IMG/VR virus record: IMGVR_UViG_3300045135_001981 | Coordinates: 1-37,818 of that record | DNA length: 37,818 nucleotides | Strand: one strand, 5' to 3' | Origin: a virus | Part shown: positions 1 through 37,818 of the stretch, piece after piece | How positions within the stretch are numbered: the stretch's first letter is position 1 | How the letters are laid out: each line of letters opens with the position of its first letter | Notes under the pieces: model-generated | What the model saw: only the letters and a program-made list of their open reading frames with translations | What the model was told of the DNA's origin: nothing | The model's database searches: none | Made by a program: the position numbers and the translations under genes

Positions 1-806
1 TAGGTGTTCCCATGAAAGACATTTTAAGGGATCAAGCAGAAGCATTTAAAGGTGCTGTAGACTACCAAAAAGATATGAAAGAAATTAGAGAATTAGAAGC
101 TATACTTGCTGCGGATCAACGCCCTGGTAGACGTACCTTAGATCAAGAGAGGCTTGCTATACTGAAGAACCAGATTGCAAATAATCCAGTTAGGGAATTG
201 GTAGAATCAGGCGTGTATCAAACTATTGTTGAAGACGTTGAGACTACTGATGGAGGTTTCACTTATAAAACTGAGTTCAGTGAATGGGTAGGAGACCTTA
301 CTGAACCATTGGTTAGTAAGATCCCTCAAGGAGTTAAAGATGTAGCTAAAAATGTATACATGGCTCATGACTCCAAACTGTATAAAACATTTAATCAGGC
401 AGCAGTCCTTTCAGACTTCACTGCCCGATATGCATTGCATAAGCACTATACTACCCGAGCCCAAGATCCATTATCTAGCAAGGATGCTATTGCGAAAGTG
501 GTATCCATATTTATAGATTATGATCTACCAACTCACAAGGGCATTCAATATATGAATGATATGGGAATTATGTGGTTCTCTAAATATAACTTCCGTCTTC
601 AAAAGATACTGACGGAAACTATGAAAGAGAATCCTGCTCGAGTAATAGGAGTACTTGCCCTACAAGGAGTATTTGGTGACTTGCCTGATATGTATGATAA
701 CTCAGTATTCACACATGACATGACAAGTATGTTTAGGAATCCAGTGAACAACCTAGATGTCCTAGGTGAAATAGCTCCAATAAATTTAGGGACTAGTGCT
801 TTCTGA
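1..806 (+). CDS. 3' end of a large late virion protein, probably virion RNA polymerase C-terminus (partial)
   Basis: The frame is open from the window edge to the stop at 806. The first ATG is at 12, preceded by an AGGTG that could be a ribosome site, so a separate 264-residue protein is possible. The sequence is mixed helical, with a C-terminal part (IDYDLPTHKGIQYMNDMG, then MWFSKYNFRLQKI) of the kind I associate with the ends of giant phage polyvalent proteins such as N4 gp50. In N4 the virion RNA polymerase gene ends convergently against the SSB end of the early/middle block, which is exactly the position here. No polymerase motif lies in the visible part, so the name rests on position and general resemblance. 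Confidence 0.5.
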   Translation, partial: GVPMKDILRDQAEAFKGAVDYQKDMKEIRELEAILAADQRPGRRTLDQERLAILKNQIANNPVRELVESGVYQTIVEDVETTDGGFTYKTEFSEWVGDLTEPLVSKIPQGVKDVAKNVYMAHDSKLYKTFNQAAVLSDFTARYALHKHYTTRAQDPLSSKDAIAKVVSIFIDYDLPTHKGIQYMNDMGIMWFSKYNFRLQKILTETMKENPARVIGVLALQGVFGDLPDMYDNSVFTHDMTSMFRNPVNNLDVLGEIAPINLGTSAF

Positions 807-953
807 TTTAAGCACTTCATATACTAAGTAGGCTACTAGCAATGGAACTGCTAATAGCCAACCTAGTGATATAGCTGCCAAACCTATACCTGTAACAATG
901 CATATAAGCACAAACAGGGCAGCGGCTTTAATCAGTTTTTTAATTTTATTCAA
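786..953 (-). CDS. Small two-helix membrane protein
   Basis: A 55-codon frame not starting with ATG. The best start is a TTG at 953 that overlaps the stop of the upstream gene (GTATTTGAATAA). The product begins with a basic stretch (NKIKKLIKA) followed by two hydrophobic helices at about residues 10-30 and 33-48, then a short charged tail. It overlaps the end of the convergent + strand gene by 21 bases. Holin-like or other membrane roles are possible; I cannot assign one. The long hydrophobic frame in an otherwise empty 139-base gap is the main support. Confidence 0.45.
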   Translation of the reverse strand: MNKIKKLIKAAALFVLICIVTGIGLAAISLGWLLAVPLLVAYLVYEVLKSESTSP

Positions 954-1233
954 ATACTAGAGTATCATCAGGCAGATCTACAGAAGACTGCTCTTCTGTC
1001 TTAACCACTGTATCATTCGTTTCTGTGTTATTTTCGTGGTACGTTTGCGGTCCTGGTAAGGTTTCTTCTTTTTCATCGGATTCCTCAATGGTTAGGGTAG
1101 CTGTATTGCCATTTACCCCTCTACCTGCTGTGAAGGCAGTGGTTACACTTTTGCCTTCTAGGTTAATGCCCATAGATACTAAGAAACCAGTAAGGGCTTT
1201 ACTGATATCATCTTCGTGTAAAATAATTTGCAT
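946..1233 (-). CDS. Hypothetical protein with acidic tail
   Basis: 95 residues. The N-terminal half (MQIILHEDDISKALTGFLVS) looks like a compact domain with a helix and beta strands (TAFTAGRGVNGNTATLTIEE); residues 50-95 are acidic and low in complexity (EESDEKEE). The ATG overlaps the stop of the RusA-like gene (TAATG), so translation is coupled and the protein belongs to the replication and recombination block. Function not recognised. Confidence 0.75.
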   Translation of the reverse strand: MQIILHEDDISKALTGFLVSMGINLEGKSVTTAFTAGRGVNGNTATLTIEESDEKEETLPGPQTYHENNTETNDTVVKTEEQSSVDLPDDTLVFE

Positions 1234-1559
1234 TATATCTCCTGGATTTCTATCTCTACTCTGGGATTATCTTTATCGACTTCCCCAAATTGGTATATGA
1301 CTCTAGGCAAGAACTTATAATTATCATCTTCAATCTTTCCTGCCTTAACTAAAGCATCGCAAAAGAACTTATCTACTACACTACAGACATTACTTACATC
1401 CGTAAGTCTTCTGGTTTTAGGGAATAGAGTAAATATAATTTGGATTTGTTTAGTATAGACAGGAAGAGATTCTATCTGAGAATGTATGAGTTCAGTGTAC
1501 CTCACCTTCATTGAATTCAGCGTTTGATAATGAGTGTTTCTATATACATTCAAATTCAA
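1233..1559 (-). CDS. RusA-like Holliday junction resolvase
   Basis: The RusA family cuts Holliday junctions as a dimer using clustered aspartates. Here the C-terminal part reads DVSNVCSVVDKFFCDALVKA followed by GKIEDDNYK, matching the family pattern D-x-D/S-N-x(7)-D-x-L-x(3)-G-x-I-x-D-D. The N-terminus NLNVYRNTHYQTLN fits the usual RusA opening. The frame has no ATG upstream of residue 50 of the open frame: the likely start is TTG at 1559 or 1553, or the ATG at 1511. A strong hairpin (1565-1584) sits just before the start. It lies between SSB and a coupled small gene, consistent with replication or branch resolution before packaging. Confidence 0.75.
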   Translation of the reverse strand: MNLNVYRNTHYQTLNSMKVRYTELIHSQIESLPVYTKQIQIIFTLFPKTRRLTDVSNVCSVVDKFFCDALVKAGKIEDDNYKFLPRVIYQFGEVDKDNPRVEIEIQEI

Positions 1560-1564
1560 AGCAT

Positions 1565-1584
1565 AAGGCCCACTACGGGGCCTT
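1565..1584 (-). terminator. Intergenic hairpin between SSB and RusA-like gene
   Basis: Perfect 7-bp stem AAGGCCC/GGGCCTT with a 6-base loop, 25 bases downstream of the SSB stop. No T tract follows on either strand, so it may be a processing or pausing structure, or control the non-ATG start of the RusA-like gene, rather than an intrinsic terminator. Confidence 0.5.
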
Positions 1585-1608
1585 TGAATACTTAAAGGTG
1601 AACTTACC

Positions 1609-2343
1609 TTAGTCAAACTGAAGAGGTGCTGTAGCGGCTGCTGGAGCCCCTGGTGCACCTGCTGCTACGCCTGTATTAACTTTATTGCTTTTATCTACAG
1701 TTTTGCCTTGAAAACTTTCAATCCATTTAATATGGAATTTAGCTTCGTCAGCTCCACGTTCGATTTCAGCTACTGACATAAAGTCTTCATAGCGAAAAGC
1801 TGTACGGATAATGTTCTCTTCTCGAGTAGCTCCGGTAGGATCATCTACCCAGCTGTTACCATTACCTTTTACTTGTTTGTTGACAGTTTGTTTTAAAATG
1901 CCTAAGCGTACGTTTTGTTTAAGTAAGTCTACTAGTACTTCACGTTGAACAGGTACTTCAGCTTTGGCATCTTTATCCCAAATTTTGATAGTAGCAGTTT
2001 GGGTATCGATTTCATGTAATTCTTTACCGCAGATAGCTAGAAGGATTTCATTAGCTTGTGTGTAACCGGGTAGAGGACGTTGAATACTAGGGTCTTTTTT
2101 ATCGGTATAAAAAGGCTCACCTTTTTTATTAGTAATGTAGATGGTTTCGCGATGTTTAATTTTATCGTTTTCTACACCAGCAAATCTAAAGTTAATACTG
2201 TGTGCCCCACCCGCAGATTTATCCATATAAATCATGTCTACCTGAAATGGGTAGATATCAGATTCAAGAAGAGAAGGCCCACCTACGCGGTCTTCACGGG
2301 CTTCTACAGTTACATTAGATGGTAGTTGTAAACTAGATAGCAT
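1609..2343 (-). CDS. Single-stranded DNA-binding protein, N4 gp45-like
   Basis: 244 residues, close to the size of N4 gp45 (about 265). The N-terminal half is rich in beta strands and aromatic residues (YPFQVDMIYMDKSAGG, HSINFRFAG, ETIYITNKKGEPFYT), as in the gp45 family. The last 25 residues are a flexible Ala/Pro/Gly linker (GVAAGAPGAPAAATAP) ending LQFD, a reduced form of the acidic/aromatic tail that SSBs use to recruit partners. N4 gp45 binds ssDNA in replication and also activates host RNA polymerase at late promoters. Position after the Sak4-like ATPase, as in N4, supports the call. Confidence 0.8.
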   Translation of the reverse strand: MLSSLQLPSNVTVEAREDRVGGPSLLESDIYPFQVDMIYMDKSAGGAHSINFRFAGVENDKIKHRETIYITNKKGEPFYTDKKDPSIQRPLPGYTQANEILLAICGKELHEIDTQTATIKIWDKDAKAEVPVQREVLVDLLKQNVRLGILKQTVNKQVKGNGNSWVDDPTGATREENIIRTAFRYEDFMSVAEIERGADEAKFHIKWIESFQGKTVDKSNKVNTGVAAGAPGAPAAATAPLQFD

Positions 2344-2351
2344 ATTTGCTC

Positions 2352-3071
2352 CTATTTATAGTAGTTATGTAAGTGATCCAATATCACTTGAATGTCATTG
2401 TCAGCATAGGTCTGTTCTGTTGTAAACATTCCCATTGGTGCACGGATTCTCTCAGATACAGTTTCTTTTGTTATTTTGGTTTGAAAACAGTATTTGAAAC
2501 CTAAAGCTTGTTCTTCAGGCGTAATAGTAAGTAAGTCTGACCCGTAGCCTTCAAGCTTTTTCAGAGGTACCCGCTTCGTACTAATTACAGTAGAAAAATA
2601 CGCTTCTAATCCATTATTCTTAAGGGAGCCTTTAACAGGTACCTTAACTTCCATTGCCATATTTTCTTCGCTATAAGTAGCAAGAGTGTGTGCAATGAAT
2701 ACAACATTCTTAGTTGATGTTGCTACAGATTGTTGCATCAGATTCTTAAAGAACTGTGCATAATCACTCCAAGCAGACATAGTATTGACTGCAGGAAGTA
2801 CTAAGTTTGATTCATACATATCCATAAGGAATGTAAGAGAATCAATAACGATAGTATGTACATCAGGCATTTGTTCTGCTTGCGCAAAGGCAGCAGGTAC
2901 CTGCAATGGATCTGTGATAGTTACTGATTTAAACTTAGAAGGGAAAGGTAGTTTTTTACCTGCTTCACAGTTTAAATACATTACCCCTTCTGGGTCCTTC
3001 AGATTACGTAAGCAAGCTGATTTGCCTGTGGCAGACTCACCACATACTAATACTAAATTATCGTTAGGCAT
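2352..3071 (-). CDS. RecA-like P-loop ATPase (Sak4 / N4 gp44 type)
   Basis: 239 residues. Walker A is GESATGKS at residues 11-18 and a Walker B strand HTIVIDSLT lies near residue 72. Such short RecA-core ATPases without the usual C-terminal domain are Sak4-like recombination mediators that act with an SSB, whose gene follows directly. A good ribosome site (AGGAG) precedes the ATG at 3071, just after a UUCG-loop hairpin in the transcript. Confidence 0.8.
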   Translation of the reverse strand: MPNDNLVLVCGESATGKSACLRNLKDPEGVMYLNCEAGKKLPFPSKFKSVTITDPLQVPAAFAQAEQMPDVHTIVIDSLTFLMDMYESNLVLPAVNTMSAWSDYAQFFKNLMQQSVATSTKNVVFIAHTLATYSEENMAMEVKVPVKGSLKNNGLEAYFSTVISTKRVPLKKLEGYGSDLLTITPEEQALGFKYCFQTKITKETVSERIRAPMGMFTTEQTYADNDIQVILDHLHNYYK

Positions 3072-3090
3072 TATTACTCCTATAAAAATG

Positions 3091-3108
3091 AGTCCTCCGA
3101 AGAGGACT
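3091..3108 (-). terminator. UUCG-tetraloop hairpin at the primase-gene stop
   Basis: The - strand RNA reads AGUCCUC-UUCG-GAGGACU, a 7-bp stem closed by the very stable C(UUCG)G tetraloop; the TAG stop of the upstream gene is part of the stem. No T tract follows and the next gene starts about 20 bases on, so stabilisation or processing is more likely than full termination. Confidence 0.6.
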
Positions 3109-5257
3109 ATAAAGCGTCTTTATGGTAGAAAGCTTTGGTAGCCGATTTCATGATAGAAGTCAGTATCTCAGTTTCATCCATTGGTTCAGGTAATTTACTA
3201 TTTAAGGTCATTACACTATTTTGTATTTGCTCGAGCTCATAGCCATTATCTACGAGCATCATCGCATACTTATGTAATTGCCTATTTCTATTGCCATTAC
3301 CTGTATTGCGCATAAACCAACGTTCCATGTGAGTCATGGATTGCTGATCTAGAAGGATCTGTTTACGCTCATCGTTCTTTTTAGTTTTAGGTATAAACTG
3401 AAGAGCGTCTAACATTTCACCTTCATTATAAGAATATGTACCTCTGTGAGATAGCCATTTCTTACTTCGTTGGTTGGTTCCATCATCTACCTCAAATGGA
3501 AGCCATTCATAAATATTATTCATGAATTCTTTATACTCATCAGCATCTAGCTTCAGTGTATGGCTTAAAGGTATTAAGATTCTGAATCTATTTTCAGAGT
3601 CAGTATGGCGCTTAGTTGTATACATATGATTTTTATAGTCTTTAAGTAACAACTCAGCAGTAGCCATAGGAACGCCACCATCAACATCAATCACTACTAT
3701 ATTAAATCCGGGTATCGCATTTTTTTCTAGTCTGTGACCATCTACCATATGGTGAGATATCCAATGATATCCTTCTGCTTGGGTAAGCTTATGGATACTA
3801 TTGAATGATGTCTCTTTAGGAACATAGTTCTGAGCTAAGTCAGTGCTGTAAGCAAATTTCATTTTACTAAGATCAGTCTCTTCTAGGGTTTCCCCTTGCA
3901 GGAATTCAATTCCATCATTGTAGACTTTCTTAATAATCATGTTATTCCGGTAGCCATATGCTACTGCCTGGGTCATCATCTCTCTCTTAAATGATTCACT
4001 GCCCTTATAAAAAGGCAATGCTTCAGTAAGATCGACATGGGTAACCTCAGTACCTACTTTGGAAATGTACTTAGCAAGCTTCACGTAGTTCTTGTCACGT
4101 GTAAGCATACGATCGAACGATACTCCAGAAGCCTCTACAAGCTTTATAGCACTTAGTAAGTGCTCTTCTTGTATATCAGGGGTACATCCAATAAAAGCGT
4201 ACATACCAGCTAATTTGAGAGCTTTAAAATAGCGGTGTGTCATTTCCGCTTTTCTAATCTCATCATGGTCGCCGAATTGTGCAGCTCTATTTTCACACCA
4301 AATCTGATATTCAATTAGCTTTAACGTGAGATCTTTAGATATATTTAAGCTATGACCAAAGTTAACTGGATCGGCTAAATTACCTAGTTTATCTGCAAGT
4401 GAAAGTATAAAGCTTTCAGAAGAGGAGTCGGTGAGAGAGTTGTATCTAGCTAATGGATCATCTTTTTTGGCATTAACGTTAAGGCCGCTATATCCAAATA
4501 GGCATCTACGTGCGTAGCCTGCCTCTAGCATTGATAGAAATTCATGTTCTATTCGCCCACCATCAAATAGTTTAGAGGGTGTACCAAATAGCATCATGTT
4601 AGTAGGAGTCCTACCATCAATCTCTTCACCACGAATGTTTTCGGCAGTATTCTTAGTTAACTTCTGTTTGATTTTACCAACATCGTATAACTCAAGAAAT
4701 GGGTTAAGTACATCCACATTACCCAATAAGTTTGAGCCAATCTCATCTATCTCCATATTCATGGAGCCTGCTTCTGCCATTAGCAATTTATGCCTTAACT
4801 GCTTAACTGCTGCTGGCGTACCACTATCAAATGAGAAGGCCAGTTCTCCTGCCATTGTGAACTCTTTCTTTACACGCTTCAGTTCTTCATTTGGATCAGT
4901 TGCCTTTTTAAGGGCCCTAGTGTTAGCTAGACTAACCAAATTCATTTCTGAAATGGTAGGAAAGGTTTCATCTACAAATCTTTCTCTGAAGATATGTATA
5001 ACTTGTTCCTCTACAATATTAGTACTTAGGCCTTTTCCGTAGCCACTTGTGGCTAAGTTAATGGCATACATATTGATAGGAACATTCCCCCGGTCATGTG
5101 TATTTATCCCAACACGCATCATGGAGGTTATTTTACAAAAGTAATATGCTACTAATACGTGAAAGAATAGCTCATCTGAGTTTTGTGTTTTATTGCACAG
5201 TATTTTAACGAGCTCTGCAGAATCCTTATTGTACTCTGCCTTTGACATATCAAACAT
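3107..5257 (-). CDS. Primase-helicase-like replication protein (N4 gp43-like)
   Basis: About 716 residues. The N-terminal half resembles the DUF3987 helicase-like group: an altered P-loop (SGYGKGLST) near residue 72 and an acidic strand MNMEIDEIGSNLL. The C-terminal third has a primase-like fold: VVIDVDGG followed by RFRILIPLSHTL, as in primase-polymerase palm domains. It sits between the nuclease (gp42-like) and gp44-like genes, as in N4, where gp43 is essential for replication. The ATG at 5257 is preferred because AAGGA lies eight bases before it; ATGs at 5266 and 5248 are alternatives. It overlaps the upstream gene by 8 bases. The stop is TAG and forms part of a hairpin. Confidence 0.75.
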   Translation of the reverse strand: MFDMSKAEYNKDSAELVKILCNKTQNSDELFFHVLVAYYFCKITSMMRVGINTHDRGNVPINMYAINLATSGYGKGLSTNIVEEQVIHIFRERFVDETFPTISEMNLVSLANTRALKKATDPNEELKRVKKEFTMAGELAFSFDSGTPAAVKQLRHKLLMAEAGSMNMEIDEIGSNLLGNVDVLNPFLELYDVGKIKQKLTKNTAENIRGEEIDGRTPTNMMLFGTPSKLFDGGRIEHEFLSMLEAGYARRCLFGYSGLNVNAKKDDPLARYNSLTDSSSESFILSLADKLGNLADPVNFGHSLNISKDLTLKLIEYQIWCENRAAQFGDHDEIRKAEMTHRYFKALKLAGMYAFIGCTPDIQEEHLLSAIKLVEASGVSFDRMLTRDKNYVKLAKYISKVGTEVTHVDLTEALPFYKGSESFKREMMTQAVAYGYRNNMIIKKVYNDGIEFLQGETLEETDLSKMKFAYSTDLAQNYVPKETSFNSIHKLTQAEGYHWISHHMVDGHRLEKNAIPGFNIVVIDVDGGVPMATAELLLKDYKNHMYTTKRHTDSENRFRILIPLSHTLKLDADEYKEFMNNIYEWLPFEVDDGTNQRSKKWLSHRGTYSYNEGEMLDALQFIPKTKKNDERKQILLDQQSMTHMERWFMRNTGNGNRNRQLHKYAMMLVDNGYELEQIQNSVMTLNSKLPEPMDETEILTSIMKSATKAFYHKDAL

Positions 5258-5588
5258 TAGAAGCATCCTTTAAATCGTTTCTGGATACTTTACCAGTCCA
5301 TACTCTTGTATATGTAGTACGGCTTTTATCATATCCAAGTATTTCATTAAGTTTGATTACTACATCATCTAAAGAAGATTTAAAGTCTTTATCTCTAACT
5401 GCTTTACAGTCTTGATATAAATTATATTCATACATAATTATATCGTAGTCTTGTCTGGTGAACTTACTACAATCGTACTTCTTACTGGTACGTTTTTTGG
5501 GTAGTTCCTCTACTAATTCCTCCTCTTCCCAAAAAGGAGAAAAGAAAGAAAGTAACTGCATCAGCCAGTTATAAATAACTGTTCTCAT
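5250..5588 (-). CDS. Hypothetical protein with hydrophobic N-terminus
   Basis: 112 residues. The first 20 residues form a hydrophobic, aromatic helix (NWLMQLLSFFSPFW) that could anchor the protein to the membrane; an acidic stretch (EEEELVEEL) and a basic one (PKKRTSKK) follow, then a helical soluble domain. It overlaps genes on both sides by 4-8 bases, so it is co-translated with the nuclease and primase genes. Function not recognised. Confidence 0.75.
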   Translation of the reverse strand: MRTVIYNWLMQLLSFFSPFWEEEELVEELPKKRTSKKYDCSKFTRQDYDIIMYEYNLYQDCKAVRDKDFKSSLDDVVIKLNEILGYDKSRTTYTRVWTGKVSRNDLKDASNV

Positions 5589-6580
5589 TTAAGTAAGCCC
5601 TCGTGTTTTAATTTAACTGCTTGTTCACAGATGTTAATAGCCTTACAGTAATGACAGGCTTTAACCTCTCCCTTTACTTCAATTACCGTACCAACGCATC
5701 CATCTTCCATAAGACGGTTATTAGCATCAGTAGGGTTATCAAAATTCTTTGTGCTTCGTTTACCGGGAACACCAGCGTGAGCTGGATTCTTAAAGTATTT
5801 CCATACTGGATTACTTTGCCATAAATCTTCACTAGTGCATTCTGGTATTTGATCCTGAGATGCGTCTTTAAGACGTATAATATCTGCTACTTTATTTTGT
5901 AGATAGCTTTCAGTTTCTTCTACAGAAAGGAGCTGTAGCGGATAATCAAGTACTCGAGTAGGAGGATATGCTGATTTACTCCCTGCTTTGGCTCTATTAG
6001 CTGACCAGTCAGTAAATATAAAATCAATGTGCATTATATCATTAGTTATGATATCTGGGTTAAGCCATCGATAAATAGATCCTTGTAAGATATATTTAGA
6101 ATCATTAATACCTTTTTCATAAGTGTATGTAGATGTGCTCTTGAAGTCCCGTACAGAGCCTTCCATGACCATATCGTATTTACCTGATACCTTATATGGG
6201 CCTACGGCTTTCTCGTTACGTTGCTCCATATAAATAGGTATATCGCCCTCTTCTACCGAAGTAGGGTTAATACGTACTTTATCTATTACAGCTTCTGGAT
6301 AGCCTAGAGCTTTTAGTCCATCTTCGTATTTGTGAGTCCAGGCAGACTCTATACTGTCATGGAAAGATGTACCCATGCGTGAAGCTACCATATCTGATAC
6401 TTCAGCTACTAGCTCCATGTCTCCACTTACAGCTTGCATTCCCAATACTATCTGACGAATAGGTTTAATGATGGTAGTAGTGCTTATTACCATTGGATCG
6501 TTCTGATAATCATAGGTATCGGTAGCTAACCATAATGCTACGGGTAATGAAGTATTCTTAGTATTCACATATTTAGTCAA
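5585..6580 (-). CDS. PD-(D/E)XK nuclease, Cas4/RecB-like (N4 gp42-like)
   Basis: 331 residues. Core nuclease pattern: an early H in the SFHDSIES helix, then GKYDMVMEGSVRDFKST near residues 132-147, giving the D...D-x-K catalytic triad typical of the RecB/Cas4 superfamily. A C-terminal cysteine cluster (C, then CHYC, then INIC) could hold an iron-sulphur cluster with the cysteine in PECTSEDLW, as in Cas4/AddB enzymes. It likely acts as an exonuclease in replication or recombination, or in host DNA breakdown. It overlaps both neighbours by a few bases. Confidence 0.8.
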   Translation of the reverse strand: MTKYVNTKNTSLPVALWLATDTYDYQNDPMVISTTTIIKPIRQIVLGMQAVSGDMELVAEVSDMVASRMGTSFHDSIESAWTHKYEDGLKALGYPEAVIDKVRINPTSVEEGDIPIYMEQRNEKAVGPYKVSGKYDMVMEGSVRDFKSTSTYTYEKGINDSKYILQGSIYRWLNPDIITNDIMHIDFIFTDWSANRAKAGSKSAYPPTRVLDYPLQLLSVEETESYLQNKVADIIRLKDASQDQIPECTSEDLWQSNPVWKYFKNPAHAGVPGKRSTKNFDNPTDANNRLMEDGCVGTVIEVKGEVKACHYCKAINICEQAVKLKHEGLLK

Positions 6581-6851
6581 GGTGCTTATCCTTTAATGAT
6601 TTGATAATATTATCTGTTTTAGTTAAAAATTCTTCATCCACTTTAGTGTTATGGTATTCATCAATCATTTTAGCAATGGCATTAGCACTATTTAAAAACT
6701 CGTCAATAGCTGTCATACAAGCAGTTTGAGTATTAGGTGGACGATAATAGGGCGCTATTTGGGTACCATAACCAAGAAGCGAATTATACTTATTTTGTAG
6801 TTGCAGCATTAAAGACCTAGCTGCAAGTACCCTATGATGTAGTCTTTTCAT
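6573..6851 (-). CDS. Hypothetical helical protein
   Basis: 92 residues, largely helical, with a basic start (MKRLHHRVLAARSLMLQLQ) and a charged C-terminal helix. It overlaps the nuclease start by 8 bases. No family recognised. Confidence 0.7.
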   Translation of the reverse strand: MKRLHHRVLAARSLMLQLQNKYNSLLGYGTQIAPYYRPPNTQTACMTAIDEFLNSANAIAKMIDEYHNTKVDEEFLTKTDNIIKSLKDKHLD

Positions 6852-6860
6852 TATGGGTTT

Positions 6861-7046
6861 CTACCTGGGTAACATAGATGGTTGTGTTGCAGCAGATAAT
6901 GTATCCCAGAAGTGTTTACGTAGCTCTGCATCTTGAGGAGATTCATCTGCTGTTGGGCTATTTTGTACAAACGCCTTTAACCAAAGCGCCTCCGATAAAC
7001 TCATAGATAGGTTTATTGTGATTTGGGTTTCTGTATTCGCTTTCAT
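6861..7046 (-). CDS. Hypothetical small phage protein
   Basis: 61 residues: a beta strand (TQITINLSM) followed by a helix EALWLKAFVQN and a short acidic segment with a second helix (RKHFWDTL). The pattern resembles small conserved phage proteins of unknown role. It is the last gene before the gene-free tRNA-like region. Confidence 0.7.
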   Translation of the reverse strand: MKANTETQITINLSMSLSEALWLKAFVQNSPTADESPQDAELRKHFWDTLSAATQPSMLPR

Positions 7047-7073
7047 TTTTTTATTTTCTCTTTAATGAATTTA

Positions 7074-7137
7074 TAGATAGCACTTCTATGAGGTTACGAT
7101 TTTTCATTTACTAATTAATTAGTTGAAGTGCTATCTA
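7074..7137. repeat. 13-bp inverted repeat enclosing a 14-bp palindrome
   Basis: TAGATAGCACTTC (7074-7086) and GAAGTGCTATCTA (7125-7137) are perfect complements separated by 38 bases. Directly before the right arm is the perfect palindrome ACTAATTAATTAGT (7110-7123). It stands between the last tRNA-like gene and the coding block, so it could end the stable RNA transcript or bind a protein. No T tract. Confidence 0.7.
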
Positions 7138-7145
7138 GAAATGCA

Positions 7146-7223
7146 CCTCCCCACTGGAATTGAACCAGTTCTTTCTCCGGTTCCTTGATCAGAGGATGGA
7201 GATCACTTATACCTAGAGGGAGG
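7146..7223 (-). tRNA. tRNA-like gene, possible anticodon GAT
   Basis: 78 bases. Acceptor CCTCCCT pairs with GGGGAGG; the T arm is canonical (ACTGG-TTCAATT-CCAGT). The D region can fold as AGGT/ATCT but its loop lacks the usual GG. The anticodon arm TCCT-CTGATCA-AGGA would give anticodon GAT (Ile) but with C at position 37, and can extend through TCTCC/GGAGA. No CCA is encoded. A divergent or degenerating tRNA is likely. Confidence 0.5.
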
Positions 7224-7231
7224 TTAATGGA

Positions 7232-7325
7232 TGTAGGCGGTCGGAATCGAACCAACGGTCTTAAGTCTTAATCCTAACCAACGGCATATACATTTTATGG
7301 TGTATATGAAGGGAATCGAACCCTA
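7232..7325 (-). tRNA. Two interlocked tRNA-like segments with swapped acceptor strands
   Basis: On the - strand: T arm (TAGGG-TTCGATT-CCCTT), then acceptor strand CATATAC and ACCA (7298-7308), then TAAAAT, then GTATATG (7285-7291) followed by GTTGGTTAG (D-loop-like), then a second T arm (GTTGG-TTCGATT-CCGAC) and CGCCTAC. GTATATG pairs perfectly with the upstream CATATAC, not with the downstream CGCCTAC; the latter partly fits GTAGG at 7342-7346. Read normally each unit is too short (about 47 and 60 bases). Two canonical T loops and an encoded ACCA are visible; whether this makes a functional (permuted) tRNA is inference. Confidence 0.45.
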
Positions 7326-7375
7326 TACGCTCACCAGAGACCTACATAATATAACCGCTTACGTCCGGTCAATCG

Positions 7376-7392
7376 GCAGATTTAGAGCCTGC
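7376..7392 (-). ncRNA. Anticodon-like arm with CUA (amber) loop
   Basis: The - strand folds GCAGG-CTCTAAA-TCTGC: a 5-bp stem and 7-base loop with U33 and anticodon CUA, flanked by CCG, very like the tRNA-Tyr arm with CUA in place of GUA. I find no canonical T arm at the right distance for it, so the whole tRNA cannot be drawn. Confidence 0.35.
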
Positions 7393-7885
7393 TACACTCA
7401 TATCTTCGCTATATGATGCGGGAACACGTAATTTTTACAAGTAAGTCTTTCCATAATACTTGTGGTAAGCCTATTAACTTACCAGTATCTGATTAACTGC
7501 ACTGGCTTAATCCCTATGCTTGAGATTCTCCAATCGAGCCGCCATCTGTTAATCAAATTAAATGAATCCCCAAAGGTAACTTTTAACTAGTCCAGCTAAA
7601 TAGCCTTCCCTGTACGAGGTCTACCAATCTCACAGTTTTATCCGCTGCTTTAGGGGGATTCTAAAATCTTAGGTACCTTACGGGTACGAATCGGGTTTGG
7701 ACGTTCCCACGTAAACCAATCGTGTGTTAGGGGAAAGCAATGTACGAGAAACCCTTGGAACTTATACCCTTATAGGAGGATACGGCCCACCTACATCATA
7801 TGAATGTATCTACTCGGTAAGGAGGCCCAAGTCAATGAAAGTGATTCATACCTTTGATGTGTAGGATTTTGCTACTGGGAGTTCC
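7393..7885 (-). other. Gene-free structured region
   Basis: No coding frame of note. The - strand has many short strong hairpins: TCATAT/ATATGA (near 7400), ACAAGTA/TACTTGT (7433-7461), GGTAAG/CTTACC (7464-7483), GTACC/GGTAC (near 7680), GGTTT..ACGT/ACGT..AAACC (near 7700), GTAG/CTAC (7860). GAATCCCC/GGGGATTC spans 7564-7661. Together with the tRNA-like arms next door this suggests further stable RNA genes, possibly degenerate tRNAs, but no canonical T loop is present. Confidence 0.4.
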
Positions 7886-8278
7886 TTAACCGTATTTTTC
7901 AGTTAATATTTTTGTGGCTTCTTCTTTAGTAAGAAACCAACCTATATATGTGGTATACGGGCAATGTTTAAGTGTTTTACTAGGTTTAGTTCGATACGAA
8001 AGTTTTCTAGTTTCATTATTAATGTATACGTATAGTACATTTCCTCGCTTAAAAGCAGCATGTACACTATCTCGTATATGAATAGCTTCTTTGCTTAATG
8101 GTTCACGAACTAGGGGCGGAGCCCCTGTATACTTATTAGCTTCTGTGGCTGCCTCTAAGCCCCTACAATAAGATTCATACATGTCAGCTTGCCTGGTACT
8201 CATAGGATCTGTTATAGGGCTTCTATGTAGATCTGAAGTGTCTTTTTCAAACTGAGCTAATAGCTCTGATTTAGTCAT
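7886..8278 (-). CDS. Hypothetical protein
   Basis: 130 residues, charged, with an N-terminal helix (SELLAQFEKDTSDL), a middle segment rich in helices, and a C-terminal beta-like part ending in a helix (TKEEATKILTEKYG). The ATG shares one base with the stop of the preceding membrane-protein gene, so the two are coupled. No family recognised. Confidence 0.7.
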   Translation of the reverse strand: MTKSELLAQFEKDTSDLHRSPITDPMSTRQADMYESYCRGLEAATEANKYTGAPPLVREPLSKEAIHIRDSVHAAFKRGNVLYVYINNETRKLSYRTKPSKTLKHCPYTTYIGWFLTKEEATKILTEKYG

Positions 8279-8520
8279 TACATTTTCCTATTTAATTTAA
8301 AAGATCTTTCTTTAACCAAGAAAGGTACCAATCCCATAAAAACAAATGCGATCCTGGAAACTGGATATAGCAAAACTAGAATAAGGAAATAGTGGATTTG
8401 GTTTTTATCCCATATATCCTCTAATGTTTCGTAATTGTATCTGCCATAAATAATAAGTCCCTGAGCTGTTATCAAAGAAGGGAGCAACCAAAATAAAATT
8501 AGCGTATCACTGACAGACAT
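8278..8520 (-). CDS. Small membrane protein, two helices
   Basis: 80 residues with hydrophobic helices at about 5-26 and 43-68, the second ending before a basic tail (VKERSFKLNRK). Its ATG overlaps the TGA of the upstream gene (TGATG); a GTG one codon earlier is also possible. Base composition is AT-rich like the phage backbone, unlike the gene before it. Confidence 0.7.
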   Translation of the reverse strand: MSVSDTLILFWLLPSLITAQGLIIYGRYNYETLEDIWDKNQIHYFLILVLLYPVSRIAFVFMGLVPFLVKERSFKLNRKM

Positions 8521-8879
8521 CACTTACCCTCTCTTAGTTGTTGAGAATATAGATCTAGTTGCCTATCGAATTGATCAACAGTCTTGTCGAAGATTGCCAC
8601 AGACACTTCATCGTTGCTTTGGCAGACCAGTATTGCGTTCTTCTTAGCCTCTTCAACCGCCGTTGCTTTGATTTCGTTTAGTGCTTTGATAGGAGCTTCT
8701 TCAAACAACGAATCAACTTCAGAACAATCCACTTCATAGTAATTCAGCGTTTCGTTCTCGTAGCTGATTACGTTTGAATTGCTGACTAGATTTCGCAACC
8801 TCTCAACCTGCGCCTGAAGCTCTTGGATTTGTTTTTCTTGTTCGTAAATCTTTTCTGCGTCTGATTGATACGGGCTCAT
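8520..8879 (-). CDS. Coiled-coil hypothetical protein at the cassette-array boundary
   Basis: 119 residues. Residues 9-33 form a clear coiled coil (YEQEKQIQELQAQVERLRNL); the rest is acidic and helical. The start is preceded by TTGGAGAG. The gene is richer in G+C than the phage backbone and lies directly downstream of attC-1, so it may be the last cassette, one that lost its own attC and is now fused by TGATG coupling to the phage membrane-protein gene; or it is a native gene next to the insertion point. Confidence 0.65.
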   Translation of the reverse strand: MSPYQSDAEKIYEQEKQIQELQAQVERLRNLVSNSNVISYENETLNYYEVDCSEVDSLFEEAPIKALNEIKATAVEEAKKNAILVCQSNDEVSVAIFDKTVDQFDRQLDLYSQQLREGK

Positions 8880-8978
8880 TTTTCACTCTCCAATAAAAAG
8901 TAAGTGGCAGTTTCGCTACGCTGGCACTGCCGAGCCTCGGTAAGAATACTGACGATTGTCAGCACTCCCTAAATGCCC

Positions 8979-9026
8979 ACATAACAAAACGCTCTTGCGG
9001 ATAAACCGCAAAGCTTGGGGTTAGGC
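8979..9026 (-). repeat. attC: Integron attC site 1
   Basis: 48 bases. On the - strand it runs from core GCCTAAC to GTTATGT, with inner arms CTTTGCGG and CCGCAAGAG that pair leaving an extrahelical G, the asymmetry that attC sites use to choose the strand recombined. The TAA stop of the preceding Cys-rich gene lies inside the GCCTAAC core, as is common in cassettes. Confidence 0.8.
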
Positions 9027-9278
9027 GTCATTAGTCCTGCGCGGAATAACTTTAATTTCAGCCTCTTCATAATCTCCGCATTGCGCGTATTTCTCAGAAG
9101 TACAAGCAGTTGGCGAGTTTAATCTACCTCGCTTGCTGCAAAACTGGCATAGCTGAAGTTTGCCTTCAAAATCTCTACGCTCCCAAACAAACTTATCAAC
9201 ACCTAAACCAGAAATATTGCAATCCGTAGTGTATTTATTTTCATCATAATCAAGGTGCTTACACGCTCTAGTTTCCAT
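9021..9278 (-). CDS. Cassette-encoded cysteine-rich protein, probably zinc-binding
   Basis: 85 residues from the ATG at 9278 (AGAAGGA lies upstream; an ATG at 9305 would put the ribosome site inside the gene). Cys/His pattern: CKHLDY, TTDC, CQFC, TAC, AQC, with a WERR segment in the middle, as in small zinc-ribbon-like proteins that I associate with integron cassettes. The frame ends within attC-1 and begins just after attC-2, filling one cassette. Function unknown. Confidence 0.75.
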   Translation of the reverse strand: METRACKHLDYDENKYTTDCNISGLGVDKFVWERRDFEGKLQLCQFCSKRGRLNSPTACTSEKYAQCGDYEEAEIKVIPRRTNDA

Positions 9279-9309
9279 CTTATTTTTTCCTTCTAAAGTT
9301 AACAAATGT

Positions 9310-9363
9310 GCCTAACAAGGCGCATCAATCGGACTCTACGAGCCGTTGTGCTTGGGGTTAGGC
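9310..9363 (-). repeat. attC: Integron attC site 2
   Basis: 54 bases with perfect outer cores GCCTAAC/GTTAGGC (fitting RYYYAAC and GTTRRRY) and imperfect inner complementarity (AAGCACAACGG against CCGATTGATGC). It shares the GCTTGGGGTTA end and the CAATCGGACT segment with its neighbours, showing one attC family. Confidence 0.85.
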
Positions 9364-9388
9364 GCCCTACGTAAGCAGCGCACTTAAA

Positions 9389-9784
9389 CTAAGCCGCTAG
9401 TTTTTCTTTAAGTAAATAGCCTTCAAGCATCCAAATCTTATTGCGTGCATTTTCACGCGCAATCTTTTGACCTATCTCAGCATCAAAGTTTTCAGGGCTT
9501 GCACAGGCAGACTCACCTGTAACAATAAAACCATTCTCTAAAACCAAAATACAAATGGTAAGCGTACCTAAAGCTGCATCCATGGCATTCTCAAATACAG
9601 GTGTATACTTACCGTCCATCTTTTTAAACCCCACCTTATTAGGTTCACCAGACATATAATTGGCCGCAGCAAGACCGTTAATAAAAGTCGTTCTTACAAT
9701 CTTGGATTCAATAAGGTCGGGAGTTAAACGTGGCGCGTTCAAGTTCTTTTCTTGGATCTCTTTTTCAATAGCTTGTTCAGTCAT
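9389..9784 (-). CDS. Gp49/Gp66-family phage protein carried as a gene cassette
   Basis: 131 residues. The C-terminal half (LTICILVLENGFIVTGESAC, then NFDAEIGQKIARENARNKIW and LEGYLLKEKL) matches the N4 gp49 / Sf6 gp66 family of phage proteins of unknown function. In N4 this gene sits near the end of the middle block. Here it lies precisely between attC-2 and attC-3, so either a phage gene became a cassette or a cassette version replaced the native copy. Confidence 0.8.
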   Translation of the reverse strand: MTEQAIEKEIQEKNLNAPRLTPDLIESKIVRTTFINGLAAANYMSGEPNKVGFKKMDGKYTPVFENAMDAALGTLTICILVLENGFIVTGESACASPENFDAEIGQKIARENARNKIWMLEGYLLKEKLAA

Positions 9785-9814
9785 TCTAATTTCTCACTCT
9801 ATAGGTAATGTAGC

Positions 9815-9871
9815 GCATAACAACTAGCATCAGTGGACTTGCTACGCAAGCCACAAAGCTTGGGGTTATGT
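9815..9871 (-). repeat. attC: Integron attC site 3
   Basis: 57 bases, - strand ACATAAC...GTTATGC. The inner hairpin GTGG-CTTGC-GTA-GCAAG-T-CCAC pairs fully apart from one extrahelical T. The stop of the upstream gene (TAA at 9866-9868) is inside the core. Confidence 0.8.
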
Positions 9872-10069
9872 GCCTTTAATCTCATAATCTTCAAGCTCAA
9901 ATTCGCCATCTGTCATAGTTGCTCGCCCGTTTGTCATATCGCCTGCCACTTCATCTCTGAACGAACCATCCAGCTCTTCAATTAGTTTATTCATTTGAGT
10001 TTCTTCAAGCTCTATTTCGACTGTGTGCATAATCGTTTCTTTCACATAAATAACTGCTTTTTGATTCAC
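9866..10069 (-). CDS. Cassette-encoded small acidic protein
   Basis: 67 residues from a GTG start at 10069 behind AAGAGGA; an internal ATG (MHTVEIELEE) would give about 54 residues. Acidic (ELEETQMNKLIEELD), mixed alpha/beta. It ends inside attC-3. It shares one cassette with the next gene; the one-base gap between them indicates coupled translation. Function unknown. Confidence 0.65.
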   Translation of the reverse strand: MNQKAVIYVKETIMHTVEIELEETQMNKLIEELDGSFRDEVAGDMTNGRATMTDGEFELEDYEIKGT

Positions 10070-10070
10070 T

Positions 10071-10253
10071 CTAAATCCTCTTAAGAGTTTTTCTTAACTG
10101 CTCACCTAGCCCAATTAGCCCATTGTGGGAAGCGCTTAGTTCGTCATAAATAACACCGTCTTTCCACCAAAGGTGCCTCTGTTTGCAGTACCAAAGTCCA
10201 TCTGCCACCTCTTCTGAACTTGCACCACCAAATGCTTGAAATTTAGTTCTCAT
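10071..10253 (-). CDS. Cassette-encoded small protein
   Basis: 60 residues, with a tryptophan-rich middle (LWYCKQRHLWWKDGVIYDEL) and a basic C-terminal helix (GLGEQLRKTLKRI). AGAGG lies nine bases before the ATG. First gene of a two-gene cassette between attC-4 and attC-3; stop TAG. No family recognised. Confidence 0.65.
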   Translation of the reverse strand: MRTKFQAFGGASSEEVADGLWYCKQRHLWWKDGVIYDELSASHNGLIGLGEQLRKTLKRI

Positions 10254-10301
10254 TATTCGTTACCTCTGTTTCTATACTTTTCCATTCTATGCAATCCTCA
10301 C

Positions 10302-10348
10302 GTCTAATAAGGCGCTCAATTGGACTCTGTTAGTGCTAGTCGGTTTAG
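10302..10348 (-). repeat. attC: Degenerate integron attC site 4
   Basis: The half at 10302-10330 (GTCTAATAAGGCGCTCAATT, then GGACTCT) closely matches attC-2 (GCCTAACAAGGCGCATCAAT). The other half is poorly conserved and the second core is unclear, so this site may be decayed or recombined. Confidence 0.55.
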
Positions 10349-10374
10349 TTTTTTCATAGCCTTGTATTCCTTAT

Positions 10375-10566
10375 TTATAGATAGCTTTGTTCTTGGTACT
10401 TTATGTAGCCAAGCAAAACTGGTGTAAATATTGGAGCCGTAATTAAGTGAAGCAGCATCCCGAAAACCGTTAAAGGATCGGTACGCCCCTCTTTAATGCC
10501 TCCCGCAATTAAACCAATCGTGTATAGATAACACCCAAAACAGTAAATAATAATTACTGGTTCCAT
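10375..10566 (-). CDS. Cassette-encoded membrane protein
   Basis: 63 residues with two hydrophobic helices (about 3-22 and 33-53) joined by a charged turn (KEGRTDP). GGAGATACAAAAG precedes the ATG. It precedes attC-4, as a cassette gene should. Small two-helix proteins are frequent among integron cassettes; specific role unknown. Confidence 0.65.
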   Translation of the reverse strand: MEPVIIIYCFGCYLYTIGLIAGGIKEGRTDPLTVFGMLLHLITAPIFTPVLLGYIKYQEQSYL

Positions 10567-10834
10567 CTTTTGTATCTCCGATAAATTTTAAATTTGGTGC
10601 CATTCGCTGATATCTAACCCCTCGCGCAATGGCTGGCGCGTAGACTAACTTAGCCTAGTTATTTAACGCTTCTTTTTATCCGTCGATTACTTAGAAGTCG
10701 GCTCGACCTAGCTATACTCGGCTTGCCTTTATGTGTACGGGGCGGCTCCCGTTTCGCTTCGGGCTATTACGCCCCAAAATCACACACTGATTAACGAAAG
10801 TCTGGTCTTTTTCTCATATAGGGCCTCTTTGGTA
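10567..10834. other. Right edge of the cassette island: palindromic, GC-rich, no gene
   Basis: Contains ATCTAACCCC (10614-10623), resembling an attC core plus its CCCC neighbour but inverted relative to attC-1 to -3, followed by CGCGC/GCGCG arms; then short repeats (GTCGGCTCGAC near 10698) and a strong hairpin GGGGCG...CGCCCC (10739-10775) with inner CCCG/CGGG. No coding frame. It looks like remains of cassette or integron DNA next to the phage backbone. Confidence 0.5.
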
Positions 10835-11068
10835 TTACTTAGTTTTAGGTAACTGTTTATTAAGAATATCTTTCTTATACACAGTCCAAACTAACCATAC
10901 TGGTCTAGGATAATGAATAATATGTTTAAGAGATTTACGTGTGGAAGGGATCTTACAGTGTTTTCTGTATCGTTTAGCCATACGAACTACTTGTCTTTGA
11001 GGATCATCACTAAGATAAGCTGCTAAGCACATATGAAGAGTCATACGGGTGATGCTAGTTACCTTCAT
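10835..11068 (-). CDS. Hypothetical basic protein
   Basis: 77 residues, strongly basic (RMAKRYRKHCKI, RKSLKHIIHYPRPVW). First phage-backbone gene downstream in transcription of the membrane gene below, overlapping its end by 14 bases. Function not recognised. Confidence 0.6.
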   Translation of the reverse strand: MKVTSITRMTLHMCLAAYLSDDPQRQVVRMAKRYRKHCKIPSTRKSLKHIIHYPRPVWLVWTVYKKDILNKQLPKTK

Positions 11069-11273
11069 ATACTTTATCTCTTATATCTTTTGCATATCTT
11101 AATAGTTCTTCTATACCTACAAGAACCCAACAAGATATAGATACCATGAAAAATTCCCATACTGCAGTACTATCACCTAAAAACATGAATACGAACATCA
11201 TGAAAGATGTAAATATACCAAAGATCCCATAGAACCATTCGATCCAATTAGCTTTTCTTTTAATAGTAGCCAT
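11055..11273 (-). CDS. Small membrane protein, two helices
   Basis: 72 residues: basic start (MATIKRKANW), hydrophobic helices at about 11-31 and 37-55, then a charged tail. It overlaps genes on both sides by 14 bases. Function unknown; inner-membrane location is likely. Confidence 0.65.
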   Translation of the reverse strand: MATIKRKANWIEWFYGIFGIFTSFMMFVFMFLGDSTAVWEFFMVSISCWVLVGIEELLRYAKDIRDKVYEGN

Positions 11274-11451
11274 TTTGGTTTTTCTCCTTTATCCATCTTA
11301 TATAGTTACCGCAGTCCGGACACCATTTAAGATTATGAGTTTGAATTAATACGAGCTGTGTATTACCACAGCTACATACTTTAGTTGTTTGTTTTTTAGT
11401 AATCTCGGATGAGGTTTTCAAGAGAGATTTCGTTAATAGTTGCTCCGCCAT
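11260..11451 (-). CDS. Small zinc-ribbon protein
   Basis: 63 residues from the ATG at 11451 (AAGGA eight bases upstream; an ATG at 11460 is less likely). Knuckles CSCGN and CPDCGN separated by about 17 residues form a zinc ribbon (VCSCGNTQL...KWCPDCGNYI). It overlaps the end of the phosphoesterase gene by 56 bases in another frame. Confidence 0.6.
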   Translation of the reverse strand: MAEQLLTKSLLKTSSEITKKQTTKVCSCGNTQLVLIQTHNLKWCPDCGNYIRWIKEKNQNGYY

Positions 11452-12169
11452 TTTTAACATCCTTAAGGTGTATTAGCCCTCTCCAATGGTGATTGCCTTG
11501 AGGGCCCATATACTTTTCATCATGTGAATAAAAAGCGCCACCTACAATACCAATACGTTCAGTACCGTCTGCTAAGTAGTGCTTACCTGATTTGAATGTT
11601 TGAGTATGTCCCTGCACGAAAGAGAAACCAGCATTCTTCATCATAGTATCTATTTGTCCACCAAGTGGCGATTTCTTAGCGCTATGGACGTTTACAAAGA
11701 AATGCGAGAAACGAATATCTTCTATGACTTTAATTTGTAAGAAAGGGATTACTTCAAAACCAAGTTCCTCTAAGAACTCAGTTGTTTTGTCTTCAATGAA
11801 ATCTTCAAGAATAGGATTTTCTTCGATTAGTCTAGGAATTCTAACTTGAGGATCGTGATTACCTACAATGTAGATAAGTTTTGGTTTATACCTTTTTTTC
11901 TTTTGAATTTTAGCTTTAGCGTTATACTCTCTTAAAGGCTCTAGGAGCTCTCTCATGGCCTCGTTGCCTGAATGCATATCTAGCCAGAGTTTATTCCCTT
12001 CAGCCTCTAGAGAGGTTGCAAATCGGTTTAAAGCAGGCATGTCCCAGTGGTCACCCATGTGTACAATGTACTCAGGTTGGTGCTCTACAATATAATTACC
12101 TGCTGCTTTAATATGATCTGTGTTAACACCAAACTTCACTTGCGTATCGGGAATAACTAAAATATCCAT
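11396..12169 (-). CDS. Calcineurin-like metallophosphoesterase
   Basis: 257 residues with the superfamily's ordered metal-binding motifs: IPDTQ (residues 6-10), MGDHWD (near 39), VGNHD (near 102), VNVHS, and GHTQT (near 190). Members hydrolyse phosphomonoesters or diesters in nucleic acids or nucleotides with two metal ions. It follows the DNA polymerase gene, so a role in nucleic acid processing is plausible; the substrate is unknown. Confidence 0.8.
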   Translation of the reverse strand: MDILVIPDTQVKFGVNTDHIKAAGNYIVEHQPEYIVHMGDHWDMPALNRFATSLEAEGNKLWLDMHSGNEAMRELLEPLREYNAKAKIQKKKRYKPKLIYIVGNHDPQVRIPRLIEENPILEDFIEDKTTEFLEELGFEVIPFLQIKVIEDIRFSHFFVNVHSAKKSPLGGQIDTMMKNAGFSFVQGHTQTFKSGKHYLADGTERIGIVGGAFYSHDEKYMGPQGNHHWRGLIHLKDVKNGGATINEISLENLIRDY

Positions 12170-12216
12170 ACTAAACTCACTAATTGATTAGGGAAGTTTG
12201 TATTTATATCAATTGT

Positions 12217-13116
12217 TTATCTTCTACACAACTTATGTATATCTACTTTAGTAGCTTGGTTTGGTAGAGTAGTAGCATCATTCCATGAAGGATAGAATAA
12301 ATCTACTTCACCTGATAGCTTAACTTCATCATGCATAATCTCAGGCAATTCTTGCCAAGCCATACAATCTGGAAGATTGTCGTTAAGCCACTTAATAGCT
12401 CCAAGGTTATTCTTTACTATTCCATAGATTGCATCATGGATCATAGCTATGATCTTAATGTCATTCTTATAAGGAGAGGCCAGAAGTCTTTCTTGGAAAT
12501 CTATACAAGCCCTGTTATTAAGTAACCCATAAGATTGACCTAATGCATTGCCTGCTGTTCTTCCTTCCGCAGCTGCTTCATATGGAGTAGCAGAGTTTCC
12601 AAGAATAGTTTGTCCTAATATAGGAGTACGTACCCTTAAACCAAATGCAGTAGTTATATATCCTACAGCGGAGGCAGCTTTTAATTTATCTGCTACCCAT
12701 GCATCTGATACTGAATACATATCATGATAGGCTTTTTCAACTGCTTTGGCTTTTTCTGGTGACCATCCCAAATTATTAACCATGGTATGCCATGTACCTT
12801 GGTAAGTAAGTGCGAAAGTAGGTGCTTTAGATTCTTGGCGCTCATTTGGGTAAGTAGTTTTAATACTATTAATGGATTGTACGGTTTCTACTATATCCGG
12901 CATATTAGCACCAAAGTAATAATAAGCACGTAAACAGTGCCCGCAGTAGCCGTCTATATAGACTTTTAGTTTATTAGGGTCTTTAGTTGTTAGTGCGGAT
13001 ATTCTATCTTCAAGAGAAGCAAAGTCTGCACCAAACATAACCCATCCATCTGCTGCTTTAAAACATCTTTTAATATGCTTAGCGTAGGTAGATCCTGAAG
13101 GGATGTTCTGTAAATT
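12217..13116 (-). CDS. Family A DNA polymerase, exon 2 (polymerase domain; N4 gp39-like)
   Basis: Holds motif A (GADFASLEDRISAL), motif B (ERQESKAPTFALTYQG) and motif C (MIHDAIYG) of family A polymerases. The frame extends upstream of its first ATG (13038) through NLQNIPSGSTYAKHIK, the conserved segment that follows GRLSSxxP in Pol A enzymes. That places the exon start at 13116, right after the intron's terminal G. Exon 2 adds 299 residues, for 859 in all, close to N4's polymerase (about 870). In motif C the usual HDE is HDA here. Confidence 0.9.
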   Translation of the reverse strand, partial: NLQNIPSGSTYAKHIKRCFKAADGWVMFGADFASLEDRISALTTKDPNKLKVYIDGYCGHCLRAYYYFGANMPDIVETVQSINSIKTTYPNERQESKAPTFALTYQGTWHTMVNNLGWSPEKAKAVEKAYHDMYSVSDAWVADKLKAASAVGYITTAFGLRVRTPILGQTILGNSATPYEAAAEGRTAGNALGQSYGLLNNRACIDFQERLLASPYKNDIKIIAMIHDAIYGIVKNNLGAIKWLNDNLPDCMAWQELPEIMHDEVKLSGEVDLFYPSWNDATTLPNQATKVDIHKLCRR

Positions 13117-13923
13117 CTTAATATTCGAGAGAGTGCGTTACTACTCTTTCCGTTCTCTTATGAACTGCTACATATCTCTATATAGAATAGACCATATCAA
13201 CATCCAAAATGGATGCTTGCTGTTTCCAGTCACTTGACTGTACTCCCCTACGGGATGGTCGTTAGGCATTTAATTACATATTATGTTTCTGGGTCGATCA
13301 TCTAAACCTAGTTGATCTAATGCCCAGTTAACATGAAGTGCTGCTTCTTCTTCAGTATTAAAACGTTTTTGATGGTAAGTTTTTCCATCAAGTCTTACCG
13401 CAGCTCTCCACTTATTTCTGCCTTTATCGTACCCCACATTGTGGTACTTACTTGCAGTAGATAATTTCAATCCTTTAGTTGGATTGTTATAAATCTTTAA
13501 ACCATTATCGAGCGCATGTCGTTTATTTTCTGAAGAGCTAACCCATTCTAGGTTATAAACATTATTGTTTAGTTTATTACCGTCAATGTGGTTCACTTCT
13601 TTCTTTTCATCGGGATTAGGTATGAACGCTTGAGCCACTAATCTGTGGACTAAGCGATGTTTCCTATCACCTCCGGCAGTTAACTTAATAGCTACATAGC
13701 CTGAGTTTATGATGTAAGTCTTGAGATGCTTTTGTCTATTTTTTATAGTCCCATCTGAGCCTATTAAATAATATCCATTAGTATCTTCTATTTCTTTATA
13801 TGTAATATTTAGCACGGGATTGTCCTCTGGTATATTAAACAATGTATTTTAATACATCGTATAGGAGTTTCCCCGTTTAAGCAAGTTTCGATATACCCTT
13901 ACAGGTATAAAGCCCTATTGTTA
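13117..13923 (-). mobile_element. Group I intron in the DNA polymerase gene, carrying an HNH gene
   Basis: 807 bases. Exon 1 ends ...AGCCAACCT with U at the 5' site; the intron begins TAACAATAGGG and ends ...TTAAG with terminal G before AAT-TTA-CAG. Removing it rejoins GRLSSSQP with NLQNIPSG in frame. Internal group I signatures: ACGGGGAAACTCC near the 5' end and AACGACCATCCC, TGGAAACAG and GTTGATATGGTCT in the 3' third. The last elements recur in the second intron of this window. Confidence 0.85.
13270..13842 (-). CDS. HNH homing endonuclease (NUMOD4/AP2 type), intron-encoded
   Basis: 190 residues. Order: NUMOD4-like start (YYLIGSDGTIKNRQKH), HNH core (HRLVHRLVAQAF, EVNHIDGNKLNNNVYNLEW), then an AP2-like DNA-binding C-terminus (KYHNVGYDKGRNKWRAAVR, EEAALHVNWALDQLG). 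Such enzymes cut the intron-less allele and spread the intron. The likely start is TTG at 13842. Homologous to the other intron's enzyme. Confidence 0.9.
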   Translation of the reverse strand: MFNIPEDNPVLNITYKEIEDTNGYYLIGSDGTIKNRQKHLKTYIINSGYVAIKLTAGGDRKHRLVHRLVAQAFIPNPDEKKEVNHIDGNKLNNNVYNLEWVSSSENKRHALDNGLKIYNNPTKGLKLSTASKYHNVGYDKGRNKWRAAVRLDGKTYHQKRFNTEEEAALHVNWALDQLGLDDRPRNIICN

Positions 13924-15603
13924 AGGTTGGCTACTAGATAGTCTTCCTGATACGGTACCTCCTAGATTAAATGAACCATGTAAGTAATATACTCCATCCT
14001 CTTTCTTTACTGAGTTTTCAATAAAAGCTTTAATGAAAGTCCCAAGTATTTTACTTACTTCACCGAGCTCGATCAGAGTTTCGAATAGCTCCGTATGCTC
14101 ATCACAAGTGGATCGATGAATAAGTTTTTTTAAAGTTTTAGCTCCTGTGGCAGGAAGCTTAGTATCAGTTAGATCTATAACTTCATATCCCAAGGTTTCA
14201 TATATCAATTTTTGCAATTGAGGTCCTGAAGCCGGGTTAAACACAATGTATTCATAGTATTCAGGAGCCCTAGGAGCAGATCTTGGTTTAGTGGCCCTAA
14301 TTGCATTGTCTTCTAGGCATGTTATTTCTCGCATTTGAGTAACAAATTCTTTGATAATGGGTAAATTATTTAATTTCTCAGATGCTTTATCTGCTATTGC
14401 AGTTAACTCTTTCTGTACATTAAATACTTCATCCATATCTAAAGGCATACCTGTTAGTTCCATTTGTAAGATAGTTCTCACAGATGGGAGCATAACGGTG
14501 TTATAGATCTCTTCTTGCTGATCCTGAAGCATTACAGGATGGTATTTATCTTTTACGAACAGAGTAGAAAGACAATCAATAAGGTTGTACCTGAGCAGAT
14601 CACAAAGCTTAATAAGCTTGATATCATTGATGTCTTCTTCTGCGTAGTTTCCTGCGAATTCATGAGCATTTTCCTTTAATCCAAGAACATTACCTGCTGT
14701 GCTGTTAGTAGCTAAATAGGTAATGATCTTAGTATCATCTATGTTTTTCCCTAGAGTATTCAACCCATTTAACATACCTTCGTTATCTAACATATGATCC
14801 ATGTATAATTCGTAAATGAGAACTTTTACATCGAAGTTAGCATTATGGTATGTAATCTTGCCTTTATAGGTATCAAAGAAATGTCTAAGCATTCCTTTAA
14901 CAAGTTGGTTATCTACTTGGATTCCAAATTTATTTTCTGGAAGTTGTTTATAATCAACAGCAAATGCACCACCACTATGCTTATCCCAAGCAAAAGCAAT
15001 AGTACCGATACCTGCTTCCCAGAACTTTAATGAGAAGGTCTCTATATCACATGCAAGTTCATCATATGCATGAAGAGAGTTTAGGAACTGAGAGATGCTT
15101 TCGAGCTCGCTAGGGTAATATTCGTATTTAATAATGTCTTTGCCTGGATCTACCTGAGAGCCCTTTATATGGCTTTCTAGTGTCTCTAGGGACATAGTTA
15201 ACTTTTCTTGTAAACTGGGATCATAAAATAATTGTTTATAATTTATCCCTAGAATTACATTCATGTGTTCGTAACCTTTGATTGTACAAGGGTATACGTA
15301 CCCTATACAGCCAGAGGTCTTACGTTGACCTGAGAGAACTTTAAAATATTCTGCATCAGCAACGTATAAAGTAGTTGTACCTAGGCTATCTAAAGACTTT
15401 AAGAGGGTTCCTAAGTACACTTTGATATCTGATACCTTAGGTTTTTTCTGTTTGTATTCAAGACTGAAGCTAATAACTTGATTACTTACATCTTGTAAAG
15501 GAGATATGTAATGTTTTTCTAATTCGTCTTTTATTAGTGCTTCTTGCTTAATCAGAAGTGCTATTGGGTATTTTGAGGCTGTCTGATGAATTATGTGATA
15601 CAT
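13924..15603 (-). CDS. Family A DNA polymerase, exon 1 (3'-5' exonuclease and thumb)
   Basis: 560 codons. Proofreading exonuclease motifs: Exo I ACDIETF (186-190), Exo II YHNANFD (252-258), Exo III YNLID (338-342). It ends at GTVSGRLSSSQP, the conserved sequence leading into the polymerase domain; the in-frame TAA that follows belongs to the intron. The first 150 residues have no family I recognise. The start at 15603 overlaps the upstream small gene by 56 bases; the family's length supports it. Confidence 0.9.
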
Positions 15604-15745
15604 GTAGTTTTTTCTCTAATACAGTTACTTTGTCGGTTAATGATTGTATAGCCGCAATCATAGCAGTATTTAAGTTACCCTGGTTCTCATTAATAGTTGC
15701 CTGAGAAGTTAGCGCTTCTTGTATTTGTTTAGTACGTTCGGGCAT
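15548..15745 (-). CDS. Small coiled-coil protein
   Basis: 65 residues with a heptad-like pattern (MIAAIQSLTDKVTVLEKKLH) after a polar N-terminus, behind a clear AGGA ribosome site. Its last 18 codons overlap the polymerase start in another frame. Role unknown; the overlap suggests coupling to polymerase synthesis. Confidence 0.55.
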   Translation of the reverse strand: MPERTKQIQEALTSQATINENQGNLNTAMIAAIQSLTDKVTVLEKKLHVSHNSSDSLKIPNSTSD

Positions 15746-15747
15746 GT

Positions 15748-16257
15748 TTATCCTAATAGAATGTTAGTAAGCTTTCGTTGAGCAACCATATTAAGAATAT
15801 CGTCATTAGCTAATACCCTGCGTATTGCTACTTTATTTACAATATTAGCTAACTCTTCATTGTATATAGTGTATTTTTCAGGGAGAAGTTCTAAGAGTGC
15901 TTCAGGTAAGCATTTTAGTACCCCGTCTGCGTAAGAACAGGCAGCACATAGTTCTCTAAACCATGCTTCTAATAAACGCTTTTCTTCGCATAGGGCAGTG
16001 CGTTCTTCAATGATCTTATTCATTTCAATAGCTAAAGCATCATGTAGTTTTACACTAGGTGCCCAAGATTTTACTCTAGTATTTTTTCTATATTGATGGT
16101 TATTAAATACAATAATATCAAAATAGCCTTTTACCATTTCGTTATTTTTAACAAATATATTTTCCATATCTAAACAATTCGCTTTTATTTGTTTATCAAA
16201 TAATTCAGATAAAATAGTAAGAGATATGTTCATTTTATTTATTGAAGCCACGGGCAT
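15748..16257 (-). CDS. Hypothetical protein
   Basis: 169 residues from the ATG at 16257, which has AAGG seven bases upstream; the ATG at 16233 just after the previous stop is an alternative. The N-terminal third is beta-rich (GYFDIIVFNNHQYRKN); the rest is helical with several cysteines (ELCAACSYADGVLKCLPE). No family recognised. Confidence 0.65.
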   Translation of the reverse strand: MPVASINKMNISLTILSELFDKQIKANCLDMENIFVKNNEMVKGYFDIIVFNNHQYRKNTRVKSWAPSVKLHDALAIEMNKIIEERTALCEEKRLLEAWFRELCAACSYADGVLKCLPEALLELLPEKYTIYNEELANIVNKVAIRRVLANDDILNMVAQRKLTNILLG

Positions 16258-16480
16258 CTTCCTGCCTTAGTATATAAAGTAATTTTTGGTATATGGTATT
16301 AAAGTCATGCGAATTAGTAGAAATAAAGATGCAATCGTCTTTTCGTAATATGCTTGTGGTAGGTACAGGTATAAAAGGGTTCTGGGTAAAGCTTATAGTA
16401 ATAGGGGCTTTACAATAACAATCATCATTTGCCTCAAAACCAAGTAAAAGCAATTTCAATAAAAATGTAGCTTTATCCAT
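16235..16480 (-). CDS. Small paralogue of the F-x-x-K-M-L-L-L-G family (1)
   Basis: 81 residues from the ATG at 16480, which overlaps the previous stop (ATGGATAA); an earlier start would add an unrelated hydrophobic stretch. N-terminus MDKATFLLKLLLLGFEANDD shares the family signature (F-x(2-3)-K-h-h-L-L-G), followed by beta-like strands and a C-terminal helix (YQKLLYILRQ). One of six such genes at 16235-20550. Confidence 0.65.
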   Translation of the reverse strand: MDKATFLLKLLLLGFEANDDCYCKAPITISFTQNPFIPVPTTSILRKDDCIFISTNSHDFNTIYQKLLYILRQEDARGFNK

Positions 16481-16721
16481 TTTGTAAATCTGCCAGTAAT
16501 TGCATATGAAAATTAATAGTATTGATAGCATGTGCGTAATCTGCAGGTCCTACATATTTATCATCCATGAATATAACTACATCTGCATTTGAAGACTCGG
16601 GTATACCTATAGCAATAGGACTATCAGGATGGGTATACGCTTCATCACAGTGCATACTGTCATAGTCTTTTTTAAGCCAGCCACCAATTAACATTTGCAT
16701 TTGAAATTGTTCAGAGGTCAT
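16473..16721 (-). CDS. Small paralogue of the F-x-x-K-M-L-L-L-G family (2)
   Basis: 82 residues starting MTSEQFQMQMLIGGWLKKDY, the family signature with GG for LG. Then strands (SPIAIGIP, ADVVIFMDD) and a C-terminal helix (ADYAHAINTINFHMQLLADL). Coupled to the next gene. Function unknown. Confidence 0.7.
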   Translation of the reverse strand: MTSEQFQMQMLIGGWLKKDYDSMHCDEAYTHPDSPIAIGIPESSNADVVIFMDDKYVGPADYAHAINTINFHMQLLADLQNG

Positions 16722-16733
16722 AGGAATTCCTTA

Positions 16734-16985
16734 TTAAAGATCTAACTTATATTTTTTACATAGCCAAAGAATGTACTTCATTGCCTGGTTTGCTCTATGG
16801 AATCTTTGTGTTTTATGGGGATTTCTGCCATATCCGGGATATATGTAACTTATGCTGATATTGTGATGAGACAAAGTAATTTTTATCCGGGCATCAGCTA
16901 CCTTATATACATTTTCTGTATTTGGCAGAGGAAGTATCCCTAGTAACATTAGTTTATTTTTAAAATTTGCTACTTGTATATTCAT
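16734..16985 (-). CDS. Small paralogue of the F-x-x-K-M-L-L-L-G family (3)
   Basis: 83 residues. MNIQVANFKNKLMLLGILPL carries the signature; strands ARIKITLSHHNISISYIYPG follow, then RFHRANQAMKYILWLCKKY, which matches the ending of the neighbouring member (RRFTSSDEAITYINKL). Overlaps the stop of that gene by 4 bases. Confidence 0.7.
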   Translation of the reverse strand: MNIQVANFKNKLMLLGILPLPNTENVYKVADARIKITLSHHNISISYIYPGYGRNPHKTQRFHRANQAMKYILWLCKKYKLDL

Positions 16986-17275
16986 GTCACTAATTTATTT
17001 ATGTAGGTAATGGCTTCGTCACTAGAAGTAAATCTACGTTGAGTAGATGCTAAGAAAGATTCATAATATTTACTTATATTACGATCTACATAATTTACTG
17101 CAATAGCGGGCCTACCATATAGTGTACAAGTGTGGATACGAAGTAGTCTATGCTGATTGGGCAAAGGAGGTATATACAATGCTATACGAGCATTAGAAAA
17201 GTGACTGCCTTCTGATATAGGTTGAGCCCCTAATAACATTGCGTGTAATTTAACCTGTTCAAAGGTGTCTACCAT
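16982..17275 (-). CDS. Small paralogue of the F-x-x-K-M-L-L-L-G family (4)
   Basis: 97 residues. MVDTFEQVKLHAMLLGAQPI, then NARIALYIPPL strands and a C-terminal RRFTSSDEAITYINKLVT helix. The ATG overlaps the stop of the 56-residue gene upstream (ATGGTAG). Function unknown. Confidence 0.7.
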   Translation of the reverse strand: MVDTFEQVKLHAMLLGAQPISEGSHFSNARIALYIPPLPNQHRLLRIHTCTLYGRPAIAVNYVDRNISKYYESFLASTQRRFTSSDEAITYINKLVT

Positions 17276-17439
17276 GGTTTACTCGCTAATTTACATTCGC
17301 TATGCACGTTCTCGTCACTGAACATACATATTGGTTTATTATCCTTTATAAGTAATAAAGGGCATTCTTTGCATTCTTTCAGACTACGTTCGTCTGCTAA
17401 ATCGTGTAATACATTTACTGCTGTTATTGTATTAGTCAT
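17269..17439 (-). CDS. Small cysteine-rich protein
   Basis: 56 residues: MTNTITAVNVLHDLADERS, then a zinc-ribbon-like part CKECPLLL...PICMFS...HSEC. It fills the gap after ThyX; start and stop overlap or abut the hairpin upstream and the next ATG downstream (ATGGTAG). Probably a small zinc-binding protein. Confidence 0.6.
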   Translation of the reverse strand: MTNTITAVNVLHDLADERSLKECKECPLLLIKDNKPICMFSDENVHSECKLASKPW

Positions 17440-17448
17440 ATAGTAATA

Positions 17449-17468
17449 AGGGACTCCGTAGAGTCCCT
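17449..17468 (-). terminator. UACG-tetraloop hairpin after thyX
   Basis: The - strand RNA reads AGGGACUC-UACG-GAGUCCCU, an 8-bp stem with a stable C(UACG)G tetraloop, 9 bases after the thyX stop. Only a weak T-rich tail (TTATTACT) follows; the next ATG is 10 bases on. Confidence 0.6.
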
Positions 17469-17477
17469 CCTTTGTTA

Positions 17478-18689
17478 TTATTCTTTTTCTTCGGAATCAC
17501 CAAGAACTTTAGGTATAGTATCAGTAAGTTCTTTAAGTATTGCCTTCATGGCTTTCTTTTGCTCTTCTTTAGGAAGCTGATCAAATTCATCAGGAGTAGG
17601 AATTTTATACTCTCCTTTTTCTGGTTCCTTTGATGCACTAAATGCACTATCTAAGGCTTCTATTAATTCTTGTAATGCTGCGTTTGCTCCATCATGCTCC
17701 TCGGCATCACAAGTACATGTTGAATCTGGTAGATCAGGAGTATGTTCGTCAATACCGCCATCATGATTAGGTAATAATTGACGATGTTGAATCCAGTTAG
17801 TGAAGTTACCTGATTGTAAAGTAGCATTAGTATTAATACCTGTAATACCCTCAGGCAGGTTAGCCATTACTGTTGCCAATGGAAGATCTGCAGCGGCACC
17901 TAATAGGTTACAGCATCCTGTAGGAGGCACTTTAGCTTGATGCTCACTAGGCGAAGCATGTACCTTAGCTCCATCAAATAATTTAGGGATAATACTATCT
18001 GCTTTCTCTAATGAGGTATCTAGTTTACGATATGAGGTTTGTGCACAAGCACTCATAGAAACTTTAATAGCGTGTTCTAGGCACACTTGTTGATGTCCTT
18101 CCTCGGTAGTAACAAAGTACTCTAGATCACCATTTACAGCTCTGTGGCGACGAATAAACGGTACATGATATTCATCTGCTTCCAAGTCCATAATTTCTGC
18201 ATTAGCGCGAGCCTCAGCTATCTTAGTGGCTAATTCCTGAATCTCAGGTTGGGCTGCTTCATCCACACGAAGCCAGTCCCAATTAGCCCAATCAGTTGAT
18301 GTAAGTACGATACGGCAATTTTGAAACGGAGTAAGGTAACGTCCTGCATTTTGTTTATGTACGCCTAAGGTATCCATGGTATTTGCAGCTGATGTTGCAC
18401 AAATCATGTAATGCTCATGTACAGCATTTAAGACTTGTACTTGAGCCTCATTAGTAATAATGTCACCTGACATGCCTTTACCCTTCTTAGTCCAGATAGG
18501 CTCAGCAGGAGCATTCAATAATTGATCTATTGCTTTACTTACAGGTACTGCACGAGCACTTGAGCTATTACGGCTAAATGCTCTATGAGTTAATAGTTGA
18601 TTTAAAATTGTTAATGGGAACTCGCATACTAATGTATGAATTTCTACATTATTAGCGCGAGAAGCTTGAATTGATTCAACTGTAATCAT
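17478..18689 (-). CDS. thyX: FAD-dependent thymidylate synthase, phage type
   Basis: Makes dTMP from dUMP using FAD and methylene-tetrahydrofolate. Visible motifs in the order of the phage ThyX-like group: LLTHRAFSRNSSSARAVPV (32-50, the RHRxxSxNxxS signature), GRYLTPFQNCRIVLTSTDWA (116-135), AQPEIQELA (146-154), SACAQTSY (about 222-229), VHASPSEHQAK (about 245), GNFTNWIQHRQLL (about 300). Bacterial ThyX has the HxSPFEH part before the RHR part; the reversed order is normal for this phage branch. At 403 residues it is long because of an extra acidic tail (about 90 residues). Confidence 0.85.
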   Translation of the reverse strand: MITVESIQASRANNVEIHTLVCEFPLTILNQLLTHRAFSRNSSSARAVPVSKAIDQLLNAPAEPIWTKKGKGMSGDIITNEAQVQVLNAVHEHYMICATSAANTMDTLGVHKQNAGRYLTPFQNCRIVLTSTDWANWDWLRVDEAAQPEIQELATKIAEARANAEIMDLEADEYHVPFIRRHRAVNGDLEYFVTTEEGHQQVCLEHAIKVSMSACAQTSYRKLDTSLEKADSIIPKLFDGAKVHASPSEHQAKVPPTGCCNLLGAAADLPLATVMANLPEGITGINTNATLQSGNFTNWIQHRQLLPNHDGGIDEHTPDLPDSTCTCDAEEHDGANAALQELIEALDSAFSASKEPEKGEYKIPTPDEFDQLPKEEQKKAMKAILKELTDTIPKVLGDSEEKE

Positions 18690-18979
18690 TTAATTTGTCT
18701 CTTTTGTTTTTTGAGTCGTTGGGGTGGATTATCTTTATTTTCTAAATACTGCAATACTAAATCGAATATAAAGGTAATTTGTACACTTCTTCGTTCGTAC
18801 ATCTTATAACGGGATCTCATTGCATAAGATGAACCATATTCACAATTATCGTATAGATATATACTAAATGCTTTATCTAAGTACCAGATATATTGGGTAC
18901 TGCCTGCATTGGTAGTTTTAACTTTATCTGGAGGAAAACCTAATAAAAGCATTTTTGCATTAAAATCTTCAATTAGCAT
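18686..18979 (-). CDS. Small paralogue of the F-x-x-K-M-L-L-L-G family (5)
   Basis: 97 residues. MLIEDFNAKMLLLGFPPDKV is the best example of the signature; strands (QYIWYLDKAFSIYLYDN) and a C-terminal helix (FIFDLVLQYLENK) follow, with a basic tail (QRLKKQKRQIK). It overlaps the thyX start by 4 bases. Confidence 0.7.
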   Translation of the reverse strand: MLIEDFNAKMLLLGFPPDKVKTTNAGSTQYIWYLDKAFSIYLYDNCEYGSSYAMRSRYKMYERRSVQITFIFDLVLQYLENKDNPPQRLKKQKRQIK

Positions 18980-19001
18980 GAGTTGTTCCTATGTAGGGCT
19001 A

Positions 19002-20243
19002 TTAAAGATCTGTAGTGTCATAATCAATAGTAGTCCCAAAGTTTACATGTGCACCTGGGTTATTAACTACGATCCATACAACCGGGTATCCCGGATCTTT
19101 CTGGATTTCTCTGCAATAGAGATCAGAAAATACCACTAACACTACTGGCTTCTTCTTTTCATAGTGTTCGAATACAGGCTCTAATGCTGTACCTCCACCA
19201 CCTGAGAACTTAACAGAGGAAATATCTTGGTCCCGAGTTAAAGAGGTAACATTATTGATGCGAGTATCAAAATCAATAATAGTCATGATTTCTGGGTCAA
19301 GATTTTGTTTAATAGAATTCATCTCTGTAAGGAAGGCCTGAAACTCTGCTTGAGATACTGAACCAGAGGTATCAACTGCAAATGCTATTTCTCCTACGGC
19401 TTCGCTATATGCACTAGGTAAGAAGTGATCTGGGAAAAATCTACGATTCGGTTTTCTCCATGAGAAATCATCTTTAGCAAATGCATTCATATAGTTTTGA
19501 AGAATGGTTCTCCAATCCAGTTTAGGGTTCAGCATTTCCTCTAGGTGGCGTTTAACATCTCCGGGAATACTACCAGCTTGGTTTTTCATTTCGGCTTGTG
19601 TAGCAGCTCTTACAAGCATATCATTAATAGCATCATCTCTTGCTTTCATCTGAGCAGGAGATTCTGCCTTAGCTTGTCCATTGCCGTTAGGATCACCTTG
19701 ACCTGGTTTTAATACAGAGTTACCAAATGGGTCATTATTACCTGAACCACTACCTGAATTATTATTGTTATTATTGTCTTTAGGAGAATCAGGAAGTAAT
19801 CCATATACCTCTTCAGTACACTTTTCCGCATACTGGGTATCTGCAAGAGATGTATCAGGTAATTGGTAGTCTTCTTGCATTAAAATGTTATTAGTTACAT
19901 GAGCACCTGCATTTTGGAATCTCTGCTCATCACGTATGCCTTGACGGGTTGGGTGTTTAAGAGCTACACGCCATGCATTATGAGCAAGCGTAGCCATAAA
20001 TTCTTCTTTCTCTAATGTATCCATATACTCAGGATTCATGTAAATACACTCACCGTCAGTACCTGAATACTTAACTTTATCTGTCCATACATGTTTTAAG
20101 GAAAACAGAACAGTAGTTAAAAATACTGAATTTTTCTTATTCATCAAAGCTATCTTAGCTTTATCAAATTTCTTTTGTAGCTCAGCTTCACATACTGGCT
20201 TAGATGGATTAAGGTCAGCTTCTACGATAGGTAAATTAGACAT
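19002..20243 (-). CDS. VWA-domain protein, N4 gp24-like
   Basis: 413 residues. N-terminal DUF2201-like domain (1-150), low-complexity linker (N6, GSGSGNN, 156-190), then a C-terminal VWA domain with an intact metal site: DTSGS (291-295), GGGGT (348-352) and a following D. The N-terminal domain of relatives has a HExxH zinc-protease-like motif; here it is LAHNAWRVALKH, so the catalytic Glu is gone. VWA proteins of this kind work as partners of MoxR AAA+ ATPases; the ATPase gene lies just upstream, as gp25 does in N4. Confidence 0.8.
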   Translation of the reverse strand: MSNLPIVEADLNPSKPVCEAELQKKFDKAKIALMNKKNSVFLTTVLFSLKHVWTDKVKYSGTDGECIYMNPEYMDTLEKEEFMATLAHNAWRVALKHPTRQGIRDEQRFQNAGAHVTNNILMQEDYQLPDTSLADTQYAEKCTEEVYGLLPDSPKDNNNNNNSGSGSGNNDPFGNSVLKPGQGDPNGNGQAKAESPAQMKARDDAINDMLVRAATQAEMKNQAGSIPGDVKRHLEEMLNPKLDWRTILQNYMNAFAKDDFSWRKPNRRFFPDHFLPSAYSEAVGEIAFAVDTSGSVSQAEFQAFLTEMNSIKQNLDPEIMTIIDFDTRINNVTSLTRDQDISSVKFSGGGGTALEPVFEHYEKKKPVVLVVFSDLYCREIQKDPGYPVVWIVVNNPGAHVNFGTTIDYDTTDL

Positions 20244-20277
20244 TAAGTTTCCTTGAATATTATGTGTTTAAAGGGTC

Positions 20278-20550
20278 TTAGGATTCTGGTATACCTAATA
20301 ACTCCAGAATACGCTGATAAGTAAGGTAAGGGGATTTATATGTTTCTACTCTACCTAGGCCTCTTGTAGGGGTTGTTGTAGTAGTAGGTTGAACATAGTA
20401 AGTACCTTCGATAGTTGACTTTACTAATCGATACTTTGAATTTATCATCCATGCAGTAAGCGGAGTTTCAGAAGGATCTATAAAAGGTATTTTTTCTACT
20501 TTTTGTATACCAAGAAGAACGAGCTGAAGCTCGTACTCCTTAGAGGACAT
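20278..20550 (-). CDS. Small paralogue of the F-x-x-K-M-L-L-L-G family (6)
   Basis: 90 residues from the ATG at 20550, chosen because MSSKEYELQLVLLGI aligns with the starts of the other five members; an ATG at 20577 lies inside the ATPase gene. C-terminal helix LTYQRILELLG. Sits between the ATPase and VWA genes. Confidence 0.65.
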   Translation of the reverse strand: MSSKEYELQLVLLGIQKVEKIPFIDPSETPLTAWMINSKYRLVKSTIEGTYYVQPTTTTTPTRGLGRVETYKSPYLTYQRILELLGIPES

Positions 20551-20557
20551 TGCACTA

Positions 20558-21241
20558 TTAAATGAGGTAGCTTGCATTAGCCATAGTCCATTTATTTACT
20601 TCAGGATTAGAAATCAAAGAACGATCATTCTTGATTACAGCTTGAAGTGTAATAATCTGGAATTCAATATCTAAACGCTGAGTAGCTGTAACCAATGCGG
20701 TAGCATTCTTAGCATCGAAGTGGTTAGAGATTAGTCCAGCAATCGCATACTTAACATCTGGCTCTGTAGGTAGAGGGAATGTAGTAGGATTTTGGATAAT
20801 TTGATCGATGGTAGGTAGGCTCTGGAAAATACCGCAGAAACCAAAGAATTCCGCTCCTGCTCCATCACCTACAGTACCACATAGCATTGCATAGTGATCC
20901 TCTCTAGTAAGTACAGATTCGCCTTTGATTAACTGACTTACAAATTCCCATGTGCGTGGGCAGGGGAAAGTACGGTCACTATGGTTAGGATCGAACTTTT
21001 GAAGCATATCGTTTTTATAATTGATATACGCAATTACACGAAAATCAAACTTAGACTCGTGAGCATGATCAATCCATGCATCTACATCTAATGCTAATCC
21101 AAAATGGATCATACGTGACTGCATAGCAGTAGACATATCGTTTACAATAGCACCGTCTGTCTTAAGATTGCCTGCAGCCATCTTATAGACTTTAGGGTGC
21201 ATCTTATGTAAACCAACTTCATGATCTAGTACCAATTTATA
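20558..21241 (-). CDS. MoxR-like AAA+ ATPase, exon 2 (N4 gp25-like)
   Basis: The frame extends upstream of its first ATG (21235) to TAT-AAA-TTG (YKLVLDHEVG), which in MoxR proteins directly follows the Walker B segment found in exon 1. Sensor and lid parts include GAIVNDMSTAMQSRMIHFGL (arginine finger/sensor region). 227 residues, giving 344 after splicing. Probably a chaperone-like remodeller working with the VWA protein at 19002. Confidence 0.85.
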   Translation of the reverse strand, partial: YKLVLDHEVGLHKMHPKVYKMAAGNLKTDGAIVNDMSTAMQSRMIHFGLALDVDAWIDHAHESKFDFRVIAYINYKNDMLQKFDPNHSDRTFPCPRTWEFVSQLIKGESVLTREDHYAMLCGTVGDGAGAEFFGFCGIFQSLPTIDQIIQNPTTFPLPTEPDVKYAIAGLISNHFDAKNATALVTATQRLDIEFQIITLQAVIKNDRSLISNPEVNKWTMANASYLI

Positions 21242-22107
21242 CCTTGTGTTCAGTTTAGTTCGTTAGACTAAACCCGTGCAGTCAGATCAAACTACACTGC
21301 TGCATGTCACCATGCAGAGCAGACCATATCAACCTCTCAGAAAGAGGGTTACCGTTTCCACCCACTTGGGTGTACACCTTGCCAAAGGTTGGTCGTTGGA
21401 CATTTAAGGAAAATTACGATTACGCTCAGTATCCCCAATACTATCTAGAATAGAATCTACATGCTTTGCAGCTTCTTCTTCTGTATAGAAAGTTTTCCAG
21501 CCATACGAGCTTTTACCATTATATCTGATGGATGCTGCCCATTTCTTTTTGGCTCTTGGGTTCTTTACATAAGTCACATTATTAAATCTAGATGTACCTA
21601 CTTTAGGTACCAACCCATTACGAACAGCATGTAGCTGATTGTGTGTGGGATTTGATATTTCTAAGTTGGTATCAGCATTGTTTTGCTTATTGCCGTCTAT
21701 ATGATTTAATTCTGTTCCTTTTATGAAATTTGGTTTAAAAGTCATTGCTACTAGTTGATGTACAGTGAATGTTTTAAGTTTTTTATCCATCGTGGATAAA
21801 GCAATTATAGAGTAACCTCTATGATTCACCTGCGTCTTTAATAACTTACCTTTTAGTATTCTCGTACCGCCTTTACAGGGCACTTTTCTAGTAATACTTC
21901 GAATCATACCTTTATTAGATATCTCGTATTTAGTATCCAGTTCTGGAATACCTTTCCAAATTTCACTCATAATTTTACCTATTTAGTAACAGATTGACTT
22001 ACATATTAGTTTATATACGCTTGTAATACAAGCAATATAAGGTAGTAAGTGTTTCCTGTTTTAGGTAACTTTAGACATAGGATCTCTCCTATGAATGCCT
22101 ATATTTA
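21242..22107 (-). mobile_element. Group I intron in the MoxR-like ATPase gene, carrying an HNH gene
   Basis: 866 bases. Exon 1 ends GCAGCCGCT with U before the site, the intron starts TAAATATAGGC and ends ACACAAGG with terminal G before TAT. Splicing restores SVQAAA-YKLVLDHEVG. Core pieces shared with the polymerase intron: AACGACCAACC, CAAGTGGGTGGAAACGG, GTTGATATGGTCT. Confidence 0.85.
21404..21970 (-). CDS. HNH homing endonuclease (NUMOD4/AP2 type), intron-encoded
   Basis: 188 residues. NUMOD4 start (WKGIPELDTKYEISNKGMIR), HNH core (TVHQLVAMTF, GTELNHIDGNKQNNADTNLE), AP2-like end (RFNNVTYVKNPRAKKKWAAS, EEEAAKHVDSILDSIG). Same order and length as the enzyme in the polymerase intron, so the two intron/enzyme units descend from one element. 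Confidence 0.9.
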   Translation of the reverse strand: MSEIWKGIPELDTKYEISNKGMIRSITRKVPCKGGTRILKGKLLKTQVNHRGYSIIALSTMDKKLKTFTVHQLVAMTFKPNFIKGTELNHIDGNKQNNADTNLEISNPTHNQLHAVRNGLVPKVGTSRFNNVTYVKNPRAKKKWAASIRYNGKSSYGWKTFYTEEEAAKHVDSILDSIGDTERNRNFP

Positions 22108-22458
22108 AGCGGCTGCCTGAACTGATTTAGCTGCTGAATTGATTTCATCTAATAGAAGTAACCATCCGTCATATCCATCAGGGATTTCATCGCCTTCCAT
22201 AGGGAATGAGTCCATAGGTACATAACTTGCTTTAGTACGGTCTTCACTAATCATAGGAAAACCATTCATATCAGTTACATCGCATTGGCTTAAGCGTAGA
22301 TCTAGTACTTTTAAGTTTTGTTCTTTAGCAATCTGCTTAGCAATACTGGATTTACCAATACCTGGGCTAGATGTAAGCATAGGAGTAAGTCCTCGAGACA
22401 TTACATGCCATAGCTGTTTAGGTGCTTCAGTTGCTGTAATTTGGATTAGATTTGACAT
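22108..22458 (-). CDS. MoxR-like AAA+ ATPase, exon 1
   Basis: 117 codons with Walker A SPGIGKSS (31-38) and Walker B GWLLLLDEINSA (about 98-109), the latter ending just before the intron. The in-frame TAA at 22107 belongs to the intron. Insertion of introns at the codons right after catalytic motifs is typical, since target sites are conserved there. Confidence 0.85.
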
Positions 22459-22503
22459 TGCTATATTTTCCTTTTGTTTATTTATAAATTACTTATTCAT
22501 AAT

Positions 22504-22520
22504 TACAGTCGGAGACTGTA
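22504..22520 (-). terminator. UCC-loop hairpin at the stop of the 22521 gene
   Basis: TACAGTC-GGA-GACTGTA on the + strand (UCC loop in the - strand RNA), 7-bp perfect stem, directly adjoining the TAA stop at 22521. No T tract. Probably a processing or stability element in the middle transcript; a virion RNA polymerase promoter is an alternative reading. Confidence 0.45.
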
Positions 22521-22997
22521 TTAAAGAGCTTCTGCTGTACGAATAGCTGCAAGTGCTTCTGCGTCCCCAGATAGCATAATAGTATCTTCTAGCTCATCGA
22601 CTTTTTCTATTAATTCTACGGCTTTATCGCGATTGATTTTAAAGTGGAAGCTATGTCCTCTTTGATAGTCCTTTTTACCACTAGAGAAGTAAATATTGCT
22701 AAGATTGGATACAGGATCTTCTGTAATACCTAGTTTTCTCTTTTTAGCTTCTTTGCTTTTAGAAAAATCGTATAAATCAGTAATCTTAAAACTACTTCCA
22801 ATTTTACTAAGTTTGGTTTTACTGAAGGGAGTTGCTTTACCTGAAGTTATTGCTCCTACTATTTCAGTAGGAGACAGGCTTACACTTTTTATATAGGAAT
22901 CGAAACGTTCTCTGTCTGTTTTCTGTAAAGTATCTAGCTTTTTACTAATAATAGTACGTATACGTAAAATAGCATGGTTTTTCTGTGTTTGGTTCAT
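22521..22997 (-). CDS. Hypothetical basic protein
   Basis: 158 residues, rich in Lys/Arg in the first two thirds (KSKEAKKRKLG), ending with an acidic helix (AVELIEKVDELEDTIM). Lies just before the ATPase gene. Function not recognised. Confidence 0.7.
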   Translation of the reverse strand: MNQTQKNHAILRIRTIISKKLDTLQKTDRERFDSYIKSVSLSPTEIVGAITSGKATPFSKTKLSKIGSSFKITDLYDFSKSKEAKKRKLGITEDPVSNLSNIYFSSGKKDYQRGHSFHFKINRDKAVELIEKVDELEDTIMLSGDAEALAAIRTAEAL

Positions 22998-23207
22998 AAT
23001 AAATTCCTTGTTTAGGGTATAGGGTATATATAGTATTTTTTGTTACGTTTTGAGAATTTAGAATCTCGGTTTTGATAGTTTTCATTACTATCTAAAAATT
23101 CACTAAAATGATGGAAATCCTGACACCATTTCTACTCATATAAGCAGCATATTAACTGTCCATAATAAAGATCCTTTTACTAGTTAATTTTCTTTTTAGG
23201 GGAGTAC
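22998..23207 (-). pseudogene. Gap with a possible remnant frame
   Basis: No intact gene. One - strand frame (about 23147-23030) reads KWCQDFHHFSEFLDS, then RDSKFSKRNKKYYI, resembling small Cys/HNH-type phage proteins, but an in-frame TAG precedes it and no start codon is present; an overlapping frame starts MSRNGVRIS. A decayed gene is the simplest explanation. Confidence 0.25.
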
Positions 23208-23222
23208 AGACGCGGAGCGTCT
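23208..23222 (-). terminator. UCC-loop hairpin overlapping a TAG stop
   Basis: AGACGC-GGA-GCGTCT (+ strand), 6-bp stem, 3-base loop; the stop of the gene at 23221 forms part of the stem. No T tract on the - strand. Same class as the hairpins at 22504 and 24299. Confidence 0.45.
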
Positions 23223-24087
23223 AATCAAACCACTCTTGGTAATTCTCAGGTACTTCTAAAGCTCCTGCTGCGAAGAATAGTCTAGTACGTAATCCAGTAG
23301 GGAATTTAGGTTTCTTACCTGTAAGGGTAAATACAGATTTACCTACTGATATTTGGTATGTTGATTCAATAACTCCTAGCGCTCTTGCTAAAAGGAGTTC
23401 TTCTTTAAAGTCAGATTCTTCATTTATATATTTAATGAATGCTTCTACCATGCCTTCCGTAAGCTCTTGTTTACCTCTTACCCAAGATGAAGTATCTTCT
23501 GGAATATCTAGATATCCACTACTGATGATAGACTGCATTTCAATACGACTGTGTAATTCAGCTAGTTTTGTAGTAATCAGTTTATTTATTTTTTTATAAT
23601 TAGCTGATTTAACTAGCTCACCTTCGTATGGCATATTGTGAGCAATAATACTGTCTATATCTGCAGATATTAGTAAGCCCGGTATAACGGGTAAATCACC
23701 TAGCATTGCATATTGAGATGTACGTTGATATTTAGTAGCTTTAAATATGCTAGTTGGATATATTGTTTCGTTTATAGAGACTAAAGGATTTGAACCAGTG
23801 CAGCTAAATACGCCTCGATATTCATCAGATACTATAGCCAAGTATTTAGTTAAGTATTTTGCAGTGTTATCAAGACGCATTATAGAGTTACCAAGATTAT
23901 AGCCCTTTATCTCTATTCCTTTAGAAAGGGCATCATTTTTAATATTACGTACGATCTTACATAAGTCATTAACTGATCTATGTAATCCAGAATGCATGGC
24001 AACAAATGCCTGTTCATGAGGCACTGTATAATTAGTAGATTTAAATATCTTTTTACCTGTAGGGAATTCTTGTAATTCTATCTTCAT
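23221..24087 (-). CDS. Hypothetical protein
   Basis: 288 residues with mixed helix and strand; no motif recognised. The ATG overlaps the stop of the 59-residue gene upstream (ATGA), and the TAG stop lies in a hairpin. It follows the RNAP2 gene, so an early/middle role near transcription is possible by position only. Confidence 0.7.
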   Translation of the reverse strand: MKIELQEFPTGKKIFKSTNYTVPHEQAFVAMHSGLHRSVNDLCKIVRNIKNDALSKGIEIKGYNLGNSIMRLDNTAKYLTKYLAIVSDEYRGVFSCTGSNPLVSINETIYPTSIFKATKYQRTSQYAMLGDLPVIPGLLISADIDSIIAHNMPYEGELVKSANYKKINKLITTKLAELHSRIEMQSIISSGYLDIPEDTSSWVRGKQELTEGMVEAFIKYINEESDFKEELLLARALGVIESTYQISVGKSVFTLTGKKPKFPTGLRTRLFFAAGALEVPENYQEWFD

Positions 24088-24263
24088 TGTTGGGTCTCAT
24101 TGATTCTATCTAATAGAGGGTTTAATTTCTGATGTGAATTAGTACATCCATTGGATTCAATGGCTGAAACTATCTTTTGGGCTGCTTGATTTCTGCTTTT
24201 TATTTGATCATTGGAAGCTAATGTAATGGCTACTAAGAGACATATATAAAAAATATCTCGCAT
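24084..24263 (-). CDS. Small secreted or membrane-anchored protein
   Basis: 59 residues. The first 15 are hydrophobic (RDIFYICLLVAITLA), like a short signal anchor; the rest is polar with one Cys. Ends in ATGA overlap with the next gene; the ribosome site is weak (AAAGAAA). Confidence 0.5.
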   Translation of the reverse strand: MRDIFYICLLVAITLASNDQIKSRNQAAQKIVSAIESNGCTNSHQKLNPLLDRINETQQ

Positions 24264-24289
24264 ATTTATTTCTTTTGAAAAAAATTAAT

Positions 24290-24322
24290 CCATATACAGG
24301 CACCGGAGGTGCCCATATATGG
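24290..24322 (-). terminator. Terminator of the RNAP2 gene
   Basis: The - strand RNA forms a 15-bp stem, CCAUAUAUGGGCACC / GGUGCCUGUAUAUGG, with a UCC loop, then AUUAAUUUUUUUC. Two pairs are G-U in this RNA but would be C-A mismatches in the opposite strand, so the structure acts in the leftward transcript. Confidence 0.65.
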
Positions 24323-24329
24323 GAATAAC

Positions 24330-25310
24330 TTAACTAAGGGGATATTCGGAATCTTTAATATAATCCGATAGATTATCGATTTTCTTTTTGATGGATAGAT
24401 CTAATCCAGTAATTTCACTTAGGATACTGCCAAGTAAATCCATATCAGCTAATTCACATAGGATATCTATATAGTTTTGACGTACTTCGTTCATATACTT
24501 AGGTGATGCGCCAAACGCATCAAATACGCATAGCAACTCAAAGCCTTGCTTATGTGCTCTACGAATCATTTCCCTCTCAATCCATGCATCTATACTCTGC
24601 ACAATATTAGCTGCAAGAGAGACACCTGTATCTGTAGGGGCATTGATAGTAGCGTTATAGGTAAAAGAACTACCTAACTCGTCTACCTCAATCTTAGTAC
24701 CATGAACTTCTTTCTTTACTTTAACTTTAGATACGCATCCATCAGGTAGAGTCCATTGATGATATAAGACATCTGATTGCCAACATCCTTGTACGTCTTC
24801 CAAGTATTCAAGAGCACTGGGAAATACATCTTTAAGTGCCCTATAGAAAGCATCTAATTCAGGAGTACCTTCACCAAATACTTCCAGTGGCTTAGCTTTA
24901 CTCCCATAGAAGACCGTCATTGTTGGGGGTTTCATGAGTGATCGAGGAATCTCTACACTAGTATATTTATTCATAGCTGTAGTAGCATTTCCATAACCGT
25001 CTTCTCGTTTACCTGTATTAATTAGGTTCACTTGAGAGGCAGTAATTTTACAGCCCATAAGACAAGCCATGATTTGTAAACCTGATGCAGTAGCATCTAT
25101 ATACATAACATGGCCTGTAGCTTTGCCGTACCTAGCGTCATGCATAGCTATGAGTGCTTTCTTTGCTAGGAAAGGCTCATCTGCAGATTCCCAATCAAAT
25201 TCTTCCTGTGCATCATACCAAGCTATACGTTCATCCCATGTAAGCTTGTCATGTCCAAAGCAATTAGCAATATCAATCTTTAAGTAATCTAGTCCACTAA
25301 ATAGCTGCAT
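24330..25310 (-). CDS. RNA polymerase 2, large catalytic subunit (N4 gp16-like)
   Basis: Carries the catalytic motifs of T7-type single-subunit RNA polymerases: motif A HVMYIDATASGLQIM (D72, metal ligand), motif B RSLMKPPTMTVFYGSK (about 123-138; K and Y for NTP and sugar selection), motif C LCVFDAFGASP (D264, metal ligand; His of the usual HD is Phe). With its partner at 26184 it makes the N4-type heterodimeric RNAPII that reads middle genes. 326 residues against about 400 in N4. Start overlaps the previous stop (TAATG). Confidence 0.9.
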   Translation of the reverse strand: MQLFSGLDYLKIDIANCFGHDKLTWDERIAWYDAQEEFDWESADEPFLAKKALIAMHDARYGKATGHVMYIDATASGLQIMACLMGCKITASQVNLINTGKREDGYGNATTAMNKYTSVEIPRSLMKPPTMTVFYGSKAKPLEVFGEGTPELDAFYRALKDVFPSALEYLEDVQGCWQSDVLYHQWTLPDGCVSKVKVKKEVHGTKIEVDELGSSFTYNATINAPTDTGVSLAANIVQSIDAWIEREMIRRAHKQGFELLCVFDAFGASPKYMNEVRQNYIDILCELADMDLLGSILSEITGLDLSIKKKIDNLSDYIKDSEYPLS

Positions 25311-25684
25311 TACATCATCTCCTTAAGTTTGGTTATTACGTCCTCCTCTACGAATAGCAAAGGAAGTTCTGGATCTACTTCTGTATTAAATATTTGAGGT
25401 ATTACTGATCTACGTACATGCATGATGCTACCTGTACGATATACATCAGATAGATTCTTTACACGATCGGCATTGATATTTGATTGGGTTGGATCAATGG
25501 CTACAAGTGCTATGTACTCTTCTGTGAGATCATCACATGATTTACATAAACCGTAACCAGTGACAGTCTCATCTTTAGGTATATCTTTAAGTTTTTTATG
25601 GATTAAAATCCCAGTATTGTGCTCGTGTACTTCACCGCATACAGGGCAAACATTCTTTTCCATTGCAACATAGTTATTAGACAT
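25310..25684 (-). CDS. Zinc-ribbon protein
   Basis: 124 residues: CPVCG near 13-17 and CKSCDD near 47-52, separated by GILIHKKLKDIP...TGYGLC, a pattern I recognise from a conserved phage zinc-ribbon protein of unknown role. Lies between the two polymerase subunit genes and is coupled to RNAP2, so it may help transcription. Confidence 0.7.
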   Translation of the reverse strand: MSNNYVAMEKNVCPVCGEVHEHNTGILIHKKLKDIPKDETVTGYGLCKSCDDLTEEYIALVAIDPTQSNINADRVKNLSDVYRTGSIMHVRRSVIPQIFNTEVDPELPLLFVEEDVITKLKEMM

Positions 25685-25694
25685 CGTATTTTCC

Positions 25695-25874
25695 TTACAT
25701 ATAAAAGAAGTAACTTAATGGGTAGGACATAGGTATACCGTCAACATCTACGGTGTACCTGCCCCCTTTGATTTCAATTAATGGGTATATCTCATGTTTT
25801 CGTATAGGCCCTACAGTCTTAATTGCTTTTACTCTTCGTCCTTTTGTAGGGCCACTAATACTATTCTTTATCAT
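25695..25874 (-). CDS. Small basic protein
   Basis: 59 residues from an ATG at 25874 inside the end of the upstream gene: MIKNSISGPTKGRRVKAIKT, then beta strands (YPLIEIKGGRYTVDVDG). It fills an otherwise empty 180-base gap with the same strand and spacing as its neighbours. Function unknown. Confidence 0.5.
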   Translation of the reverse strand: MIKNSISGPTKGRRVKAIKTVGPIRKHEIYPLIEIKGGRYTVDVDGIPMSYPLSYFFYM

Positions 25875-26187
25875 TTGTAGCTACCGTTAAGATTTTCTTT
25901 TGTGTATCCATAGCACCAGCTAGACCTATCGAAGCTAATTCTTTCATGCCTTCTATAGTGGTAGGATCTATGTCTACTCCTTGCACAGATTTGCCTTCAT
26001 GTATGGATTCAAATATCCGCACATTTCCTCTAGCTAATGCATTGTATATACCCATGATTTCTTCTAATTGCTTAACATCTTTTACAACTTTTTTATACTG
26101 AGAAGCGTAAGCTGCATTCTTAAAAGTTAGATGTAATGCATAGATAACTGAGGCTATGGTGATTGCTAATAAGACATTTTCATTCAT
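25861..26187 (-). CDS. Membrane-anchored small protein
   Basis: 108 residues with an N-terminal hydrophobic helix (NVLLAITIASVIYALHL, about 3-19) and a soluble, helical remainder (VKDVKQLEEIMGIYNAL). Over the stop of the RNAP1 gene by 4 bases. Spanin-like or other envelope roles cannot be decided. Confidence 0.65.
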   Translation of the reverse strand: MNENVLLAITIASVIYALHLTFKNAAYASQYKKVVKDVKQLEEIMGIYNALARGNVRIFESIHEGKSVQGVDIDPTTIEGMKELASIGLAGAMDTQKKILTVATNDKE

Positions 26188-27098
26188 GTTAATATTTCCT
26201 TTTTAGTTAATTCAATGATAGATCGTTTGTATTTACTAGATTGATAACTACAGTGGTATCCTTGACAATACATGCGCAGGCGCTGATCTACTCTATGAGT
26301 AAGATAGAAGCCATTACCTGCAATAAGTAAGTCTTGGTATACCTGTTTGCTAGACTCTTTCATAATCATAAAATTAGATATCTTTTCAGGAGTATCTAAT
26401 TCTTTACTAGGTGCTTCTTCAATTTCTAACATTCTTGGTTCAAGAGATAACTGAATATTATTTCTAATATTAATTACGTCTAAAGGCATTTTCCCACGAT
26501 GAGTATTACCTTTAAGCATTATTGGTTCATGGGCACCAGCAGTTAGGTAACCACAATCCCAGTTATTTCTGATTTCATTAGGTTTACATATGAGAGGTGG
26601 TAAATACTTTACATCAGAGATGTATTGTACTACCTCAGGAGATAGGGCATATTTACATGTTACTAAGGCACTACCAGTAACACTTGCTGATGGTTTGATT
26701 ACATCATATAAATCGCTATTACATACTATTGTAACAAGCTCTGCTGCAGTCTTAACTCCATCAAATATATCCGGATACTTTAGTACATGAGCCAGTCTCC
26801 CAGCTACAGATTGGATAGTAAGGTATCCATTAGGTACACTAGCAACAGGTAATATGATAAGAAGTATTTCATATACAATATCATCAATACTTAAGTCTAA
26901 TTCTCTTAAATGAGCTATACGCATATCCTTACTAGGAAAATACTTTTGGCTCATATAATTCTGAATCAGCTGACAAGCAGTATCGATTTTATCTCCGAAA
27001 GTATTATTATCCATTTGGATAATTTCTTTCATAATCTTCTCTCGAACATTGCGCTTAGAGAATTTATCTTCAATTACTACTTGCTCTAGTCTTAACAT
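26184..27098 (-). CDS. RNA polymerase 1, small subunit of RNAPII (N4 gp15-like)
   Basis: 304 residues equal to the N-terminal part of a T7-type RNA polymerase. PPLICKPNEIRNNWDCGYLT fits the P-P-x(6)-W-x(3)-G-G-Y region, and the C-terminal FYLTHRVDQRLRMYCQGYH fits the D-x-R-G-R-x-Y promoter/hybrid-binding segment. The catalytic motifs are in the separate gene at 24330. Start at 27098 has GAGGAAAT upstream. Confidence 0.85.
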   Translation of the reverse strand: MLRLEQVVIEDKFSKRNVREKIMKEIIQMDNNTFGDKIDTACQLIQNYMSQKYFPSKDMRIAHLRELDLSIDDIVYEILLIILPVASVPNGYLTIQSVAGRLAHVLKYPDIFDGVKTAAELVTIVCNSDLYDVIKPSASVTGSALVTCKYALSPEVVQYISDVKYLPPLICKPNEIRNNWDCGYLTAGAHEPIMLKGNTHRGKMPLDVINIRNNIQLSLEPRMLEIEEAPSKELDTPEKISNFMIMKESSKQVYQDLLIAGNGFYLTHRVDQRLRMYCQGYHCSYQSSKYKRSIIELTKKEILT

Positions 27099-27286
27099 AA
27101 TATTTCCTCAAATATTAAGAATTCATTTGGATTGATGGGTTCCATGCGCTCTAGTAATGCATACATCTCTTTATCATTAGCTGCATACACACAGGTACAT
27201 GGTGTCAATTCACCAATCATTAATTTGTCATGATTAGTAGAGAACACTAAGTATTTCTTAAGCTTTTTCTTTTTGAAGAATTGCAT
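27092..27286 (-). CDS. Hypothetical small protein
   Basis: 64 residues: very basic start (MQFFKKKKLKKY), beta strands, then an acidic end. AAGGAG precedes the ATG. It overlaps its upstream neighbour by 40 bases and RNAP1 by 7. Function unknown. Confidence 0.6.
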   Translation of the reverse strand: MQFFKKKKLKKYLVFSTNHDKLMIGELTPCTCVYAANDKEMYALLERMEPINPNEFLIFEEILC

Positions 27287-27510
27287 AACGCTAACTCCTT
27301 TGAAATTTCAATTTGAATAATCATGGATTTACACTCCATTTCTAGAATATCAGTCCAATACTTTAAAGCTAATTCTGAGGGGATTACAGAGACTTCTGTA
27401 AGAAGCGGTACCATATGTCCCCTTACTTCTATAATCTGCTTACAGAGCTTCTGGTGAAGCCTCAGCATAGCTATATACTTCTGGTAAGGGAACTTACCCT
27501 TTATGTACAT
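27247..27510 (-). CDS. Hypothetical helical protein
   Basis: 87 residues, mostly helical (YIAMLRLHQKLCKQIIEVRG, WTDILEMECKSMIIQIEISK). Its start overlaps the end of a 28-codon gene. Function unknown. Confidence 0.6.
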   Translation of the reverse strand: MYIKGKFPYQKYIAMLRLHQKLCKQIIEVRGHMVPLLTEVSVIPSELALKYWTDILEMECKSMIIQIEISKELALCNSSKRKSLRNT

Positions 27511-27580
27511 ATGAAATTACTGTCTTACGGCGAGTGACGCCATTCTCAATTGATACTTTCTTAGTAATTACTTTAATCAT
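27494..27580 (-). CDS. Very small basic peptide
   Basis: 28 residues (MIKVITKKVSIENGVTRRKT then VISYVHKG) with a near-perfect ribosome site (AAGGAGATAGTA before ATG). The strong site and exact gap filling argue for a real early peptide despite its size. Confidence 0.5.
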   Translation of the reverse strand: MIKVITKKVSIENGVTRRKTVISYVHKG

Positions 27581-27582
27581 TA

Positions 27583-27867
27583 CTATCTCCTTAATAGAAT
27601 TGTTAGTTTTTCTGCTTTAGTCATGTTATTTAAGTTTTCTTTTTTCTCTGCTAAACGTAGATCCATAACTGTAATATAGACACGAATATCGGTATCTTTC
27701 ATTGCTAGGTGGTGTTTCCACTCTCCCGTTGTTAAAAAAGAAGTATGCACATTTGTAGTTATATTTTTTCGGTGTATCAAAACACCCGTATAGTACCTAA
27801 GAATATGTCTACTTTTTCTTTTATGGGTTAAGTTATACTTAATACCTGTAAGCCTACCTGCTGACAT
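27583..27867 (-). CDS. Early protein of the TPAEKM-LLLRG family (1)
   Basis: 94 residues. Ends NMTKAEKLTILLRR and contains LTTGEWKHHLAMKDTDIRVY, matching the member at 29382 (LTTGEWCTFEGMKDHEIRER, NMTPAEKMTQLLLRG). N-terminus basic (KRKSRHILRYYTG). One of four early paralogues; function unknown. Confidence 0.7.
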   Translation of the reverse strand: MSAGRLTGIKYNLTHKRKSRHILRYYTGVLIHRKNITTNVHTSFLTTGEWKHHLAMKDTDIRVYITVMDLRLAEKKENLNNMTKAEKLTILLRR

Positions 27868-27894
27868 ATAACTGTCTCCTTAACATAAAAGAAT

Positions 27895-27916
27895 AAAGGA
27901 ACCCGAAGGCTCCTTT
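27895..27916 (-). terminator. UUCG-tetraloop hairpin after the 27929 gene
   Basis: The - strand RNA reads AAAGGAGCC-UUCG-GGUUCCUUU, a 9-bp stem (one G-U), 13 bases after the stop, followed by AUUCUUUUAUG. Could act as a weak intrinsic terminator or processing site. Confidence 0.6.
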
Positions 27917-27928
27917 AATGGATTGATC

Positions 27929-28192
27929 CTAAAGCTCTAGTTGCTTAGGTTCGTGATCTACTAATGCAATATTTGCAGTGATTTCTAGATCAATATCTTT
28001 ATTTTCACCTACCTTTACACCTGATTTAGCAAGTAAAGCTTCTGTGATCTGGTGACCACGATGAAGAGGAATACCTCCAAGCTTATGGGCTTTACCATTC
28101 TTATCAGTAACAGATAGATTTAACCAAGCATCAGCCTGACGTACGCCATTTTTCATTACTGGTTTAGGTGCATTGTTTTCTTGAATAGCCAT
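27929..28192 (-). CDS. Hypothetical early protein
   Basis: 87 residues, beta-rich: ADAWLNLSVTDKNGKAHKLG then GIPLHRGHQITEALLAKSG and a final DIDLEITANIALVDHE. First gene downstream of promoter candidate P3. Similar short proteins occur in other phages with no known role. Confidence 0.7.
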   Translation of the reverse strand: MAIQENNAPKPVMKNGVRQADAWLNLSVTDKNGKAHKLGGIPLHRGHQITEALLAKSGVKVGENKDIDLEITANIALVDHEPKQLEL

Positions 28193-28242
28193 AATATTAT
28201 TTCCTTAATTAAGAATTAAATTTGTGGAATGATTTCCATTTC

Positions 28243-28257
28243 TAGGCGGAACGCCTA
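28243..28257 (-). promoter_or_regulatory. Candidate virion RNA polymerase early promoter P3
   Basis: + (template) strand hairpin TAGGCG-GAA-CGCCTA, 50 bases before the ATG at 28192; - strand continues GAAATGGAAA. The layout of a 5-7-bp stem, 3-base purine loop on the template and a nearby GG start matches N4 early promoters. P1 and P2 share the flanks. Confidence 0.55.
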
Positions 28258-28329
28258 ACGGAGTAACGTAATCACTAAGTAATTAGCTACGAAGACGAGG
28301 AGTAACTGTGTTGTGTGCTTTGAGAGTGG

Positions 28330-28347
28330 TAGTCCCCGAAGGGACTA
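28330..28347 (-). terminator. UUCG-tetraloop hairpin upstream of P3
   Basis: - strand RNA UAGUCCC-UUCG-GGGACUA, 7-bp stem containing the TAG stop of the 27-residue gene. It lies between that gene and P3, as a boundary between transcripts. No T tract. Confidence 0.6.
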
Positions 28348-28428
28348 GATAGATAACATAAGCATTAGACCAAAGCTGGCACCTAGAGCAAATATAACTA
28401 AACTACCTATAAAATTATTTGATTTCAT
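28345..28428 (-). CDS. Very small membrane peptide
   Basis: 27 residues, MKSNNFIGSLVIFALGASFG then LMLMLSI: a single hydrophobic helix after a short polar head. Ends in the hairpin above. Ribosome site weak. Plausible early membrane peptide. Confidence 0.4.
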   Translation of the reverse strand: MKSNNFIGSLVIFALGASFGLMLMLSI

Positions 28429-28438
28429 ATTACATTTC

Positions 28439-28717
28439 TCACTTAAGTAATAACATGTAAACTTCTTCTTGTTTGGTTTTAACAGTTCCATGAAATAGCT
28501 CTAATACGATTTCTAATCTAACATCTCCCTTTTTGGGTTTATCGTATACAATCCATTGGCTATTTGTGCACTTAGTTATACATAGCTGTGAGTCTGTTAA
28601 ATCACTATACCAATCATATGTAATAACCCCAAATTCTGAATGTTCTATTACAGGTATTAACCTCTCCTTATCGGTATCAAAGAAGAATGGTTTTTTCTTA
28701 TTGCTTGTATTATTCAC
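28439..28717 (-). CDS. Early protein of the TPAEKM-LLLRG family (2)
   Basis: 92 residues. Divergent member: SQWIVYDKPKKGDVRLEIVL followed by KTKQEEVYMLLLK aligns with the W...D-x-R-x(3)-V and T-x-x-E-x-x-x-L-L-L parts of the others. Overlaps the next member's end by 8 bases. Function unknown. Confidence 0.65.
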   Translation of the reverse strand: MNNTSNKKKPFFFDTDKERLIPVIEHSEFGVITYDWYSDLTDSQLCITKCTNSQWIVYDKPKKGDVRLEIVLELFHGTVKTKQEEVYMLLLK

Positions 28718-29102
28718 TTTTATCTCCTAACAATAGTACTGCCATATGTTCAGCAGGTGTATGAGGACGTTCATTAAATAGTACAACTGGTAATCGGATG
28801 TCTGAGTCCAATAGATACTTTTCATTTACCCACACCCCTTTAGTAGTTTTGGTTATCCAATTGATACTTTGGAATTTAGTTCCTCTATAGTAATACTGAG
28901 AAGTAATGCTATAGCTGACAAGTCCTTCTTTTTTATCTATCTGGTCTACACAAGGCACTAAGCCTTTTAAGGCAGCACTGTACATACGAGATACTTCCTT
29001 TCTAGTTAGTACTCCATTAATACAGTATTGACTTAATTCCTGTCGTAGGTCTGATAATTGTCTACTATTGGGTAATTGAATTTCTTTCTTTATGCCTTTC
29101 AA
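28710..29102 (-). CDS. Early protein of the TPAEKM-LLLRG family (3)
   Basis: 130 residues. N-terminal helical part (QLSDLRQELSQYCINGVLTR), then TTKGVWVNEKYLLDSDIRLP and PHTPAEHMAVLLLGDKSE at the C-terminus, matching the member at 29382. Overlaps its neighbour by 38 bases. Function unknown. Confidence 0.7.
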   Translation of the reverse strand: MKGIKKEIQLPNSRQLSDLRQELSQYCINGVLTRKEVSRMYSAALKGLVPCVDQIDKKEGLVSYSITSQYYYRGTKFQSINWITKTTKGVWVNEKYLLDSDIRLPVVLFNERPHTPAEHMAVLLLGDKSE

Positions 29103-29385
29103 CAGTAGCCTCCTTAAGTATTGCTATACGGTTACCATTATTCTCGCCCCAGTTCATAATCTTTCTGGTTTGAAGAGATATGATTAATCCTTTACGTGTA
29201 ACTAGATACTCAGTATCCCTGTACACTACATGAGTAGCAGGAGCACGAGGTATATAAGTTAACTGGGTTAGTTTTACGAATCTCTTACCTACCACAGGAG
29301 ACAGGATATGTGCCTTGTCTGCTATGATAGCTAATATAATAAATGGTTCAGATTTATACTGAACATAGGTACCTATTTGCATCAT
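29065..29385 (-). CDS. Hypothetical early protein
   Basis: 106 residues, beta-rich (QIGTYVQYKSEPFIILAIIA) with a basic C-terminus. The opening V-Q-Y-x(4)-F-I-I-L-A resembles small SH3-like beta barrels, but I cannot confirm this. Overlaps both neighbours. Confidence 0.65.
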   Translation of the reverse strand: MMQIGTYVQYKSEPFIILAIIADKAHILSPVVGKRFVKLTQLTYIPRAPATHVVYRDTEYLVTRKGLIISLQTRKIMNWGENNGNRIAILKEATVERHKERNSITQ

Positions 29386-29642
29386 GTTTGGCTTCCTCGT
29401 AATAGTAATTGAGTCATTTTTTCTGCGGGAGTCATATTAAGTAGTGAAGCATTGCCATCACCGTCGATTAACACTCTTTCCCTTATTTCGTGATCCTTCA
29501 TACCCTCAAATGTACACCACTCTCCGGTAGTCAGTTTCCAGATAAGAAACCTTACATTTAAATAACGTGAATGTAGAAACAGACATACTTCTTTATTTCT
29601 TTTAGCTAATGGTTGACGTATTCCCATATCAGGAGGAAACAT
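29382..29642 (-). CDS. Early protein of the TPAEKM-LLLRG family (4)
   Basis: 86 residues. LTTGEWCTFEGMKDHEIRER and the C-terminal NMTPAEKMTQLLLRGSQT define the family. Starts two bases after the stop of the 51-residue gene, whose last codons (GGGGAG) serve as ribosome site. Confidence 0.7.
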   Translation of the reverse strand: MFPPDMGIRQPLAKRNKEVCLFLHSRYLNVRFLIWKLTTGEWCTFEGMKDHEIRERVLIDGDGNASLLNMTPAEKMTQLLLRGSQT

Positions 29643-29644
29643 AT

Positions 29645-29800
29645 TTACTCCCCTACGTACATATCTATTACTATATCTTCTAACTCATCTAGGGATAACC
29701 AATCGCAATTAGATAAGTCCCATGCATTATCTAATTCAGAGTTAAGAATGTGATTTATTAAATACTGTTGGTACATTGCTAAATTCAATTTAATGTTCAT
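29645..29800 (-). CDS. Small acidic early protein
   Basis: 51 residues, MNIKLNLAMYQQYLINHILN then an acidic half with WDLSNCDWLSLDELEDIVID. AAAGAGGA lies eight bases before the ATG. Tightly coupled to the following gene. Net charge strongly negative; a DNA-mimic or inhibitor role is possible but unsupported. Confidence 0.6.
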   Translation of the reverse strand: MNIKLNLAMYQQYLINHILNSELDNAWDLSNCDWLSLDELEDIVIDMYVGE

Positions 29801-29831
29801 TAGGTATCCTCTTTATCAGGTGGGATGTGAT

Positions 29832-29907
29832 CGTAGCGGAGCTACGGAATAGGGATATCTATTCACAAGATATATAGGTTATTTATTCCCATATATCTCA
29901 TGAATAG
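29832..29907 (-). repeat. GGA-loop hairpin and adjacent imperfect 17-bp inverted repeat
   Basis: CGTAGC-GGA-GCTACG (29832-29846) resembles an N4-type template-strand promoter hairpin upstream of the 51-residue gene, but lacks the TAAAAATGGA flank of P1-P3. Next to it CTATTCACAAGATATAT (29859-29875) pairs with ATATATCTCATGAATAG (29891-29907), two mismatches. The 157-base gap holds no gene; it may be a terminator/promoter boundary. Confidence 0.45.
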
Positions 29908-29957
29908 TAATTGATTTATTTAGTTTCAACAGATACGCTGAACACCGAGCGGCGCTG

Positions 29958-30281
29958 TTAGTTATCTACTAGTCCTCCATTATCTTCTATTACAGATTCA
30001 ATTACTTCTCTAGGTACGTACGCGTACACAGTATCTGTAGGTCTATCAGCATCTTCTATATATTCCATTAATGCTTCAACACGTTTAGTAGGAAAACCTA
30101 CTTCAAAGTGGGTGTAGTGTGAATAGGACTTAACAGGTGAGTTCTCACGAGGAGTACAGTAATGATAATCTCCGGCTTGTACGCTCATCCTTAAACCAGA
30201 CTTACATATGACTTCACCTGTCATTTGACGTCCATGACGTCCTTTGTAATTTGCATCTAGGTATTTGTTTAATTCAGACAT
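29958..30281 (-). CDS. Conserved hypothetical phage protein
   Basis: 107 residues: NKYLDANYKGRHGRQMTGEV, then HYTHFEVGFPTKRVEALMEY and PTDTVYAYVPREVIESVIED. I recognise this as a phage protein found in many tailed phages, with no known function. Early position suggests host takeover. Confidence 0.75.
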   Translation of the reverse strand: MSELNKYLDANYKGRHGRQMTGEVICKSGLRMSVQAGDYHYCTPRENSPVKSYSHYTHFEVGFPTKRVEALMEYIEDADRPTDTVYAYVPREVIESVIEDNGGLVDN

Positions 30282-30295
30282 AGTTATTTCCTTAG

Positions 30296-30655
30296 TTATT
30301 TATTAAATTTGATTTTATGTTCTTGGTAATCATTCCCTATACGTGGATATCCCATACCTGCTAGTAACATGTTTTCAGACATGCTGTAGTCAGTATCGTA
30401 TAAATGATGGGTATTTATGTACTGTTCTATGCATCTATTGAAATGATATTTACGATACTCAGGACAACGAGTATTCAAATATGAGGTAAGTCCATAAGGC
30501 CCTGTTTCACAGCCTATTTGTTCACCCCTTACATTCCAGCTTCTGTTGTAACACCATGCAGTAATCAGAGGCCCACCATCATTAGGGTCAATGACTATAC
30601 GAGTAGATGTAGGTGAAACATGTAAGGTTATACCGTTAACGTTTGCTTTATTCAT
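30296..30655 (-). CDS. Hypothetical early protein
   Basis: 119 residues with a beta-rich N-terminal half (GITLHVSPTSTRIVIDPND) and a helical Cys/His/Tyr-rich second half. First gene behind promoter candidate P2. Function unknown. Confidence 0.7.
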   Translation of the reverse strand: MNKANVNGITLHVSPTSTRIVIDPNDGGPLITAWCYNRSWNVRGEQIGCETGPYGLTSYLNTRCPEYRKYHFNRCIEQYINTHHLYDTDYSMSENMLLAGMGYPRIGNDYQEHKIKFNK

Positions 30656-30697
30656 GAAGTATGCCTCCAGTTTGTTAGTTGATTCTTTCCATTTTTA

Positions 30698-30708
30698 GAC
30701 GGAACGTC
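30698..30708 (-). promoter_or_regulatory. Candidate virion RNA polymerase early promoter P2
   Basis: Short hairpin GACG-GAA-CGTC on the + (template) strand, 43 bases before the ATG at 30655; - strand continues TAAAAATGGAAAG. Stem is only 4 bp, but the flanks match P1 and P3 (TCCATTTTTAG on the + strand). Confidence 0.5.
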
Positions 30709-30810
30709 AGCAGAGTTTGTGATTACATAAAAGTTTAGGAAGAAGAGTTTATAAGATCTATCTTAGGATCTGTCTTAATGTGTTGTGTTGTGTGCCCTTA
30801 AAAAAGATTA

Positions 30811-30841
30811 ATACCCCACAGCCGTTTAGGCTATAGGGTAT
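30811..30841 (-). terminator. Intrinsic terminator after the first early gene
   Basis: - strand: ATACCC, inner AGCC/GGCT stem, GGGTAT, then TAATCTTTTTTAA. Stem of 6 bp with a nested 4-bp hairpin and a T-rich tail. Eight bases after the stop at 30849. Confidence 0.75.
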
Positions 30842-30848
30842 GTATCGG

Positions 30849-31070
30849 TTACAGATCTACAGTTTTAGTAGATGCAGTAGCTTCAAGGTTTGCAAGCTGT
30901 TGTTTTAATTCATTAGTTCTAGCAGCACCCTCTAATTTCTGTTGATTATAGAAGTCTTCTGATGCTTGCTCTGCAACCTTAGCTAGGTTATCACTAGCAG
31001 TAGCTATACGGTTCACTGCAGTAAATAGAGTGAAGAATGTAGCGAAGAATGCGTTAAGTGCTTTAATCAT
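30849..31070 (-). CDS. First early protein, amphipathic N-terminal helix
   Basis: 73 residues: MIKALNAFFATFFTLFTAVN is hydrophobic/aromatic and could insert in the membrane; the rest is a charged helix with coiled-coil character (NELKQQLANLEATA). Lone gene between promoter P1 and an intrinsic terminator, so probably strongly expressed at once after infection. Confidence 0.7.
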   Translation of the reverse strand: MIKALNAFFATFFTLFTAVNRIATASDNLAKVAEQASEDFYNQQKLEGAARTNELKQQLANLEATASTKTVDL

Positions 31071-31233
31071 AATAGTACTCCGAAGATTAATTAAAAAAGA
31101 AAAGAAAAGAATGAGTACCTAGATAGCCCTAGGATTTGGGATAGATTTATTAAACGACGAGCTATGCCGTTGTTGGTTTGTTGCCTCCAACTAGCGGTAC
31201 GATTACATTAGGAGCTGTACCTACTCCATTTTT

Positions 31234-31246
31234 AGGCGGTACGCCT
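31234..31246 (-). promoter_or_regulatory. Candidate virion RNA polymerase early promoter P1
   Basis: AGGCG-GTA-CGCCT on the + (template) strand; - strand continues AAAAATGGAG. Flanks match P2 and P3. Loop centre is T here rather than a purine as in N4, a point against a strict N4 rule. 163 bases before the ATG at 31070. Confidence 0.5.
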
Positions 31247-31357
31247 TGTTGTTTATATATAAAGACCGGGGGGGTAGTTAGGTTTTAGACTAAGAATCTA
31301 TCTAGTACTGGACTCATACTAAATTATAAAAATTTCATAAAAACCTGGATATATCTA

Positions 31358-31386
31358 TTGTTAACTTATGTAACAGGGTATAGAAT
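31358..31386 (+). promoter_or_regulatory. Sigma70-like promoter for the rightward small genes
   Basis: TTGTTA (31358-31363), 17-base spacer, TAGAAT (31381-31386), 49 bases before the ATG at 31435. Would allow host RNA polymerase to read the three genes 31435-32454. Confidence 0.5.
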
Positions 31387-31434
31387 AAATATATCAAAGA
31401 TACTTATATGTAAGATAAGTAGGGGAGAGATATA

Positions 31435-31752
31435 ATGAAAGTACATGAAGTAGAACTAATCTATGTAGATGAGAGTTCCCAGGTAAAAGATGTTATATAC
31501 AATCCTACTTTAAGAGGAAGTAAGTTAGATGGTATGAGACCTAGGATTGTACTGGTTCATAGGCATCTATTGGAGTACATTGGTTTAGAGAGGTATCTAC
31601 AAGTCATGGATGCATTACATATAATGGAGCATCCTAGGAAAATAGTGTACTTCATTACTGATGGCTTAAATGAAATGAGTGATCCCCTTACACAAGCAGA
31701 AGTAGTAGATATTCAAATGAATCATAATGGTTATAGCTATAGACTGAGATAG
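31435..31752 (+). CDS. Hypothetical protein
   Basis: 105 residues, mixed alpha/beta (KVHEVELIYVDESSQVKDVI, RPRIVLVHRHLLEYIG, KIVYFITDGLNE). GGGGAGAG lies upstream of the ATG. First of three rightward genes between the early block and the late genes. No family recognised. Confidence 0.7.
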   Translation: MKVHEVELIYVDESSQVKDVIYNPTLRGSKLDGMRPRIVLVHRHLLEYIGLERYLQVMDALHIMEHPRKIVYFITDGLNEMSDPLTQAEVVDIQMNHNGYSYRLR

Positions 31753-31786
31753 GCAATTCTATCTCAACAATATAAGGCTGGCTTAT

Positions 31787-32140
31787 ATGGATTCTCCTGT
31801 GTTAGTAATATATGCAGATAATAGTATACAGGCAGTATGGCTACCCGCTGGGATTAGTGTATATGGTTTAATGACAATAAATGGCATGGCTCATTGGTTT
31901 ATGCAGAACTATGTGTATAACAAGCCTGTTAAGTGTGTGGGTATTGTGTTTAGTCAGGTATTTGATTATCTGTGGCAGCAGGTATTTGAGAGCTCAGCTA
32001 GAGGATATGCTCCTGTTTATAGTGCTTTTGCTGGTGAGTTCTTAGAGCAGGTGCTTGATACGTTTTTACAAGAGACTGAGGAAGTAGATCCTGTTATGTG
32101 TAAGCTCCACTTTAATAATCTTGGTTTGGTGAATGTATGA
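31787..32140 (+). CDS. Hypothetical protein
   Basis: 117 residues, aromatic-rich (AHWFMQNYVYN, VFDYLWQQVFE), with strands PVLVIYADNSIQAVWL at the start. AAGG precedes the ATG. It overlaps the next gene (ATGATG/TGA). Unknown function. Confidence 0.65.
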   Translation: MDSPVLVIYADNSIQAVWLPAGISVYGLMTINGMAHWFMQNYVYNKPVKCVGIVFSQVFDYLWQQVFESSARGYAPVYSAFAGEFLEQVLDTFLQETEEVDPVMCKLHFNNLGLVNV

Positions 32141-32454
32141 TGAAAGTTACTGATTACGTGTATTTGTGGGAATGCGGTCATGTAGAGATACTGGATCAAG
32201 TGTATAAGGTTAGGTTTTTAGGTGAGAAGCCAGTGATGATTGGGTATGTTCCTACTGGGTTAAATAAAGAGGATGCTAGTAGGGTTATACAGGCCCGTAG
32301 AGCTCTTGTTGAGAAAGGGGTAGTAGTAGACCTGAAAACAGTAGGGTTCGCTAGGGAAGCTATGTATGGAGCTCTGATAGCTGATAAAGATGAATTGGTT
32401 AGTTGTCCTGCTGAAGCTAGTGCTCAGCTTACCCTTGCCCTGGGGGTAGCGTAG
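32137..32454 (+). CDS. Hypothetical protein
   Basis: 105 residues: VTDYVYLWECGHVEILDQVY, then a helix with basic residues (DASRVIQARRALVEKG). Coupled to the gene before. Its TAG stop begins a hairpin. G/T-rich like the preceding gene, unlike the AT-rich late genes. Unknown function. Confidence 0.65.
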   Translation: MMKVTDYVYLWECGHVEILDQVYKVRFLGEKPVMIGYVPTGLNKEDASRVIQARRALVEKGVVVDLKTVGFAREAMYGALIADKDELVSCPAEASAQLTLALGVA

Positions 32455-32481
32455 AGCCCGAAGGCGTAGCCGAGAGGGCTC
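32454..32481 (+). terminator. Hairpin at the end of the rightward small operon
   Basis: GAGCCC...GGGCTC outer stem enclosing GGC-GTA-GCC; begins in the TAG stop at 32452-32454. No T tract follows, so processing or partial termination. Confidence 0.5.
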
Positions 32482-32532
32482 AAGCGTTTAAATTAAATAA
32501 TATGTTTGTAACTAAATATAAATAAGAAAAAA

Positions 32533-32561
32533 CCCCCTACCTCAAATTAACAGATAGGGGT
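32533..32561 (-). terminator. Intrinsic terminator of the reverse Acb2/Tad1-like gene
   Basis: - strand CCCCTA-loop-TAGGGG(G) followed by TTTTTTC. Stem 6-7 bp, T6 tail. Ends the leftward gene 32589-32903 before it meets the rightward operon. A second hairpin GGGG-TAA-CCCC overlaps it and could compete. Confidence 0.75.
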
Positions 32562-32588
32562 AACCCCGTTAGGGAACGCTGCAACGCG

Positions 32589-32903
32589 TTATTTATGTAA
32601 TGATATACGAGAACCTAGGATAGTACTATAAGTCTGCATAGTTTCTAATTGGGACTTAAGAAGTCCTTGTTCTGCTTTAGATACTCCACTCATTTCTCCA
32701 CGAGTAAAAGTAAATAGAGCTTTAATTTTCTGATCGAGCTCAAATCTTTCTTTAATCATTCGATCAAGAAAGGACTCCTCTTTTACTTCAGGTTCAGGTA
32801 TTACTACTGCTTCCGCTACTTCCTTGGCTTCAGGCGTAGCTTTTTTAGCTCTTTTCTTGGCAGGTTTTTTGCCTTTTACTTCTTCTAAAGGTGATTCACT
32901 CAT
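32589..32903 (-). CDS. Acb2/Tad1-like cyclic-nucleotide sponge (putative anti-defence)
   Basis: 104 residues from the ATG at 32903 (TTGGAGTAAG upstream; the frame extends to 32945). N-terminus is a Lys/Ala/Pro-rich linker. Residues 44-104 (FLDRMIKERFELDQKIKALF, QGLLKSQLETMQTYSTILGS, RISLHK) match the L-x-E/D-R-x(3)-E-x-x-E-L-x-x-K-I ... L-L-x-x-Q-x-x-x-M-x-x-Y-x-x-I-L-x-x-R pattern I know from the Acb2/Tad1 helical-hairpin family, which binds cyclic (oligo)nucleotide signals of CBASS and Thoeris. Alone in reverse orientation with its own terminator, as mobile anti-defence genes often are. Confidence 0.6.
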   Translation of the reverse strand: MSESPLEEVKGKKPAKKRAKKATPEAKEVAEAVVIPEPEVKEESFLDRMIKERFELDQKIKALFTFTRGEMSGVSKAEQGLLKSQLETMQTYSTILGSRISLHK

Positions 32904-32972
32904 TTTCTTACTCCAATTGGATTTTACTATATAGAACCGATACACTAACTCAAATTCAATGAGGAGTATAGT

Positions 32973-33698
32973 ATGACAACAGCACTAACTATGAGTCAAT
33001 TCCAGCAAGTACTTCCTGTACAAGCAAAAAAAGGAATGAACCAGCAGATACTTAATCAAATTAATACTACCCTAAGTGGTATGACTGATCCTATATTTAT
33101 GGAGAATTATCGGGATAATCTTCTTGGTTTTGCTTCTGTAATGAAGGACGGTAAGTTTAAGATGGAATCTTATGTAGATGCTGTAAGGTATGTATCTTAT
33201 AAACTTCTTGGTGATACTAATATAGCAGCGTATACTAAGACTTTCCCACAGAGGTACCAGCACTTTATTAACTCAGGTACTTCAGATAAAGATATCGCTA
33301 GTTATGTTAGTGCGTACAATAAAAATAAGTTAGTGAATCTGGTTTGGGAACAGAGTTCAATCCCCTTTCATGTATATAACCAAGATATACGACAGCAGGC
33401 ATTAGAAGTACAAGTAGATCTGATGCTTACAGCTAAGTCAGAAAAAGTAAGAAGTGATGCAGCTAATAGTGTAATGACACATCTTAAAGGACCAGATCAG
33501 ACTCAAATAGAATTGGATATTGGGGTTACCCAAGATACTAAATCCATTGATTCTCTTAGGGCTTCTGTACAAGCACTTACTGACATTACAAGAGATCAAA
33601 TATCTAAAGGTAATATGACTGCTCAAGAGGCAGCACATGCTAAATTAATTACTGAACCTGATATTTCAGATGCGGAGATTATAGACGATACTCAGTAA
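32973..33698 (+). CDS. Small terminase-like protein (N4 gp69-like)
   Basis: 241 residues, helical, with an acidic tail (ISDAEIIDDT). Strong ribosome site (GAGGAG). It lies just before the large terminase and has the size of N4 gp69 (about 226). Proteins here bind the genome ends and regulate the large subunit. Call by position and size; no motif proves it. Confidence 0.6.
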   Translation: MTTALTMSQFQQVLPVQAKKGMNQQILNQINTTLSGMTDPIFMENYRDNLLGFASVMKDGKFKMESYVDAVRYVSYKLLGDTNIAAYTKTFPQRYQHFINSGTSDKDIASYVSAYNKNKLVNLVWEQSSIPFHVYNQDIRQQALEVQVDLMLTAKSEKVRSDAANSVMTHLKGPDQTQIELDIGVTQDTKSIDSLRASVQALTDITRDQISKGNMTAQEAAHAKLITEPDISDAEIIDDTQ

Positions 33699-33955
33699 AG
33701 ATGGTCCATACTTACTTAGAGATAAGAAATTTGGGGGCCACGTAGATAAAACAATTATTTATATAGTTGGACTGCTAGATTCTGCAAAAGCTCTTTTGGT
33801 ATTCCATTATGACATTTCTTCTCTTGGGGAGTTTGAAATTCTAGCTATAGGGTATCGGAGATTTATTTAGGTAAATTGCTGCCTATACAGCCTCAGCTTG
33901 TACTGGGGCTTTTTTATGCCTATTATCTATACCAACTAAGCAAGAGATTAGAATA
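33699..33955 (+). other. Gap before the large terminase with an intrinsic terminator
   Basis: A 60-codon frame without a normal start (KDGPYLLRDKKFGGHVDKTI, then IYIVGLLDSAKALLVFHYD) runs 33698-33870; it may be a remnant or use an odd start. The remainder is non-coding and ends with the terminator at 33889. Confidence 0.35.
33889..33915 (+). terminator. Intrinsic terminator between small and large terminase genes
   Basis: AGCCTCAG-CTTGTA-CTGGGGCT (8-bp stem, one G-T) directly followed by six T. Textbook form, 41 bases before the large terminase ATG, so the latter probably has its own promoter or depends on readthrough. Confidence 0.8.
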
Positions 33956-35554
33956 ATGAATACTACATCCCCTAAGACTGTGGTCGATTACTTAAATGAG
34001 GTTAATTACGCATACAATGACCCGTATATACCAACAGAGTTCGCTACAGAATTTGTAAATTTTATTAAGTTAGTGAATGGTACCGAAGGAGAAGAACACT
34101 TAACTCCTGTGGTTCACTATAAGATGTTGGACCAAGTACCGGGCATGACAAAGAACATACTGAATATGTGTTCTCGAGGATTAGCTAAAACTACTGTAAT
34201 GGGCGAATACCTATTTCTGTACTTAGCTGTATTTGGTTCAATTCCTGGATTCGGTAAAGTAGATCTCGCTTTGTATGTATCTGACTCTATGGAAAACGGC
34301 GTTAAGAATATGCGCAAAAACCTAGAGTATCGTTGGGAGAATTCTGAGTTTCTCCAACAATACGTACCTAAAACAAAGTTTACTGATGCTAGATGGGAGT
34401 TTACTAATGTTGATGGAAAAACTTTTATTGTTAAAGGCTATGGTGCCAAGACGGGTGTTCGTGGTAGTAAGGAAATGGGGCAACGGCCTACTCTGGCTGT
34501 TCTTGATGATTTGGTTTCTGATGAAGATGCACGATCAGCTACCGTTATTGAATCAATTGAAGCAACCATCTATAAAGCAATCCGATATGCTCTCCATCCA
34601 AGCAAACATAAAATTATCTGGTCAGGTACACCATTTAACGCAAGGGACCCTTTATATAAAGCTGTAGAATCCGGTGCATGGAAAGTTAACGTCTACCCTG
34701 TATGCGAATCTTTTCCTTGTTCTAGAGAAGAGTTTAAAGGTGCATGGCCCGATCGATTTACCTATGAATACGTAGAGGAGATGTACGAGACTTCCGTACG
34801 TTCCGGTAAACTAGACACCTTTAACCAGGAACTTATGCTTAGGGTAATGTCAGATGACGATCGCTTGATTCAGGATCATGACCTTGCATGGTATTATCGT
34901 AAAGACTTGCTTAAAAATAGGTCCGTATACAATTTTTATATTACTACTGACTTTGCTACTTCTGAGAAGACCTCAGCAGATTTTAGTGTAATTTCTGTAT
35001 GGGCTTATGATTATAATGGCAACTGGTTCTGGGTAGATGGTATAGTTAAGAAGCAACTTATGGACGAAAACCTAGAAGACTTGTTTAGGCTGGTTCAGAT
35101 GTATGATCCCCAAGAGGTAGGTATTGAGATATCAGGACAACAAGGAGGATTTGTTCCATGGATTAGAGGCGAGATGAGCAGTCGTAATTGCTTCTTTAAT
35201 CTTGCTACTGATAATAATGGAGGCAAGCCCGGTATCCGTCCTAATACCAATAAGATGCAAAGATTTAATATAATGGTGCCTATGTTTAAGGCAAATAAGA
35301 TATTCTTCCCCGATGAAATGAAAGAAACTCCGCAGCTTAAAGAAGCATTAGACGAATTAACGTTAGCTTCTGCTAAAGAGTTTAAATCTAAACATGATGA
35401 CTTTATCGATACTATTTCTATGCTTTCCTCTATGAATGCATGGAAACCCTCACAACAAATAACTCAGTTTAAAAATGATGAGGATGAAACTGATATATGG
35501 GGTTGGGATGAGGATGGGGATGATGAAGGCAGTATGAGCTCTTATTTAGTCTGA
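33956..35554 (+). CDS. Terminase large subunit (N4 gp68-like)
   Basis: 532 residues. ATPase: Walker A-like CSRGLAKTT (72-80), Walker B TLAVLDDLVSDEDA (about 184-197), coupling motif WSGTPFN. Nuclease domain: ITTDFATSEKTSADFS (about 328), GIEISGQQGG, and KSKHDDFIDTISM near the end give the acidic metal ligands. It translocates DNA into the prohead and cuts it. Acidic C-terminus. Confidence 0.9.
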   Translation: MNTTSPKTVVDYLNEVNYAYNDPYIPTEFATEFVNFIKLVNGTEGEEHLTPVVHYKMLDQVPGMTKNILNMCSRGLAKTTVMGEYLFLYLAVFGSIPGFGKVDLALYVSDSMENGVKNMRKNLEYRWENSEFLQQYVPKTKFTDARWEFTNVDGKTFIVKGYGAKTGVRGSKEMGQRPTLAVLDDLVSDEDARSATVIESIEATIYKAIRYALHPSKHKIIWSGTPFNARDPLYKAVESGAWKVNVYPVCESFPCSREEFKGAWPDRFTYEYVEEMYETSVRSGKLDTFNQELMLRVMSDDDRLIQDHDLAWYYRKDLLKNRSVYNFYITTDFATSEKTSADFSVISVWAYDYNGNWFWVDGIVKKQLMDENLEDLFRLVQMYDPQEVGIEISGQQGGFVPWIRGEMSSRNCFFNLATDNNGGKPGIRPNTNKMQRFNIMVPMFKANKIFFPDEMKETPQLKEALDELTLASAKEFKSKHDDFIDTISMLSSMNAWKPSQQITQFKNDEDETDIWGWDEDGDDEGSMSSYLV

Positions 35555-35563
35555 GGAGGACAT

Positions 35564-36205
35564 ATGAATTTAAGAGATATATTTGAACAGCTAAGCCATG
35601 GTGAGCTATCTAACGTATCGGTAGGAGGTATGAATGATGGTTTTGGTATTCGAGAAGCAGACTATGAAAAAGTAGTTTCCCATGTTAACTATGCTTTGTT
35701 GGAGTTACATAAAAAATTCCAATTAAGAAAAGTAACTGTGGAATTGCCTATTGAAGAAGGTCTTCACACTTATCTACTAGATACTGACATGCTAACTATA
35801 ATTTCCATTACTGACCAAGATGGGTTCCCTTATAGTTTAAATAGAATTAATGCTAGTTACCCAGAATACAATGTAAGCACTGATAACACTGGGTTTACTT
35901 TTGATAATAAAGAAAATGTAGCAGGTACATTCAGTGTCACTTATAAAGCTACAATTCCGGCTATTGATCCTATTGGCTTAGTCCCCGAAGACGTAGATTT
36001 AGATATCCATCCTGGAATACTACAACCATTACTTAATCTAATTGCTAGTAGAGTATATACACATGTACCTTCTTTAGATGGAATGAATAAAAGTGCTGAA
36101 TATTATGCTAAGTACTTAAATGACTGCCAGAATATACAAATGTACGGTTTACTACATAATGTCGAATTTGAAAATACAAAATTAGAAGATAGAGGTTGGG
36201 TATGA
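35564..36205 (+). CDS. Head-tail connector protein (N4 gp67-like)
   Basis: 213 residues. N-terminal helices (EADYEKVVSHVNYALLELHK), a beta-rich middle (KVTVELPIEEGLHTYLL) and a C-terminal helical part (PLLNLIASRVYTHV) fit the tail-tubular/adaptor type found after the large terminase in N4-like phages. GAGGAGG precedes the ATG. Stop overlaps the next start (ATGA). Confidence 0.65.
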   Translation: MNLRDIFEQLSHGELSNVSVGGMNDGFGIREADYEKVVSHVNYALLELHKKFQLRKVTVELPIEEGLHTYLLDTDMLTIISITDQDGFPYSLNRINASYPEYNVSTDNTGFTFDNKENVAGTFSVTYKATIPAIDPIGLVPEDVDLDIHPGILQPLLNLIASRVYTHVPSLDGMNKSAEYYAKYLNDCQNIQMYGLLHNVEFENTKLEDRGWV

Positions 36206-36543
36206 GTGTGGATATTACGGTAAAACACAATGAAGATTTTATATTGGATTTCTATTTACAAGATGAAGATGGCAATCCTGTAGACGATCTTATTGGTGCT
36301 ACAGCAGAGTTACAAATAAAAGCTTCTATGTTATCGAGTACACCTTTAATTACTAAAGTAGGTATAGTTACTCCTGCAGATGGCGCAGTACAGTTTACGG
36401 TACCGGATACAGAAATGGAGGCTCTATTGCCTGATGGAGATATGAGACGATCTTTAGTATACGGTACTCGAATCTCTTATGGAGATATTGATGAAGAGCC
36501 CGTAGCAGGCAGATTATATTTAAATAGAGGAGTGGTAAGCTAA
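36202..36543 (+). CDS. Small structural protein, beta-sandwich type
   Basis: 113 residues from the ATG at 36202 (AGAGG upstream; ATGA overlap with the connector). Beta-rich: [55 protein letters not shown]. The arrangement resembles BppU-type N-terminal domains of baseplate/fibre-attachment proteins. It is coupled to the fibre gene (TAATG). Confidence 0.65.
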
Positions 36544-37818
36544 TGGCTGGCACGATTACAGTAAATGCAAATAAGACTAAAGTCGTAGTCTTAACCCGAG
36601 GCTTACGTGGTTTGCCTGGTGCTGATACAGCAGATGCGCAAGTATATAAATTAGAAGCTGAGGCTGCACGAGACGAGGCATTAACTGCACAGTCTGCAGT
36701 AGAAACGACACAAACAGAAGTTCAAGCCGACCTTGATATATTTAATCTTATATATGCGGGTTCAGGTAACTCTTTCCCTCTTACTGGAGTAAATAATTCA
36801 CGGTTTTACTACACTGGTTCAGAATACCCAAAGGGAGATTATATATGGGAAGACGATAATATAAGTGGTATTACCGGAACAGAGTGGTCTATTTTCTCTG
36901 GGCAAGGCTCTGTTGGGCCTAAAGGGGATCAAGGGGAACAAGGCCTCCAAGGGGTACAAGGCATACAAGGCATACAAGGTATCCAAGGTGAAAGAGGGTT
37001 GCAAGGCGAACAAGGAGTAGAAGGGCCTGTAGGTCCTCAAGGCCAGCAAGGTATTCAAGGGGAACAAGGATTTCAAGGTCCCATAGGAAATACAGGCCCA
37101 CAGGGCGAACAAGGCATTAAGGGGGATCAGGGAGACCAGGGTGTAACAGGTGCTACTGGTCCACAAGGTTTACCTGGGGCTACAGGTCCCGTAGGACCGC
37201 GAGGCATCCAAGGTATCCAGGGTGTACAAGGCGATACAGGACCTCAGGGAGCTACAGGTGCCACAGGACTTACAGGACCTCAGGGTATTCAAGGTGAGCA
37301 AGGGGTGGTAGGGCCAACTGGGCCAGCAGGAACTTCTTTTACTGTAAATGAGACTGGTTTGTATGCAGGATTATCTGCTTTTGATGGTGAAGCTCAAGGA
37401 TTTGCATACCTAGCTACTGACCACGTAACCGCTTCAGGTACTGGTTCACTATTTATTAAAATCTCAGGTACATCAGGTGATTGGTCTGATCCTATTCCGT
37501 TTGGTAAAGGTGAGGTAGGTATTCAAGGGCCCCCTGGGATTCAAGGACCTCAGGGTGAGCAGGGCATACAAGGCCCACAAGGATTACAAGGGCCTCAAGG
37601 CGATATCGGACCTCAAGGTGCAGAAGGTATCCAAGGCCCTCAGGGAGAGCAAGGAGATAAGGGGGTTACTGGTGACCAAGGTCCCCAAGGTAATATTGGA
37701 TTAACTGGTCCTCAAGGAGAGCAGGGAATACAAGGCGCTCCTGGAATTGATGGTGCCCGTGGTGAACAAGGTTTACAGGGTCCTGCAGGTGTGCAAGGTG
37801 ATCCAGGTGAACAGGGGC
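36543..37818 (+). CDS. Collagen-like tail fibre protein (partial, runs off the window)
   Basis: 425 codons visible, no stop. Residues 1-120 form a head-binding region with an Ala/Glu helix ([20 protein letters not shown]). From about 121 come Gly-X-Y triplets, rich in GxQG and GPQ ([16 protein letters not shown]), which form collagen triple helices. A non-triplet block ([20 protein letters not shown], then [18 protein letters not shown]) interrupts them at about 265-320. Likely a trimeric fibre shaft; the receptor-binding tip is outside the window. Confidence 0.85.

Follow-up and report, generated by a model that had tools for sequence, protein, structure and literature searches.

What are the small genes and imperfect palindromes crowded between 8979 and 10566 of the window, the 37,818-nucleotide stretch of viral DNA (IMG/VR record IMGVR_UViG_3300045135_001981) analysed here as a whole, and which way do they face? 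The original prediction took them for an integron gene-cassette array in an N4-like phage, in which each gene is followed by its own attC palindrome. The phage identity was borne out: the 37.8-kb window is an incomplete contig of an N4-like (Schitoviridae-type) phage, and encodes the C-terminus of the virion RNA polymerase, RNAP1, RNAP2, an N4-type primase, an exonuclease and a single-strand binding protein, besides a split DNA polymerase and a large terminase. The - strand holds most of its genes, including all those around the array. The latter lies in a variable interval of 5.6 kb (6581-12216) that extends from the exonuclease (to 6580) to the DNA polymerase (from 12217) and spans 73-6954 bases in relatives. 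In L299, another N4-like phage, this interval likewise contains an inverted attC array, whose genes are different. Polymerase and exonuclease aside, the window proteins encoded within 6573-12169 have no relative in the N4-like loci fetched, and hence there is no cassette common to them. As predicted, the array region is richer in G+C, albeit slightly (40.6% vs 37.2%; 4% of equal-sized stretches are equally rich).

Some further features of these phages may be recorded here. An HNH endonuclease gene (13270-13842) separates the ORFs 12217-13038 and 13921-15603, into which the window's DNA polymerase is split; the polymerase halves are separate in relatives too, often ~80 bases apart. An HNH endonuclease region at 21392-22125 matches Vibrio phages pVco-5 and pVco-7 at 76%, and is the sole near-identity DNA match to cultured phages within positions 1-24000. 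In L299, a gene apparently starts within the loop of an attC-like site, between L'' and L' (7007-7138).

Three of the four palindromes predicted to be attC sites are intact: site 1 (8979-9026, 48 bases, R''-L''-L'-R' orientation), site 2 (9310-9363, 54 bases) and site 3 (9815-9871, 57 bases), all on the + strand. They have a common anatomy of RYYYAAC/GTTRRRY-type cores, bulged inner arms with L'' and L', and a GCTTGGGGTTA end; the perfect cores foreseen for site 2, GCCTAAC at 9310 and GTTAGGC at 9357, are present, and the cores of sites 1 and 3 are variants, ACATAAC and GCATAAC, respectively. Extrahelical bases number three in site 2, at least two (C and A) in site 3, and one that is clear (a C in the 5' arm) in site 1. 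The fourth palindrome (10299-10335, +) was seen on inspection to retain only a lone R''-L'' half (GTCTAATAAGGCGCTCAATTGGACTC), without a model match, and is best described as a decayed attC. Between site 1 and the next gene (8880-8978) there is more hairpin-like sequence (GGCAGTTTCGCTACGCTGGCACTGCC), which may be a worn attC remnant.

Covariance models placed the three intact sites above chance. A model of 22 bacterial attC sites only (R1; class 1 and Vibrionaceae) was significant just for site 2 (21.8 bits, E 0.0018), scored site 3 poorly (E 0.4) and missed site 1, and for this reason a second model (R2) was built from 150 viral and bacterial sites with the window left out. R2 matched site 2 with 41.8 bits (E 6.9e-9), site 1 with 28.7 bits (E 1.9e-5) and site 3 with 19.7 bits (E 0.0043), its best match elsewhere in the whole window having an E of 3.9; Rfam gave no match at gathering thresholds. 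Among 101 sites from viral and phage loci, compensatory changes preserve the stem, with paired bases in 93% of cells and 323 double-sided changes where 92 were expected; as the alignment was fitted to the model, these figures lean towards structure. The predicted lack of an integron integrase also held, in that a TIGR02249 search found none in the 37.8-kb record, itself a fragment, and with it no complete integron of intI, attI and Pc. With three attC sites within 900 bases and no intI, the region is, by its sequence, an integron cassette array without integrase (CALIN) in an N4-like phage.

The direction of the array follows from the extrahelical bases, which lie on the R''-L'' arm of attC and choose the strand used by the integrase (Bouvier et al., 2009; PMC2727003). 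In site 2, the low-coordinate arm GCA[T]CAA[T]CGG[A]CTC faces GAGCCGTTGTGC, and in each site the R''-L'' arm is at the low-coordinate side; the canonical attC direction is hence + and the genes on the - strand are antisense to it. The R2 scores agree, dropping from the + to the - strand from 41.8 to 15.7 bits in site 2, from 28.7 to 10.2 in site 1 and from 19.7 to 9.7 in site 3, and in a strand control on bacterial arrays all 57 matches were on the cassette-array strand. On this evidence the cassettes of the window are inverted, with the predicted attC sites running along + and every cassette gene on -, and none has the canonical form of a gene sense to an attC at its 3' end. The order proposed at the outset, a gene and then its own attC, misread this polarity and was rejected: the extrahelical bases put the attC of each cassette 5' of its gene.

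The first cassette gene (9021-9305, -; 94 aa, or 85 aa from an internal ATG) has no assigned function and ends in a TAA stop that lies within the core of site 1; its protein yielded no family or relative in family and profile searches, and no match in tblastn against 72,556 plasmids or against phages. The second (9389-9784, -; 131 aa) belongs to the Phage_gp49_66 family (N4 gp49/Sf6 gene 66; PF13876, E 4.5e-30; phrog_322, E 6e-52), and its stop at 9389 is ~25 bases short of its core, not within it. The third (9866-10069, -; 67 aa, no family match) ends with a stop inside the core of site 3; this stop and that at 9021 had both been predicted. Its cassette also holds a gene for 60 aa (10071-10253, -) that starts just downstream, in the sense of transcription, of the decayed attC, upstream of which a gene for a hydrophobic protein of 63 aa (10375-10566, -) may represent a former cassette. 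PADLOC and NCBIfam returned nothing for the cassette proteins, and no defence or counter-defence role can thus be named. In another locus (L013, 4852-5288) a Phage_gp49_66 gene has an inverted attC directly before it (E 0.0006), and this gene family therefore recurs as a cassette.

Is the inversion peculiar to the window? Viral loci were gathered by pattern scans of IMG/VR, with patterns independent of gene direction, and as relatives of two proteins; the first scan (TAACAA...GCTTGGGGTTA) gave mostly chance matches and was filtered by hairpin energy. The viral set, to which the window and two GenBank phages belong, comprises 142 attC-to-attC intervals in 42 loci, and each interval was oriented by its longest ORF, subject to an ORF-length filter, relative to the attC strand assigned by the model. 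The longest ORF was antisense to attC in 105 of the 142 viral intervals compared with 3 of 37 bacterial ones (Fisher p 1.5e-13), the latter a small control confined to class 1 and Vibrionaceae arrays at 12 loci of bacteria or prophages, against which the phage-specificity of inversion is to be gauged. Because counts from longest ORFs only were noisy in G+C-rich contigs, stop and codon positions were checked as well. Stops ending at position 6 of the core (RYYTAA, before the C), the crossover point, occurred in 57 antisense versus 7 sense cases. Substitutions between homologous cassettes were distributed over the three codon positions of the antisense ORFs as 3/3/31, 7/6/29 and 17/12/35, and this third-position excess indicates that these ORFs are real genes. 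Some of the 37 sense viral intervals, about a quarter of the total, are probably wrong ORF calls, as in 23 of them the stop is remote from every core.

By their own annotation, cultured phage PH101 has attC on + (record positions 76529 and 77931) with genes on -, and MW202573 has attC on - with genes on +, while TJE1 has the canonical gene orientation. Of the metagenomic contigs checked for phage genes, 11 encode packaging, portal, tail, connector or further structural proteins. No intI-like match was detected in 18 of 23 contigs, and one contig had a match above the curated cut-off. A real integron integrase (358.9 bits), in two overlapping pieces and possibly frameshifted, is encoded at 42910-43867 of an attC-bearing IMG/VR contig (G018, L234) that may be a prophage or a bacterial integron.

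Cassettes are also shared between phages that have little else in common. The gp49 cassette, delimited as a mobile unit that comprises attC site 3, leader and gp49 gene up to the next core (9357-9872), recurs with 84-89% DNA identity in a 49.9-kb phage contig (G030; L005, 4913-5326, with the homologue of site 3 at 4914-4970), and the likeness ends at cores on both sides. It is the only blastn match of the window in that contig, which has a different type of DNA polymerase, a portal and a terminase, and otherwise no meaningful similarity to the window. Single cassettes common to otherwise different contigs were found for L220 and L236 (688 bases, 93%), L241 and L258 (341 bases, 91%) and L223 and L254 (378 bases, 86%). 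A single cassette lying between attC sites distinguishes L226 from the nearly identical phage L256; the hairpin that remains in L226 is not an exact copy of either L256 hairpin. Of 72 ends of homology, 29 lie close to attC, where 12% would be expected to do so (p 2e-9). We take these alignments to mean that cassettes move between phages. At ~3167 of L254, a shared cassette meets the phage backbone at a single GTTAGGC core, which is directly preceded by TAGTGTCTA and lacks a hairpin; this could be a secondary or attI-like point of entry.

Such movement need not involve an integrase at present, if cassette-like blocks are swapped by homologous recombination with the attC hairpins and cores serving as short homology for phage recombinases. 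The window does encode a Sak4-like annealing protein and an exonuclease, some homologous cassettes carry different hairpins, and intI is missing from those 18 of 23 contigs. However, homology alone would not keep the extrahelical bases, spacers and compensatory stem changes that have been retained, and the shared stretches stop at cores rather than randomly, all of which makes this explanation improbable.

We judge it quite improbable that these are ordinary host integron cassettes, dropped in by a host IntI and shuttled by the phage between host integrons, as the original prediction had it. The attC sites are real, the record has no intI, phage attC can recombine with IntI1 (Qi et al., 2023; PMC9892861) and a minority of viral intervals are in sense orientation, and movement in trans is indeed plausible. 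A host-integron origin of the cassettes found no support, however: all window genes are antisense to attC, unlike 34 of 37 bacterial intervals, and would be antisense to Pc in a host integron; the best-known cargo, Phage_gp49_66, is of phage type, and its cassette has relatives in phages, an unrelated one among them; and the plasmid set contains no match to the first cassette protein. The strict attC pattern TAACAA...GCTTGGGGTTAGGC, moreover, is nearly absent from 84,980 species genomes, its 2 isolated matches being probably due to chance, and hence points to no host. That the palindromes are regulatory hairpins only (terminators, processing sites or leaders of small phage genes) with a chance likeness to attC is highly improbable, for although the genes on either side of them are co-directional and they would fold in RNA too, not just in DNA, they score far above chance with attC models, site 2 even with the bacterial-only one, and have 7-base cores, one-sided bulges and stops at the crossover that terminators do not require, and cassette-bounded sharing would be left unexplained.

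The window thus probably harbours, in its variable exonuclease-polymerase interval, a CALIN that is part of a pool of inverted cassettes circulating among phages with integrase provided in trans. The sequences themselves establish which sites are attC and how they point, that the genes are antisense to them, that other phages have this layout too, and that cassettes are shared or gained with attC as the boundary; from them we infer that the exchange is carried out by an integron integrase acting in trans on the folded bottom strand of attC. In transcription order, a unit consists of attC, a leader with a ribosome-binding site, the gene and a stop codon, which the next core often supplies right at the crossover, and a cassette can therefore be gained or lost without frame breakage. 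Cassettes would be expressed from the phage's own operon, and the integrase acting on the folded bottom strand, which in the inverted layout is the coding strand, could come from the host chromosome, a plasmid or a co-infecting element. Homologous recombination at the conserved sites may contribute part of the exchange, and the differing hairpins of some homologous cassettes are not what exact swapping by integrase alone would predict. The sense orientation of about a quarter of viral intervals and canonical TJE1 also count against this explanation.

The inverted genes found here and in most other phage arrays suggest that phages have a cassette pool to themselves. Tentatively, and with less assurance than for the reading above, this pool may be separate from that of bacteria, with genes inverted so as to make the recombining strand the coding one, spread between unrelated phages by the integrases of co-infected hosts and mostly silent in bacterial integrons, where an inverted cassette would face away from Pc. 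If inversion is the rule, phages and bacterial integrons would have their recombination sites in common but gene polarities that are incompatible: phage operons would not read bacterial cassettes, nor would Pc read phage ones, and cassette traffic would run mainly from phage to phage. It would further provide a simple sequence test to separate phage from host cassettes, and account for the block-wise swaps of small accessory genes by phages. It would also raise the question of why the recombining strand should be the coding strand.

Comparison with known systems delimits what is new. Sedentary chromosomal and class 1 integrons resemble the window in attC cores, extrahelical bases and cassette-wise gain and loss, but have intI, attI and Pc, which the window lacks, and genes sense to attC (34 of 37 intervals). 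The record of Vibrio anguillarum prophage Va_90-11-286_p16 (MK672802) likewise contains an attC array; unlike the window's, it is part of the host's own chromosomal integron, has intIA, and shows mostly canonical gene orientation (locus L209: 9 sense, 2 antisense). The closest parallel is the work of Qi et al. (2023; PMC9892861), who describe 17 phage CALINs, attC arrays without integrase, some of them in virulent phages, with IntI1 activity for 5 of 6 phage attC sites assayed, a set that did not include those of the window. Integrase-less attC arrays in virulent phages are therefore already published and not new, contrary to the initial impression that arrays in lytic phages were barely described. 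Like the window, their phages PH101, TJE1, P12002L and MW202573 have such arrays with small cassette genes; when analysed here, PH101 and MW202573 shared the window's inversion and TJE1 did not. The accessible part of that paper makes no mention of inverted polarity, of one cassette shared by unrelated phages or of N4-like phages, and no report of systematic inversion was found in the literature searched, in which subscription papers were sparsely covered. Systematic inversion of the cassettes and their movement between phages hence appear to be the new elements that the present arrays add to these known systems.
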